Positions 1 to 42,432 of a stretch of 42,432 nucleotides of DNA are shown piece by piece; position 1 is the stretch's first letter; each line of letters begins with the position of its first letter. The stretch is from Planctomycetota bacterium (lineage in GTDB: Bacteria; Planctomycetota; Phycisphaerae; Sedimentisphaerales; Anaerobacaceae): positions 1 to 42,432 of the forward strand of contig JAGLSU010000031.1 of assembly GCA_023135935.1 (NCBI GenBank). Direction: 5' to 3'. Both the position numbers and the translations under genes were made by a program. The notes beneath the pieces are model-generated. The model saw only the letters and a list, made by a program, of their open reading frames with translations. It ran no database searches and was not told the origin of the DNA.

Positions 1-335
1 TGGGTCTGCATGGAAAAGCCGCCGTAAACGGCAAAGGGCTTAACGTCAATATGGCGGGCAATATCGGAAATCTCGCTGACATACTGAAGTGCCAGTTCCC
101 GGGTAGGAACCAGAATAAGGGACTGGACAGCCTTTATGGATGGGTCGACCATTTGAATAAGGGGAACCGCACATGCCGCGGTTTTTCCGGAGCCTGTTTC
201 AGCGCGGACAATGATATCTCTGCCGGAAAGAATGTGAGGAAAGGTCTTTTCCTGAACCGGGGTCAACTCGACGTACTTGATATCTTTTAATGCGGCAAGT
301 ATCTGGGGTTTCAGGTCAAGGTCTGTAAACTTCAT
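1..335 (-). CDS. DEAD-box ATP-dependent RNA helicase, N-terminal part (runs off the window)
   Basis: This gene is absent from the ORF track because it leaves the window. Reading the minus strand from the ATG at 335 gives MKFTDLDLKPQILAAL followed by a Q-motif region (ELTPVQEKTFPHIL), the Walker A motif AETGSGKTAA and motif Ia PTRELALQ. That is the N-terminal RecA lobe of a DEAD-box RNA helicase, a family that remodels RNA duplexes in ribosome assembly or mRNA decay. The DEAD box and C-terminal lobe lie outside the window. Its ATG overlaps the TGA of the DUF502 gene upstream (ATGA), so the two are probably translationally coupled. Which DEAD-box subfamily it belongs to cannot be decided from this part. 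Confidence 0.93.
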   Translation of the reverse strand, partial: MKFTDLDLKPQILAALKDIKYVELTPVQEKTFPHILSGRDIIVRAETGSGKTAACAVPLIQMVDPSIKAVQSLILVPTRELALQYVSEISDIARHIDVKPFAVYGGFSMQT

Positions 336-871
336 TTTCCTGAGACTCCGCCAGAGACGACAAATGCCATTACCTCAGCACTGTTGACATCTATCGGCTT
401 GACCCGCTCGGATGGGAAAATCAATACCGAGCCCGCAAAGTTGTATGACTGCGGGAAATACACCGCCACATGCCCGGCTAAAGATAAAAATTCCAGGCTC
501 TCTCTGGTGATAAAGCCCACCGCCTTGGGGCCGCCCGGCGTCAACTCAACAATGGCTGGCTTGTCGAAACTCTTCTTCTCACCAGCGAACGCTTGTATCA
601 CATCCTTGATAGCCGAATACAACATCTTCACTACCGGCAGCTTGGTGAAGAGCGCATCAATCATCGTAAAGATTTTATTGCCGATGAAATTCGATGCCAC
701 AAAACCAATCAATGTTATAAGCACTATCGTAATAACCAGGCCCAAGCCGGGAATGGGAACCTTTAACAGGCCATCAAGCTTTGTAAAGACCAGAACGATT
801 GTGAAAACAGTCACTGCTACCGGTACAAAAACCAGAAGTCCCTGGAGAAAATAGTTCATTAAACGTTTCAT
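332..871 (-). CDS. DUF502 family membrane protein
   Basis: A 179-aa protein that begins MKRLMNYFLQGLLVFVPVAVTVFTIVLVF, has a second hydrophobic stretch near residues 40-65 (LGLVITIVLITLIGFVASNF), then a soluble region with the family features KLPVVKMLYSAIKDV, FPSERVKPIDVNSAEVMAFVVSGG. This architecture and length match the DUF502 family of inner-membrane proteins, whose biochemical role is not established. The stop codon overlaps the start of the DEAD-box helicase gene, so it is the first gene of a two-gene unit in view. The plus-strand ORF 384-854 is a shadow of this gene. Confidence 0.88.
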   Translation of the reverse strand: MKRLMNYFLQGLLVFVPVAVTVFTIVLVFTKLDGLLKVPIPGLGLVITIVLITLIGFVASNFIGNKIFTMIDALFTKLPVVKMLYSAIKDVIQAFAGEKKSFDKPAIVELTPGGPKAVGFITRESLEFLSLAGHVAVYFPQSYNFAGSVLIFPSERVKPIDVNSAEVMAFVVSGGVSGK

Positions 872-1208
872 TGGGTTTTCCCCTTATCTTAACGCTGTTT
901 TAGTTTCGGACAACAGGATAGCCGAATGTGCAATCAGCGTCAAAGAAAACGTTTCAGCAGGTGGTGCTTTATAAGCACGTAAGTAGCTAGCTAACTCGAC
1001 ATAGTAGAATTTGAAGTGGCTTATAGGCACGTAAATAGTTACAGAACTGATACCGCCCGACGTCGTCTCGGAGAGTTAGGGGTTAAATTAAATCTTGCGG
1101 TTTTTGGCAGAATGGGTAAAGTTAGGAAAGTAATGGAAAAAATAATGCGGAGCAAAATGATAGCTGAAATTAAGAAAAAGACTATTTAATCTGTGAAAGA
1201 ATATCTCA
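872..1208. other. Intergenic region with hairpin repeats
   Basis: There is no convincing ORF between the divergent DUF502 and Gre genes. The stretch holds two copies of the small hairpin repeat (964-978 and 1016-1030), followed by GTCGTCTCGGAGAGTTAGGGGTTAAA at about 1061-1086, which recurs in a similar form after the hairpin pair near 3120. The promoters of both flanking genes must lie here, but no clear -35/-10 pair was identified. Confidence 0.5.
964..1040 (+). repeat. Hairpin repeat pair (GTGCTTTATAAGCAC and GTGGCTTATAGGCAC types)
   Basis: The first copy, GTGCTT-TAT-AAGCAC, is perfectly self-complementary and is followed by GTAAGTAG. The second copy (1016-1030), GTGGC-TTATA-GGCAC, has one mismatch in the stem and is followed by GTAAATAGTT. 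The same 15-nt hairpin plus RTAARTAGTT tail recurs at 1696, 1719, 1744, 3071, 3096 and, on the other strand, at 11013 and 11757. Confidence 0.75.
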
Positions 1209-1694
1209 ATGCTTAACCCTGAACCAATATCAAGAAGTGGTTACAACAGACTTATGAAGGAATTAACCCGGCTTGAGACAGAGGAACTGCCCGAAGTTCG
1301 ACGAACGGTTGCTCAAGCGCGTGAAGAAGGCGATTTAAAGGAAAACGGTGCATATGTTTACGGGCGTCAGCGGCAAGGTCATATAGTAGGGCGGATTGGC
1401 GAATTAAAGGGAAAACTGAGCCAGGCAGATATCGTTGATTGCACAAAAGTTGAATGTGACCGGGCTGTGTTTGGCACCGTTGTGTCTTTGTTGGATTTAG
1501 ATACTAAAGAAAAGGTGACCTATCAGTTACTGGGTTCGGCAGATGCTGATATTGATACGGGAAGTATTTCAGTTCACTCACCAATAGGACGAGCTATTGT
1601 TGGACACTCGGTAGGAGATAAGTTTATAGCAGCGGTCCCTCGCGGTGACATTAATTTTGAAGTGATTGACATTGCCGGGCCAAAAGTTGATTAA
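1209..1694 (+). CDS. greA: Transcript cleavage factor, GreA/GreB family
   Basis: A 161-aa protein with the Gre layout: an N-terminal coiled coil (about residues 10-80) and a C-terminal FKBP-like domain that binds RNA polymerase. The coiled-coil tip carries EEGDLKENGAY, keeping the acidic D and E that hold the catalytic magnesium in the polymerase secondary channel during rescue of backtracked complexes. The next residues, YGRQRQGHIVGRI, resemble the GreB tip (YGKRR...IDRR) more than the usual GreA AAKEEQ, so the protein mixes GreA and GreB features. The C-terminus (SPIGRAIVGHSVGDKF) is standard. It stands alone and is followed by three tandem hairpins that could end or stabilise its mRNA. Confidence 0.88.
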   Translation: MLNPEPISRSGYNRLMKELTRLETEELPEVRRTVAQAREEGDLKENGAYVYGRQRQGHIVGRIGELKGKLSQADIVDCTKVECDRAVFGTVVSLLDLDTKEKVTYQLLGSADADIDTGSISVHSPIGRAIVGHSVGDKFIAAVPRGDINFEVIDIAGPKVD

Positions 1695-1695
1695 G

Positions 1696-1770
1696 GTGGC
1701 TTAAAGCCACATAAATAAGTGCTTTATAAGCACGTAAATAGTTGTGCCGAAGGCACATAAATAACAGCCT
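1696..1770 (+). repeat. Three tandem covarying hairpins after the Gre gene
   Basis: Three hairpins sit head to tail immediately after the gre stop: GTGGCT-TAA-AGCCAC (1696-1710), GTGCTT-TAT-AAGCAC (1719-1733) and GTGCC-GAA-GGCAC (1744-1756). They are separated by ATAAATAA and GTAAATAGTT and closed by ATAAATAACAG. The stem sequences differ but each is perfectly paired. No U-tract follows, so they are not classical intrinsic terminators. mRNA 3'-end protection or a mobile REP-like element are possible roles. Confidence 0.8.
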
Positions 1771-1784
1771 CTTCCCCCCAAAAA

Positions 1785-1952
1785 TCAATCGAGTTCAATA
1801 AAACCGCTGAGGATATAGTAAGCTGCGTAGGCAATTATTACCGTCAGCAATATAGTTGAGGTGATATAATAGCCCTTTAACATCCAGCCAATTGATAATG
1901 CCGCTGCAAAGGTAATCAGTCTTATGATGCCCCTCTCGTATGTTATTCGCAT
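1785..1952 (-). CDS. Small membrane protein, paralogue 1 of 3 (55 aa)
   Basis: This gene is too short for the ORF track; the listed ORF 1795-1977 is the wrong frame. The minus strand from the ATG at 1952 reads MRITYERGIIRLITFAAA, then two hydrophobic segments (LSIGWMLKGYYITSTILLTVIIAYAAYYIL), ending SGFIELD and TGA at 1785. A strong Shine-Dalgarno (AAAAAGGAGCGACTAAATG) fixes the start. It is clearly paralogous to the genes at 2307-2501 and 2540-2707: all share MR[IM]TY.[RK]GIIRL, a Y-rich centre and a [FI].LD end. The function is unknown. A tiny two-segment membrane protein behind a long structured leader could be a toxin, stress peptide or regulator of a membrane complex, but none of these is shown by the sequence. 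Confidence 0.75.
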   Translation of the reverse strand: MRITYERGIIRLITFAAALSIGWMLKGYYITSTILLTVIIAYAAYYILSGFIELD

Positions 1953-1988
1953 TTAGTCGCTCCTTTTTCGCCCACATCGAGGCTATAT

Positions 1989-2299
1989 AAAGCAGCGGCG
2001 CAAAACAAAAAAGAACTCCGCTGCAATCACGCTCGAAGAGGGCTCGGCAGAGCCTATCGGGGCATGAAAGCGAAGCGATGCTCTTTTAGTAACGAATACG
2101 CAAATCGCCTGCTATAAAAGCAAACGGTGCCCTCTGCGTATAAACAAAGAGCACCGAGCCTTCCACACGTTCCCGAAAATGAAAACTGGCGATTTACCTC
2201 GAAACGTCTGAAATCTCAGTGATTTCTTATTCTATTGGCGGGTTCCTTCCCGCCAGTTATATTCTATATTCTTATATCGTATATTCATAAGAAAAACGA
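1989..2299 (-). ncRNA. Structured leader RNA, copy 1 (upstream of small membrane protein 1)
   Basis: About 310 nt on the minus strand, closely similar to 2747-3060 and lying in the same position before a small membrane-protein gene. Read 5' to 3' it shows TATA-rich promoter-like sequence (CGATATAAGAATATAGAATATAA), hairpin TGGCGGG-AAGGAA-CCCGCCA, a long hairpin GGTGCTCTTTG...CAGAGGGCACC, AAAAGAGC, hairpin GGCTC-TGCC-GAGCC, then GCAGCGG...TTCTTTTTTGTTTT...CCGCTGC. Just before the gene's SD comes GCCTCGATGTGGGC. Several stems differ from copy 2 by compensatory or G-U-preserving changes, which argues for a selected RNA fold. Whether it is a cis-regulatory leader or an independent ncRNA cannot be told. 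Confidence 0.6.
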
Positions 2300-2306
2300 T
2301 GAATTT

Positions 2307-2501
2307 TCATTTGCGTAACGATTTGTCCTTAAACCAATCGAGTTTAAAAAAACCATCGAAAATATAGTAAACTGCGTAGCCGGTTACTATTATCGCCAAT
2401 ATAACTAAGGTGGCGTAATAGTCCATTAACGCCCAGCTGGCCAAGAATACCGTTATAAAGACAACCAGTCTTATAATGCCCTTCTCATATGTTATTCGCA
2501 T
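2307..2501 (-). CDS. Small membrane protein, paralogue 2 of 3 (64 aa)
   Basis: A 64-aa hydrophobic protein starting MRITYEKGIIRLVVFITVFLASWALMDYY, with a second membrane segment TLVILAIIVTGYAVYYIFDGFF and a charged tail (KLDWFKDKSLRK) that the two sister genes lack. The start is supported by GAGAAAGGAGCGACTAAATG. It lies 38 bp after the stop of paralogue 3, without a full leader of its own, so it is probably cotranscribed with paralogue 3. Leader copy 1 begins directly downstream of it. The function is unknown. Confidence 0.75.
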   Translation of the reverse strand: MRITYEKGIIRLVVFITVFLASWALMDYYATLVILAIIVTGYAVYYIFDGFFKLDWFKDKSLRK

Positions 2502-2539
2502 TTAGTCGCTCCTTTCTCGCTCATATCAGGGTCCCTAAA

Positions 2540-2707
2540 TTAATCAAGTTCAATAAAACCGCTAAGAACATGGTAAGTTGCATAGCCGGCTATTATTACC
2601 AACAATACCGCCGGGAGGGTGCAATAATCCTTTAACATCCAGCCGGTCATGAACACCGCTATAGAGGTAACCAGTCTTATGATGCCCCTTCCGTATGTCA
2701 TTCGCAT
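2540..2707 (-). CDS. Small membrane protein, paralogue 3 of 3 (55 aa)
   Basis: Missed by the ORF track because of its length. From the ATG at 2707 it reads MRMTYGRGIIRLVTSIAVFMTGWMLKDYC, then TLPAVLLVIIAGYATYHVLSGFIELD and TAA at 2540. The SD AGAAAGGAGCAGTTAAATG is excellent. It shares the GFIELD end with paralogue 1 and the MR.TY..GIIRL start with both paralogues. It is the first gene after leader copy 2, so the transcription order is leader 2, paralogue 3, paralogue 2, leader 1, paralogue 1. The function is unknown; the protein probably spans the membrane twice. Confidence 0.75.
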   Translation of the reverse strand: MRMTYGRGIIRLVTSIAVFMTGWMLKDYCTLPAVLLVIIAGYATYHVLSGFIELD

Positions 2708-2746
2708 TTAACTGCTCCTTTCTCGCCCGTATCGGGGCCATTTAAA

Positions 2747-3060
2747 GGCAGCGGCGCAAAACAAAAAAGAGCACCGCCGCAATCATGCTCAATCCAGGCC
2801 CGCGAGAGCCCTTGGGAACATGAAAGCTAAGCGATGCTCTTTTTTTTGATAGCGATATACGCAGTAGCGCCCGCTATAAAAGCAGACGGTGCCCTCTGCG
2901 TATAAACAAAGAGCACCGAGCTTTCCAAACGCTTCCCAAATCTTACACTCGCGGTTTGGATCGAAACATTTGAAATCTCAGTGATTTCTTATTATCCGGC
3001 GGATTCCTCTCCGCCGGATATATTCTATATCCTTATATCGTATATTTACAAGAAAAAGCT
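2747..3060 (-). ncRNA. Structured leader RNA, copy 2 (upstream of small membrane protein 3)
   Basis: The second copy of the duplicated leader. Compared with copy 1, the first hairpin is ATCCGGCGGA-GAGGAA-TCCGCCGGAT: both arms have changed together while the GGAA-type loop is kept. The GGTGCTCTTTG/CAGAGGGCACC stem is unchanged. GGCTC pairs with GGGCC through a G-U pair. GCGGCGG pairs with CCGCTGC where copy 1 has GCAGCGG. AAAAGAGCA...TGCTCTTTTTT is a terminator-like pairing. GCCC-CGATAC-GGGC precedes the SD. Promoter-like TATA-rich sequence lies at the 5' end (3035-3050). It resembles a leader with an expression platform, but no known riboswitch class was recognised. Confidence 0.6.
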
Positions 3061-3070
3061 ATAAAAAAAA

Positions 3071-3148
3071 GTGCTTTATAAGCACGTAAGTAGTTGTGCC
3101 TTATAGGCACGTAAAATCTCGATGTCGTTTGGGAAAGTTGGGGTTAAA
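3071..3148 (+). repeat. Hairpin repeat pair plus shared tail
   Basis: GTGCTT-TAT-AAGCAC, GTAAGTAGTT, then GTGCC-TTATA-GGCAC and GTAAAATCTCG, followed by GTCGTTTGGGAAAGTTGGGGTTAAA. The last part matches the sequence after the hairpin pair near 1061-1086 (GTCGTCTCGGAGAGTTAGGGGTTAAA). The two copies therefore form a larger shared element and flank the small membrane-protein region. Confidence 0.7.
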
Positions 3149-3200
3149 ATTGTTCCAAAATCCCTAATACTTTATCAAACTCTTTTAGTGAAATGTACTA

Positions 3201-5750
3201 TTATATCTTAAATTTGCTTTTTGTCTCTAAGAGTCTCTGGGAGGATACGGGTATGCCCAATATTTGAGAGACTCGCTGCTTGTCTTTATAGTCAACATAA
3301 TGCATATAAATGTGTTGTATGACAATTTCTTTTAGAATCCTATCGCAAACTATATTGCCTTTAAACTTCTCTGAGAGTTCTTTAAGCTTTTTTTGGTTGA
3401 CCTTTTTTTGGAATTGCAACTCAATTGCTTGATTTATAAGCATAATAGCAGGTGTATCATAATTAATCTGCATTCGCTCATATATCTCCTCCGCCTCTTT
3501 TGATCCAACTGAAAATGCTATCCTTCTCAGGATTCCATAGATTACACCGTAAGTCAATAAAAAGAAAATGTTTCCCGCACCCTTTTCCACTTCCCCAGAT
3601 TCTATGTTTAAATTTTCTTGCAGAGAACGTGTTATCATGCGGACAATTTCATCTTTTAGAATATCGGATAGCTCTATAAAATTTCTCAAACACCTTAGTC
3701 CGACATAATAGGCCTGCTCAACAACGCTAGTTAAAGTGTCTTTATCCAACGATCCATGTCTATTTCTTACTACTTGCCCAATTAATTCAATCCCTCTAAA
3801 TGCTCGATTGATTTGTGCCAAAAGATCATCGGGGTTAAGTTTCTCGATGTTTTGATTGAGTTTTTTCTCTATTTTTTCATTTTTATCTTTACGTTGATTT
3901 GACTTTTTTCTCTCTTGTTCAATCTCCCTTTGCTCAAGTACCAACTCTGGAATCTTTTCAATAAAATCTTGCATGAATCCAAGTTCACCAACTTCAAGAG
4001 TTGCTTCTTTGTTATCATGGAAAAGGTTCTTCATACATAATTGAATTTCATCTAATATCCATTTATCTTTAGTGTGGTGAGTAATAAAGATTATGATATT
4101 TGAACAATCTTCCTTGTGAAGTAGAGAAAGGAGATTTCGTATAGTTTCTTTGCTTTTTTTCTCTAAAGTCAAATTATCAGCTAAATGCTTTGCTACATAG
4201 AAATAGTATATATATCGATACTTAAATGAAATTCGTCCGTTTTTCTCACAAAATATGTTACTTGCCAACATGTTTTTTATAACCTTACCTTGATCTAGTT
4301 TGAGATATTTATCGTGATATTTTTCGAAGAAAGCGGTTAAATCCTGCTCTCCAAAGCCTTCTCCATCATTATGAAACACCGCAATGGCAAACTCGGCGAG
4401 GAAATTAAGATAAGAATCGACTTCAGTATTTTTGATTTTAGTTTTTTCAAGCGCACGGTAGATTAAGTATTGATAACAATGTCCATAAGATGTTAAATTT
4501 ACCTTTTTGGGAGAGAAGGACTCGAATACTTGTATTAGAGTGATTAAGTATATGGGCTTAGCAGGTACAATGCCTTTTTTAACAACTGAATCGATATGTA
4601 ATTTAAGGGCATCGACATTGCTGTAGAGTTCTTTTTCTCCTATTGTCTCTTCGACACCTAATGTGACCCATTTCTCTATTAGTTCTGCTCTTTTAACATT
4701 ACCAAACTGCATGATTTCATAGCGATCGAAGTCATCAAGAGAACTTATTTCTGGAGTGACAAACTTAAAAGATTCAGATGCAAGTAACACAATTGTCCCA
4801 AAAAGCTCTTTCATGTTATCAAGTAATTTATTTTGGTATTTTATGTTTAATTTCATTTCGGAATAATCATCTATGATAATTATTTTATTGAGAGCTTCTT
4901 CATAGCTTTTTTCGTCACTATCTTGATGCTGTTTAAGGTAGGCTTTTCTGGCAATCTTATTAATATCTGATTTTTTAACATCATCAGCTGTTAGCAGAAT
5001 AGGCAAATCACCCTTTTGGAGGAAATATTTAAAATATTGTTTCCCTAAAGAAGTTTTACCTGATTGGTCACTACCAAAGATTATTTTAAAACCAGGCGCA
5101 ATGACAGCTTCATCACTGCATATAGTAGATGCTATTTTGTCAATATCACTAAGTTTTTTTAAATCTGGAGCAATGTAGATATCTTCAAGAAACAATTTTG
5201 TCTTTCTTCTGTGAGAATATTCCACCTCTGTATCTTTAAGCCAATCTTGAAATTCTTTGGTTAAACAATTTTTCTTTTGCGTTGTTATTGTGATTTTCTG
5301 CTTTTTATTTTTGATCTCCTGAATACCGACTTTGATGCTAGTAACAATATTTAGCCACGCTTTATCATTGTCTGACCATGAAGAAACCGGTTCCGCCTCG
5401 TAAGGCAATGCCTGTAGCTTAGCAAATGGAGTTTGTTTCCAGTCGCAGTGTCGTAAAATCACTGGAACTACTTTGGCTTTTCCCTCTTCGTGCATTTCAA
5501 GAGCAGCTTTGGCTTCGACATCGTAGCAATAGTCAGATGCAATAAAGTCAGAACTTACTAAAAATAAAATAATCTCTGCTTTCTTTAGGTTTTTATCTAT
5601 TTGACCTTTCCATTCTTCACCTGCAGTAATCTTTCTATCATGCCAATCTTTTATATCTCCATTTCTTCTCAGCGTTGACAAGTGAGTCACAAGTTTTTCG
5701 CGATGAATCTCATCTTCATGACTGTAGCTAATGAATAAATTTAATGACAT
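3201..5750 (-). CDS. TIR-STAND NTPase, probable anti-phage sensor/effector
   Basis: An 849-aa protein. Residues 1-145 are a bacterial TIR domain: NLFISYSHEDE, then SSDFIASDYCYDVEAKAAL, where E79 sits at the position of the NADase glutamate. Residues 190-300 hold a P-loop NTPase with Walker A GSDQSGKTSL (about 226-235) and Walker B IIIIDDY (about 290-296). A winged-helix/helical region follows (RISFKYRYIYYFYVAKHLAD), then a charged stretch (EIEQERKKSNQRKDKNEKIEKK) and a helical C-terminus that may act as sensor. Known TIR-STAND proteins oligomerise on sensing infection and deplete NAD+; that role here is inference. The SD AAGGATTGAAATATG supports the start. It is the last gene of the TIR/SLATT operon and is visibly AT-rich compared with the core genes. 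Confidence 0.85.
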   Translation of the reverse strand: MSLNLFISYSHEDEIHREKLVTHLSTLRRNGDIKDWHDRKITAGEEWKGQIDKNLKKAEIILFLVSSDFIASDYCYDVEAKAALEMHEEGKAKVVPVILRHCDWKQTPFAKLQALPYEAEPVSSWSDNDKAWLNIVTSIKVGIQEIKNKKQKITITTQKKNCLTKEFQDWLKDTEVEYSHRRKTKLFLEDIYIAPDLKKLSDIDKIASTICSDEAVIAPGFKIIFGSDQSGKTSLGKQYFKYFLQKGDLPILLTADDVKKSDINKIARKAYLKQHQDSDEKSYEEALNKIIIIDDYSEMKLNIKYQNKLLDNMKELFGTIVLLASESFKFVTPEISSLDDFDRYEIMQFGNVKRAELIEKWVTLGVEETIGEKELYSNVDALKLHIDSVVKKGIVPAKPIYLITLIQVFESFSPKKVNLTSYGHCYQYLIYRALEKTKIKNTEVDSYLNFLAEFAIAVFHNDGEGFGEQDLTAFFEKYHDKYLKLDQGKVIKNMLASNIFCEKNGRISFKYRYIYYFYVAKHLADNLTLEKKSKETIRNLLSLLHKEDCSNIIIFITHHTKDKWILDEIQLCMKNLFHDNKEATLEVGELGFMQDFIEKIPELVLEQREIEQERKKSNQRKDKNEKIEKKLNQNIEKLNPDDLLAQINRAFRGIELIGQVVRNRHGSLDKDTLTSVVEQAYYVGLRCLRNFIELSDILKDEIVRMITRSLQENLNIESGEVEKGAGNIFFLLTYGVIYGILRRIAFSVGSKEAEEIYERMQINYDTPAIMLINQAIELQFQKKVNQKKLKELSEKFKGNIVCDRILKEIVIQHIYMHYVDYKDKQRVSQILGIPVSSQRLLETKSKFKI

Positions 5751-5813
5751 ATTTCAATCCTTGTTATTAGACGTCAAACTGTTCATATTTATTTAAACTA
5801 CAAAAATATTTTC

Positions 5814-6329
5814 TTATTGGTTTTGGGAATAATAATTTTCTCTGACCATCCCAGCCCATTTTAAGAATAATTGCCGTAAGCCATAACGATCAGTTTTGTC
5901 CAATGGTAGTATAGGCATATTATGAACAAAAACATCTGTAACACCGGGATCAAAGATACCACCAGTTATAGTTTCTTCACGAAATACAAGCAATGGTACC
6001 TTCAAACCAAAGAGTACTCCTGCTTCCAGTTGATTCCATGGAGTTGGAAATGCTTTTTTGACCGTTTGCCTTGCACTGCTTTGAGTTCCCTTTTTCCATA
6101 GCCCAGACTTTGTTTCAAATTGAGAGAACCCAAGTATTAAACCGCCTGCGCAATGTTTAGCCAAAGAGTACACTTCTTGCAACGGCAAATTTACAGGATA
6201 ATCGCTTCTGCCAAGAGCTCTTGGTTCAAAATGCTGTACTTTCAGTTCTTCTATAATAATTGAATACGATTTTTCTTGTTCTTTGTTAAGATCGCTTGGA
6301 GCAGATACAAAAACCGGAATTTTAAACAT
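5814..6329 (-). CDS. Deoxyribosyltransferase/SLOG-like Rossmannoid protein
   Basis: A 171-aa protein. It opens with a beta strand and helix (KIPVFVSAPSDLNKEQEKSYSIIIEEL), has LGRSDYPVNLPLQEVYSLAKHCAGGLILGFSQ, and then TPWNQLEAGVLFGLKVPLLVFRE. The last motif resembles the GT..E.G.A...KP core of nucleoside 2-deoxyribosyltransferases, whose Glu is the nucleophile; here that would be the E of QLEAG. TIR, SLOG and deoxyribosyltransferase domains are structurally related nucleotide-binding folds, so this could cleave or sense a nucleotide such as an NAD derivative. It has a good SD (AGAGGATAATCATG), 27 bp after the SLATT gene and 63 bp before the TIR-STAND gene. The assignment is by motif only. Confidence 0.55.
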   Translation of the reverse strand: MFKIPVFVSAPSDLNKEQEKSYSIIIEELKVQHFEPRALGRSDYPVNLPLQEVYSLAKHCAGGLILGFSQFETKSGLWKKGTQSSARQTVKKAFPTPWNQLEAGVLFGLKVPLLVFREETITGGIFDPGVTDVFVHNMPILPLDKTDRYGLRQLFLKWAGMVRENYYSQNQ

Positions 6330-6356
6330 GATTATCCTCTAAACAAGTCAAAATAT

Positions 6357-6815
6357 CTAATTCTTATTTTTTTCTGTCCCATTCTCATCTTCATTTTTTT
6401 GAGTGTGCGTACTGATCCAAAGAGAATTTTCCTTTGAAATCAAAGCCTCTACTCTTTCGACAAACAGAGCTTCTTTGTCACTACTGTCGCTGTAATCATT
6501 TAATTCCGCCTCATAAAAATACTTCTCCTTTTTCAATGATTCCGCAATTGTTCGGAAAGTTAACCAATTCTCTTGGTACTTAAATGCCTTAAGGGCCGCC
6601 GTTATTATTGCGAGAATTGCTGCAATTGTAGCAGTTAGCCACTTTATCTCTTCTGGTAGAAATGCAACAAGGACTACGACAATAGGTGAAATAATCAAGG
6701 CCCCCCACTGAAAGAACTTATAAAACCTCTTATTTTTTATAGATGTTTTATCATACCAGTCTATCTCTTTTTCATATCTCTCTTTGAGATATTTCTCAAA
6801 TAATTCCTGTTCCAT
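6357..6815 (-). CDS. SLATT domain (DUF4231) two-TM protein
   Basis: The ATG at 6815 (MEQELFEKYLKERY) is preferred over the one at 6827 because GGAGCAAAGTATG places an SD before it. The product is 152 aa: an N-terminal amphipathic region (EIDWYDKTSIKNKRFYKFFQW), two close membrane helices (ALIISPIVVVLVAFL and WLTATIAAILAIITAALKAF), then YQENWLTFRTIAESLKKEKYFYEAELNDY and an acidic tail. This is the DUF4231/SLATT pattern. SLATT proteins are predicted pore-forming effectors paired with nucleotide-signal generators or SLOG sensors. Its place between a ThsB-like TIR gene and a DRT/SLOG-like gene supports an effector role, which is inference. Confidence 0.85.
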   Translation of the reverse strand: MEQELFEKYLKERYEKEIDWYDKTSIKNKRFYKFFQWGALIISPIVVVLVAFLPEEIKWLTATIAAILAIITAALKAFKYQENWLTFRTIAESLKKEKYFYEAELNDYSDSSDKEALFVERVEALISKENSLWISTHTQKNEDENGTEKNKN

Positions 6816-6858
6816 ACTTTGCTCCATTATTAACTATATGTTTTCTGCTTATTGAATG

Positions 6859-7446
6859 TTATGTACCATACACTTTGACTTTATTTGCAATTGGCTCAGA
6901 GCGTTTATTGAATGCATCATCAATATATTTCTCTGGGTTAGCACAGAAATCACCCCATTTCACTAGGACACAATACCTCTCGTCTTCCGTATGACAGCAT
7001 TTGTCATTGGGAATATAGTAGTTATAACTAAATTCAGAGACTACAGTACTGCCATTTATCGCCACGTGGTTGTGGCTACTGCCACATTGGGGACAGTTAA
7101 AGCTTTCCTTGTAAATCTGCGACTCAACAGAGGGCAGAACTAGCCCGAGGATTCCGCTTCTGGTATTACCCTCCCCATTGTACAGGGATGCCTGCAATTC
7201 TCTCTTTATGAACTTTCGCTCCTCATGACCCAAGTTCTCTGCACTATAAACTCCGATGATGTGTATTGTGACCGTTGAATCAGATAGGTAATCTTCGCGT
7301 ATCTTCTGCAAAATATAGTCTTCGTCCTCAGAATCGATCGTGTTATTGAGGGATTTGTCGATCATATCAACATCAAGCCCAGACTGAATATAGTTCTTGT
7401 ATGCAATGTCTTCTGTTTTGAAGGAGATAAAACACTTGTGTCCCAC
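6859..7446 (-). CDS. ThsB-like TIR protein (DUF1863/MTH538 family)
   Basis: A 195-aa protein with a GTG start behind GGAAAGAG. It begins MGHKCFISFKTEDIAYKNYI and contains DYILQKIREDYLSDSTVTIHIIGVYS and IKRELQASLYN, the hallmarks of the TIR-like DUF1863 family that includes ThsB of Thoeris. ThsB-type proteins make a cyclic ADP-ribose-type signal from NAD+ on infection. A Cys/His-rich insertion (CPQCGSSHNH...CCHTEDERYC) may bind zinc. No SIR2-SLOG ThsA partner is present; a SLATT protein and a DRT/SLOG-like protein follow in the same operon. It is the first gene of the four-gene unit, so it could be the signal maker. Confidence 0.85.
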   Translation of the reverse strand: MGHKCFISFKTEDIAYKNYIQSGLDVDMIDKSLNNTIDSEDEDYILQKIREDYLSDSTVTIHIIGVYSAENLGHEERKFIKRELQASLYNGEGNTRSGILGLVLPSVESQIYKESFNCPQCGSSHNHVAINGSTVVSEFSYNYYIPNDKCCHTEDERYCVLVKWGDFCANPEKYIDDAFNKRSEPIANKVKVYGT

Positions 7447-7566
7447 GATTCTACTCTTTCCATAAATATTAACAATTCATTTTTAACTCGATGCAACTTA
7501 TCTATGTACACCAAGGTATTTGGTGATATTCAACTCATTACCGAATTTTAAATCATGAGAAATACT

Positions 7567-7785
7567 TTAGCGAGTTGAGCCACCAATACACCAATGGCAA
7601 TTGTCATAGCCATCATTGTGAGCCTCAGCAAGAGTATGATAAGGCTTTGCGTGTCCAGCAGCTATTATTTCATCGATTTGGCACTGGGCCGTTTCATTGT
7701 CTAAATCATGAACCTCTTTTTTGCTTGGACTAATGTTTACGCAATATCTTGCTCCGTAAAGCGGGGGTCCTTGTCGTCTTGCCAT
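7567..7785 (-). CDS. Small protein with C-terminal CHWCIGGSTR motif (72 aa)
   Basis: The start at 7785 (MARRQGPPLYGARYC) is chosen over the ORF-track Met at 7824 because AAAAAAGGAGTTCGGAAATG places an ideal SD before it. The 72-aa product has ISPSKKEVHDLDNETAQCQIDEIIAAGHAKPYHTLAEAHNDGYDNCHWCIGGSTR. Its four Cys and several His could bind metal. The function is not recognised. Its start region is part of a roughly 79-bp direct repeat whose second copy lies at 9541-9618. It is separated by 120 bp from the TIR operon downstream and need not be part of it. Confidence 0.7.
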   Translation of the reverse strand: MARRQGPPLYGARYCVNISPSKKEVHDLDNETAQCQIDEIIAAGHAKPYHTLAEAHNDGYDNCHWCIGGSTR

Positions 7786-7854
7786 TTCCGAACTCCTTTT
7801 TTCACAATAACTGTTCATGTTCAATTATCCTAGGAAGCCATTTAGACGTGGAAA
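7776..7854. repeat. Direct repeat copy A (start region of the 72-aa gene)
   Basis: Plus-strand GTCTTGCCATTTCCGAACTCCTTTTTTCACAATAACTG...TTCAATTAT...GACGTGGAAA aligns with 9541-9618 almost end to end. The repeat contains the SD, ATG and 5'-UTR of the 72-aa gene. Together with copy B it brackets the DUF116 fusion gene. Confidence 0.7.
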
Positions 7855-7880
7855 TTCGAAGGGTTATCCTTCTTTTCCCT

Positions 7881-7896
7881 CCCCGCCTTCGCGGGG
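7881..7896. repeat. GC-rich hairpin after the DUF116 fusion gene
   Basis: CCCCGC-CTTC-GCGGGG is a perfect 6-bp GC stem just past the stop of the gene at 7903-9438. No U-tract follows on the minus strand, so it is at best an unusual or Rho-type 3'-end structure. Confidence 0.5.
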
Positions 7897-7902
7897 ACAA
7901 GC

Positions 7903-9438
7903 CTATGGCGAATCTTTTTTTACTTTGCGTTCTCTGTAGTCACACCTACTTTGCGACGATTTAGGGATCTCCACAATTCTACTTACCCTATTCATTATAT
8001 TTTGGCTGCGTTCTATCAGAGGCGTTTTTTTATCATTCTCAACCATCATTTCCAAGCTATTAATAAGCGATGCAGCATTAAAAGAGGTAAGCGGCAGGAC
8101 AGATGCTGTTCTTCCATTGTGCATGATATCAGTTGAAGATAGACAAGTATCAATGCCTGATAATAGAGGTGTGTAAATCACTGTGATATTAAAAGCCTTG
8201 AGTTTCGGATCGTCTATTCTCGACAGATATTTGGCAAGTCTTGATGTGCAGCACACCGCTATTATGTGTGTCAGTTGATGGTTATGTTTTATCAGAAATT
8301 CTTCTATAGCTTCATCTATGCCGTGGTGCGATCCAATTACTTTAATCTCTGCGATATTTTCATAATTAATCAGTTTTCCAACCGAACACAAAGGTTTACA
8401 CCGATCGCATTGATCCCCGGAAATTGGTATATCTATAGCTAGTTTTTCATTATCTCGCCGTATCTGACAACGTGGCCCCCGAGAGCAATAAGGTAAGAGG
8501 GCAAGTGTTGTCTTTGGATTAAAAGTATTATTATCCCCAATTCTAAATACCGACAAATTATCTACTAATTTATACTGGCGATTTCTTGAAGCCAAGATAT
8601 CTTTTGTTCGCTCTACAGGAGCATTAAGTTGCTCTTGTCCTATTTTGGCAAAGTATGATGTAATTCCTAGAAATAGTAGGGCGCATGTTACTGTGGCCCA
8701 AGCATACATTATTGTAAAAAGAAGCTCGTCTTCTGACGCTATCGTCATTCTATAATTTTCCGGTATTGGATGGTTGACACCTCCTAATGTAAATTCATAG
8801 TCTCCAAGAGAGGAGATTAACAGAAAGCAGAAAGAAAAGCTTATTACATAGATTGCTGACCGTATTGGTTGAATGCTATATGAGATATAAAGAGCCAGCA
8901 GGCAGAACATAGCAAATAATGAGAAGAAGGGGCTCCTTAAGCCACCGCTGACAACACAGAGATATGTTAGAGCGAGCAATTCTATTAAAAGTGGAATGGT
9001 CGGATATTCGCTTCCCTTATATTTCAAATCAATGTGATTTTCGATCCAATGGGGAATTATAAAGGCCCAGCCACTTCTTTTACCCTTATGTTTTGAGGTG
9101 GGATTAATATTTAAATGCTTAAATAACCAAAGAACTTCAAAGATGAGGACTCCCCATAGCAGATATAATACAAAGTTCGCACTGGTTTTACGCACCGACA
9201 GGAGCACAAATGTGATTGTTGCTATTGCAGCTAGGCGATGAAGAAAAATTCTAACGCATAAACTGTTTCGCTTCCATTTATCTATTGGTTGACGGATATC
9301 ATGACGCAGGGGCAGTCTATTTGCCTTTTTATATTGAAAATAGGCAATAATGTTACCGGTAATACCGACAAGTGTGGCTGCCACCAGAGTATAAATTCCA
9401 ATCCACTGATCCGAACTCAATTTTGCTAATATTATCAT
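7903..9438 (-). CDS. Polytopic membrane protein with C-terminal DUF116-like Cys domain
   Basis: A 511-aa protein. The N-terminal half has about six to eight hydrophobic segments, for example WIGIYTLVAATLVGITGNIIAYF, LYLLWGVLIFEVLWLF, FSLFAMFCLLALYISYSI and AIYVISFSFCFLLISSL. From about residue 315 comes LALLPYCSRGPRCQIR, CDRCKPLCSVGKLINY, HHGIDEAIEEF, IIAVCCTSRLAKYLSRI and IYTPLLSGIDTCLSS. This matches the order of motifs in DUF116, a Cys-rich, probably metal- or Fe-S-binding domain of unknown function that is usually a stand-alone protein or has a short TM part. SD GAAAGGATAAGCGATG supports the start. No partner enzyme was seen nearby. A membrane redox or sulfur-transfer role is speculation. 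Confidence 0.6.
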   Translation of the reverse strand: MIILAKLSSDQWIGIYTLVAATLVGITGNIIAYFQYKKANRLPLRHDIRQPIDKWKRNSLCVRIFLHRLAAIATITFVLLSVRKTSANFVLYLLWGVLIFEVLWLFKHLNINPTSKHKGKRSGWAFIIPHWIENHIDLKYKGSEYPTIPLLIELLALTYLCVVSGGLRSPFFSLFAMFCLLALYISYSIQPIRSAIYVISFSFCFLLISSLGDYEFTLGGVNHPIPENYRMTIASEDELLFTIMYAWATVTCALLFLGITSYFAKIGQEQLNAPVERTKDILASRNRQYKLVDNLSVFRIGDNNTFNPKTTLALLPYCSRGPRCQIRRDNEKLAIDIPISGDQCDRCKPLCSVGKLINYENIAEIKVIGSHHGIDEAIEEFLIKHNHQLTHIIAVCCTSRLAKYLSRIDDPKLKAFNITVIYTPLLSGIDTCLSSTDIMHNGRTASVLPLTSFNAASLINSLEMMVENDKKTPLIERSQNIMNRVSRIVEIPKSSQSRCDYRERKVKKDSP

Positions 9439-9508
9439 CGCTTATCCTTTCCGACGAAATCCACAATTTATCTCTTTTCCCACCTCCAGTGAATTTTTCA
9501 ATCATCAA

Positions 9509-9550
9509 TTAAAGTGCCACCATCAGCGCATTACTTATCTGTCTTGCCAT
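9509..9550 (-). pseudogene. Remnant of the 72-aa gene start (13 codons)
   Basis: From the ATG at 9550 the minus strand reads MARQISNALMVAL and stops at 9509. The upstream sequence (TAGGAGTTTAGAAATGGCAAG) mirrors the SD and start of the 72-aa gene at 7785. Only the first codons match, so this looks like a truncated copy left by a duplication or insertion. It could still be a translated leader peptide. Confidence 0.4.
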
Positions 9551-9618
9551 TTCTAAACTCCTATTTCAAAATAACCGTTAATATTCAATTATCTCTGGAG
9601 GCCAGAAAGACGTAGAAA
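9541..9618. repeat. Direct repeat copy B
   Basis: GTCTTGCCATTTCTAAACTCCTATTTCAAAATAACCG...TTCAATTAT...GACGTAGAAA pairs with copy A at 7776-7854, with scattered mismatches. It lies upstream of the DUF116 fusion gene, so the two copies flank that gene in the same orientation. Confidence 0.7.
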
Positions 9619-9892
9619 GCAGTATGTTGCGTGAAGCATTTCGTTCTCGATGCCAGAATCCAGCAACAGCCCACTTCCCGCTACCTCACCGGCTATTTTT
9701 AACTACATATATACGCCCTATAATATATGTAAAATCCGCATAAAACAAGCCTATTCTGACCGTTTTCAAACTAATTAAGTGTGTTCGCAGGGTGTGCTGG
9801 CGCAGACCATCCACCTTGTCATTTAGCCGTCCGCCAGCCAAGGGATGTTGATTGAAAAAATGTCCGTTTTTCGCTCTAAAGCCCCTTTTGTA

Positions 9893-10145
9893 AATCTTAC
9901 GTGACTATAAGTCACCCTACATCTGGGCAAATCAAGTTTACATTGAACCAAAAATTTACGTAACAAAATGATGTAAGTTTACATCGAGCCAGATAGTTTC
10001 AGAATAAAGCCACGCGGGTTTACACCGAAGCGATTCGGGCTTGTACCGGGAAAATGTAAAGTCACATTAAATCATCTCGCCACGTATCAAGATATCGCAA
10101 GCTTACACCGAACCAATGTAAGTTTACATTAAGCAGATGTAAATT
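9893..10145. repeat. Degenerate array with about 21-bp periodicity, core GTTTACATYGARCCA
   Basis: Related words start at 9935 (GTTTACATTGAACCA), 9977 (GTTTACATCGAGCCA), 10018 (GTTTACACCGAAGCG), 10039 (GCTTGTACCGGGA), 10061 (GTCACATTAA), 10101 (GCTTACACCGAACCA) and 10122 (GTTTACATTAAGCAG). The intervals are about 21 or 42 bp. TGTAAGTTTACAT occurs exactly twice and contains the palindrome TGTAA-GT-TTACA. Twenty-one bp is two helical turns, so the copies face one side of the DNA, as in operator arrays or iterons. It is not a CRISPR: the units are too short and have no unique spacers. Confidence 0.55.
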
Positions 10146-10195
10146 GCATTTATAGGACAACAGAATAAATCTTTGTCAAAACAACTATTATTTAT

Positions 10196-10226
10196 AACAG
10201 GGCGATTCGGCCCTGTTGAGGCCGAA
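10196..10226 (+). promoter_or_regulatory. Two mutually exclusive hairpins upstream of the FN3 genes
   Basis: AACAGGGC-GATTCG-GCCCTGTT (10196-10217) and TTCGGCC-CTGTTGA-GGCCGAA (10206-10226) share their central bases, so only one can form at a time. This is the geometry of an attenuator or switch. A U-rich run follows only after about 20 nt (CTTTTTATCTTTTTTT), so a terminator role is uncertain. Confidence 0.4.
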
Positions 10227-10374
10227 ATAGGTGTTTCAGGAATCTTTTTATCTTTTTTTAAAAAATAAAGATTAAATATCTCTTCGCCCGTCACCGATAG
10301 AGATGTGCAACTGGTGGGATAAAATTTCGTGTCACCGTAACATTAAGCCAAATATTTTTTTAGGAGAAAAGAAA

Positions 10375-11004
10375 ATGCCTCAATTCCCAAGAACAGAAGC
10401 CGAAGTAGTAGCGCTGGTCGAGCAGATGATAGCCGGCTATACCGCCCACCCTGGTGATTTTCCCAGTATCGATCCCTTAGTGCAACTGGTAGCATTGCAA
10501 ACCGCACTGAATGAATATCAAACCGATAAGAACACTCAGGAAGATACCCACGCTCAAGCGAAACTAGCTACAGTAACAAAGGATACGAAGCTCGATGGTC
10601 TGGTAGAGACCATGAAAAACGATTTGAAACTATCCGAAGTCGATACCGTCGACGACCCGGAGAAACTGGCACAAATCGGATGGGGTCCGAAATCCGCCCC
10701 GCAGCCGATAGAGTCGCCCGGCCAACCGGAAAACTTCCGCCCGACAGTCGAAGGCTCCGGCGATATATGGCTGGCATGGAGCAAGCCCGCTTCCGGCGGA
10801 CAGGTGAGAAACTATATTCTCCAGAAACGTCAGCAGCCGGCTGGTGGCGGTGAATTCGGCGCATGGGAAGTTGTGGGTTCGGCATTAGATACCGAAATTC
10901 ACCTGACCGAGCAGTCAAGAGGACTGCAACTGGAATACAGAGTTATCGCAGCAAATATTGCCGGCGAGAGCATGCCGAGCAATACAGCAGCAGTAGTGCT
11001 GTAA
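10375..11004 (+). CDS. FN3-domain protein, paralogue A
   Basis: The start at 10375 (MPQFPRTEAEVVALVEQM) is chosen because TTAGGAGAAAAGAAAATG gives a good SD and because the tandem paralogue begins MPKFPKKEADILAL. The 209-aa product has an N-terminal helical domain (about residues 1-110, with AGYTAHPGDFPS and DPEKLAQIGWGPK) and a C-terminal fibronectin type III-like domain (PENFRPTVEGSGDIWLAWSKPASGGQVRNYILQKR...LEYRVIAANIAGESMPSNTAAVVL). There is no signal peptide. FN3 domains mediate protein or polysaccharide contacts; the target is unknown. A hairpin repeat lies right after the stop. Confidence 0.75.
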   Translation: MPQFPRTEAEVVALVEQMIAGYTAHPGDFPSIDPLVQLVALQTALNEYQTDKNTQEDTHAQAKLATVTKDTKLDGLVETMKNDLKLSEVDTVDDPEKLAQIGWGPKSAPQPIESPGQPENFRPTVEGSGDIWLAWSKPASGGQVRNYILQKRQQPAGGGEFGAWEVVGSALDTEIHLTEQSRGLQLEYRVIAANIAGESMPSNTAAVVL

Positions 11005-11012
11005 ATATTTAC

Positions 11013-11027
11013 GTACCTATAAGGTAC
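11013..11027 (-). repeat. Hairpin repeat, GTACC variant
   Basis: On the minus strand it reads GTACCT-TAT-AGGTAC followed by GTAAATA, the same module as the GTGCC hairpins at 1-3 kb but with both arms changed together. It sits between the two FN3 genes. Confidence 0.7.
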
Positions 11028-11129
11028 CTGCAGTAGTTCTTTAATTAACAAATGGCGACCGATGAAGCGGAGATGAAAAACTCTCCGTTTCATTAGTCAT
11101 TAATATTTTTAAATACTAAATACTAAACG

Positions 11130-11747
11130 ATGCCTAAATTCCCGAAAAAAGAAGCTGATATCCTTGCTTTATCCAAGCTGATGTCAGCCGGCTACGTCGC
11201 CCATCCGGGCGACTTTCCCGATATCGCAAGAATAAAACTAGCCATTGCGCGCAGTTTTTACAAAAACGCCAGAGATGCCCGGAACTTGGCCCAGTCAGCG
11301 GTAAAAATAGCCACTGAAGCCAAGAACGCTTCACTTGGCCGGCTCAAAGAAGTAATGGACTGTTGTCTTAAAAAATCCGTTGTTGATACCTTCGCCAATC
11401 CAGAAAAACTTGCCCTTATCGGTTGGGGCCCCAGGATCCAATCGCAATCATCCGAAGCACCTTCCCAGCCGAACAATCTGACCGCAGTCACCACCGGGCC
11501 AAGGTCCCTGTTACTTATGTGGGACAGGCCCAACAGCGATTCTCCAGCGGTGCGAAATTACATTGTAGAACGGCGATGTCAGGAGCAGAATGGTCAGTTC
11601 AGCTCATGGATAGTTTCAGGTACCGCATACCAAACGAAAATAACCTTAAAAGACCAGCCCCAAAACACACAACTGGAATATCGCGTAAAAGCTGTCAATG
11701 CCAGTGGCGAAAGTATACCATCCAACACAGTTGAGGTAGTGTTGTGA
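11130..11747 (+). CDS. FN3-domain protein, paralogue B
   Basis: A 205-aa tandem paralogue of the gene at 10375. It shows MPKFPKKEADILALSKLMSAGYVAHPGDFPDI at the N-terminus, a helical Ala/Lys-rich stretch (YKNARDARNLAQSAVKIATEAKNA), NPEKLALIGWGPR, then an FN3-like domain (NNLTAVTTGPRSLLLMWDRP...VRNYIVERR...LEYRVKAVNASGESIPSNTVEVVL). There is no clear SD before the ATG; upstream is AAATACTAAATACTAAACG, so it may depend on cotranscription with paralogue A. Divergence in the helical part is greater than in the N-terminal motif and the FN3 end. The function is unknown. Confidence 0.75.
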   Translation: MPKFPKKEADILALSKLMSAGYVAHPGDFPDIARIKLAIARSFYKNARDARNLAQSAVKIATEAKNASLGRLKEVMDCCLKKSVVDTFANPEKLALIGWGPRIQSQSSEAPSQPNNLTAVTTGPRSLLLMWDRPNSDSPAVRNYIVERRCQEQNGQFSSWIVSGTAYQTKITLKDQPQNTQLEYRVKAVNASGESIPSNTVEVVL

Positions 11748-11756
11748 TTATCTTAT

Positions 11757-11771
11757 GTGCCTCTAAGGCAC
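11757..11771 (-). repeat. Hairpin repeat after FN3 paralogue B
   Basis: On the minus strand it reads GTGCCT-TAG-AGGCAC followed by ATAAG. It is at the 3' end of the second FN3 gene, mirroring the hairpin after the first. Confidence 0.7.
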
Positions 11772-11835
11772 CGGTTGCAGTTGTCTTGTAATCTGCGCGG
11801 AATAAAAGAAATGCTGAAAAAAGAATTGTTAATCG

Positions 11836-13374
11836 TTAACGACTAATGTCGGCCTCGCCGCTAATCACCTTCCAAAGCGTATACACAGACAGTGAGTTCG
11901 GCATCTCTTTGTAAGCCTCGTCAATAGCGATTTTAGCTTGGTCAGGTCTGTCCATCTGATGATAAATATAACCAAGCAAAAATTGTAACTCCGCAGATTC
12001 GCTCTTCCTCTGCCATTCACCAACATCTACCACTCTACTTTCGAGCTTATCCTTGTCGCCAACCATCGCTTCAATGTCAATCTTGAACTTGGCATACTCA
12101 GGGAAAATCTCCAAAGCCCTTGCGAGAAACAAGGCACTGCTCATATATTCACCTGCCGCAAACAATGCATGACTCTTACCGGCATACCCAAGTGGGTCGT
12201 TCGGTTTATAAATTATTGCTAACGTATAAGCATCTGCCGCACGATAATATTTCCCCTGCTTCAAATATCCTTCGCCCGCCCTTAGATATCCATTGAACTT
12301 GTCATCCCTAAAGGATACAAAGCTTTTCTGCTCACCCAGAATGGCTTTAGCTTTGATAGCTATCTGTTCTTTGGTAAGCCCCTCCAGCGGTGATACCGGC
12401 TCAATCGCCTTTCTTTGAAAATCTTCCTCAGACTCTTCGTCAGGTACAGTAATACGGCTTCGCCTTTCTTCAAAATCCTTCTTGGCAACGTCCGCTTTCT
12501 TAGTTCGCTCAGCTTGTTCAGCTTGCTCAATACTCTCCGCCCGCCTAATAGCCTCGTTTAACTCTGCAAGCTGCTGTTTCATCTGCTCGAAAACATCGAC
12601 TTGCTCCACCTTTTCAGGTTGCTCCCCCAACATTTCAGGTTTGGGAGGTTCAGGTGGCGCGATAGCTAAAAAAGATTCTTTTTCCCCCACAAGCTTACGT
12701 TCCAGCTCTTTAGCCTTTTCGCTTACTTGTTCCAGGTCTTTCTGAAAACGCTCCATTTGCTGCTCATACCTACCCGCTGCTTTAGCCTGTAGATATTTTG
12801 TAGTCTCAATTGAAATTAATTTTTCCATCTCCTGTACCGTCATAGATAAAGGCCTGAACCTGATATTTAATATCTCAGTACTGACATCAGGAACACCTGT
12901 CTTTTCCAATGGCACAGCCTTAAGAGCAACCCCATCTACAGAAAATGGCTTAATCTTCGATGCCGATGGCCGGAAAACACTGCTCGTACCTACACCTATA
13001 GAAGTGACCGTTCTCGTCTGGGAATAGTAAGGAACAACACCGCCGCTATAATTTTTGAAACCGCTAGGATTGTATGAACGCCTTAAAAAAGTGTCGAGCG
13101 TCGACGAACCCAAACGGCCACCGAAATCCGTCACCGCATTATATGGCAAGATACCACGAAAATGCTTACCGCCACCAACGTTTCCTGTCACTACTAAATC
13201 ACTACTACGGTCAATCGGGTTAGGACTGGTCACCAAACCGTCACTGTAACTACTCGGAGGTACTGTAGCAGAACCAACGGGGCTTCTAACGTTGGGATTA
13301 TCGATTGCAAAAATATCCCCCGAGAAAACCGTCCCAAACAGCAAAATCGCAGATATAAAAAGCTTCTTTCCCAT
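11836..13374 (-). CDS. Secreted TPR/coiled-coil protein
   Basis: A 512-aa protein with a signal peptide (MGKKLFISAILLFGTVFSGDIFA), a low-complexity Ser/Gly/Pro-rich N-terminal region, a long charged coiled coil at about residues 180-310 (KAAGRYEQQMERFQKDLEQVSEKAKELERK and LAELNEAIRRAESIEQAEQAERTKKADV), then tetratricopeptide-like helices (GYLRAGEGYLKQGKYYRAADAYTLAIIYKPNDPLGYAGKSHALFAAGEYMSSALFLARAL). It probably scaffolds an envelope assembly, but no partner is visible. It is the last gene after dxs and nadK on the minus strand, 44 bp from nadK, and may be cotranscribed with them. Confidence 0.75.
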   Translation of the reverse strand: MGKKLFISAILLFGTVFSGDIFAIDNPNVRSPVGSATVPPSSYSDGLVTSPNPIDRSSDLVVTGNVGGGKHFRGILPYNAVTDFGGRLGSSTLDTFLRRSYNPSGFKNYSGGVVPYYSQTRTVTSIGVGTSSVFRPSASKIKPFSVDGVALKAVPLEKTGVPDVSTEILNIRFRPLSMTVQEMEKLISIETTKYLQAKAAGRYEQQMERFQKDLEQVSEKAKELERKLVGEKESFLAIAPPEPPKPEMLGEQPEKVEQVDVFEQMKQQLAELNEAIRRAESIEQAEQAERTKKADVAKKDFEERRSRITVPDEESEEDFQRKAIEPVSPLEGLTKEQIAIKAKAILGEQKSFVSFRDDKFNGYLRAGEGYLKQGKYYRAADAYTLAIIYKPNDPLGYAGKSHALFAAGEYMSSALFLARALEIFPEYAKFKIDIEAMVGDKDKLESRVVDVGEWQRKSESAELQFLLGYIYHQMDRPDQAKIAIDEAYKEMPNSLSVYTLWKVISGEADISR

Positions 13375-13418
13375 ATTATTTTATACCCCACAAATATGGG
13401 GATGTTCATAAATACACC

Positions 13419-14279
13419 CTAAGGTTTTTTATATTTGGGCTTCTCCGCCCAACTAAGCTTCTCAGCCAAAGTATCCCATTGCGTCCGAATAGGATTGTTC
13501 ACAACCAAAAACTCGCCCGGCGCTTTCTCAATGGCTACCACGTCCCCAACACCCAACTCGCACGATATCTGCCCATCGACAGAAACGGTCGTGCCTTCAT
13601 TCAGACGAACACCGTGAACCTCGACTTTACTTTCGGCATTAATAACTATCGACCGAAAACTCAACGAATGAGGACAAATAGGAGTAATCACCAGCGCTTC
13701 CATTTTCGCGGAAAGTATCGGACCGCCCGATGAAAGGTTGTAAGCAGTCGAACCGGTCGGCGTCGAAATTATCAACCCGTCACTTACACAGCCAGCCAAC
13801 GATTGACCTCCCACTAACATCTTCAACTCTATCATTCTAAAAGGCGGACCAGCTGTAATGAAAATATCGTTGATAGCGGTCGAACTAAATTTCTCTTTGC
13901 CCTCGCTCAAAACCTTACAGTTAAGTATCATGCGTTTTTCTATTTGTGCCTTGCCGCTAACTATATCCCCAAAGAACTTCTTCAGCTCCGCAATGCTAAA
14001 CTCAGCGAGAAAACCTAACTTGCCGAGGTTCACGCCTACTACCGGGACGCCACTTTGACTTAAAGCCCTCGCCGCCGAGATAATACTGCCGTCACCACCA
14101 AAGACTACCGCGAAGTTAATGTCTTTCAATATCTCGTTCGTACATTCGCCAATCTCGCAGCTGGCAACAATTTCTGCTTTGCCTTTCACGAAACCGGTAA
14201 ATTCAGCTATGGCTTCGGCAACTGGACCTTTCTTGGGGTCACCGAAAATTACCAGGTGTGTTGAATCGCTTTTGGCCAT
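13419..14279 (-). CDS. nadK: NAD kinase
   Basis: A 286-aa protein, the usual length. It phosphorylates NAD+ to NADP+. The ATP/NAD motif VVFGGDGSIISAAR is at about residues 58-71, followed by VNLGKLGFLAEF, and the C-terminal domain has AINDIFI and SDGLIISTPTGSTAYNLSSGGPI (about 167-187). These are the diagnostic NadK motifs. It starts 23 bp after the dxs stop with GAGG before the ATG, so the two genes are likely one transcript. This supplies the NADPH needed by the MEP pathway that Dxs opens. Confidence 0.95.
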   Translation of the reverse strand: MAKSDSTHLVIFGDPKKGPVAEAIAEFTGFVKGKAEIVASCEIGECTNEILKDINFAVVFGGDGSIISAARALSQSGVPVVGVNLGKLGFLAEFSIAELKKFFGDIVSGKAQIEKRMILNCKVLSEGKEKFSSTAINDIFITAGPPFRMIELKMLVGGQSLAGCVSDGLIISTPTGSTAYNLSSGGPILSAKMEALVITPICPHSLSFRSIVINAESKVEVHGVRLNEGTTVSVDGQISCELGVGDVVAIEKAPGEFLVVNNPIRTQWDTLAEKLSWAEKPKYKKP

Positions 14280-14302
14280 CTTAAAACAACCTCAAAATAC
14301 CG

Positions 14303-16189
14303 TCACTTCCCAGCAGCTAATTGTTCAGCCGCACTTACTATTCTATCGGCATTTATACCAGCCTGCATAAACTGTGCACTTCGCGAATCATGCTTTATAA
14401 ACCTTTTTGGCACACCGAGAGCTATTATCGACTGCTCCAGCCCTTCCCCAGCTGCCGATTCCAATACCGCACCACCGAACCCGCAATCCCTCGCGCCGTC
14501 CTCAACAGTTATTATACTTTTACCTGCCCGCAATAAGTCAATAATTTTATCATCAATTGGCGACGCGAATCGGGCGCTTATAACATCAACTTCAATATCC
14601 TGCTGTTGCAATTTCTCCGCCGCTGCCAGAGCTTCGGTTAACACCACTCCATAAGAAACAATCGCGATTTTAGATTTGGCACTTTTTCTTACAACAACGC
14701 TTTTTCCTAACTCGAACTTCTCGGCACATGCCGAACGGTCAAAATCATCACCGGGAACAAGGTCCTTCGGATACCGAATCACAACTGCTTTGCCAGATTC
14801 AACCGCAAATTCCAATGCCAGCTTCATCTCCACTTCATCTGCAACAGCAACCAGCACCATATTCGGAATCATTCTCAAAAATCCGATATCCAATAAACCG
14901 TGATGTGTCGGCCCATCCGAACCAACAAAACCGGCCCTGTCTATACAAAAAATTACCGGCAAATTCTGCAACGCTACTTCCTGGAATATCTGGTCGAAAC
15001 TCCGCTGCAAAAAAGTCGAATAGATACAAACTATCGGCTTCAAACCGGTCTTGGCCATCCCCGCCGCAATATCAACAGCCACACTTTCAGCAATCCCGAC
15101 ATCATAAAATCTGTCGCCAAACTCATCTCTGAACTTTGCCAGACCCGTTCCGTCACACATCGCCGAAGTTATAGCCACAATTTTTTTATCCTTTTTCGCA
15201 AGCTCCACGAGACTATCGCCAAAAGCGTCCGTAAAAGTCCTGCCCGCTGCCAATGCCGGCTCGACAACTTCACCGCTTATCTCAAAAGGCCCGGTCGAAT
15301 GATATCTGGGTCGGTCCTCCTCCGCGGGAGTAAAACCCTTACCCTTTTTCGTGTAGACATGAAGTATCGCCGGATGGTCCGAATGCGCTAGCGCCTTGAA
15401 CAGCTTGACTAAAGAACCAACATCGTGACCATCAACAGGACCAAAATGAGGAATGTTCAAACTCTCGAACATCTGACTGGCCGGAACCACCATTCGAATG
15501 CTCTTTTTTATCCGCTCAAGAACTTCTTCGATACCTTTACCGATATGAGGCATGTGTTCCAAGATGTTGTTTGTGGTGCGACGCAAATCTTCATAGGTCT
15601 GGCTCAGGCGAATCTTGGAAAAATATTTTGCTAAAGCACCCGTCGTCGAATCAATCGCCATCGAATTATCATTCAGAACTATCAATAACTGCCGCTTCAC
15701 CAAGCCCAGATTATTTAACGCCTCGAACGACAAACCGTTAACGATGCTTGCGTCGCCGACAAGCGCAACAACCTTATCATCGCTTTGCTGCTGCTGATGT
15801 CCCAGCGCCAAACCAATCGCCGTCGCCACCGAAGTGCCGGCATGACCTACAACAAACTGGTCGTATTCGCTCTCTGCCGGATTCGGAAAACCGCTCGGCC
15901 CATCGGCCTTGCGGAGCTTATCAAAATCGTCCATCCTACCGGTAATTATTTTGTGTGCATAACACTGATGGCCAACATCCCACAAAAGCTGGTCATTCTT
16001 GAAATCAAACACATAGTGAAGCGCAATCGTCAACTCCACCGTCCCCAGACTGCTAGCCAAATGGCCGCCCGTCTTGCTGACCGACTCGATTATAAACTCC
16101 CTGATTTCAGCCGCCAAATCCTTTAATTCGGCAATACTGAGCTCTTTCAGGTCAGCTGGACTATTTATATGTTGTAATAAATCACTCAT
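14303..16189 (-). CDS. dxs: 1-deoxy-D-xylulose-5-phosphate synthase
   Basis: A 628-aa TPP-dependent enzyme that condenses pyruvate and glyceraldehyde 3-phosphate to DXP, the precursor of isoprenoids and of pyridoxal phosphate. Visible features are the N-terminal GGHLASSLGTVELTIALHYVFD, the TPP/Mg motif VGDASIVNGLSFEALNNLG...LIVLNDN, HFGPVDGHDV, the transketolase pyrimidine domain with GIAESVAVDIAAGMAKTGLKPIVCIYSTFLQRSFDQI, DRAGFVGSDGPTHHGLLDIGFLR, and a transketolase C domain near 500-620. The length is normal. No obvious SD precedes MSDLLQH. It is the first gene of the dxs-nadK-TPR unit. Confidence 0.97.
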   Translation of the reverse strand: MSDLLQHINSPADLKELSIAELKDLAAEIREFIIESVSKTGGHLASSLGTVELTIALHYVFDFKNDQLLWDVGHQCYAHKIITGRMDDFDKLRKADGPSGFPNPAESEYDQFVVGHAGTSVATAIGLALGHQQQQSDDKVVALVGDASIVNGLSFEALNNLGLVKRQLLIVLNDNSMAIDSTTGALAKYFSKIRLSQTYEDLRRTTNNILEHMPHIGKGIEEVLERIKKSIRMVVPASQMFESLNIPHFGPVDGHDVGSLVKLFKALAHSDHPAILHVYTKKGKGFTPAEEDRPRYHSTGPFEISGEVVEPALAAGRTFTDAFGDSLVELAKKDKKIVAITSAMCDGTGLAKFRDEFGDRFYDVGIAESVAVDIAAGMAKTGLKPIVCIYSTFLQRSFDQIFQEVALQNLPVIFCIDRAGFVGSDGPTHHGLLDIGFLRMIPNMVLVAVADEVEMKLALEFAVESGKAVVIRYPKDLVPGDDFDRSACAEKFELGKSVVVRKSAKSKIAIVSYGVVLTEALAAAEKLQQQDIEVDVISARFASPIDDKIIDLLRAGKSIITVEDGARDCGFGGAVLESAAGEGLEQSIIALGVPKRFIKHDSRSAQFMQAGINADRIVSAAEQLAAGK

Positions 16190-16293
16190 CGGAACCGGGC
16201 ATTATAACTAATTATCCGCCGAATTCCAATCAAAACCACATAACTGTCCGGTGGATGCATATACCCGAATTTCCCCCCAAAAGATGCCTAAAT

Positions 16294-16327
16294 AAAAAAG
16301 GGCTGTGCGTGTTATCGCCCACAGCCC
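16294..16327 (-). terminator. Intrinsic terminator of the small gene at 16375
   Basis: The minus strand reads GGGCTGTG-GGCGATAACACG-CACAGCCC followed by TTTTTTATTT. The perfect 8-bp stem and U-run form a textbook Rho-independent terminator. It lies between the small gene and dxs, so it ends the small transcript and isolates dxs. Confidence 0.85.
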
Positions 16328-16374
16328 AATTATATTAGTTTTCAGTAATTTTAATTTAACAGTTTACTTTTGGT

Positions 16375-16563
16375 TTATGTATTCCATCCGCCGCCCGAAG
16401 GCGGCGGACGACCTCGAGCAGATGAATGTCGTTTCTTTAACGTTCCTTCGTATTTTACTACGTGATGTCCATATTCACTTATCTCATCGGCTGTCGACGA
16501 ACAGCCGAAATATCCTGCTGAAAACCAAAATACTACCCAGAGAGAAAACGTCTTAGGGTCCAT
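16375..16563 (-). CDS. Small hydrophobic-N-terminus protein (62 aa), possible lipoprotein
   Basis: The ATG at 16563 is chosen because AGAGGGAGTGAACACAATG places GGGAG at a proper distance; the GTG at 16572 would touch the SD. The product begins MDPKTFSLWVVFWFSAGYFGCSSTADEISEYGHHVV, a hydrophobic stretch ending in GCSS, then a basic tail (KKRHSSARGRPPPSGGGWNT). The cysteine context is lipoprotein-like but not a canonical lipobox. A strong intrinsic terminator 47 bp downstream supports a real, separate transcript. The product is unknown; a non-coding RNA in this position is the alternative. Confidence 0.5.
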   Translation of the reverse strand: MDPKTFSLWVVFWFSAGYFGCSSTADEISEYGHHVVKYEGTLKKRHSSARGRPPPSGGGWNT

Positions 16564-16924
16564 TGTGTTCACTCCCTCTAAACTTTAAACCACTTTTCGT
16601 TGTATCGGCAGTGCATAAATTAATTCCTTAATCATTGTTGATTTATTTAAACATTCTACGGAGCGAAAAAAACAACGGCCAAGCCGCGAAAAAATCCCCC
16701 ACCTTCACAACCAACCCACGTTTTTGATACTGATAATGCGAAATATTTATTTTTGGTTTTTAAACAAAGTTTTTACTGCGGGACGGGCTTTGTGGGATTT
16801 TTCATACTGATATGCAAGATTGTTATAAAAAATGACTCGAAAACAGGGGCAAAACGCGGTTAAAAAAGGTGAAAAAAAGCAAAAAAAGGGTCACTTTCGG
16901 GCGCTTTTGGGAACTTTCGGGTAC
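16564..16924. other. Non-coding, AT-rich spacer
   Basis: No gene is supported here. The stretch is rich in A and T runs (AAAAAAGGTGAAAAAAAGCAAAAAAAGGG near 16860-16890). It must carry the promoter of the small gene at 16563. The end of the ispA transcript also falls here, but no hairpin terminator was found. The plus-strand ORF 16869-17069 is mostly a shadow of ispA. Confidence 0.4.
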
Positions 16925-17815
16925 TTATCTGGTTCTTTTGAGTAACATTTTTGCCAGTTGTCGCAAGGTATCTGCCTTGGTTCCGAACGGTTCCAGCGCG
17001 GCTTCGGCTTCATCGGCAAGCTGCTTTGCAAGTTGTCTGGATTTTTCCAAACCTACCACAGCCGGGTAAGTACACTTGTCAGACTTTTCATCTTTGCCGG
17101 CAGTTTTACCCAACTGCTCACTGGTGCCGCAGACATCTAAAATATCATCGGCCACCTGAAAACCCAAACCAATCTTCAAGCCGTATTCACATAGACTACT
17201 AAACTGCTCACGGCTGGCGACACCGCAAATCGCGCCCATCGCAGCGGCGCAGCCGAACAGCTTAGCTGTCTTATTCGTGTGAATATATTCCAGAAGTTCT
17301 TCGCTGCCTTTGCCATTTTCCGCTTTCAAATCCGCCATCTGTCCCGCAATCATTCCGGAAGCACCTGCCGCAGCAGCCAACTGACTTATCAACTCAACCG
17401 CAATTGCCGGCTTGGTAACTTCGTCAGCTAAAATTCCAAAGGCCATCGTCAACAAAGCATCACCTGTCAGGATAGCCGTCGCCTCGTCAAAGGCCTTGTG
17501 ACATGTCGGCTTTCCTCGCCGCATATCGTCATCGTCCATACTGGGCAAATCATCATGAACAAGAGAATACGCATGAACCATCTCAATCGCAGCGGCGGCA
17601 ATTTCGGCTTTGTGATTTATCTCGCCTGATACGAGTTCACAACACCAAAGCACCAATACAGAACGAATCCGTTTGCCCCCACTTTCCAATACATACTTAA
17701 TCGCCTCAGCTAACGAACTGTCGACACTGACCTGGTCGGCTAAAATCTGACTTAAAGTATCGTTGACAAGTTGCGCTTTAGATTCGAGCTGTTTATTGAA
17801 TTCGGTTTCTTGCAT
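16925..17815 (-). CDS. ispA: Polyprenyl (farnesyl/geranylgeranyl) diphosphate synthase
   Basis: A trans-isoprenyl diphosphate synthase that adds isopentenyl diphosphate to allylic diphosphates. The first Asp-rich motif is LVHDDLPSMDDDDMRRG and the second is GLGFQVADDILDVCG; GGKRIRSVLVLW and the GQMADL motif are present. The start at 17815 (MQETEFNKQLESKAQ) gives 296 aa, the normal size. The ORF-track start at 17992 would add a hydrophobic stretch unlike the family and would overlap the divergent miaA gene. DDLPSMDDDD with the residues before it (MVHAYSLV) suggests a short-chain product, C15 to C20. The neighbour miaA also uses an isoprenoid substrate. Confidence 0.93.
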   Translation of the reverse strand: MQETEFNKQLESKAQLVNDTLSQILADQVSVDSSLAEAIKYVLESGGKRIRSVLVLWCCELVSGEINHKAEIAAAAIEMVHAYSLVHDDLPSMDDDDMRRGKPTCHKAFDEATAILTGDALLTMAFGILADEVTKPAIAVELISQLAAAAGASGMIAGQMADLKAENGKGSEELLEYIHTNKTAKLFGCAAAMGAICGVASREQFSSLCEYGLKIGLGFQVADDILDVCGTSEQLGKTAGKDEKSDKCTYPAVVGLEKSRQLAKQLADEAEAALEPFGTKADTLRQLAKMLLKRTR

Positions 17816-17903
17816 GTTATTACCAATAATTGACATTGACAATAGGGTATTGATTGCTGATGATAATAAGTCCTGAACAATAAATAGTAAACCAAAAACT
17901 AAA

Positions 17904-18821
17904 ATGATTCTAATCCTTGGCACAACTGCATCGGGCAAGAGCCGCCTCGCTTTCGAGCTGGCAAAAAAAATTAATGCTGAAATAATCACCATTGATTCAA
18001 TGAAAGTCTATCGCCGAATGGATATCGGCACCGCCAAGCCTCCAATCGAAGCCCGCCAGCAGGTCAAATACCACCTAATTGATGTTATGGAACCGAGCGA
18101 TTCGTTTAATGTCGGGTTGTTTTTAGAAAAAGCCAATGAAGCTATCGAGCAAATCAAAAACCGTAATAAGAAAATCATTGCCGTCGGCGGAACGGCTCTT
18201 TATATAAAGGCACTTCTTTACGGCCTATTCGACGGAGCCGGGACCGATGAAAATATAAGACAAAATCTCCAGCAGCAAGCCGAAACGAACGGCATGGAAA
18301 AACTCTACCAGCGGCTAAAACAAGTCGACGGCGCTGCCGCTGAACGAATTCATCTAAACGATTCCAAAAGAATCATCCGCGCACTGGAAGTATACGAAAT
18401 CACAGGCCAACCAATTTCGACATTCCAGCAACAGTTCGATGCTGAACCAAAACAGGATTGGAAAATAATTGGTCTGCGAAGAGAAAAGCCGACAGAGAGT
18501 AAAAGGACAAACGCCAGAGTGAAAAAGATGCTCGATACCGGACTCGTCGATGAAGTCAAATCGTTGCTCGCCGAAGAAAAGCCCTTGAGTAAACAAGCTA
18601 CCTGCGCTATCGGCTATGCTGAAATCATCGATTACCTCAACGGCCAAACAACCCTGGACGAAGCGGCCGAACTGATAAAAAAGAACACGCGCAGATTAGC
18701 TAAGGGCCAGCGAACCTGGTTCAAAACCTTCAAGAACGTCAACTGGCTTGATATTGAAGACGATGAATCTGCCGAAAAAATACTTGAACGTACAACAACG
18801 TTACTCGGCAGTATCGATTAA
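17904..18821 (+). CDS. miaA: tRNA dimethylallyltransferase
   Basis: A 305-aa protein that transfers the dimethylallyl group from DMAPP to N6 of A37 in tRNAs reading U-initial codons. The P-loop LGTTASGKSRLAFELA opens the protein, followed by IITIDSMKVYRRMDIGTAKPP (the DSMQVY-type motif), VGGTALYIKALLYGLFDG, and later GYAEIIDYLNG and KNTRRLAKGQRTWFK. All standard MiaA motifs and the normal length are present. It is divergent from ispA and shares a short 88-bp promoter region. No clear SD precedes the ATG. Confidence 0.96.
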   Translation: MILILGTTASGKSRLAFELAKKINAEIITIDSMKVYRRMDIGTAKPPIEARQQVKYHLIDVMEPSDSFNVGLFLEKANEAIEQIKNRNKKIIAVGGTALYIKALLYGLFDGAGTDENIRQNLQQQAETNGMEKLYQRLKQVDGAAAERIHLNDSKRIIRALEVYEITGQPISTFQQQFDAEPKQDWKIIGLRREKPTESKRTNARVKKMLDTGLVDEVKSLLAEEKPLSKQATCAIGYAEIIDYLNGQTTLDEAAELIKKNTRRLAKGQRTWFKTFKNVNWLDIEDDESAEKILERTTTLLGSID

Positions 18822-18844
18822 TCCCCTGCCATCCAAAATCCACC

Positions 18845-19420
18845 CTAAACGGTTTGCAACTGCTTTTCAGCTCGAAGCACTATAGCCGAATCAGCCCAAA
18901 CAAGATGCTTTATCAAAGTGGTCGAGACCAAAGTCACGCCCATGCTGAATATCTTCTGTTCGACCATCGAAGCTATGGCCCTTGCCGTCTGCTGGCTGAT
19001 ATCATACTCTGCAACAAGGTCAGCTACTATCCTGGATTTGTTCCAGCGAGCCCGATGCTTCGATTCTCTCATCACACAAAACGTCTCCGCATCCGGAAGC
19101 TGCTCGGTATCAACCGAGACAACCTCTATCCTCGAACGTTTGAGCCTGCGCTCGTAGTGATATTCACTAAGTACGATGGCTGCGTCCTCATGCCCGGTCG
19201 AAGTCAAAACCACTTCGACCATAGAGAAAATTTCGCTGGCAGTTATACTGCGACGCTTTTTGCTGTGATAAAGAAAATACGTAACCGCATCAGCCAACTC
19301 TTCGGCGATAGTGATATCCGCCATGTTCGCTTCAGCTAAGGCACTACTGATAGTACCTATAACCTTGGTATGCAAATACTGCTCGATGCTACCGTCGGAC
19401 TTAACTACCTTAAGCTGCAT
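18845..19420 (-). CDS. ATP-cone domain protein next to nrdR
   Basis: A 191-aa protein. Its N-terminal ~90 residues are an ATP-cone (LKVVKSDGSIEQYLHTKVIGTISSALAEANM...ITASEIFSMVEVVL), the nucleotide-sensing module of NrdR and ribonucleotide reductases. The C-terminal half (KHRARWNKSRIVADLVAEYDISQQTARAIASMVEQKIFSMG) looks like a second, diverged cone. There is no catalytic or DNA-binding domain in view. SD GGGAGGGGATAGATG is strong. It follows nrdR by 86 bp on the same strand, so it may tune NrdR or the reductase according to ATP/dATP levels, which is inference. Confidence 0.75.
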   Translation of the reverse strand: MQLKVVKSDGSIEQYLHTKVIGTISSALAEANMADITIAEELADAVTYFLYHSKKRRSITASEIFSMVEVVLTSTGHEDAAIVLSEYHYERRLKRSRIEVVSVDTEQLPDAETFCVMRESKHRARWNKSRIVADLVAEYDISQQTARAIASMVEQKIFSMGVTLVSTTLIKHLVWADSAIVLRAEKQLQTV

Positions 19421-19506
19421 CTATCCCCTCCCTGGTTTTTCGCGCATCCATACGCTCAATCCCCTATCGAAATTCCTGTTTTCTCCCTGGGCGAAAACTT
19501 ACATCT

Positions 19507-19998
19507 TTACCCATCAAAAAGATTTGCTTGACCAATGGGCTCAGTTTCGGCAATCACCTGACTTACTTCATCAATCAGTTCATCGGCGTCCTTGAAGTCA
19601 CGATAGACGCTGGCGAATCGAATGTATGCCACCTTGTCCGCTCCGCGGAGATGGCTCATTACGCTTTCACCGATAAAAGTTGATGGGACTTCCTTGTCAA
19701 ATTTACGGAATATATCTTCCTCGACCTTATCAGCGATTTGCTGAATTCGCTCTGCGGGAACTTCCCTTTTGTAACAAGCCTTCTGCAGACCAGCGAGGAT
19801 TTTATCTCTATCATAGGGAACACGAGAATTGTCTTTTTTTACCACATAAAGTTTGAAACTTTCGCCTATTTTTTCGTACGTGGTAAAGCGTCTCTTGCAT
19901 ACGAGACATTGTCGTCGACGCCTTATTACCCTGCCGGCGTCACTTGAACGCGAGTCTATAACCTTATCCTTATCTTCCTTGCAAAATGGACACTTCAT
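19507..19998 (-). CDS. nrdR: Transcriptional repressor of ribonucleotide reductase genes
   Basis: A 163-aa NrdR. The N-terminal zinc ribbon is MKCPFC...VIDSRSSDAGRVIRRRRQCLVCKRRFTTYE, followed by the ATP-cone (VVKKDNSRVPYDRDKILAGLQKACYKR...VPSTFIGESVMSHLRGADKVAYIRFASVYRDF). It senses ATP/dATP and binds paired NrdR boxes to repress nrd genes. Candidate NrdR boxes lie in its own promoter, suggesting autoregulation. The gene starts behind GAGGTGGG and is followed by the ATP-cone protein. No ribonucleotide reductase gene is in the window. Confidence 0.97.
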   Translation of the reverse strand: MKCPFCKEDKDKVIDSRSSDAGRVIRRRRQCLVCKRRFTTYEKIGESFKLYVVKKDNSRVPYDRDKILAGLQKACYKREVPAERIQQIADKVEEDIFRKFDKEVPSTFIGESVMSHLRGADKVAYIRFASVYRDFKDADELIDEVSQVIAETEPIGQANLFDG

Positions 19999-20055
19999 AG
20001 GCTAGACCCACCTCTAAAATCCAGAAAAAACTCTCCGTAGTTTTTCGATAAAACA

Positions 20056-20105
20056 TCATATGTAGTTAACCGCCCCTATTTTAAACCCAACATATAGTAT
20101 GTCAA
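20056..20105 (-). promoter_or_regulatory. nrdR promoter with candidate paired NrdR boxes
   Basis: On the minus strand TTGACA (20105-20100) is followed after 16 bp by TAAAAT (20083-20078), a strong sigma70-like promoter. Between them lies CTATATGTTG (20097-20088), close to the NrdR core CWATATATWG. A weaker match, CTACATATGA (20065-20056), begins 32 bp further down. Known NrdR box pairs are about 31-32 bp apart, so autorepression is likely. The second box is only a partial match. Confidence 0.65.
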
Positions 20106-20243
20106 AAAAAATCTCACAACAAAACTGTAATTAAGTATATCAGGGTTGTTAAGTTTTGTTCGACACGCTCACAATCCATGCATAGGCAAGCACTAACAGA
20201 AATGCACAAAAAGAATTCACAGGCATTTTAGGTGCGGATTTTT

Positions 20244-20280
20244 AAAAAAAAGAGCTCCTGTGGATTGCCCGCAGGAGCTC
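20244..20280 (-). terminator. Strong intrinsic terminator
   Basis: The minus strand reads GAGCTCCTG-CGGGCAATCCA-CAGGAGCTC followed by TTTTTTTT. The perfect 9-bp stem and U8 mark the end of a transcript coming from the ThyA-like gene or from a separate RNA at about 20281-20520. Confidence 0.9.
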
Positions 20281-20646
20281 GACCCAGAAAGAAACTTGTA
20301 TGGCCCCCCCATAAAAGTTCGCTCCGTAAGCTTTCGCCTCTATGCAAAAGCATTTTTTTTAAAGTCCTGCCATGCTGCAAGTCTGTTGGTCCCCCCCCAC
20401 CGGCAGGATGGACTGAGCGAAAAAGCACTTTTTATTTTGAGCGGCCGCACTTATACGACAAGGCGGCTTGCGCCCCCCACTTTAATGGCTCAGTTCTATT
20501 AAAAGCTTAATATAAAAATCTCGCCGAGCAAATCGAGCGTGACACCTTTTTTGCCTTTTTAGAACAGCCCGATAAATTCACACCTGGTGACGTGAGAGGG
20601 ACGAAGTGTCACTGCCGAATTCAGTTTTGAATGAGAAAAAATGAAA
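20281..20646 (-). ncRNA. Terminator-capped G-tract-rich non-coding stretch, candidate RNA
   Basis: The stretch of about 370 nt between the ThyA-like gene and the terminator has no credible ORF. On the minus strand it carries three G-tracts (GTGGGGGGCGC, GGTGGGGGGGGACC, ATGGGGGGGCC) spaced about 60-85 nt, with GGCGCAAGCCGCC and CCTGCC...GGCAGG stems. A possible TATATT -10 lies near 20510. It may be a long structured 3'-UTR or an independent small RNA. It did not match the conserved cores of SRP RNA, tmRNA or 6S RNA that I know. The ORFs listed on either strand are broken by homopolymers. Confidence 0.4.
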
Positions 20647-21537
20647 TTAATCTCTGGCTTTTGCGTACCAATCCGGGTCCTGCGCGAGCTTTTCTTTGGC
20701 CTCTACCGTCATCATCTCAAAGGCGGGATGAGCACTATCCCAGGCGCGCTCGGCAAATGAACTCAGTTTCATTTTCTCCACTTCTTTTGCGGCATCACTA
20801 AAATAGCTGCCGTAAATATGCAGTGAGTCACTTATATCGACATAGCGACCAACTGTCACCGGCTGACCTATATTCTTAGAAATCCGCTCGGCAATTACTT
20901 TTTGCAGGTCAGTAAGCGCATAAACATTCATAAACCATGCCTTGTAGAGGTCGCGGCTTCGCCAGTGCGTGTTCATATTAAGTGACAAATTTCCTTCCTC
21001 ATCGCTTATCAGCCTGCACCATATCCGCTGCAGGCATGGCGGGTCGTCTGTCTGTGGGTCCGCTGTAGGCATCCAGGTAATCGCTTGCGCCCTTCGGCTA
21101 TGACCTGCCTGTGAGAGATTATCTATTATATATTCAATTTGCGCGACACTTTTGAAAGGCTTCGGCGAATCGGCATCACGAATATTTTCCACCGGACAAT
21201 ACGAGAAAAGTCTTTCATGATATGTATAAGTCCACTTGCCCGCAGTGGGGTCTATCCAATGGTCGTGAATGCCATCGACTACTTCCTGCCTGTAAACTTC
21301 CAGCTCAGCGGGACCACCGGGAAAGTTCTTATGAATCCTTGGTTCGGCAAACGGGTTATTAATTGTCACCATTACCGTCGCGTCTTTACTCGGCGGGTCA
21401 CTGGGCTTGTCGTATTGGGTCCTGATATCAAGACCGTTGTCCCAGACAGCCAACACCGCCTTTTCCCATGCCTCAGGAAGGCAATCAGCTGTGACATAAA
21501 TTACAGGTATATTAGAAGTCGAAGCAGTAGCAGTCAT
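20647..21537 (-). CDS. Thymidylate synthase-like protein (ThyA superfamily)
   Basis: A 296-aa protein. The central part PPCLQRIWCRLISDEEGNLSLNMNTHWRSRDLYKAWFMNVYALTDLQ follows the ThyA order: nucleophile Cys (about C168) in PPC.Q, then RSRD.....F.N, which binds the phosphate and pyrimidine. Near residue 237-242 comes DSLHIY, where classical enzymes have GD.H.Y; the Asp appears shifted or replaced. The divergence resembles archaeal-type thymidylate synthases or dCMP/dUMP hydroxymethylases more than bacterial ThyA. It would make dTMP or a modified pyrimidine nucleotide. SD GGAGG lies 10 nt before the ATG. It follows the gene at 21569 by 31 bp. Confidence 0.65.
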   Translation of the reverse strand: MTATASTSNIPVIYVTADCLPEAWEKAVLAVWDNGLDIRTQYDKPSDPPSKDATVMVTINNPFAEPRIHKNFPGGPAELEVYRQEVVDGIHDHWIDPTAGKWTYTYHERLFSYCPVENIRDADSPKPFKSVAQIEYIIDNLSQAGHSRRAQAITWMPTADPQTDDPPCLQRIWCRLISDEEGNLSLNMNTHWRSRDLYKAWFMNVYALTDLQKVIAERISKNIGQPVTVGRYVDISDSLHIYGSYFSDAAKEVEKMKLSSFAERAWDSAHPAFEMMTVEAKEKLAQDPDWYAKARD

Positions 21538-21568
21538 TTGTATTGGCCTCCATGAATTAATTCGTTGC

Positions 21569-22045
21569 TTAGCTTGAAGGGTTAATTTCCTGTTCAGTAA
21601 TCTTATATCGTTTCCATAATCGCCGCGGAACCTCGCCGAGCATTCTTCTTGCTTTCGGTGCCTGCGGGCTGTTCGGATACTTTTCGATTATCTCGCGGCA
21701 ATAATTTACCATCTGCCCATAAGTCATACCGGGAAGTCTGGCCATTTTCCTCTGGGTTATAGCCATCTCAAATAATCTCTCCGCCTGCACCTGGTCTTCA
21801 ATCGTTATCTCAACAGGTTCGGTAATTTTCTCGGGTTGTTCCTGCGAAGTTGCTTGTTCAGTTTCAACCGGCTCAGGCTCTTCGATATCGGCACGCAATC
21901 TTTTGTCATCTTCTTCGATTACATCATAAAAAGTCTTCGGTTTCGGCTTCGGCTGTTCTTTGGCAGCTATAAATTTGTTTACCAGCATAACTGCAACTAC
22001 AATTACAATCGCAATTATCACTAATTTGCCCAAAAAAGAAGCCAT
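21569..22045 (-). CDS. Membrane-anchored protein with TPR-like C-terminus
   Basis: The start at 22045 (MASFLGKLVIIAIVIVVAVMLVNKF) is supported by TTGGAGATAGTTATG; the ORF-track start is a TTG upstream. The 158-aa product has one N-terminal membrane helix, a Pro/Glu-rich linker (KEQPKPKPKTFYDVIEEDDKRL...EEPEPVETEQATSQEQPEKITEPVEITIED), and a C-terminal helical region with LPGMTYGQMVNYCREIIEKYPNSPQAPKARRMLGEVP, like a single TPR or Sel1 unit. It is probably a periplasm-facing adaptor. The role is unknown; it is cotranscribed with the ThyA-like gene by spacing. Confidence 0.65.
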   Translation of the reverse strand: MASFLGKLVIIAIVIVVAVMLVNKFIAAKEQPKPKPKTFYDVIEEDDKRLRADIEEPEPVETEQATSQEQPEKITEPVEITIEDQVQAERLFEMAITQRKMARLPGMTYGQMVNYCREIIEKYPNSPQAPKARRMLGEVPRRLWKRYKITEQEINPSS

Positions 22046-22085
22046 AACTATCTCCAATGCCCCGCTAATTCGATTATTTTACTGT

Positions 22086-22113
22086 TTGATAAAAGCCAGC
22101 CAAATGATAAAAT
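22086..22113 (+). promoter_or_regulatory. Promoter of the ribE-pdxA-rsmA operon
   Basis: TTGATA (22086-22091), a 16-bp spacer and TAAAAT (22108-22113) make a near-consensus sigma70-type promoter, with transcription expected near 22120 and ribE starting at 22161. No FMN riboswitch is seen in the short leader. Confidence 0.65.
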
Positions 22114-22160
22114 TGATTATAAATAATCGTTTGCAATTTATCAATTTTAAAAGGGTTTTT

Positions 22161-22802
22161 ATGTTTACGGGACTTATCGAATCTGTTTGCACCGCCAAAT
22201 CGGCCCGCAGAAGCGCCGACGGCCTGAAATTGACGGTAGATTTGGGCAAACTCGCCGACGAAGCCAAAATCGGCGACAGCATCGCCATAAATGGTGTCTG
22301 CCTGACGGTAACCAAACTGCAAGGCAGTCTCGCGGACTTCGATGTCAGCAGCGAAACATTGAAAAAATCGACTCTCGAAAAACTTAAACCCTCCCAGCAA
22401 GTCAATATCGAGTTGGCCCTGAAATCCGGCGGACGGTTCGGAGGCCACTTCGTTCAAGGACACGTTGACGGAATCGCCACAATTAAGACAGTCGAAAAAC
22501 AAGGCCAATTCGCAAACTTTACATTTCAAGCTGATTCGCAACTGCTCGAACAAATGGTAGTAAAAGGTTCGGTCGCAATCGACGGAATTAGTTTAACCAT
22601 AACAGGATTGAACAAAGATAGCTTCGGCAGCGCTATAATACCGGAGACTCTGAATAAAACTACGCTGGGCAGTGCCAAAATCGGCGACCAGGTAAATATC
22701 GAAACTGACATAATTATAAAAGCGGTAAAGAAACAGCTGGAAAATATTCTGCCGAAAAAACAAAAGCTGACAGCTGAGAAATTGAAAGAGCTGGGCTTTT
22801 AA
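22161..22802 (+). CDS. ribE: Riboflavin synthase alpha subunit
   Basis: The start MFTGLIESVCTA at 22161 is family-typical and follows AAAAGGG; the longer ORF start at 21960 is spurious. The 213-aa product has two lumazine-binding repeats: the first (about 1-95) with DSIAINGVCLTV, the second beginning GGHFVQGHVDGIATI with GSVAIDGISLTITG. It dismutates two 6,7-dimethyl-8-ribityllumazine molecules to riboflavin. The stop overlaps the pdxA start by one base (TAATG), so translation is coupled. No other rib genes are in view. Confidence 0.96.
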   Translation: MFTGLIESVCTAKSARRSADGLKLTVDLGKLADEAKIGDSIAINGVCLTVTKLQGSLADFDVSSETLKKSTLEKLKPSQQVNIELALKSGGRFGGHFVQGHVDGIATIKTVEKQGQFANFTFQADSQLLEQMVVKGSVAIDGISLTITGLNKDSFGSAIIPETLNKTTLGSAKIGDQVNIETDIIIKAVKKQLENILPKKQKLTAEKLKELGF

Positions 22803-23854
22803 TGAACAGAAACGGTAACAATTCCATTCCCCAACAACCCGTCATTGGAATAACAATGGGCGACCCTGCGGGTATCGGGCCGGAAGTAATTGTAAAAGCG
22901 CTGTCCGACCCAGCCGTACACCGCTGTGCAAAATTTATCATCTTCGGTATGAACGAGCAACTCGCCTATGCCGCAGACAAAGCGGAGATAGAACCTTTTT
23001 GGGGTAGACACCAACACGAAAAAATCAGCAGGAACTATCCACACAAAGTCGTCGTCGCAGATTATGATGAGTATTCGGCTCCGCCATGGATTAGAAGTCC
23101 TAACAGAGGTTCCGGCGAAGCATCGATACGATTTTGCCTCGATGCAATCGATGCTGCCCGCGATGGTATCATCGATGCGGTCGTTACAGCTCCAATTAGC
23201 AAGACCAGTTGGAATTTGGCCGGTGCGACTTGGCCAGGCCATACCGAAATGTTCGCCGAACGCTGCAAATCCAAACAAAAAGCTATGATGTTCGTTGCCG
23301 GACCATTAAAAATCGCACTGGCGACGATTCATGAAGCGCTATTCGAAGTTAGACACAAGTTTACTATCGGCTGTGTATTTGAACCGATAGATTTATTGAA
23401 TATTGCCTTGAAAGAATACTTCCACATCGAAAACCCTAAAATTGGCGTGGCTGCACTGAACCCACATGCCGGAGAGCAAGGCCAATTCGGTGATGAGGAA
23501 CAACGGATAATCTCGCCGGCTATCATGCTGGCTCAGGAACAAGGTATAAATTGTCACGGGCCCTTCCCTGCTGATACGTTATTTCTCCGAGCTGCCCACG
23601 GCGAATTCGACGCCGTCGTAGCGATGTACCACGACCAGGGAATGATACCCGTAAAATTACTGGCATTCGAACAAGCCGTCAACGTCACCATCGGTTTACC
23701 AATAATCAGAACATCACCGGCTCACGGAACAGCTTTCGATATCGCGGGTCAAAACCTTGCCAGTCCGGAAAGTATGAAATCCGCCATAAAAGTAGCGATT
23801 CAAATGACAGAAGCAAAAAAGGCTTACCAAACCGCAAACACAACGGACCGTTGA
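22802..23854 (+). CDS. pdxA: 4-hydroxythreonine-4-phosphate dehydrogenase
   Basis: A 350-aa NAD-dependent enzyme of pyridoxal phosphate synthesis, which produces the amine that PdxJ condenses with DXP. Motifs: IGITMGDPAGIGPEVI at the N-terminus, VVTAPISKTSWNLAGATWPGHTEMFAE, NPHAGEQGQFGDEEQRII, MYHDQGMIPVKLLAFEQAVNVTIGLPIIRTSPAHGTAFDIAG near the C-terminus, including the metal-binding histidines of the HDQG and SPAHGTA motifs. The length is normal. It overlaps ribE by one base and is followed by rsmA four bases later. The dxs gene in this window provides the DXP partner. Confidence 0.96.
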   Translation: MNRNGNNSIPQQPVIGITMGDPAGIGPEVIVKALSDPAVHRCAKFIIFGMNEQLAYAADKAEIEPFWGRHQHEKISRNYPHKVVVADYDEYSAPPWIRSPNRGSGEASIRFCLDAIDAARDGIIDAVVTAPISKTSWNLAGATWPGHTEMFAERCKSKQKAMMFVAGPLKIALATIHEALFEVRHKFTIGCVFEPIDLLNIALKEYFHIENPKIGVAALNPHAGEQGQFGDEEQRIISPAIMLAQEQGINCHGPFPADTLFLRAAHGEFDAVVAMYHDQGMIPVKLLAFEQAVNVTIGLPIIRTSPAHGTAFDIAGQNLASPESMKSAIKVAIQMTEAKKAYQTANTTDR

Positions 23855-23858
23855 TATC

Positions 23859-24749
23859 ATGCAAACTAAGCAGCAAATCCAGCAGTTACTTGCATCTGCA
23901 GGCACCAGCCCGAACAAGCGTCTCGGTCAACATTTTCTCATCGACTTGAACCTGATGCGGCTGATAATCAATTCCGCAAATATCAGACATAACGACATCG
24001 TTCTCGAAGTCGGCTGCGGCACCGGTTCAATGACCGAAGAGTTAGCCGAACATGCTGGTAAAGTAATCGCCGTAGAACTCGACGAGATACTTGCGAAACT
24101 CGTAAGTAAAAGACTCGAAGACGAATATAATGTTGAGGTTATCCATGCCGATATCCTCGACAGCAAACATTCTATCAGCTCGGCTGCCATAGCGGCAATT
24201 GAACTTGCCCGAAAAGAAAATTCCGGTAGATTCCTGCTGGTCGCTAACCTGCCCTACGGAACAGCTTCACCGGTGATGATAAATTTGATTTCAGGACCGG
24301 TCACTGCGGACGCCATGTACGTCACCGTCCAAAAGGAAGTAGCTGACCGAATGACAGCTTCGCCTGGCAACAGTGACTACGGTATCTTAAGTATTCTCCT
24401 ATCCGCAACCGGCGATGTAAAAACAGAAAGGACTTTAAGGCCGACCGTTTTTTGGCCTCAACCACAAGTCGATTCGGCAATGGTAAGCTTTGTCCGCAGG
24501 CAGGACAAAGTCGGTCAGGTTCAAAACTTCGAACTTTTTGCCGAATTGGTAAACCTTTTTATGGGCCATCGACGTAAAATGTTGAAGGCCTGCACAAAAC
24601 TCGCTACTGGCAGACTCGCTGAGATTAAAAGCTGGTCTATTCTTTTTCAAAGCTGTGCTATTGACCCGACAAGACGTCCGGAAGAAATTTCGGTGGAAAA
24701 TTATGTTGCGATGGCGAATTTGTGTAATGAATACCTGAAGAAAGTTTAA
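23859..24749 (+). CDS. rsmA: 16S rRNA adenine dimethyltransferase (KsgA/RsmA)
   Basis: A 296-aa SAM-dependent methyltransferase that dimethylates two adjacent adenines in the 3' hairpin of 16S rRNA during 30S maturation. It shows NKRLGQHFLIDLNLM at the N-terminus, the SAM loop VLEVGCGTGSMTEEL, VIAVELDEILAKL, the catalytic VANLPYGTASPVM (NLPY), and the C-terminal MGHRRKMLKACTKLA domain. It is the third gene of the ribE-pdxA-rsmA operon. The pdxA-rsmA order is common in bacteria, which supports both calls. Confidence 0.95.
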   Translation: MQTKQQIQQLLASAGTSPNKRLGQHFLIDLNLMRLIINSANIRHNDIVLEVGCGTGSMTEELAEHAGKVIAVELDEILAKLVSKRLEDEYNVEVIHADILDSKHSISSAAIAAIELARKENSGRFLLVANLPYGTASPVMINLISGPVTADAMYVTVQKEVADRMTASPGNSDYGILSILLSATGDVKTERTLRPTVFWPQPQVDSAMVSFVRRQDKVGQVQNFELFAELVNLFMGHRRKMLKACTKLATGRLAEIKSWSILFQSCAIDPTRRPEEISVENYVAMANLCNEYLKKV

Positions 24750-24834
24750 AATTACTTAATTTCATGCAATAATATCATTTTAAAAACCGTCCTATCTACT
24801 GTGGTGATGCGCATTCGGTCTATATTTAATTAAA

Positions 24835-25392
24835 ATGCAGGAAGAAACTTTGCAAAAAACGGGCAGAAAAGGTGAAAAATGGGGCGCTTTTAGAGCAGCT
24901 TTTACGCTGGTTGAGCTGCTTGTAGTTATCAGTATAATCGCATTGCTTCTCGGGCTATTAACTCCGGTTCTTCGCAAGGCGCGGTTCGCGGCCAGACGAG
25001 TTACCTGCGGAGCAAACCTTCATTCTATCGGCGCCGGTTTTCGCATGTACCTCGACGACAATGACAACATAATGCCGCAGGCATGCGGGATGCCAAACCC
25101 GCCGTCAGAACCGCCAAACTCAAGGCCATCTATCACAGTTTTTCTAAAACCGTATCTTTTGGAACTTAAGGTGTTCAAATGTCCCGGTGATAAAAAATAC
25201 TACGAAGAAAGAGGTACAAGTTACGCATACAACCGTCGGCTCGGCGGAAAACCTGTTAGCAGTTCATACTTCGTTCAAAGGAACAAAGAAAAGGAACAAA
25301 ACATCGAAGTGCTATATGATTACGGCTCGAACCACGGGGCGTATAACTATCTTTATGCAGACGGTCACATAGGCGACAAAGGCAGGCAATAA
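24835..25392 (+). CDS. Type II secretion/prepilin-like protein (N-methylation motif, H-X9-DG tail)
   Basis: A 185-aa protein with a long basic leader (MQEETLQKTGRKGEKWGAFRAA) and then FTLVELLVVISIIALLLGLLTPVLRKAR, a prepilin peptidase site with Ala rather than Gly before the F and the conserved Glu at +5. The rest (GANLHSIGAGFRMYLDDNDNIMPQ, VFKCPGDKKYYEERGTSYAYNRRLGG, NHGAYNYLYADGHIGDK) is the DUF1559-like or pseudopilin pattern that is greatly expanded in Planctomycetota. It would be a membrane-anchored pseudopilin-like surface protein. It is followed after one base by the Arg-rich protein gene. Confidence 0.85.
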   Translation: MQEETLQKTGRKGEKWGAFRAAFTLVELLVVISIIALLLGLLTPVLRKARFAARRVTCGANLHSIGAGFRMYLDDNDNIMPQACGMPNPPSEPPNSRPSITVFLKPYLLELKVFKCPGDKKYYEERGTSYAYNRRLGGKPVSSSYFVQRNKEKEQNIEVLYDYGSNHGAYNYLYADGHIGDKGRQ

Positions 25393-25393
25393 A

Positions 25394-25873
25394 ATGAAAG
25401 ATAAAAATAAAATCTTAATAATTTCAGCAACAATTCTAATCGTCGGAAGCGGTTCGTTGGCAATGCTGGCGAAAAACCGCAAGGGGGCAATTCCTAAAAT
25501 CAACATTGAAGAGCCCAACCAAATTGCCGAATACTTCCAGTCGGACGAGTTTAGAAACCTCGACCCAAATGCCCGAAGGGTCACTGCGCGAAGTGTTATA
25601 CGACAGATAATGACGGACTCGGCTGAAAAATATGCCCAGCTACCTACCGAAGAACGAATCGCCTATCTCGACAAAGTCATAGATAGTATGGAAGGGCGAC
25701 GTCAGGAAGGCAGGTCGCGTGAAGACCGAAGTGACCGCAGGCGGCGCTGGCGGAACAGAAAACCCGAAGACATGAGAGAACGAAGAGAATCTATCGACCC
25801 GGAAACCCGCGAAAAAATGAGTGCGTTCAGAAGAGCTCTTCGGCAGCGCTGGAGAGAACGAAGAGGTAATTAA
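25394..25873 (+). CDS. Membrane-anchored Arg-rich protein
   Basis: A 159-aa protein with an N-terminal hydrophobic anchor (KILIISATILIVGSGSLAMLA), a helical middle (PNQIAEYFQSDEFRNLDPNARRVTARSVIRQIMTDSAEKYAQLPTEERIAYLDKVIDSMEGRR) and an extremely Arg-rich C-terminal third (RQEGRSREDRSDRRRRWRNRKPEDMRERR). It begins one base after the prepilin-like gene, so it is cotranscribed and perhaps functionally tied to it. The family is unknown to me. The basic tail could bind nucleic acid or anionic polymers, which is speculative. Confidence 0.7.
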   Translation: MKDKNKILIISATILIVGSGSLAMLAKNRKGAIPKINIEEPNQIAEYFQSDEFRNLDPNARRVTARSVIRQIMTDSAEKYAQLPTEERIAYLDKVIDSMEGRRQEGRSREDRSDRRRRWRNRKPEDMRERRESIDPETREKMSAFRRALRQRWRERRGN

Positions 25874-25877
25874 GTAT

Positions 25878-26729
25878 TTAAAGTATCACGGATTTATGTC
25901 GATGGCTGTGACACTCTATATTTACCGCTATGGGAAGCGAAGCAATGTGACACGGGGCCGCTTCTATCATACAAGCCAGTGCGGTAGTATCACCGCCTAA
26001 TCCCTGCGGGCCTATACCGGTCGCATTGACCTTATTGAGAATATCCGTTTCGAGTTGCGCGTAAAACTTATCGCTGTTTTTCCGGTCGAGATTATGCAAA
26101 AGAGCTTTTTTGCTCAACAAGGCGCTTAACTCAAAATCGCCGCCAATACCCACACCAATAACAAAAGGCGGACACGCATCGGCACCGGCTTGGGCTACAA
26201 CGCTGACGACCCAATCGGCTATCTGTTCTTTGTCAGCTGTCGGGTTGAACATTTTGAATTGGCTTTTATTCTCACACCCGCCGCCCTTGGCCATAACCGT
26301 TAATTTCAATTTGTCACCGGCAACAGTTTGCTGGTGAATTATGGCAGGCGTATTAGTATCGGTATTTTTGCGCTCGTTCAAGGGTTCGGCAACAACGCTT
26401 TTTCGCAGATACCCTTTTTCGTAGCCAGCCGCTACACCAGCGTTAATCGCGTCAATTAATGTCCCACCATCTTCTTCGACAGCTACCTGTGAGCCCTGCT
26501 CGACAAAAATTACCGCTAAGCCCGTATCCTGACAAAGCGGAATTTTTTCCGTTTTTGCTATTCGGGCATTTTCAATGAGTTGGCCCAGAATTTTCACCGC
26601 GGTTGGGTTAGACTCTTTCTTCGCCGCCTGCTCAATAGCAGCCAAGACATCTTCCGGCAATTCATAAGCAGCGGCTATACAAAGCGCTTCGACGGCAGAG
26701 ACAATTTTTTCATATTCGATATAGCGCAC
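25878..26729 (-). CDS. Fumarate hydratase class I, alpha subunit
   Basis: A 283-aa protein matching the N-terminal half (alpha) of two-subunit Fe-S fumarases and tartrate dehydratases. It shows KIPLCQDTGLAVIFVEQG, MAKGGGCENKSQFKMF, CPPFVIGVGIGGDFELSALLSKKALL, GIGPQGLGGDTTALACMIEAAPCHIASLPIAVN; the three conserved Cys for the [4Fe-4S] cluster are in CQDTG, GGGCEN and APCHIA. It would hydrate fumarate to malate with a beta subunit, which is not in this window. It lies 14 bp after the beta-propeller gene on the same strand. Confidence 0.9.
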   Translation of the reverse strand: MRYIEYEKIVSAVEALCIAAAYELPEDVLAAIEQAAKKESNPTAVKILGQLIENARIAKTEKIPLCQDTGLAVIFVEQGSQVAVEEDGGTLIDAINAGVAAGYEKGYLRKSVVAEPLNERKNTDTNTPAIIHQQTVAGDKLKLTVMAKGGGCENKSQFKMFNPTADKEQIADWVVSVVAQAGADACPPFVIGVGIGGDFELSALLSKKALLHNLDRKNSDKFYAQLETDILNKVNATGIGPQGLGGDTTALACMIEAAPCHIASLPIAVNIECHSHRHKSVIL

Positions 26730-26743
26730 GATAAATTAAATCC

Positions 26744-29053
26744 TTAATCGCTCGTTATATTAACTTCGAAAGTTTTATAAGTTGTATTTCCAAGGTCATC
26801 GCTGACCTTGAGGGCAATTACATGCTCGCCGGAGCCAAGATCGTTTATTACGATGGTGAATCCTTCTTCTATCGTATCATAAACTAAATCGTCCGGCAGA
26901 GTACTTGTCCACTCATCGTTACTGTCAACGGCATAGCTGACATTTCCGATTGCACTTAATTCGTCAGAGACCTGCAATTTCAATGTAGCGGTTTTGTTTT
27001 CGATTTCAATAGAATATCCATTAATAACCGGGCCCGTATTATCAACCACCACGTGCTCGCTTATTCGGCTGCCTTCCAGTTTGGTCGCAACTGTATTACT
27101 TCTTTCGTCGCTTGCGGTAACTCTGATTTCATATCTGCCGTCTTCGACGGTCTTGCTATTCCATTCAAACTTACCGGTTTCGATTTTTTCTTCGATTTTA
27201 ATCCAGCTTGTCCTGCCCGCTTTCCTGAAATCTATTTTGTAAATCAATTTGTCTTTGTTGTCATCTCTGGCTTTGTAACTGATTTTAAAGGTTCCGATTT
27301 TGCCCTTCGTTTCGATTCTGCTGACGTTGATTTCTTCAACCTTAGGAGCCAGGTTATCGACGCTATGGGCAATGGCTATTTCTCTTATAACCGGACTTTT
27401 TTGTTTGTCTTCGGTCTGTAAGGTAAGTTTATACTGACAGAACCTTCCTACGGGACAACCCAGCTGTACCGGCTCGGTTACTTCCACCGGCTTGGTCCAG
27501 TCGGAAAAAGTGGGGTCATTGACATCATCAACATTTCCGCTGCGACAGGCCATTAGAACCTTGCTGTCTTCGGGAATATCGGCTTCGATTTGCAACTTGC
27601 CCCATCTGGCCGGTTGGCCGGCATCGATAAGTTTGGAAGTGTAACTGCCTTTTTCAGCGAAGGTCTTTGCCAGCTTTATCACTTTCGCCGGATTCGACGT
27701 TCCGACATATACATCGTCACCGGAGACGACAACAACTGTTATTTGCGAGGCCTGTTGGTCTTCATAAATAATCTGTTCTTCTTCGGCAACAGGGTCGATC
27801 GCAAAAAGCCGAGCATCGTTGCCAGTTCCGACAAGAAGCTTTCCATCCTGCTGTGCCAAAGCAAAGAAGACAGCGACCTTGTCGAAAATATCCGTTACAA
27901 AACCATCGGCGGTTACTTTGTATATGTAACTGGCCTTGGTTGATTTAGTCGGTTTAAACGGCGACATCGGCCCATCTGACGGTTTATCTTTGGTGGTTCG
28001 TTTTGTATTTGCGACTTGAAGTTTCAATCCGTCTTCACTTTGCCCTGTACTTGTTGGCTTAGCTTGTTTTTTTTCTGGCCGACCCGCCAAAGGTATCAGG
28101 GGAGAAACCTTCGCCGGTTTTTTAACTATTTGAGCGGACGTAGCAGCGGCATACAAATCGCCAGATTCCGCAAACAGCAGCGATGTAATTTCCGGCTGCT
28201 CGCTATCATATAAAACTGTCGCAGTTTTAGTTTGCGGGTCTATTTTGTATATCAATCCCCTGTTATCACTTCCCGCATAAAGAAACCCGTCTTTGCCGAC
28301 TGCCAGCGAAAGAATATTTTTGTCCCTTGCGGTGTAAATAAGTTCGGCTTGCCTGCCTAAAGAATCGAGCTTGTATACCTTGCCTTCCGGCCCGGTTCCT
28401 AAATAGATGTCACCTTTTTCATCAACGGTTATCGCCAGAATATATTTGGCATCGTTGGGCTCAAAAATCGTTTCCGGCTCGTCAGTTTCGAACCGAATTA
28501 ACTTACATTCCTCACCGCTTACACCCGCCAAAAGCCTTCCCGATATATCTTCGGCCATCGCAAAAATATGTTTATTAGACAGGTACTGTTCTATTTCAAC
28601 CGCATTCGCATCGCCGGGCGCATTGACATCGCTCGGCTGCTCGACTTTCTGGGCGACTGGCGGTTTCTGCGATTGTTCAGGGTAAATCTTCGTCAATTTA
28701 CCAAGGCGATACTTGAAAATAGCACCGTTGGGACTTGTGCCGATATAGACCGTACCGCCGCTTGAAACAATAGTGTTTACGGACCAGGGCTGTAAATCGC
28801 TTTCTGCATTTTCGGCAGAAGAAAACTTTTCGATTAAAACCTCCGCCGCCCTGCCAAGTTGGATAGTTCCCTGTGAACCAACCACGACATCTTCAGATTG
28901 GCCTTTCAATAAATCCTCACCGCTGGTGTGATGTGTGACCTCGCTGGTAACCGCAAAACAAAGCGAAGCAAGCAAAAGGCTAAAAATGCAAAACCATTGT
29001 GCCTTCAAAAGTTTTAAGTTCGTAACTACAGTTTTCTTTTTTTCGGTTCTCAT
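26744..29053 (-). CDS. Secreted beta-propeller protein with Ig-like C-terminus
   Basis: A 769-aa protein with a signal peptide (LKAQWFCIFSLLLASLCFAV). Residues about 80-450 hold repeated propeller blades such as GTVYIGTSPNGAIFKYRLGKLTKIY, GDIYLGTGPEGKVYKLDSLGRQAELIYT and GFLYAGSDNRGLIYKIDPQTKTATVLYD. The C-terminal part (about 550-765) has beta-rich segments like NLAPKVEEINVSRIETKGKIGTFKISYKARDDNKDKLIYKIDF and GEHVIALKVSDDLGN, resembling Ig-like domains. It starts 12 bp after the S55-type peptidase gene with SD CAGGAGCTGAAAATG, so the two are likely partners at the cell surface. The function is not known. Confidence 0.8.
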   Translation of the reverse strand: MRTEKKKTVVTNLKLLKAQWFCIFSLLLASLCFAVTSEVTHHTSGEDLLKGQSEDVVVGSQGTIQLGRAAEVLIEKFSSAENAESDLQPWSVNTIVSSGGTVYIGTSPNGAIFKYRLGKLTKIYPEQSQKPPVAQKVEQPSDVNAPGDANAVEIEQYLSNKHIFAMAEDISGRLLAGVSGEECKLIRFETDEPETIFEPNDAKYILAITVDEKGDIYLGTGPEGKVYKLDSLGRQAELIYTARDKNILSLAVGKDGFLYAGSDNRGLIYKIDPQTKTATVLYDSEQPEITSLLFAESGDLYAAATSAQIVKKPAKVSPLIPLAGRPEKKQAKPTSTGQSEDGLKLQVANTKRTTKDKPSDGPMSPFKPTKSTKASYIYKVTADGFVTDIFDKVAVFFALAQQDGKLLVGTGNDARLFAIDPVAEEEQIIYEDQQASQITVVVVSGDDVYVGTSNPAKVIKLAKTFAEKGSYTSKLIDAGQPARWGKLQIEADIPEDSKVLMACRSGNVDDVNDPTFSDWTKPVEVTEPVQLGCPVGRFCQYKLTLQTEDKQKSPVIREIAIAHSVDNLAPKVEEINVSRIETKGKIGTFKISYKARDDNKDKLIYKIDFRKAGRTSWIKIEEKIETGKFEWNSKTVEDGRYEIRVTASDERSNTVATKLEGSRISEHVVVDNTGPVINGYSIEIENKTATLKLQVSDELSAIGNVSYAVDSNDEWTSTLPDDLVYDTIEEGFTIVINDLGSGEHVIALKVSDDLGNTTYKTFEVNITSD

Positions 29054-29065
29054 TTTCAGCTCCTG

Positions 29066-30943
29066 TTATTGTTCAACTATTATGCGCATGGTCTTTTTGT
29101 CGATAACAATCGTTCCCGTTTCCGATTTTTTCTCAAGCCAATGCCGATACGGCTGAGTCTTAAGCGTTCTTTTGGCATCACTCAGGATTAATGCTTTTGT
29201 AGCCGGCAGGTCAGGCAGTTCCGCTGTCTCGACCGAGATGCCGCCAGCAGGTAAAAGCAAAAGGCAATACAAATCATCTCTTCTAATGGCCAGGATGTTG
29301 TTTATTACCTCGATAAGAGTCTTGAGGTTCTCCGGGGTAAATTTGTAGGGCGCTGCTTCTGCGAGAAATGTTCTATATCCCCGTCCGCCCATAACAACCA
29401 GATTATATTTTCCCGGCGATAATTGGTCGGGAATTTTCAAATCGAACTGGTACTTTTTCTTGCCCTCCAAAACCGATTCAACAACCACGGAAACATTAAT
29501 TTGCTCGCCAGCTTTGACTTTGGAGTCGGACAAATCTACCGACCATATATGTGAAATAATATTTTTGGGTACTATCCGGATATTAACATCAATCGATTCT
29601 ATTTCGACTTTCTCGTACGGATTATTCATAAGCAGCGCGACAGAGCCAACCGATTCCATTATCACTTCTTTGAAACCGACACCGGTTGAGACATTTTCAA
29701 AAATAATCGGCTGAGCATTTTTTAAACCGAGCGTCATTTTATATTCAATCATATGGTCCAGCGGAAGGCTGCCACGAGTAAGGGCAGCACTGACTACCGA
29801 TATATAGAGCATGCGCGGCGAATAAAACCGATTGCTGGCAAGTTGGCAATCGTATCGCTTTTTGGTGTCATTGTAGCGGTCTATATTTATCGTCAGTGGT
29901 ATGGTTTTGGCTTTCGCACCGATTCGCCCCAAAACCGCTGTTGATTCATCCGCGGTCAACGCGCCAACTATTTCCACACCGGTACCGAATTTGAAAGAAT
30001 GCATCACGCTCGATACGATGGTATGAACTTTGCCTGTCGCCATCGGAAAATTTACCGGCCCATGACCGAGAAAACTATGCCCGAAGCCATAAACCTTGTC
30101 ACCGTCCACTTCAGTTACCGTACCGATAGCTTCCAGGGAAATATCACCGGAAACCAACGGTATTGCAAGGCAGCTGCCTGGAGTTAATTTCAGGTTTTCT
30201 TTCTTTTCGTTATTTGCGCTGGCATTTCCACCGCCAATACCGGAAGCGCCTGAAACAAGCATAAGCCCTAACGGTTCGACCATTGGGCTCAACTGCTCGC
30301 AGACTTCAGCGGGCAATCCCGATGCAACCAATGGTAAAGGTAAGGCAGCGGGAAGTCCAAAAGTGCTGTTTCGCGTTTTGGCTTTTAGTCCAATAGAGTC
30401 AGTTGACAGACTTCGACCGGAACTAATCTGTTCGTAAATATCAGTGAAATTAATTGGCGATGAATAATCAAAGGCGAAGCCCATTGGTTCGGCTTTGTTT
30501 CCAGAGCTATCAATATCACTTACGTTGAGCATTTCTTCTATCGGCGTGACACCATAAAGCGGGTCTTTACTGAAAAGCCATCCAAAAGCCAAGGCGCCAG
30601 CCATTCTACCTTCGATGTAAACCGGCGAACCGCTGCAACCTGCTACCGGGCCGGTATGTATAAATCGCTCATCGGTTCCCTGAACAAAAATAGCATTTCG
30701 GCCGGGTCTTATATTGCGAACCACACTGATGACCCTCAAGCCAAATTTTTCGATTTTGGTTCCCTCGTATATCGTCAGGCAATAAGCCTCCATGCCCGGT
30801 TTGATTTCATCGATGGTGATGTACTTGCTCGAATCTAAAACGGTCTTCGCAGTCTCCTGGTTGGCATGACAAATTGAACCGGCTAAAACCAGCAGGCAAA
30901 GCAGGAAAAAGCTTGTTTTGTGTCTTTTCAAAATAGCGGGCAT
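29066..30943 (-). CDS. SpoIVB peptidase S55-domain protein
   Basis: A 625-aa protein with a signal peptide (TSFFLLCLLVLAGSICHA). Residues about 40-200 resemble the SpoIVB/S55 serine peptidase domain: DEIKPGMEAYCLTIYEGTKIEKFGLRVISVV, TGPVAGCSGSPVYIEGRMAGALAFGW with the likely nucleophile S104, and later TVTEVDGDKVYGFGHSFLGHGPVNFPMATG. S55 peptidases in sporulators cleave signalling proteins; non-sporulating planctomycetes carry family members of unknown target. The C-terminal 200 residues are beta-rich. It is first in the operon with the beta-propeller protein and fumarase alpha. Confidence 0.85.
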   Translation of the reverse strand: MPAILKRHKTSFFLLCLLVLAGSICHANQETAKTVLDSSKYITIDEIKPGMEAYCLTIYEGTKIEKFGLRVISVVRNIRPGRNAIFVQGTDERFIHTGPVAGCSGSPVYIEGRMAGALAFGWLFSKDPLYGVTPIEEMLNVSDIDSSGNKAEPMGFAFDYSSPINFTDIYEQISSGRSLSTDSIGLKAKTRNSTFGLPAALPLPLVASGLPAEVCEQLSPMVEPLGLMLVSGASGIGGGNASANNEKKENLKLTPGSCLAIPLVSGDISLEAIGTVTEVDGDKVYGFGHSFLGHGPVNFPMATGKVHTIVSSVMHSFKFGTGVEIVGALTADESTAVLGRIGAKAKTIPLTINIDRYNDTKKRYDCQLASNRFYSPRMLYISVVSAALTRGSLPLDHMIEYKMTLGLKNAQPIIFENVSTGVGFKEVIMESVGSVALLMNNPYEKVEIESIDVNIRIVPKNIISHIWSVDLSDSKVKAGEQINVSVVVESVLEGKKKYQFDLKIPDQLSPGKYNLVVMGGRGYRTFLAEAAPYKFTPENLKTLIEVINNILAIRRDDLYCLLLLPAGGISVETAELPDLPATKALILSDAKRTLKTQPYRHWLEKKSETGTIVIDKKTMRIIVEQ

Positions 30944-31167
30944 TCAAAAACCTTTCCATGACCAAGGTCAGCTTAAAAAATACGCTCTAATGCCGATTTT
31001 CGCAAAATAGCGGTCGGCTAAAACCTCTTAACTGATTATTAGTTAAAATTTTAGCCGTCCCAAAGAGCCATTGCAAGACAAAACAAATTTTGCTACAATA
31101 TCGCCTCGAGTCCTCAGTCGGTTAGTGGGGACGCTTATTAAATTTAGAGCATGAAATGGAGAACTAA
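30944..31167. other. Divergent promoter spacer
   Basis: This short non-coding spacer contains the promoter of the gene at 31168 (listed separately). For the S55 gene, an SD GGAAAGGTTTTTGAATG is visible but no clear promoter. No RNA gene was found. Confidence 0.5.
31071..31099 (+). promoter_or_regulatory. Promoter of the TPR membrane protein/rluD operon
   Basis: TTGCAA (31071-31076), exactly 17 bp, TACAAT (31094-31099): a good sigma70-type promoter with a start expected near 31106 and a leader of about 60 nt to the ATG at 31168. Confidence 0.7.
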
Positions 31168-31920
31168 ATGAAGTCCGAACATCGCCACGAACTAAAAACA
31201 AACGAATTGGCTGAGTGGATAGAAAACTTCCCACAATGGGCACAGAAGAACCTCAAAGTAATTATTTATGTATCTGTTGTAGCTATCCTGGTTATAGGCA
31301 CATTCTTCTGGAAAAGATACGAGAAAAATGTATTAGCGGTGCAAAAACAAGCGGAACTTACTCTGCTGCTTAGCCAGCTATCCCAAACCAGAGGGAAGAT
31401 TCTGGAAGCCCACGTTCAGGGTATAGACCTTTCATATATGCTGATGCAACCGGCAGACAAACTAAAAGATTTCGCACAAAACACAAAAAACGGTCAGATG
31501 GCGGCTGTAGCTTTAACCAAACGAGCCGATACCCTGCGTGCCGAATTGCATTACCGTCTCGGCGGCGTAAACAAGCGCGATTTAGAAACTCAAATGGGTA
31601 TAGCCAAAGCCGACTATAACAAGGCAATCAAAAAAGCTGGCGGCAATCCAGGATTGACCTCCGCTGCCACATTCGGATTGGGTCTATGCGAAGAAGACCT
31701 CGGAAACTTCGAAAAAGCAACGCAAATATATAACGAGATTGTCAAAAATCCCGACTTTGAAGGCACCGTTTCTGTCGTTAAGGCACAGTTGCGCATCGAT
31801 ACGATGGTTGACTCACAAAAACCGGTTTACTTCAAACCGGCACCCAAGAAAACATCTGTCCAGCCGTTACAGCCACAGATTAAACTCAACATCCCCGATG
31901 TCAATATACCCAGCCAATAA
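31168..31920 (+). CDS. Membrane-anchored TPR protein, YfgM-like
   Basis: A 250-aa protein: a cytoplasmic N-terminus (HELKTNELAEWIENFPQWAQKNLK), one membrane helix at about 29-47 (VIIYVSVVAILVIGTFFW), then helical repeats (AAVALTKRADTLRAELHYRLGG, AKADYNKAIKKAGGNPGLTSAATFGLGLCEEDLGNFEKATQIYNEIVKNPDFEGT) and a Pro/Gln-rich tail. The layout resembles YfgM/ancillary SecYEG translocon proteins with an N-terminal TM and exported TPR. It is the first gene of a unit with rluD, 33 bp upstream of it. A role in envelope quality control is inference. Confidence 0.7.
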   Translation: MKSEHRHELKTNELAEWIENFPQWAQKNLKVIIYVSVVAILVIGTFFWKRYEKNVLAVQKQAELTLLLSQLSQTRGKILEAHVQGIDLSYMLMQPADKLKDFAQNTKNGQMAAVALTKRADTLRAELHYRLGGVNKRDLETQMGIAKADYNKAIKKAGGNPGLTSAATFGLGLCEEDLGNFEKATQIYNEIVKNPDFEGTVSVVKAQLRIDTMVDSQKPVYFKPAPKKTSVQPLQPQIKLNIPDVNIPSQ

Positions 31921-31953
31921 TGTGATGCGGCAAAGATACTGCGAAATATAGAA

Positions 31954-32937
31954 ATGCAAGAAGTAAATAAAGACGACCAGCCGTTGATGCTCCAGGTGGG
32001 AACTGCACTCAAAGAGCGTCGAATCGATAAATACCTGCACAACCGTTTCAGTAATTTCAGTAGGGTCATGCTGCAGGAGATAATCAAAGCCGGAACTGTC
32101 AAGGTCAACGGTAAAGTCGTAAAGCCAAGTTTCAAACTAAACACCGGCGACCAAATCGAGATGACATTGCCGGAGCTTCCAAGTAAGGAAATCCTGCCCG
32201 AAGATATACCACTGGATATAGTTTACGAAGACAACGACATTATCATTATCAACAAGCAGCCGAATATGATAGTCCACCCCGCCCGCGGCAACACTCACGG
32301 AACTTTGGTAAACGCACTTGCCTTTTACTCGGACGAACTATCCAGCGGTCTCGGTGAGTTTAGACCTGGCATAGTTCATCGTCTTGACAAAAACACTACC
32401 GGAGTCATGGTGGTGACTAAAAACGACATCGCTCAATGGAAAATCGCAAAACAATTCGAACACCGTCAGACTAAAAAAAGCTATCTGGCAATCGTTCACG
32501 GAACACCTGAACTAACCGCGGACTGTATAAATGCCCCCTTGGGTATACATCCGAAGAGAAGAGAAAAATATGCCGTTCGGACGGAAACCGGAAAAGAATC
32601 CATCACGTTTTATGAAGTCCTCGAAAGATTCCGCGGTTTTTCTTTATTGCAAATAACCCCCAAGACCGGCCGAACACATCAGATACGAGTACACCTGTCT
32701 TACATAAAACACCCGATTGTCGCAGATGATATGTATGACGGGAAATTAGTTTATCCATGGCAATTAAAAGACGCTGAATCTACTGTCGAGGAGCCTGTTA
32801 TAAACCGGCCCGCCCTTCACGCGCATACACTCGAATTCAAGCATCCCACAACGGAAAAGATGGTGAAATTCGAAGTTCCGATGGCTAAGGACATGCAAAA
32901 CCTGCTCGATATGCTCAGAAAATATCGGAAAATATAA
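31954..32937 (+). CDS. rluD: Ribosomal large subunit pseudouridine synthase D
   Basis: A 327-aa protein with an N-terminal S4 RNA-binding domain (about 20-80: RIDKYLHNRFSNFSRVMLQEIIKAGTVKVNGKVVKPSFKLNTGDQIE) and an RluA-type catalytic domain with GIVHRLDKNTTGVMVVTKND, whose Asp is the catalytic residue, plus LQITPKTGRTHQIRVHLSYIKHPIVAD. It converts uridines in 23S rRNA helix 69 to pseudouridine if it is RluD proper; the paralogue RluC-type target cannot be excluded. It ends four bases before the stop of the convergent ktrA gene and no terminator is visible between them. Confidence 0.9.
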   Translation: MQEVNKDDQPLMLQVGTALKERRIDKYLHNRFSNFSRVMLQEIIKAGTVKVNGKVVKPSFKLNTGDQIEMTLPELPSKEILPEDIPLDIVYEDNDIIIINKQPNMIVHPARGNTHGTLVNALAFYSDELSSGLGEFRPGIVHRLDKNTTGVMVVTKNDIAQWKIAKQFEHRQTKKSYLAIVHGTPELTADCINAPLGIHPKRREKYAVRTETGKESITFYEVLERFRGFSLLQITPKTGRTHQIRVHLSYIKHPIVADDMYDGKLVYPWQLKDAESTVEEPVINRPALHAHTLEFKHPTTEKMVKFEVPMAKDMQNLLDMLRKYRKI

Positions 32938-32941
32938 TAAA

Positions 32942-33634
32942 TCAATCCTGCGGCAGCTTAGCCAAATCAGCATCGGAACCGGCTACCATCAAAATGTCAT
33001 CCTTATAGATAACGGTATTTGGCATAGGAACGTTTATGATATCGCCCTTCTCGCTTTTTTTGCCTTTGCCGTGTTCGCCTCTTTTAATAGCTACCAGATT
33101 AACGCTGTACTTCTGTCGCACCTGTAAATCCATGACTGTTTTGTTATCAAAACTAGCCGGCGCTTTTACTCTCGCCAAACTATAACCAGGCGCAAAATCA
33201 ATCTTCTCGCCAATTTGCGGGGCAATAAGTTTATATGCCCATCTCTGCGCCGATTCTATTTCCGGATAAATAACTTCCGATGCCCCAATTTTGGAAAAGA
33301 CTTCGCCTGCAATAGGGTCTTCCGACCTGGCATAGACTTGCGGGACCCCCATCTGTTTTAAGTTCACGACCGTAAGAATCGCCGATTCGAAACCAGCACC
33401 CGAATGCCCCTGCCCTATACCAACAATAGCAATATCAACTTTATCAATACCTTGAGCTTTCAAAGCTTCTTCGTCGGTGCTGTCAAGCCGTACCGCGTGG
33501 CTCACCTGGTCGCGAATTTGCTCTATCTCGTTTCTGTCTTTGTCAACGGCTATAACTTCCGCACCGCTCATCGCCAAAGCAATAGCGAGTTTCTTGCCAA
33601 ACCTTCCCAATCCTATTACAGCAAAGCGTTTCAT
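32942..33634 (-). CDS. ktrA: Potassium channel gating subunit, KtrA/TrkA family
   Basis: A 230-aa RCK protein. The N-terminal Rossmann domain has FAVIGLGRFGKKLAIAL (GxGxxG), EVIAVDKDRNEIEQI and VDIAIVGIGQ, and the C-terminal TrkA-C domain ends VIYKDDILMVAGSDADLAKL. A single RCK-N/RCK-C pair and the length match KtrA rather than the double-length TrkA. It forms an octameric ring that opens the KtrB channel in response to ATP/ADP or NADH. A small Lys-rich insertion (KRGEHGKGKKSEKGDI) sits in the C-domain. It follows the channel gene by 15 bp. Confidence 0.92.
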   Translation of the reverse strand: MKRFAVIGLGRFGKKLAIALAMSGAEVIAVDKDRNEIEQIRDQVSHAVRLDSTDEEALKAQGIDKVDIAIVGIGQGHSGAGFESAILTVVNLKQMGVPQVYARSEDPIAGEVFSKIGASEVIYPEIESAQRWAYKLIAPQIGEKIDFAPGYSLARVKAPASFDNKTVMDLQVRQKYSVNLVAIKRGEHGKGKKSEKGDIINVPMPNTVIYKDDILMVAGSDADLAKLPQD

Positions 33635-33649
33635 ATTTTTAGCTCCTAA

Positions 33650-35434
33650 TTAGCCGACAATTATCGCCTCACCCGGATAATTATACCGAGCCGGTTTAAG
33701 ATTAAATGTCAGCGCCGCCAATAGTGTCAGCGGGCCCAATCTGCCTATAAGCATTGATGCGATAATAATCCATTTGCCCGCCGTTGTCAAAGAACTGGTT
33801 ATACCTGTTGTCAAACCCACCGTACCCAAAGCAGAACTCGCCTCGAACATAATATCTGACATCTTGAAACCGTTAGCACACTCCGTGATACTCAAAAGCA
33901 GTGTAGCTGTAAATAAAACCACAACAAACAGCAGCACGACAGTAATGGCTCTTCCAACGACAACCACCCGTATCGAACGCTTAAACATCTCAACTTCCCG
34001 ACGTTTCCTAAGTGCTGCCACAGCTGTCATTACCACTACCGCAAGTGTGACTGTCTTAATACCACCCGCAGTCGAACCGGGCGAACCGCCGATGAACATA
34101 AGCAGCATCAAAACAATTCTGCTTGAACCGGAAAGTTGTTTAACATCAATCGTATTAAAACCTGCTGTTCTGGCTGTAACCGACTGAAAAAATGCACCAA
34201 GAACACTGGTATTTTCAACAGAACCTCCGACTTTCGCAAATCGCTCAAATAAAAGAATGCCTAACATACCCAAAATTATAAGGCCAACGCTTACGCTAAT
34301 AACAATTTTGCTTTGCAATTGCATTCGCCTTGGCGCCTTCATCGAGAAGCGATGATGCTTACTGAAAAGTTTTTTGAAAAACCGTTTCGTTCTATCAAGT
34401 GTTATATTCACCAAATCGAAAAGCACTCCAAAACCGAGTCCGCCCAAAATTATCAGCGGGCAAATTATTACATACACACCCCAGCTTCTGTCATAGCTGA
34501 CGAAACTGTCACTGAATAAACTAAAGCCCGCATTACAAAAAGCGCTTATAGAATGAAAGATGCTATAGAACCATTGCTGGTGTATACTGCCGACTCTGCC
34601 CGGAACATCGTCCCACATGCTAAACATACTTACAGCGCCAATCGCTTCAATAAGTAATGTCCCTCCGAAGATGAATGCTATCATGTTTCCTATTCGTCCG
34701 AGTGTTCGCGCATTTAACAAATCCTGCATAGCTACCGATTCGCGCAAACTCAATGCCTGCCCCAACAACAATGCAAACACCGCACCAAAGACCACTATCC
34801 CCAATCCGCCAAGCTGTATCAGCGTCAAAATAATAATCTGACCCATGAAACTGAAGTCTTCACCTGTATCCCTGACGATAAGGCCGGTAACACAGGTCGC
34901 GCTGGTCGCCGTGAAAATAGCGTCAATGAAACTGGTATTTTCCTCAACCGAAGACCTCGGCAGCATTAACAGCCCCGCTCCGGAAACTATCAAAACCAGG
35001 AAGCTTATAATTAATGTCCTTGTGGGATTTTTGCCGGACGCAGCCAAGTTCACGCTGGCTATACAAATCTTAATGACCACTTCAACGATAAGATAAATAC
35101 CAACAGCGAAATGTCTCACCACTGCCGGTTCAAATCTATAGAACCATCGACCCGCCCCATATACAGCTATAATGAGACCAATAAAAAGCGGTATCTCAAA
35201 CCAGTTGGCAAATAGATATTCTTTTTTTGACTCGGCGTTTAAAAACCGGATTAGTTTGCCAGCAATAAAAATGCATAACGTCACAAGCTGGATGGTATAC
35301 AAAATATGTCTCGGCACCAGCGGCTTGTCAAAACCGAACAATATAACGAACGACGCCACCACTACTGCCGACGTTATAGCTTTAGCGACAATTAATACCG
35401 TCTCTAAACGCTTGTTTTTGTAGTGTATCTGCAT
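33650..35434 (-). CDS. ktrB: Potassium uptake channel, KtrB/TrkH family, with N-terminal extension
   Basis: A 594-aa polytopic membrane protein. From about residue 130 it follows the KtrB/TrkH pattern with four pore repeats, including ATSATCVTGLIVRDT, HSISAFCNAGFSLFSDS, SVTARTAGFNTIDV and EASSALGTVGLTTG, and GGSPGSTAGGIKTVTLAVV. The first ~130 residues add about four membrane segments (TVLIVAKAITSAVVVASFVILF, HILYTIQLVTLCIFIAGKL, FEIPLFIGLIIAVYGAGRW, VVRHFAVGIYLIVEVVIKICIA) not found in short KtrB proteins of about 450 aa. It moves K+ with the KtrA ring. It is the first gene of the ktrB-ktrA unit. Confidence 0.92.
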   Translation of the reverse strand: MQIHYKNKRLETVLIVAKAITSAVVVASFVILFGFDKPLVPRHILYTIQLVTLCIFIAGKLIRFLNAESKKEYLFANWFEIPLFIGLIIAVYGAGRWFYRFEPAVVRHFAVGIYLIVEVVIKICIASVNLAASGKNPTRTLIISFLVLIVSGAGLLMLPRSSVEENTSFIDAIFTATSATCVTGLIVRDTGEDFSFMGQIIILTLIQLGGLGIVVFGAVFALLLGQALSLRESVAMQDLLNARTLGRIGNMIAFIFGGTLLIEAIGAVSMFSMWDDVPGRVGSIHQQWFYSIFHSISAFCNAGFSLFSDSFVSYDRSWGVYVIICPLIILGGLGFGVLFDLVNITLDRTKRFFKKLFSKHHRFSMKAPRRMQLQSKIVISVSVGLIILGMLGILLFERFAKVGGSVENTSVLGAFFQSVTARTAGFNTIDVKQLSGSSRIVLMLLMFIGGSPGSTAGGIKTVTLAVVVMTAVAALRKRREVEMFKRSIRVVVVGRAITVVLLFVVVLFTATLLLSITECANGFKMSDIMFEASSALGTVGLTTGITSSLTTAGKWIIIASMLIGRLGPLTLLAALTFNLKPARYNYPGEAIIVG

Positions 35435-35445
35435 AAGATGAATTA

Positions 35446-35484
35446 ATTATCAACTGTCAATTATCAAATGTCAACTGTCAATTA
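35446..35484. repeat. Short direct repeat between ktrB and recG
   Basis: TCAACTGTCAATTAT occurs twice, joined by CAAATG (TTATCAACTGTCAATTATCAAATGTCAACTGTCAATTAT). It fills most of the 47-bp gap between recG and ktrB. It may be a small slippage duplication or a tandem regulator site; its closeness to the recG stop makes slippage the simpler reading. Confidence 0.6.
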
Positions 35485-37578
35485 TGCCACATCTACCAGC
35501 CCGATTGAGTCGCCGAATTTGGCCAATAAGGCCCGACGAATATTTTTATGTTCGGTTTGCTTCAACATCGGGTCATGCGAAACCATATCAAATGCATTTC
35601 TCCTCGCCATAGCCAGCAGCTTGTAGTCCTCGATGATATTCGCTATCTTCAAATCCGGCAGACCATGCTGTCGCGCGCTGAACAGTTCGCCCGGACCACG
35701 AATCCGTAAGTCATGTTCAGATATCTCAAAGCCGTCGTTACTTCTGGTCATAATTTCGAGGCGGTCTTTGGCTACTTCGTTATCGGTCTGGGCAAACAAA
35801 AAACAATACGATTTGGCTTCGGCTCTTCCGATACGACCACGCAATTGATGAAGCTGTGCCAAACCGAATCTGTCCGCTTCCTCAACAACCATTATCGTTG
35901 CGTTCGGAACATCCACTCCCACCTCGATAACAACGGTAGAAACCAGCACATTGATTTTACCCTTCCGGAACTCTGTCATAATTTGCTGTTTTTTCGCCGA
36001 TGGCATCTGACCATGCAAAAGCCCTACCGCAAACTCCGGAAAAACTTTTTTGCTCAAAATCTTCCATTCGTCGGTCGCAGCTTTAACGTCGCTTTTTTCC
36101 TCAATGTTCGTAATCCGCGGATAAACAAAATATGCCTGTTTCTTGGCTTTCAGCCGCTGCCGGATAAACTCATACGCTTTTTGCCGGTCGCTCGGCTCGA
36201 CCAGGCGGGTAATGACAGCTCCTCGTCCCGGCGGGCAATGTTTGATTATAGAAACGTCCAAATCGCCGAACGCCGTCATCGCCAGCGTCCTCGGGATGGG
36301 CGTAGCTGTCATAACGAGACAATGAGGTGTCACCTGTTTGCGAAGCTTGGCTCGCTGATGAACTCCGAATTTATGCTGCTCATCAATCACTGCCAAACCG
36401 AGTTTTCTGAATTTTATGTCCTTCTGTAAAAGCGCTACTGTGCCAACGATGATATCTATTTGACCGCTTTCAATTTGTTTTAAAAGTTCTTTTCTCTTTT
36501 TGCCTGTTAGTCCGCCGGTTATCAAAACCCTGCTTACTTTGCTGCCTTTCAGATATCTTTCTATGTTTATAAAATGCTGACTCGCCAAAATTTCCGTCGG
36601 TGCCATAATCGCCACCTGGCATTTGTTGGCAACGGCCAATAGCGCTGCGTAAAGCGCCACAGCTGTCTTACCTGAACCAACATCACCCTGCAAAAGACGA
36701 TTCATCGGTTCCGGCTTACCCATATCCACAACAATATCTTCGATTGCCCCGTCCTGGTCTTCGGTCAGCAAAAACGGGAACCGCTTTCTGATTCTGCTGT
36801 CGATTTTATTATTAAAAGCCATCCGAACCGCAGATGAAAAATGTTTGACCTTATACCTTCTAAGCGCAAGTCCCAGCTGCATCAAAAATAATTCGTCATA
36901 TTTCAATCTGCGTTTTGCTTTAGCTAACTTTTTTTCGTCCGGCGGCTGGTGTATCCAACCGAAAGCATCTTTCCTGCCAATCAGCTCGGCTTGCTTGAGA
37001 AATTTCCTGTCGTAAAACTCATCTACAAGCTCGCCTAAATCATCAAGCACAGGTTTGATTATTTGTTTGATTTGTCTGCTGGAAAGTTTTGCCGATGCCG
37101 GATAAACACCACCGCTAAAATATTCGTTCGGATTCGAACTTTTCTCACCAACTACCATGAATTTCGGATTGGTCATCTGCAGTTGGTGCTTGTATAAACT
37201 GGCCTTGCCGGAAGCTATTATCGTATCACCCGGTTTTATCTGCTTGCGGAGATACCCGCCGTGAAACCACACGATTCTACAGGTCCCGGTATCGTCCGAA
37301 ATCTGAACTTCAAACATCGACGGTTTGCGATAGCTCACATAGTCCATCGATTCGACCAGGCCTACAATAGTGACATCGCTATCGGCACGCAATCGACTTA
37401 TCTTTATCGGTTCGAGCGCAAAGACCCAGTCACGCGGAAAATATTCCAGTAAATCCTCCACAGTCTCAACGCCAAGTTGCGCAAAGATTTTAGCTTTAGC
37501 CGGCCCCACACCTTTTAAGTACTGAACCGGCATCGATACTTCAGGTTTGTTTTGTTGTTTATCAATTGCTTTTGTCAC
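35482..37578 (-). CDS. recG: ATP-dependent DNA helicase RecG
   Basis: A 698-aa protein of normal length. The N-terminal wedge (OB-fold) domain includes LKGVGPAKAKIFAQLGVETVEDLLEYFPRDW and DVTIVGLVES. The helicase lobes have LLQGDVGSGKTAVAL (Walker A), AIMAPTEILASQHF, AVIDEQHKFGVHQR (DEQH), VMTATPIPRTLAMT, EVGVDVPNATIMVVEEADRFGLAQLHQLRGRIGRAE and the C-terminal SEHDLRIRGPGELFSARQHGLPDLKIAN. It regresses stalled replication forks and processes Holliday junctions. It lies upstream of ktrB on the same strand and follows pcm closely (9 bp). Confidence 0.97.
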   Translation of the reverse strand: MTKAIDKQQNKPEVSMPVQYLKGVGPAKAKIFAQLGVETVEDLLEYFPRDWVFALEPIKISRLRADSDVTIVGLVESMDYVSYRKPSMFEVQISDDTGTCRIVWFHGGYLRKQIKPGDTIIASGKASLYKHQLQMTNPKFMVVGEKSSNPNEYFSGGVYPASAKLSSRQIKQIIKPVLDDLGELVDEFYDRKFLKQAELIGRKDAFGWIHQPPDEKKLAKAKRRLKYDELFLMQLGLALRRYKVKHFSSAVRMAFNNKIDSRIRKRFPFLLTEDQDGAIEDIVVDMGKPEPMNRLLQGDVGSGKTAVALYAALLAVANKCQVAIMAPTEILASQHFINIERYLKGSKVSRVLITGGLTGKKRKELLKQIESGQIDIIVGTVALLQKDIKFRKLGLAVIDEQHKFGVHQRAKLRKQVTPHCLVMTATPIPRTLAMTAFGDLDVSIIKHCPPGRGAVITRLVEPSDRQKAYEFIRQRLKAKKQAYFVYPRITNIEEKSDVKAATDEWKILSKKVFPEFAVGLLHGQMPSAKKQQIMTEFRKGKINVLVSTVVIEVGVDVPNATIMVVEEADRFGLAQLHQLRGRIGRAEAKSYCFLFAQTDNEVAKDRLEIMTRSNDGFEISEHDLRIRGPGELFSARQHGLPDLKIANIIEDYKLLAMARRNAFDMVSHDPMLKQTEHKNIRRALLAKFGDSIGLVDVA

Positions 37579-37587
37579 GACTGCAAA

Positions 37588-38250
37588 TTACTCCGCAAAA
37601 CCAAATTCGCCTATCAACTTGACGAATCTAACTCCGCATACCATTTGCGTAGTTATATTTCCATTTTCTTTTTTGCAGACCATCAACTCCTGCACCCCCG
37701 CTGGACCAACCGGTGCAACCATCAATCCGCCTTCGGCAAGTTGTTCGCAAAGCGGCTTCGGCAGGTGCGGTACCGCAGCGGTTACTATAATCCTGTCGAA
37801 AGATTTTTCTTCCGGCCAACCTCTACTGCCATCTCCGATATAAAATTCAACGTTGCTGACACCCAATTTAGTTAAAATACTTTTTGCGGATTCAGCTAAC
37901 TGCTCGATTGTCTCGATGGTATAAACCTTTTTAGCCAAGGTACTCAGGATGGCCGTCTGATATCCGCTGCCGGTTCCGATTTCCAATACCTCGCAGTCAG
38001 AATTAACACGCAGTTCTTCGGTCATCAAAGCAACGATATATGGCTGAGAAATGGTCTGGTCCTTACCTATCGGCAACGGACAATCGGCATAGGTCTGTGA
38101 GCGATACGCCTCAGGCACAAATTGTTCGCGCCGAATCACCTCCATCGCCTTTAGAACGGCGGTATCGCTTATTCCCCGCCTTTTGAGGTTATCCTCAATC
38201 ATCCGCCTGCGGGCATTAGCGAGTTTATCTATGACTTCCCTGTCGTTCAT
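37588..38250 (-). CDS. pcm: Protein-L-isoaspartate O-methyltransferase
   Basis: The start at 38250 (MNDREVIDKLANARRRM) is preferred over the GTG at 38265, which lies inside the likely SD AAAAGGTGA. The 220-aa enzyme methylates L-isoaspartyl residues in damaged proteins with SAM. Motifs: FVPEAYRSQTYADCPLPIGKDQTISQPYIVALMTE, the SAM-binding VLEIGTGSGYQTAILSTL, and FDRIIVTAAVPHLPKPLCEQLAEGG. It heads a pcm-recG pair on the minus strand and is divergent from bioA. Confidence 0.95.
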   Translation of the reverse strand: MNDREVIDKLANARRRMIEDNLKRRGISDTAVLKAMEVIRREQFVPEAYRSQTYADCPLPIGKDQTISQPYIVALMTEELRVNSDCEVLEIGTGSGYQTAILSTLAKKVYTIETIEQLAESAKSILTKLGVSNVEFYIGDGSRGWPEEKSFDRIIVTAAVPHLPKPLCEQLAEGGLMVAPVGPAGVQELMVCKKENGNITTQMVCGVRFVKLIGEFGFAE

Positions 38251-38328
38251 AGCTGTAATAATCACCTTTTAATTGCAGTTTTGCAAATCAATTTTTGCAT
38301 CTACGCCTGGCTTGCCAACTCATAAAGG

Positions 38329-38356
38329 TTGACTATGCCCACACAATAATGATAAT
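38329..38356 (+). promoter_or_regulatory. bioA promoter, nearly leaderless
   Basis: TTGACT (38329-38334), a 16-bp spacer and GATAAT (38351-38356) fit a sigma70-type promoter. Transcription would begin near 38363, only a few bases before the bioA ATG at 38367, and there is no SD. A BirA-type operator was not recognised. Confidence 0.55.
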
Positions 38357-38366
38357 ACAACTTTCT

Positions 38367-39731
38367 ATGAACGAACGAACAAAAAAACTAATCGAGTTGG
38401 ACAAAAAGCACCTCTGGCACCCTTTTACCCAGATGGCTGACTGGCTCAAATCCGAACCGGTGATAATCGATTCCGCTGAGGGATTTTACCTGATTGATAC
38501 CGACGGCAAGAGCTACATCGACGGAGTAAGTTCGTTGTGGTGCAACGTCCACGGCCACAAAGTCAAGGAAATCGACGACGCGATAAAAGCTCAAATCGAC
38601 AAGGTCTCACACAGCACCCTTTTAGGGCTTGGCCAAACAAAATCCATCGAACTTTCCGAAAAGCTCGTTCAGATAACCCCGCCGGAACTGACAAAAGTTT
38701 TCTATTCCGATAGCGGTGCAACTGCCGTCGAAATCGCTTTGAAAATCGCGTACCAATACTTCCGGAACACAGGGCAAAAGCAACGAACAAAATTTATTGC
38801 TTTGCAAAGTTCGTACCACGGCGACACTATCGGCTCGGTAAGCGTGGGTGGAATGAAAACATTTCATTCAATCTTTCGCCCATTATTATTCGAAACATTT
38901 TTCGTTCCCGTACCGCATCCATACCGTTTCGACGGCAACGAAAAGGATTGCGCCCAATTCAGTTTAGATAAAATAGATGAAATTCTAAAAACTGACTCGG
39001 ACCAAATAGCCGCTGTTATAATTGAACCGCTCGTTCAGGGTGCGGCTGGCATAATCGTCCATCCGAAAGGTTTTCTTTCTGATGTTCGCCAGCTAACCGA
39101 AAAATACGGCACACTTTTAATTGCCGATGAAGTCGCAACCGGTTTCGGCAAAACAGGCAAGATGTTCGCCTGTGAACATGAAAATGTCACAGCGGATATC
39201 ATGTGCCTTGCGAAGGGAATTACGGCAGGATACCTGCCATTAGCGGCAACGCTGACCACTGGGAAAATCTTCGATGCCTTCCTCGGCGAAACCACCGAAC
39301 ACAAAGCTTTTTATCATGGTCACACCTACACGGGCAACGCATTGGCTTGTGCGGCGGCATTGGTTTCGCTGGAACTTTTCGAGCAAAATAAAATAATAGA
39401 GTCGCTGCCCGCAAAAATCGAACTTATAGAGAAATATTTCGCGAAAATTTCCGCTTTGCCTTTTGTAGGCAACGTGCGTAATTGCGGTTTGATGGGTGCA
39501 ATCGAAATCGTAAAAGACAAGACCACTAAAGAATCTTTCGCACCACAACAGGCTATCGGCACAAAAGTCTGCTCGTCAATGCGTTCGGAATCAGTTATGC
39601 TAAGACCGCTCGGCGATTGCATTATAACGATGCCGCCGGTAGCTATCGATTTAGATTTACTCGAAAAGCTGCTCGAAATTATACTCGAGACAATCGAAAA
39701 TGATTTACCAACGATAATTGGAAGAACCTGA
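38367..39731 (+). CDS. bioA: Adenosylmethionine-8-amino-7-oxononanoate aminotransferase
   Basis: The family start is MNERTKKLIELDKKHLWHPFTQM at 38367 (454 aa); the 24 residues before it in the ORF are not BioA-like. It is a PLP enzyme that converts KAPA to DAPA using SAM as amino donor, the third step of biotin synthesis. Features: WHPFTQM, DGVSSLWCNVHGH, VFYSDSGATAVEIALKIAYQY, LLIADEVATGFGKTGKMFACEHE and the PLP lysine in CLAKGITAGYLPLAATL. The stop overlaps bioD by one base (TGATG), so the two are coupled. The other bio genes are elsewhere. Confidence 0.96.
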   Translation: MNERTKKLIELDKKHLWHPFTQMADWLKSEPVIIDSAEGFYLIDTDGKSYIDGVSSLWCNVHGHKVKEIDDAIKAQIDKVSHSTLLGLGQTKSIELSEKLVQITPPELTKVFYSDSGATAVEIALKIAYQYFRNTGQKQRTKFIALQSSYHGDTIGSVSVGGMKTFHSIFRPLLFETFFVPVPHPYRFDGNEKDCAQFSLDKIDEILKTDSDQIAAVIIEPLVQGAAGIIVHPKGFLSDVRQLTEKYGTLLIADEVATGFGKTGKMFACEHENVTADIMCLAKGITAGYLPLAATLTTGKIFDAFLGETTEHKAFYHGHTYTGNALACAAALVSLELFEQNKIIESLPAKIELIEKYFAKISALPFVGNVRNCGLMGAIEIVKDKTTKESFAPQQAIGTKVCSSMRSESVMLRPLGDCIITMPPVAIDLDLLEKLLEIILETIENDLPTIIGRT

Positions 39732-40471
39732 TGACCCTTAATCTTAACTTACCCAAAAAACAAGGTCTGTTCATAACCGGTACCGACACCGGTGTGGGAA
39801 AAACGTTAATCGCCGGTACCATTGCCAGAATTCTTACCGACAAGGGGCTGAAAGTTGGTGTATTCAAACCGATAGCTACCGGATGTCACCGTAATTGGGA
39901 AGGACTCATCAGCAGCGACACCGAGTTCCTCGCCAACTGTGCAAACAGCGATTTGGACTTTTCAACGATAACTCCGGTCGGCTACCTCACACCAGCTGCC
40001 CCTATCGTAAGCGCTGCCCAGGATAATATACCGATAGATTTCAATAAAATCGCGGATGCCTACAAAGATATATGCCAAAACTGCGACATCGTTATCGTCG
40101 AGGGCATCGGCGGAGTACGCGTGCCCCTGACCGCAGAGTTTGACCTGCTGGACCTCGCAGCCGAATTCGCCCTGCCCACAGTTATAGTTACCCGTCCAAA
40201 TCTCGGAACTATAAACCATACGCTAATGACAATCGACTGCATCAGCGCAGCCAAACTTAAAATTGCCGGAATAGTCATCAACAGCTACAATGCCATCGAA
40301 GCAACTGTCGCCGAAAACAGCGCCGAACAGGTAATAACCCAATGCTCGGGAGTGAATGTTCTCTCGATAGTACCCTTCGATGAATCAATTAATATCGAAG
40401 CACAAAATCCCGGGGAGCTCACCGCACAAGCCTTAGCTGACTGTGATTGGGAAAAATTGGCGCAAATGTAA
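39731..40471 (+). CDS. bioD: Dethiobiotin synthetase
   Basis: A 246-aa ATP-dependent enzyme that closes the ureido ring of dethiobiotin from DAPA and CO2. The P-loop GLFITGTDTGVGKTLIAGTIAR opens the protein, followed by KVGVFKPIATGC, TPAAPIVSA, IVIVEGIGGVRVPLT, VIVTRPNLGTINHTLMTI and IAGIVINSY. Its start overlaps the bioA stop, giving a two-gene biotin unit. The length is slightly above the common ~225 aa because of a short C-terminal tail. Confidence 0.96.
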   Translation: MTLNLNLPKKQGLFITGTDTGVGKTLIAGTIARILTDKGLKVGVFKPIATGCHRNWEGLISSDTEFLANCANSDLDFSTITPVGYLTPAAPIVSAAQDNIPIDFNKIADAYKDICQNCDIVIVEGIGGVRVPLTAEFDLLDLAAEFALPTVIVTRPNLGTINHTLMTIDCISAAKLKIAGIVINSYNAIEATVAENSAEQVITQCSGVNVLSIVPFDESINIEAQNPGELTAQALADCDWEKLAQM

Positions 40472-40613
40472 ATAAACTTATAGTTCCCATAAGCACATTT
40501 CCCGTCCGTTTCAGGCAAATTCACAAAAAGCTGGTTTCCAAAGACCAAATATTGAGGTATCATGCCCGCTTAAACCTAACCACAAAAAACGGGTTCAAAA
40601 CAGGAAACAGAAT

Positions 40614-42227
40614 ATGACCAGTCAGCAGGAATTCAGACGATATCTGACAAACGTTGATACCACATCGACACATCAGCTTTTTACCGATTGTCTGATAATC
40701 GGCGCTGGTATCGCCGGTCTTCGCGCTGCCATCGAAGCCGCTGAGCACCAAAACATTATTGTCGTCTGTAAAGATTCTCTGCAAAATAGCAATACCTGGA
40801 ACGCTCAAGGCGGTATCGCCTCGGTACTTAACAATACAGATTCGTTTGAATCGCACATATCCGACACTCTCAAAACCGGCTGCGGGCTAAGCGATGAAAG
40901 TGTAGTTGATTTGGTAATTCGCCAGGGACCGGAACTAATTGAGCAACTGCTGAACTGGGGAACCGAATTCGATATGGTCGACGGTAAAATCGCTATCACG
41001 CTTGAAGGTGGTCACAGTCACCCTCGCGTCGCTCACGCTCATGGCGATGAAACCGGAAGAATAATCGCCGAAGCACTTATTAGAAAAGTAAGAGAAAATC
41101 CAAATATAAAAATAATAGAAAACTTTTATACAACCGACCTACTCACCAACGACAACAACAAGTGCATGGGAGTAATAGGTTGTGACAATCATGGCCCGCA
41201 AATAATCTGGGCCATAAACACAATTTTAGCAACCGGTGGAGCCGGGCGACTTTATCGTGAAACCACCAATCCAGCAGTCGCAACCGGTGATGGTCTCGCT
41301 ATGGCATACCGCGCCGGAGCAGTTTTGCGGGATTTGGAATTCATACAGTTTCACCCGACGACACTTTACATCGCAGGTGCCTCACGAGCTCTTATAACCG
41401 AAGCGCTGCGAGGAGAAGGCGCCATTTTGCTGGATAATCAGGGCGTTGCCTTCATGAAAGATTATCACAAAGCCGCAGAATTGGCACCTCGCGATATCGT
41501 CAGCCGTGCGATACTGGCGCAAATGCTAAAGACCGAATCAACGCACGTCCATTTGGATGTCCGCCATTTCAAAAAAGAACTCTTTTCAAAAAGATTTCCT
41601 CTAATTAGCGAACTATGCGAAAGCTTCGATATTGATATCGCTAAAGATTTGATACCAGTCAGGCCCAGTGCACACTACATGATTGGCGGCGTAAAGACAG
41701 ATACCTCGGCGAAAACAAGCGTTGAAAACCTTTATGCCTGTGGCGAAGTCGCTTCGACCGGACTGCATGGTGCAAATCGTCTCGGAAGCAACTCGCTTCT
41801 CGAAGGTTTGGTCTTCGGTAAAACCGCGGGACAGTGCGCTATCCAAGACACAAAGGGCGCTGCCGCTCATATCCAGCATAGCAAAATAAAATACCAAATA
41901 GCACATTCAAACCGCACCCGACTCGATGCTTCGGATGTAAGAAACTCGCTTCGTGCTCTTATGTGGAGAAATGTAGGCATCACACGAAAGGCCCAGCCGC
42001 TTATCGAAGCTCAGGAAATTATCCGGTTCTGGCAGCGTTACGTAATGGACAAAACCTTCGAATCGCCTCAGGGCTGGGAATGTCAAAACATGCTCACTGT
42101 CGCGCTATTAATGGCTCAGTCAGCCGAAAAACGCCATGAAAGCAGAGGAGTTCACTATCGCGGCGACTTCTCAAAAAAAGACGATAAGCACTTCAAAAAT
42201 CATATCGAAATCGCGCATGGAAAATAA
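40614..42227 (+). CDS. nadB: L-aspartate oxidase
   Basis: A 537-aa FAD enzyme that oxidises L-aspartate to iminoaspartate, the first step of de novo NAD synthesis. Features: DCLIIGAGIAGLRAAIEA (FAD dinucleotide fold), NTWNAQGGIASVL, LEGGHSHPRVAHAHGDETGR, ATGGAGRLYRETTNPAVATGDGLAMAYRAGA, LEFIQFHPTTLYI, SAHYMIGGVKTDTSAKTSVENLYACGEVASTGLHGANRLGSNSLLEGLVFG. The C-terminal domain (about 430-520) matches the family helical domain. The rnpB promoter overlaps its 3' end. NadA and NadC are not in the window. Confidence 0.96.
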   Translation: MTSQQEFRRYLTNVDTTSTHQLFTDCLIIGAGIAGLRAAIEAAEHQNIIVVCKDSLQNSNTWNAQGGIASVLNNTDSFESHISDTLKTGCGLSDESVVDLVIRQGPELIEQLLNWGTEFDMVDGKIAITLEGGHSHPRVAHAHGDETGRIIAEALIRKVRENPNIKIIENFYTTDLLTNDNNKCMGVIGCDNHGPQIIWAINTILATGGAGRLYRETTNPAVATGDGLAMAYRAGAVLRDLEFIQFHPTTLYIAGASRALITEALRGEGAILLDNQGVAFMKDYHKAAELAPRDIVSRAILAQMLKTESTHVHLDVRHFKKELFSKRFPLISELCESFDIDIAKDLIPVRPSAHYMIGGVKTDTSAKTSVENLYACGEVASTGLHGANRLGSNSLLEGLVFGKTAGQCAIQDTKGAAAHIQHSKIKYQIAHSNRTRLDASDVRNSLRALMWRNVGITRKAQPLIEAQEIIRFWQRYVMDKTFESPQGWECQNMLTVALLMAQSAEKRHESRGVHYRGDFSKKDDKHFKNHIEIAHGK

Positions 42228-42246
42228 TCCAAACTTTTGTTATAAT
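42218..42246 (+). promoter_or_regulatory. rnpB promoter
   Basis: TGGAAA (42218-42223), exactly 17 bp and a perfect TATAAT (42241-42246). The -35 overlaps the last codons of nadB. The start is predicted near 42253, just before the RNase P RNA. Confidence 0.75.
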
Positions 42247-42254
42247 GGTGCGTA

Positions 42255-42432
42255 GACAATTAAAGAGTGGGTCGGACGGTCGCCGGTTCTATGAACTGGA
42301 GGAAAGTCCGAGCAGGAATGGGCAACGGTGGTGGCTAACGGCCACCGAGGGCAACCTCAGGGAAAGTGCCACAGAAAATACACAGCCAATGGTCTCGATT
42401 CGTCGGGACACAGGCAATGGTGAAATGGTGCG
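42255..42432 (+). ncRNA. rnpB: RNase P RNA, 5' part (runs off the window)
   Basis: The sequence has the bacterial RNase P RNA core: GGTCGGACGGTCGCCGG, then GAACTGGAGGAAAGTCCGAGC (P3-P4 entry, GAGGAAAGTCCG), GGTGGTGGCTAACGGCCACC, CAGGGAAAGTGCCACAGAAAATA and, at the end, GGTGAAATGGTGCG. These are class A-type conserved words. It is the catalytic RNA that removes 5' leaders of pre-tRNAs. The 3' half, including the second P4 strand, lies beyond the window. The exact 5' end is approximate. Confidence 0.95.

Follow-up and report, generated by a model that had tools for sequence, protein, structure and literature searches.

A small RNA gene of its own, predicted to yield a transcript of ~255 nt, is almost certainly encoded at positions 20244..20498 on the minus strand of the window, by which is meant the whole 42,432-nucleotide stretch of DNA analysed here. 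In the Sedimentisphaerales (Planctomycetota) this gene would be present in a single copy, transcribed on its own into a non-coding RNA and inherited at a fixed site of the chromosome, after thymidylate-synthase-like or PPIase genes and, as a rule, before nrdR. Its well-supported parts are a sigma70-like promoter, a folded 5′ domain and hairpins (in its long form), a G-run with the strand AUAUAAGUUUCUUUCCGAGUU, and a terminator. Taken as a whole, the explanation considered moderately probable is that this order-level gene produces a regulatory RNA that acts in trans and independently of Hfq.

An unclassified small RNA was among the readings offered in an earlier note on this DNA, and it is borne out by the promoter, the terminator, order-wide conservation in the same place, covariation and the lack of an Rfam match. 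Of the features looked for in an sRNA, the locus has its own promoter (conserved −35/−10, predicted), an intrinsic terminator (covarying hairpin and U-run) and independence from its neighbours (several relatives have a different or divergent gene downstream). Because it is conserved in place across the order and absent from Rfam, the RNA looks like an undescribed family; literature searches found neither the conserved 3′ string nor any study of regulatory RNAs from this order, and the family is regarded as a real, order-level family of a stand-alone bacterial small RNA, undescribed as far as these searches reach.

The locus and its predicted transcript

The RNA lies between two genes of the same strand, both outside it: upstream, a gene for a thymidylate-synthase-like protein (20647..21537, minus strand; Pfam PF00303, E 3.2e-9) and, downstream, nrdR (19507..19998, minus strand; Pfam PF22811 and PF03477). 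On the 3′ side of nrdR, in the window as in relatives, is a gene for a second ATP-cone protein (18845-19420, minus strand). A bacterial RNase P RNA of class A is found at 42264-42432 on the plus strand, truncated at the window end.

The three long G-runs that first drew attention to the region are indeed present on the minus strand between 20646 and 20244, as G6 (20478-20473), G8 (20398-20391) and G7 (20310-20304), and three runs of at least six G in 403 nt are rare among dinucleotide shuffles (P = 0.0005, mean 0.32). Only the G7 run is kept in essentially all relatives; the first two are not kept as runs throughout them. The description of the region as free of open reading frames holds only roughly, as frames of chance size occur on both strands, with 66 aa for the minus and 80 and 92 aa for the plus strand. 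Coding is nevertheless unlikely, because the length of the G-run in the conserved part differs among relatives, which would shift frames.

The predicted promoter consists of a −35 hexamer TTGCTC (20526..20531, minus strand) and a −10 hexamer TAAGCT (20504..20509, minus strand) separated by 16 bp. Sequence comparison predicts sigma70-like hexamers, spaced by 16-18 bp (mostly 17 in relatives), in nearly all copies, with ATTTG[CT]CC and similar sequences at −35 and TA[GTA]ACT, usually followed by TTTA, at −10. Because this promoter is common to relatives, the RNA is predicted to run from about 20498, ~6 nt past the −10 hexamer, to the U-run ending at 20244 (255 nt). The gene is thus shorter than the interval 20244-20646, of which ~150 nt at the 20646 end precede the predicted start, and its fold is more stable than that of shuffled sequences (z = −3.14 for 20498-20244; z = −2.95 for 20646-20230).

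An element, TTATCGGGCTGTTC (TTATCGGGCTGTT; 20562..20575, minus strand), precedes the predicted start by some 60-80 nt; it is kept in part of the window's own family (many copies), has a 94% match in genome G023 (blastn query 71-101) and occurs rarely at other places in the four genomes searched for it. Copies of the RNA differ in the distance from predicted start to G-run, which is ~30-95 nt in short forms, ~150 in intermediate and ~175-205 in long ones.

Conserved 3′ module, terminator and 5′ domain

The part that relatives have in common is a 3′ module of the form GGGGG(G)(G)NYAURYAAGUUUCUUUCCGAGUU, followed by the terminator. In the window the conserved segment is UGGGGGGGCCAUACAAGUUUCUUUCUGGGUC (20281..20311, minus strand), with the G-run placed in or beside the loop of a hairpin formed with the preceding bases. 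The mean energy of this modelled hairpin is −10.9, compared with −9.96 ± 0.24 when flanks are swapped between genomes (reached in 0 of 300 swaps), so that the 5′ flank pairs with the conserved strand better than flanks exchanged between genomes do. The hairpin is perfect in copies of family f7 (AAGAAACUUA/UAAGUUUCUU, loci L112 and L113) and long in f3 (L032). The 5′ arm is variable, and this hairpin is not among the consensus helices given by RNAalifold, for which reason its formation is graded as likely only.

The 9-bp terminator noticed earlier is present immediately downstream (20244..20280, minus strand), its arms GAGCUCCUG (20280-20272) and CAGGAGCUC (20260-20252) enclosing a loop of 11 and leading into U8 (20251-20244); an automated scan missed it because that scan limited loops to 8. 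Comparison with relatives points strongly to a conserved helix, with 98.5% of cells paired and two-sided changes in 9 of the 10 pairs, a result that 0 of 500 shuffles reached.

In the long form, RNAalifold and covariation define a 5′ domain (20412..20494, minus strand) that is closed by P1, in which ACUGAGC (20494-20488) pairs with GCUCAGU (20418-20412), and contains an inner long stem; its RNAalifold score is −23.5, against −1.2 ± 1.3 for column-shuffled alignments. The same approach gives a second hairpin, UCCUGCC...GGCAGGA (20365..20408, minus strand), which has the G8 run on the 5′ side of its loop and scores −5.6, against −0.2 ± 0.5 for column-shuffled alignments; a hairpin resembling it is also found in family f2. 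Among 15 long-form sequences two-sided changes occur in 17 of 28 pairs, where 9.9 are expected, and slid controls do far worse, a comparison that favours the structure because this alignment also served to derive it.

Distribution within the order

The labels f1 to f7 are those of the genome set, f1 being the window's family, and the name of the order is taken from record titles. Comparison by blastn with 40 related genomes found conserved pieces in a dozen, all of the same family, corresponding to the 3′ part (query 336-408) and to the upstream element; these loci share the architecture of promoter, variable or folded middle, 3′ module and terminator. Scanning 84,980 genomes for a sequence pattern returned 29 loci, 28 of which have this architecture as far as the contig reaches and are titled Planctomycetota/Planctomycetes, Phycisphaerae, Phycisphaerales, Sedimentisphaerales or uncultured bacterium. 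The remaining match (L041, Bacteroidetes) was rejected as chance, being inside a reading frame and without the architecture. Since the scan required part of the motif, the conservation seen in that part is circular within the pattern-scan set; CCGAGUU, the terminator and the promoter, which are outside the pattern, and the loci obtained by blastn and by covariance model are not circular.

When 148 genomes of the order were searched with R1, a covariance model built on the 3′ module, 66 of the 76 f1 genomes sampled matched, 63 of them at E < 1e-8. Beyond f1, R1 matches in f3 (G026, 1e-14) and f7 (G067, G104 and G112, 2e-8 to 8e-7), and weakly in f2. Across the phylum, none of 294 genomes, the window's own genome aside, scored better than E 2.7e-4 with R1, and mostly at terminator positions only. 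Syntenic forms upstream of nrdR can be detected in f2 (L114, L115, L131), f6 (L140) and f7 (L111, L112, L143, L147), with open reading frames placed around L114 and L115, and no recognisable copy was found in the region upstream of nrdR in f4, including the three single-contig genomes read, in f5 and in several f7 genomes. The RNA is absent from some f1 genomes, and in G003 (L129) a terminator-like remnant directly follows the thymidylate-synthase-like gene, without the RNA. The phages, plasmids and viral contigs searched gave no match to the RNA.

Two further observations concern individual copies. One assembly, G128, contains two differing copies (L117 and L127), both behind an apparent PPIase gene end, which represent either a paralogue or contamination. 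In the f2 copies L114, L115, L123, L131, L132, L136 and L137 the sequence CTTCTCTCCTCCTTTAACTTGTGCTTCCTGCC is nearly invariant.

Possible partners and mode of action

Hfq was found in 0 of 41 genomes, in a search that detected its positive controls, and the RNA would thus not be an antisense sRNA of the Hfq-dependent kind. A partner RNA would make contact with the conserved G-run loop and the pyrimidine-rich strand, and translation-start regions would be the first suspects as partners, given the invariant CUUCUCUCCUCC in the sister families' copies of the gene. This anti-Shine-Dalgarno-like sequence is found in f2 and f6 copies, and CUCCUCC in f3, in L111 and in L143 (f7); f1 forms are without the CUCCUCC segment. 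In the relative G011, AGGA occurs in 105 of 297 start regions compared with 36-45 in control regions, an excess that is indicative only, because start calling itself favours Shine-Dalgarno-like sites. Together, the anti-Shine-Dalgarno segments of sister families and the Shine-Dalgarno-like sites of this relative make pairing with translation starts the leading idea, and such a mechanism is put forward tentatively.

Searches for targets provided no enrichment. Complements of the conserved f1 strand number 374 sites in 60 genomes, against 427 for the reversed control; the 297 start regions of G011 (~18% of the genome, with crude start calling) have no clear target excess, and C-runs are rarer in them; and a search of the window's own genome for a long antisense target found no second near-complement. 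Exact complement sites examined elsewhere lie in or near mutually unrelated-looking genes (L168, L170, L171, L172) or are the RNA itself (L169). Because complementary targets are not enriched, pairing stays an inferred mechanism, and the partner in f1 may be a protein or a few targets.

The RNA might accordingly bind a protein, by sequestration or as a scaffold, through the conserved G-run hairpin and not pair with mRNA at all. This would suit a 3′ segment that is very highly conserved yet has no excess of complementary sites, as well as the lack of Hfq and the folded 5′ domain. However, the motif of the obvious candidate, CsrA, which 36 of 41 genomes encode, is depleted; protein binding in place of pairing is therefore held to be rather unlikely. 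A CsrB-type sponge for CsrA was rejected, GGA occurring 92 times in the RNAs where 131 are expected. It is also conceivable, if unlikely, that this order-specific RNA changed its contact surface in the course of evolution, sister families exposing a CUCCUCC anti-Shine-Dalgarno strand and the window's family the G-run hairpin with the AAGUUUCUUUCC strand, and that it works independently of Hfq through a protein, the ribosome or a small set of mRNAs.

Relation to the neighbouring genes

The position of the RNA also allows it to be read as part of a neighbour. As a cis-acting leader or attenuator of nrdR it would end at a terminator that is read through under some condition, and nrdR does follow, in the same orientation, in the window and in many relatives. 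In several others, however, the RNA is retained although an unrelated gene of the opposite strand comes next, such as one for a pyruvate-formate-lyase-like protein (L042) or an LRR protein (L044), an arrangement that argues against a leader of nrdR. A promoter-like TTGACA-16-TAAAAT (20105-20078, minus strand) furthermore lies between terminator and nrdR, and no antiterminator partner for the terminator arm was found by eye, so that a leader or attenuator of nrdR is improbable.

The same promoter region of nrdR (20105-20078, minus strand) contains TTGACATACTATATGTTGG, which resembles an NrdR box placed over the promoter and which we take to indicate likely autoregulation. A further element, CCTGTGAA/CTGTGAG, occurs between the terminator and nrdR in the window (20216-20223, minus strand) and in many f1 genomes (many of L031-L059), and is found reversed (TTCACAG, CTCACAG) in f2, f6 and f7 (L131, L140, L143, L147).

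The earlier note had offered a 3′-UTR as another reading. Taken strictly, the sequence would then be only the 3′-UTR and terminator of the thymidylate-synthase-like operon. The location immediately 3′ of that gene on the same strand fits, as does the remnant in G003, where a terminator-like sequence adjoins the gene without the RNA. The conserved promoter, however, separates gene from RNA, the sequence and 5′ structure of the RNA are themselves conserved, and in other relatives it is kept behind a PPIase gene; because of the intervening promoter and these other upstream genes, the 3′-UTR is unlikely as the main reading and, as the sole explanation, highly improbable.

G-quadruplex potential and known RNA families

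The G-quadruplex potential suggested by the three long G-runs found no support. No four-tract pattern of G3 or longer is found with loops of up to 12, the distance between runs is ~75-80 nt, and relatives do not keep the first two as runs throughout. The 31 RNAs do contain 49 runs of five or more G where 21.7 are expected, but 31 of these are the single conserved run, so that other G-runs are at chance level, and a G-quadruplex element is very improbable.

Searches with Rfam 15 families at gathering and relaxed thresholds returned no match at the locus at the gathering score, the best sub-threshold match being PyrR (E 0.46, 24.5 of 54 bits). A match to 6S or SRP RNA had been named as what would overturn the small RNA reading; covariance models of 6S RNA (RF00013) and bacterial SRP RNA (RF00169) have none at the locus, and the true RNAs are encoded elsewhere in the window's genome (G000:C111 and G000:C151, respectively). 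A divergent housekeeping RNA (6S, SRP or tmRNA), for which size range and single copy would be suitable, is thus a negligible prospect, given those two genes, the absence of a Rfam match at the gathering threshold and the lack of a tmRNA here by ARAGORN.

Significance and comparison with known systems

A single-copy RNA that extends across an order, with a near-invariant 3′ module, offers an entry point to RNA regulation in an order whose sampled genomes have no detectable Hfq, and adds a candidate family absent from Rfam. Cyanobacterial Yfr1-type sRNAs are likewise clade-restricted and have a short, nearly invariant segment beside the terminator hairpin; their sequence is different, and the present RNA exceeds them in length and has a folded 5′ domain. 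A homopolymeric G-run and a pyrimidine-rich RNA, as may be the case here, form the regulatory contact of RepG in Helicobacter pylori, which targets a G-repeat in the tlpB leader (PMC8295292), although the G-run is there in the target mRNA and here in the RNA itself, and signs of homology are absent. The SmelA075 and SmelA099 families of Rhizobiales comprise sRNAs that are transcribed independently, are distributed at order level and have CCUCCUCCC hairpin loops and anti-Shine-Dalgarno motifs (PMC3927594). The G-run hairpin has no counterpart in them, the window's family is without CUCCUCC, and there is no Rfam match, whereas the copies of the sister families (f2, f3, f6 and some f7) resemble them in carrying CUCCUCC segments.
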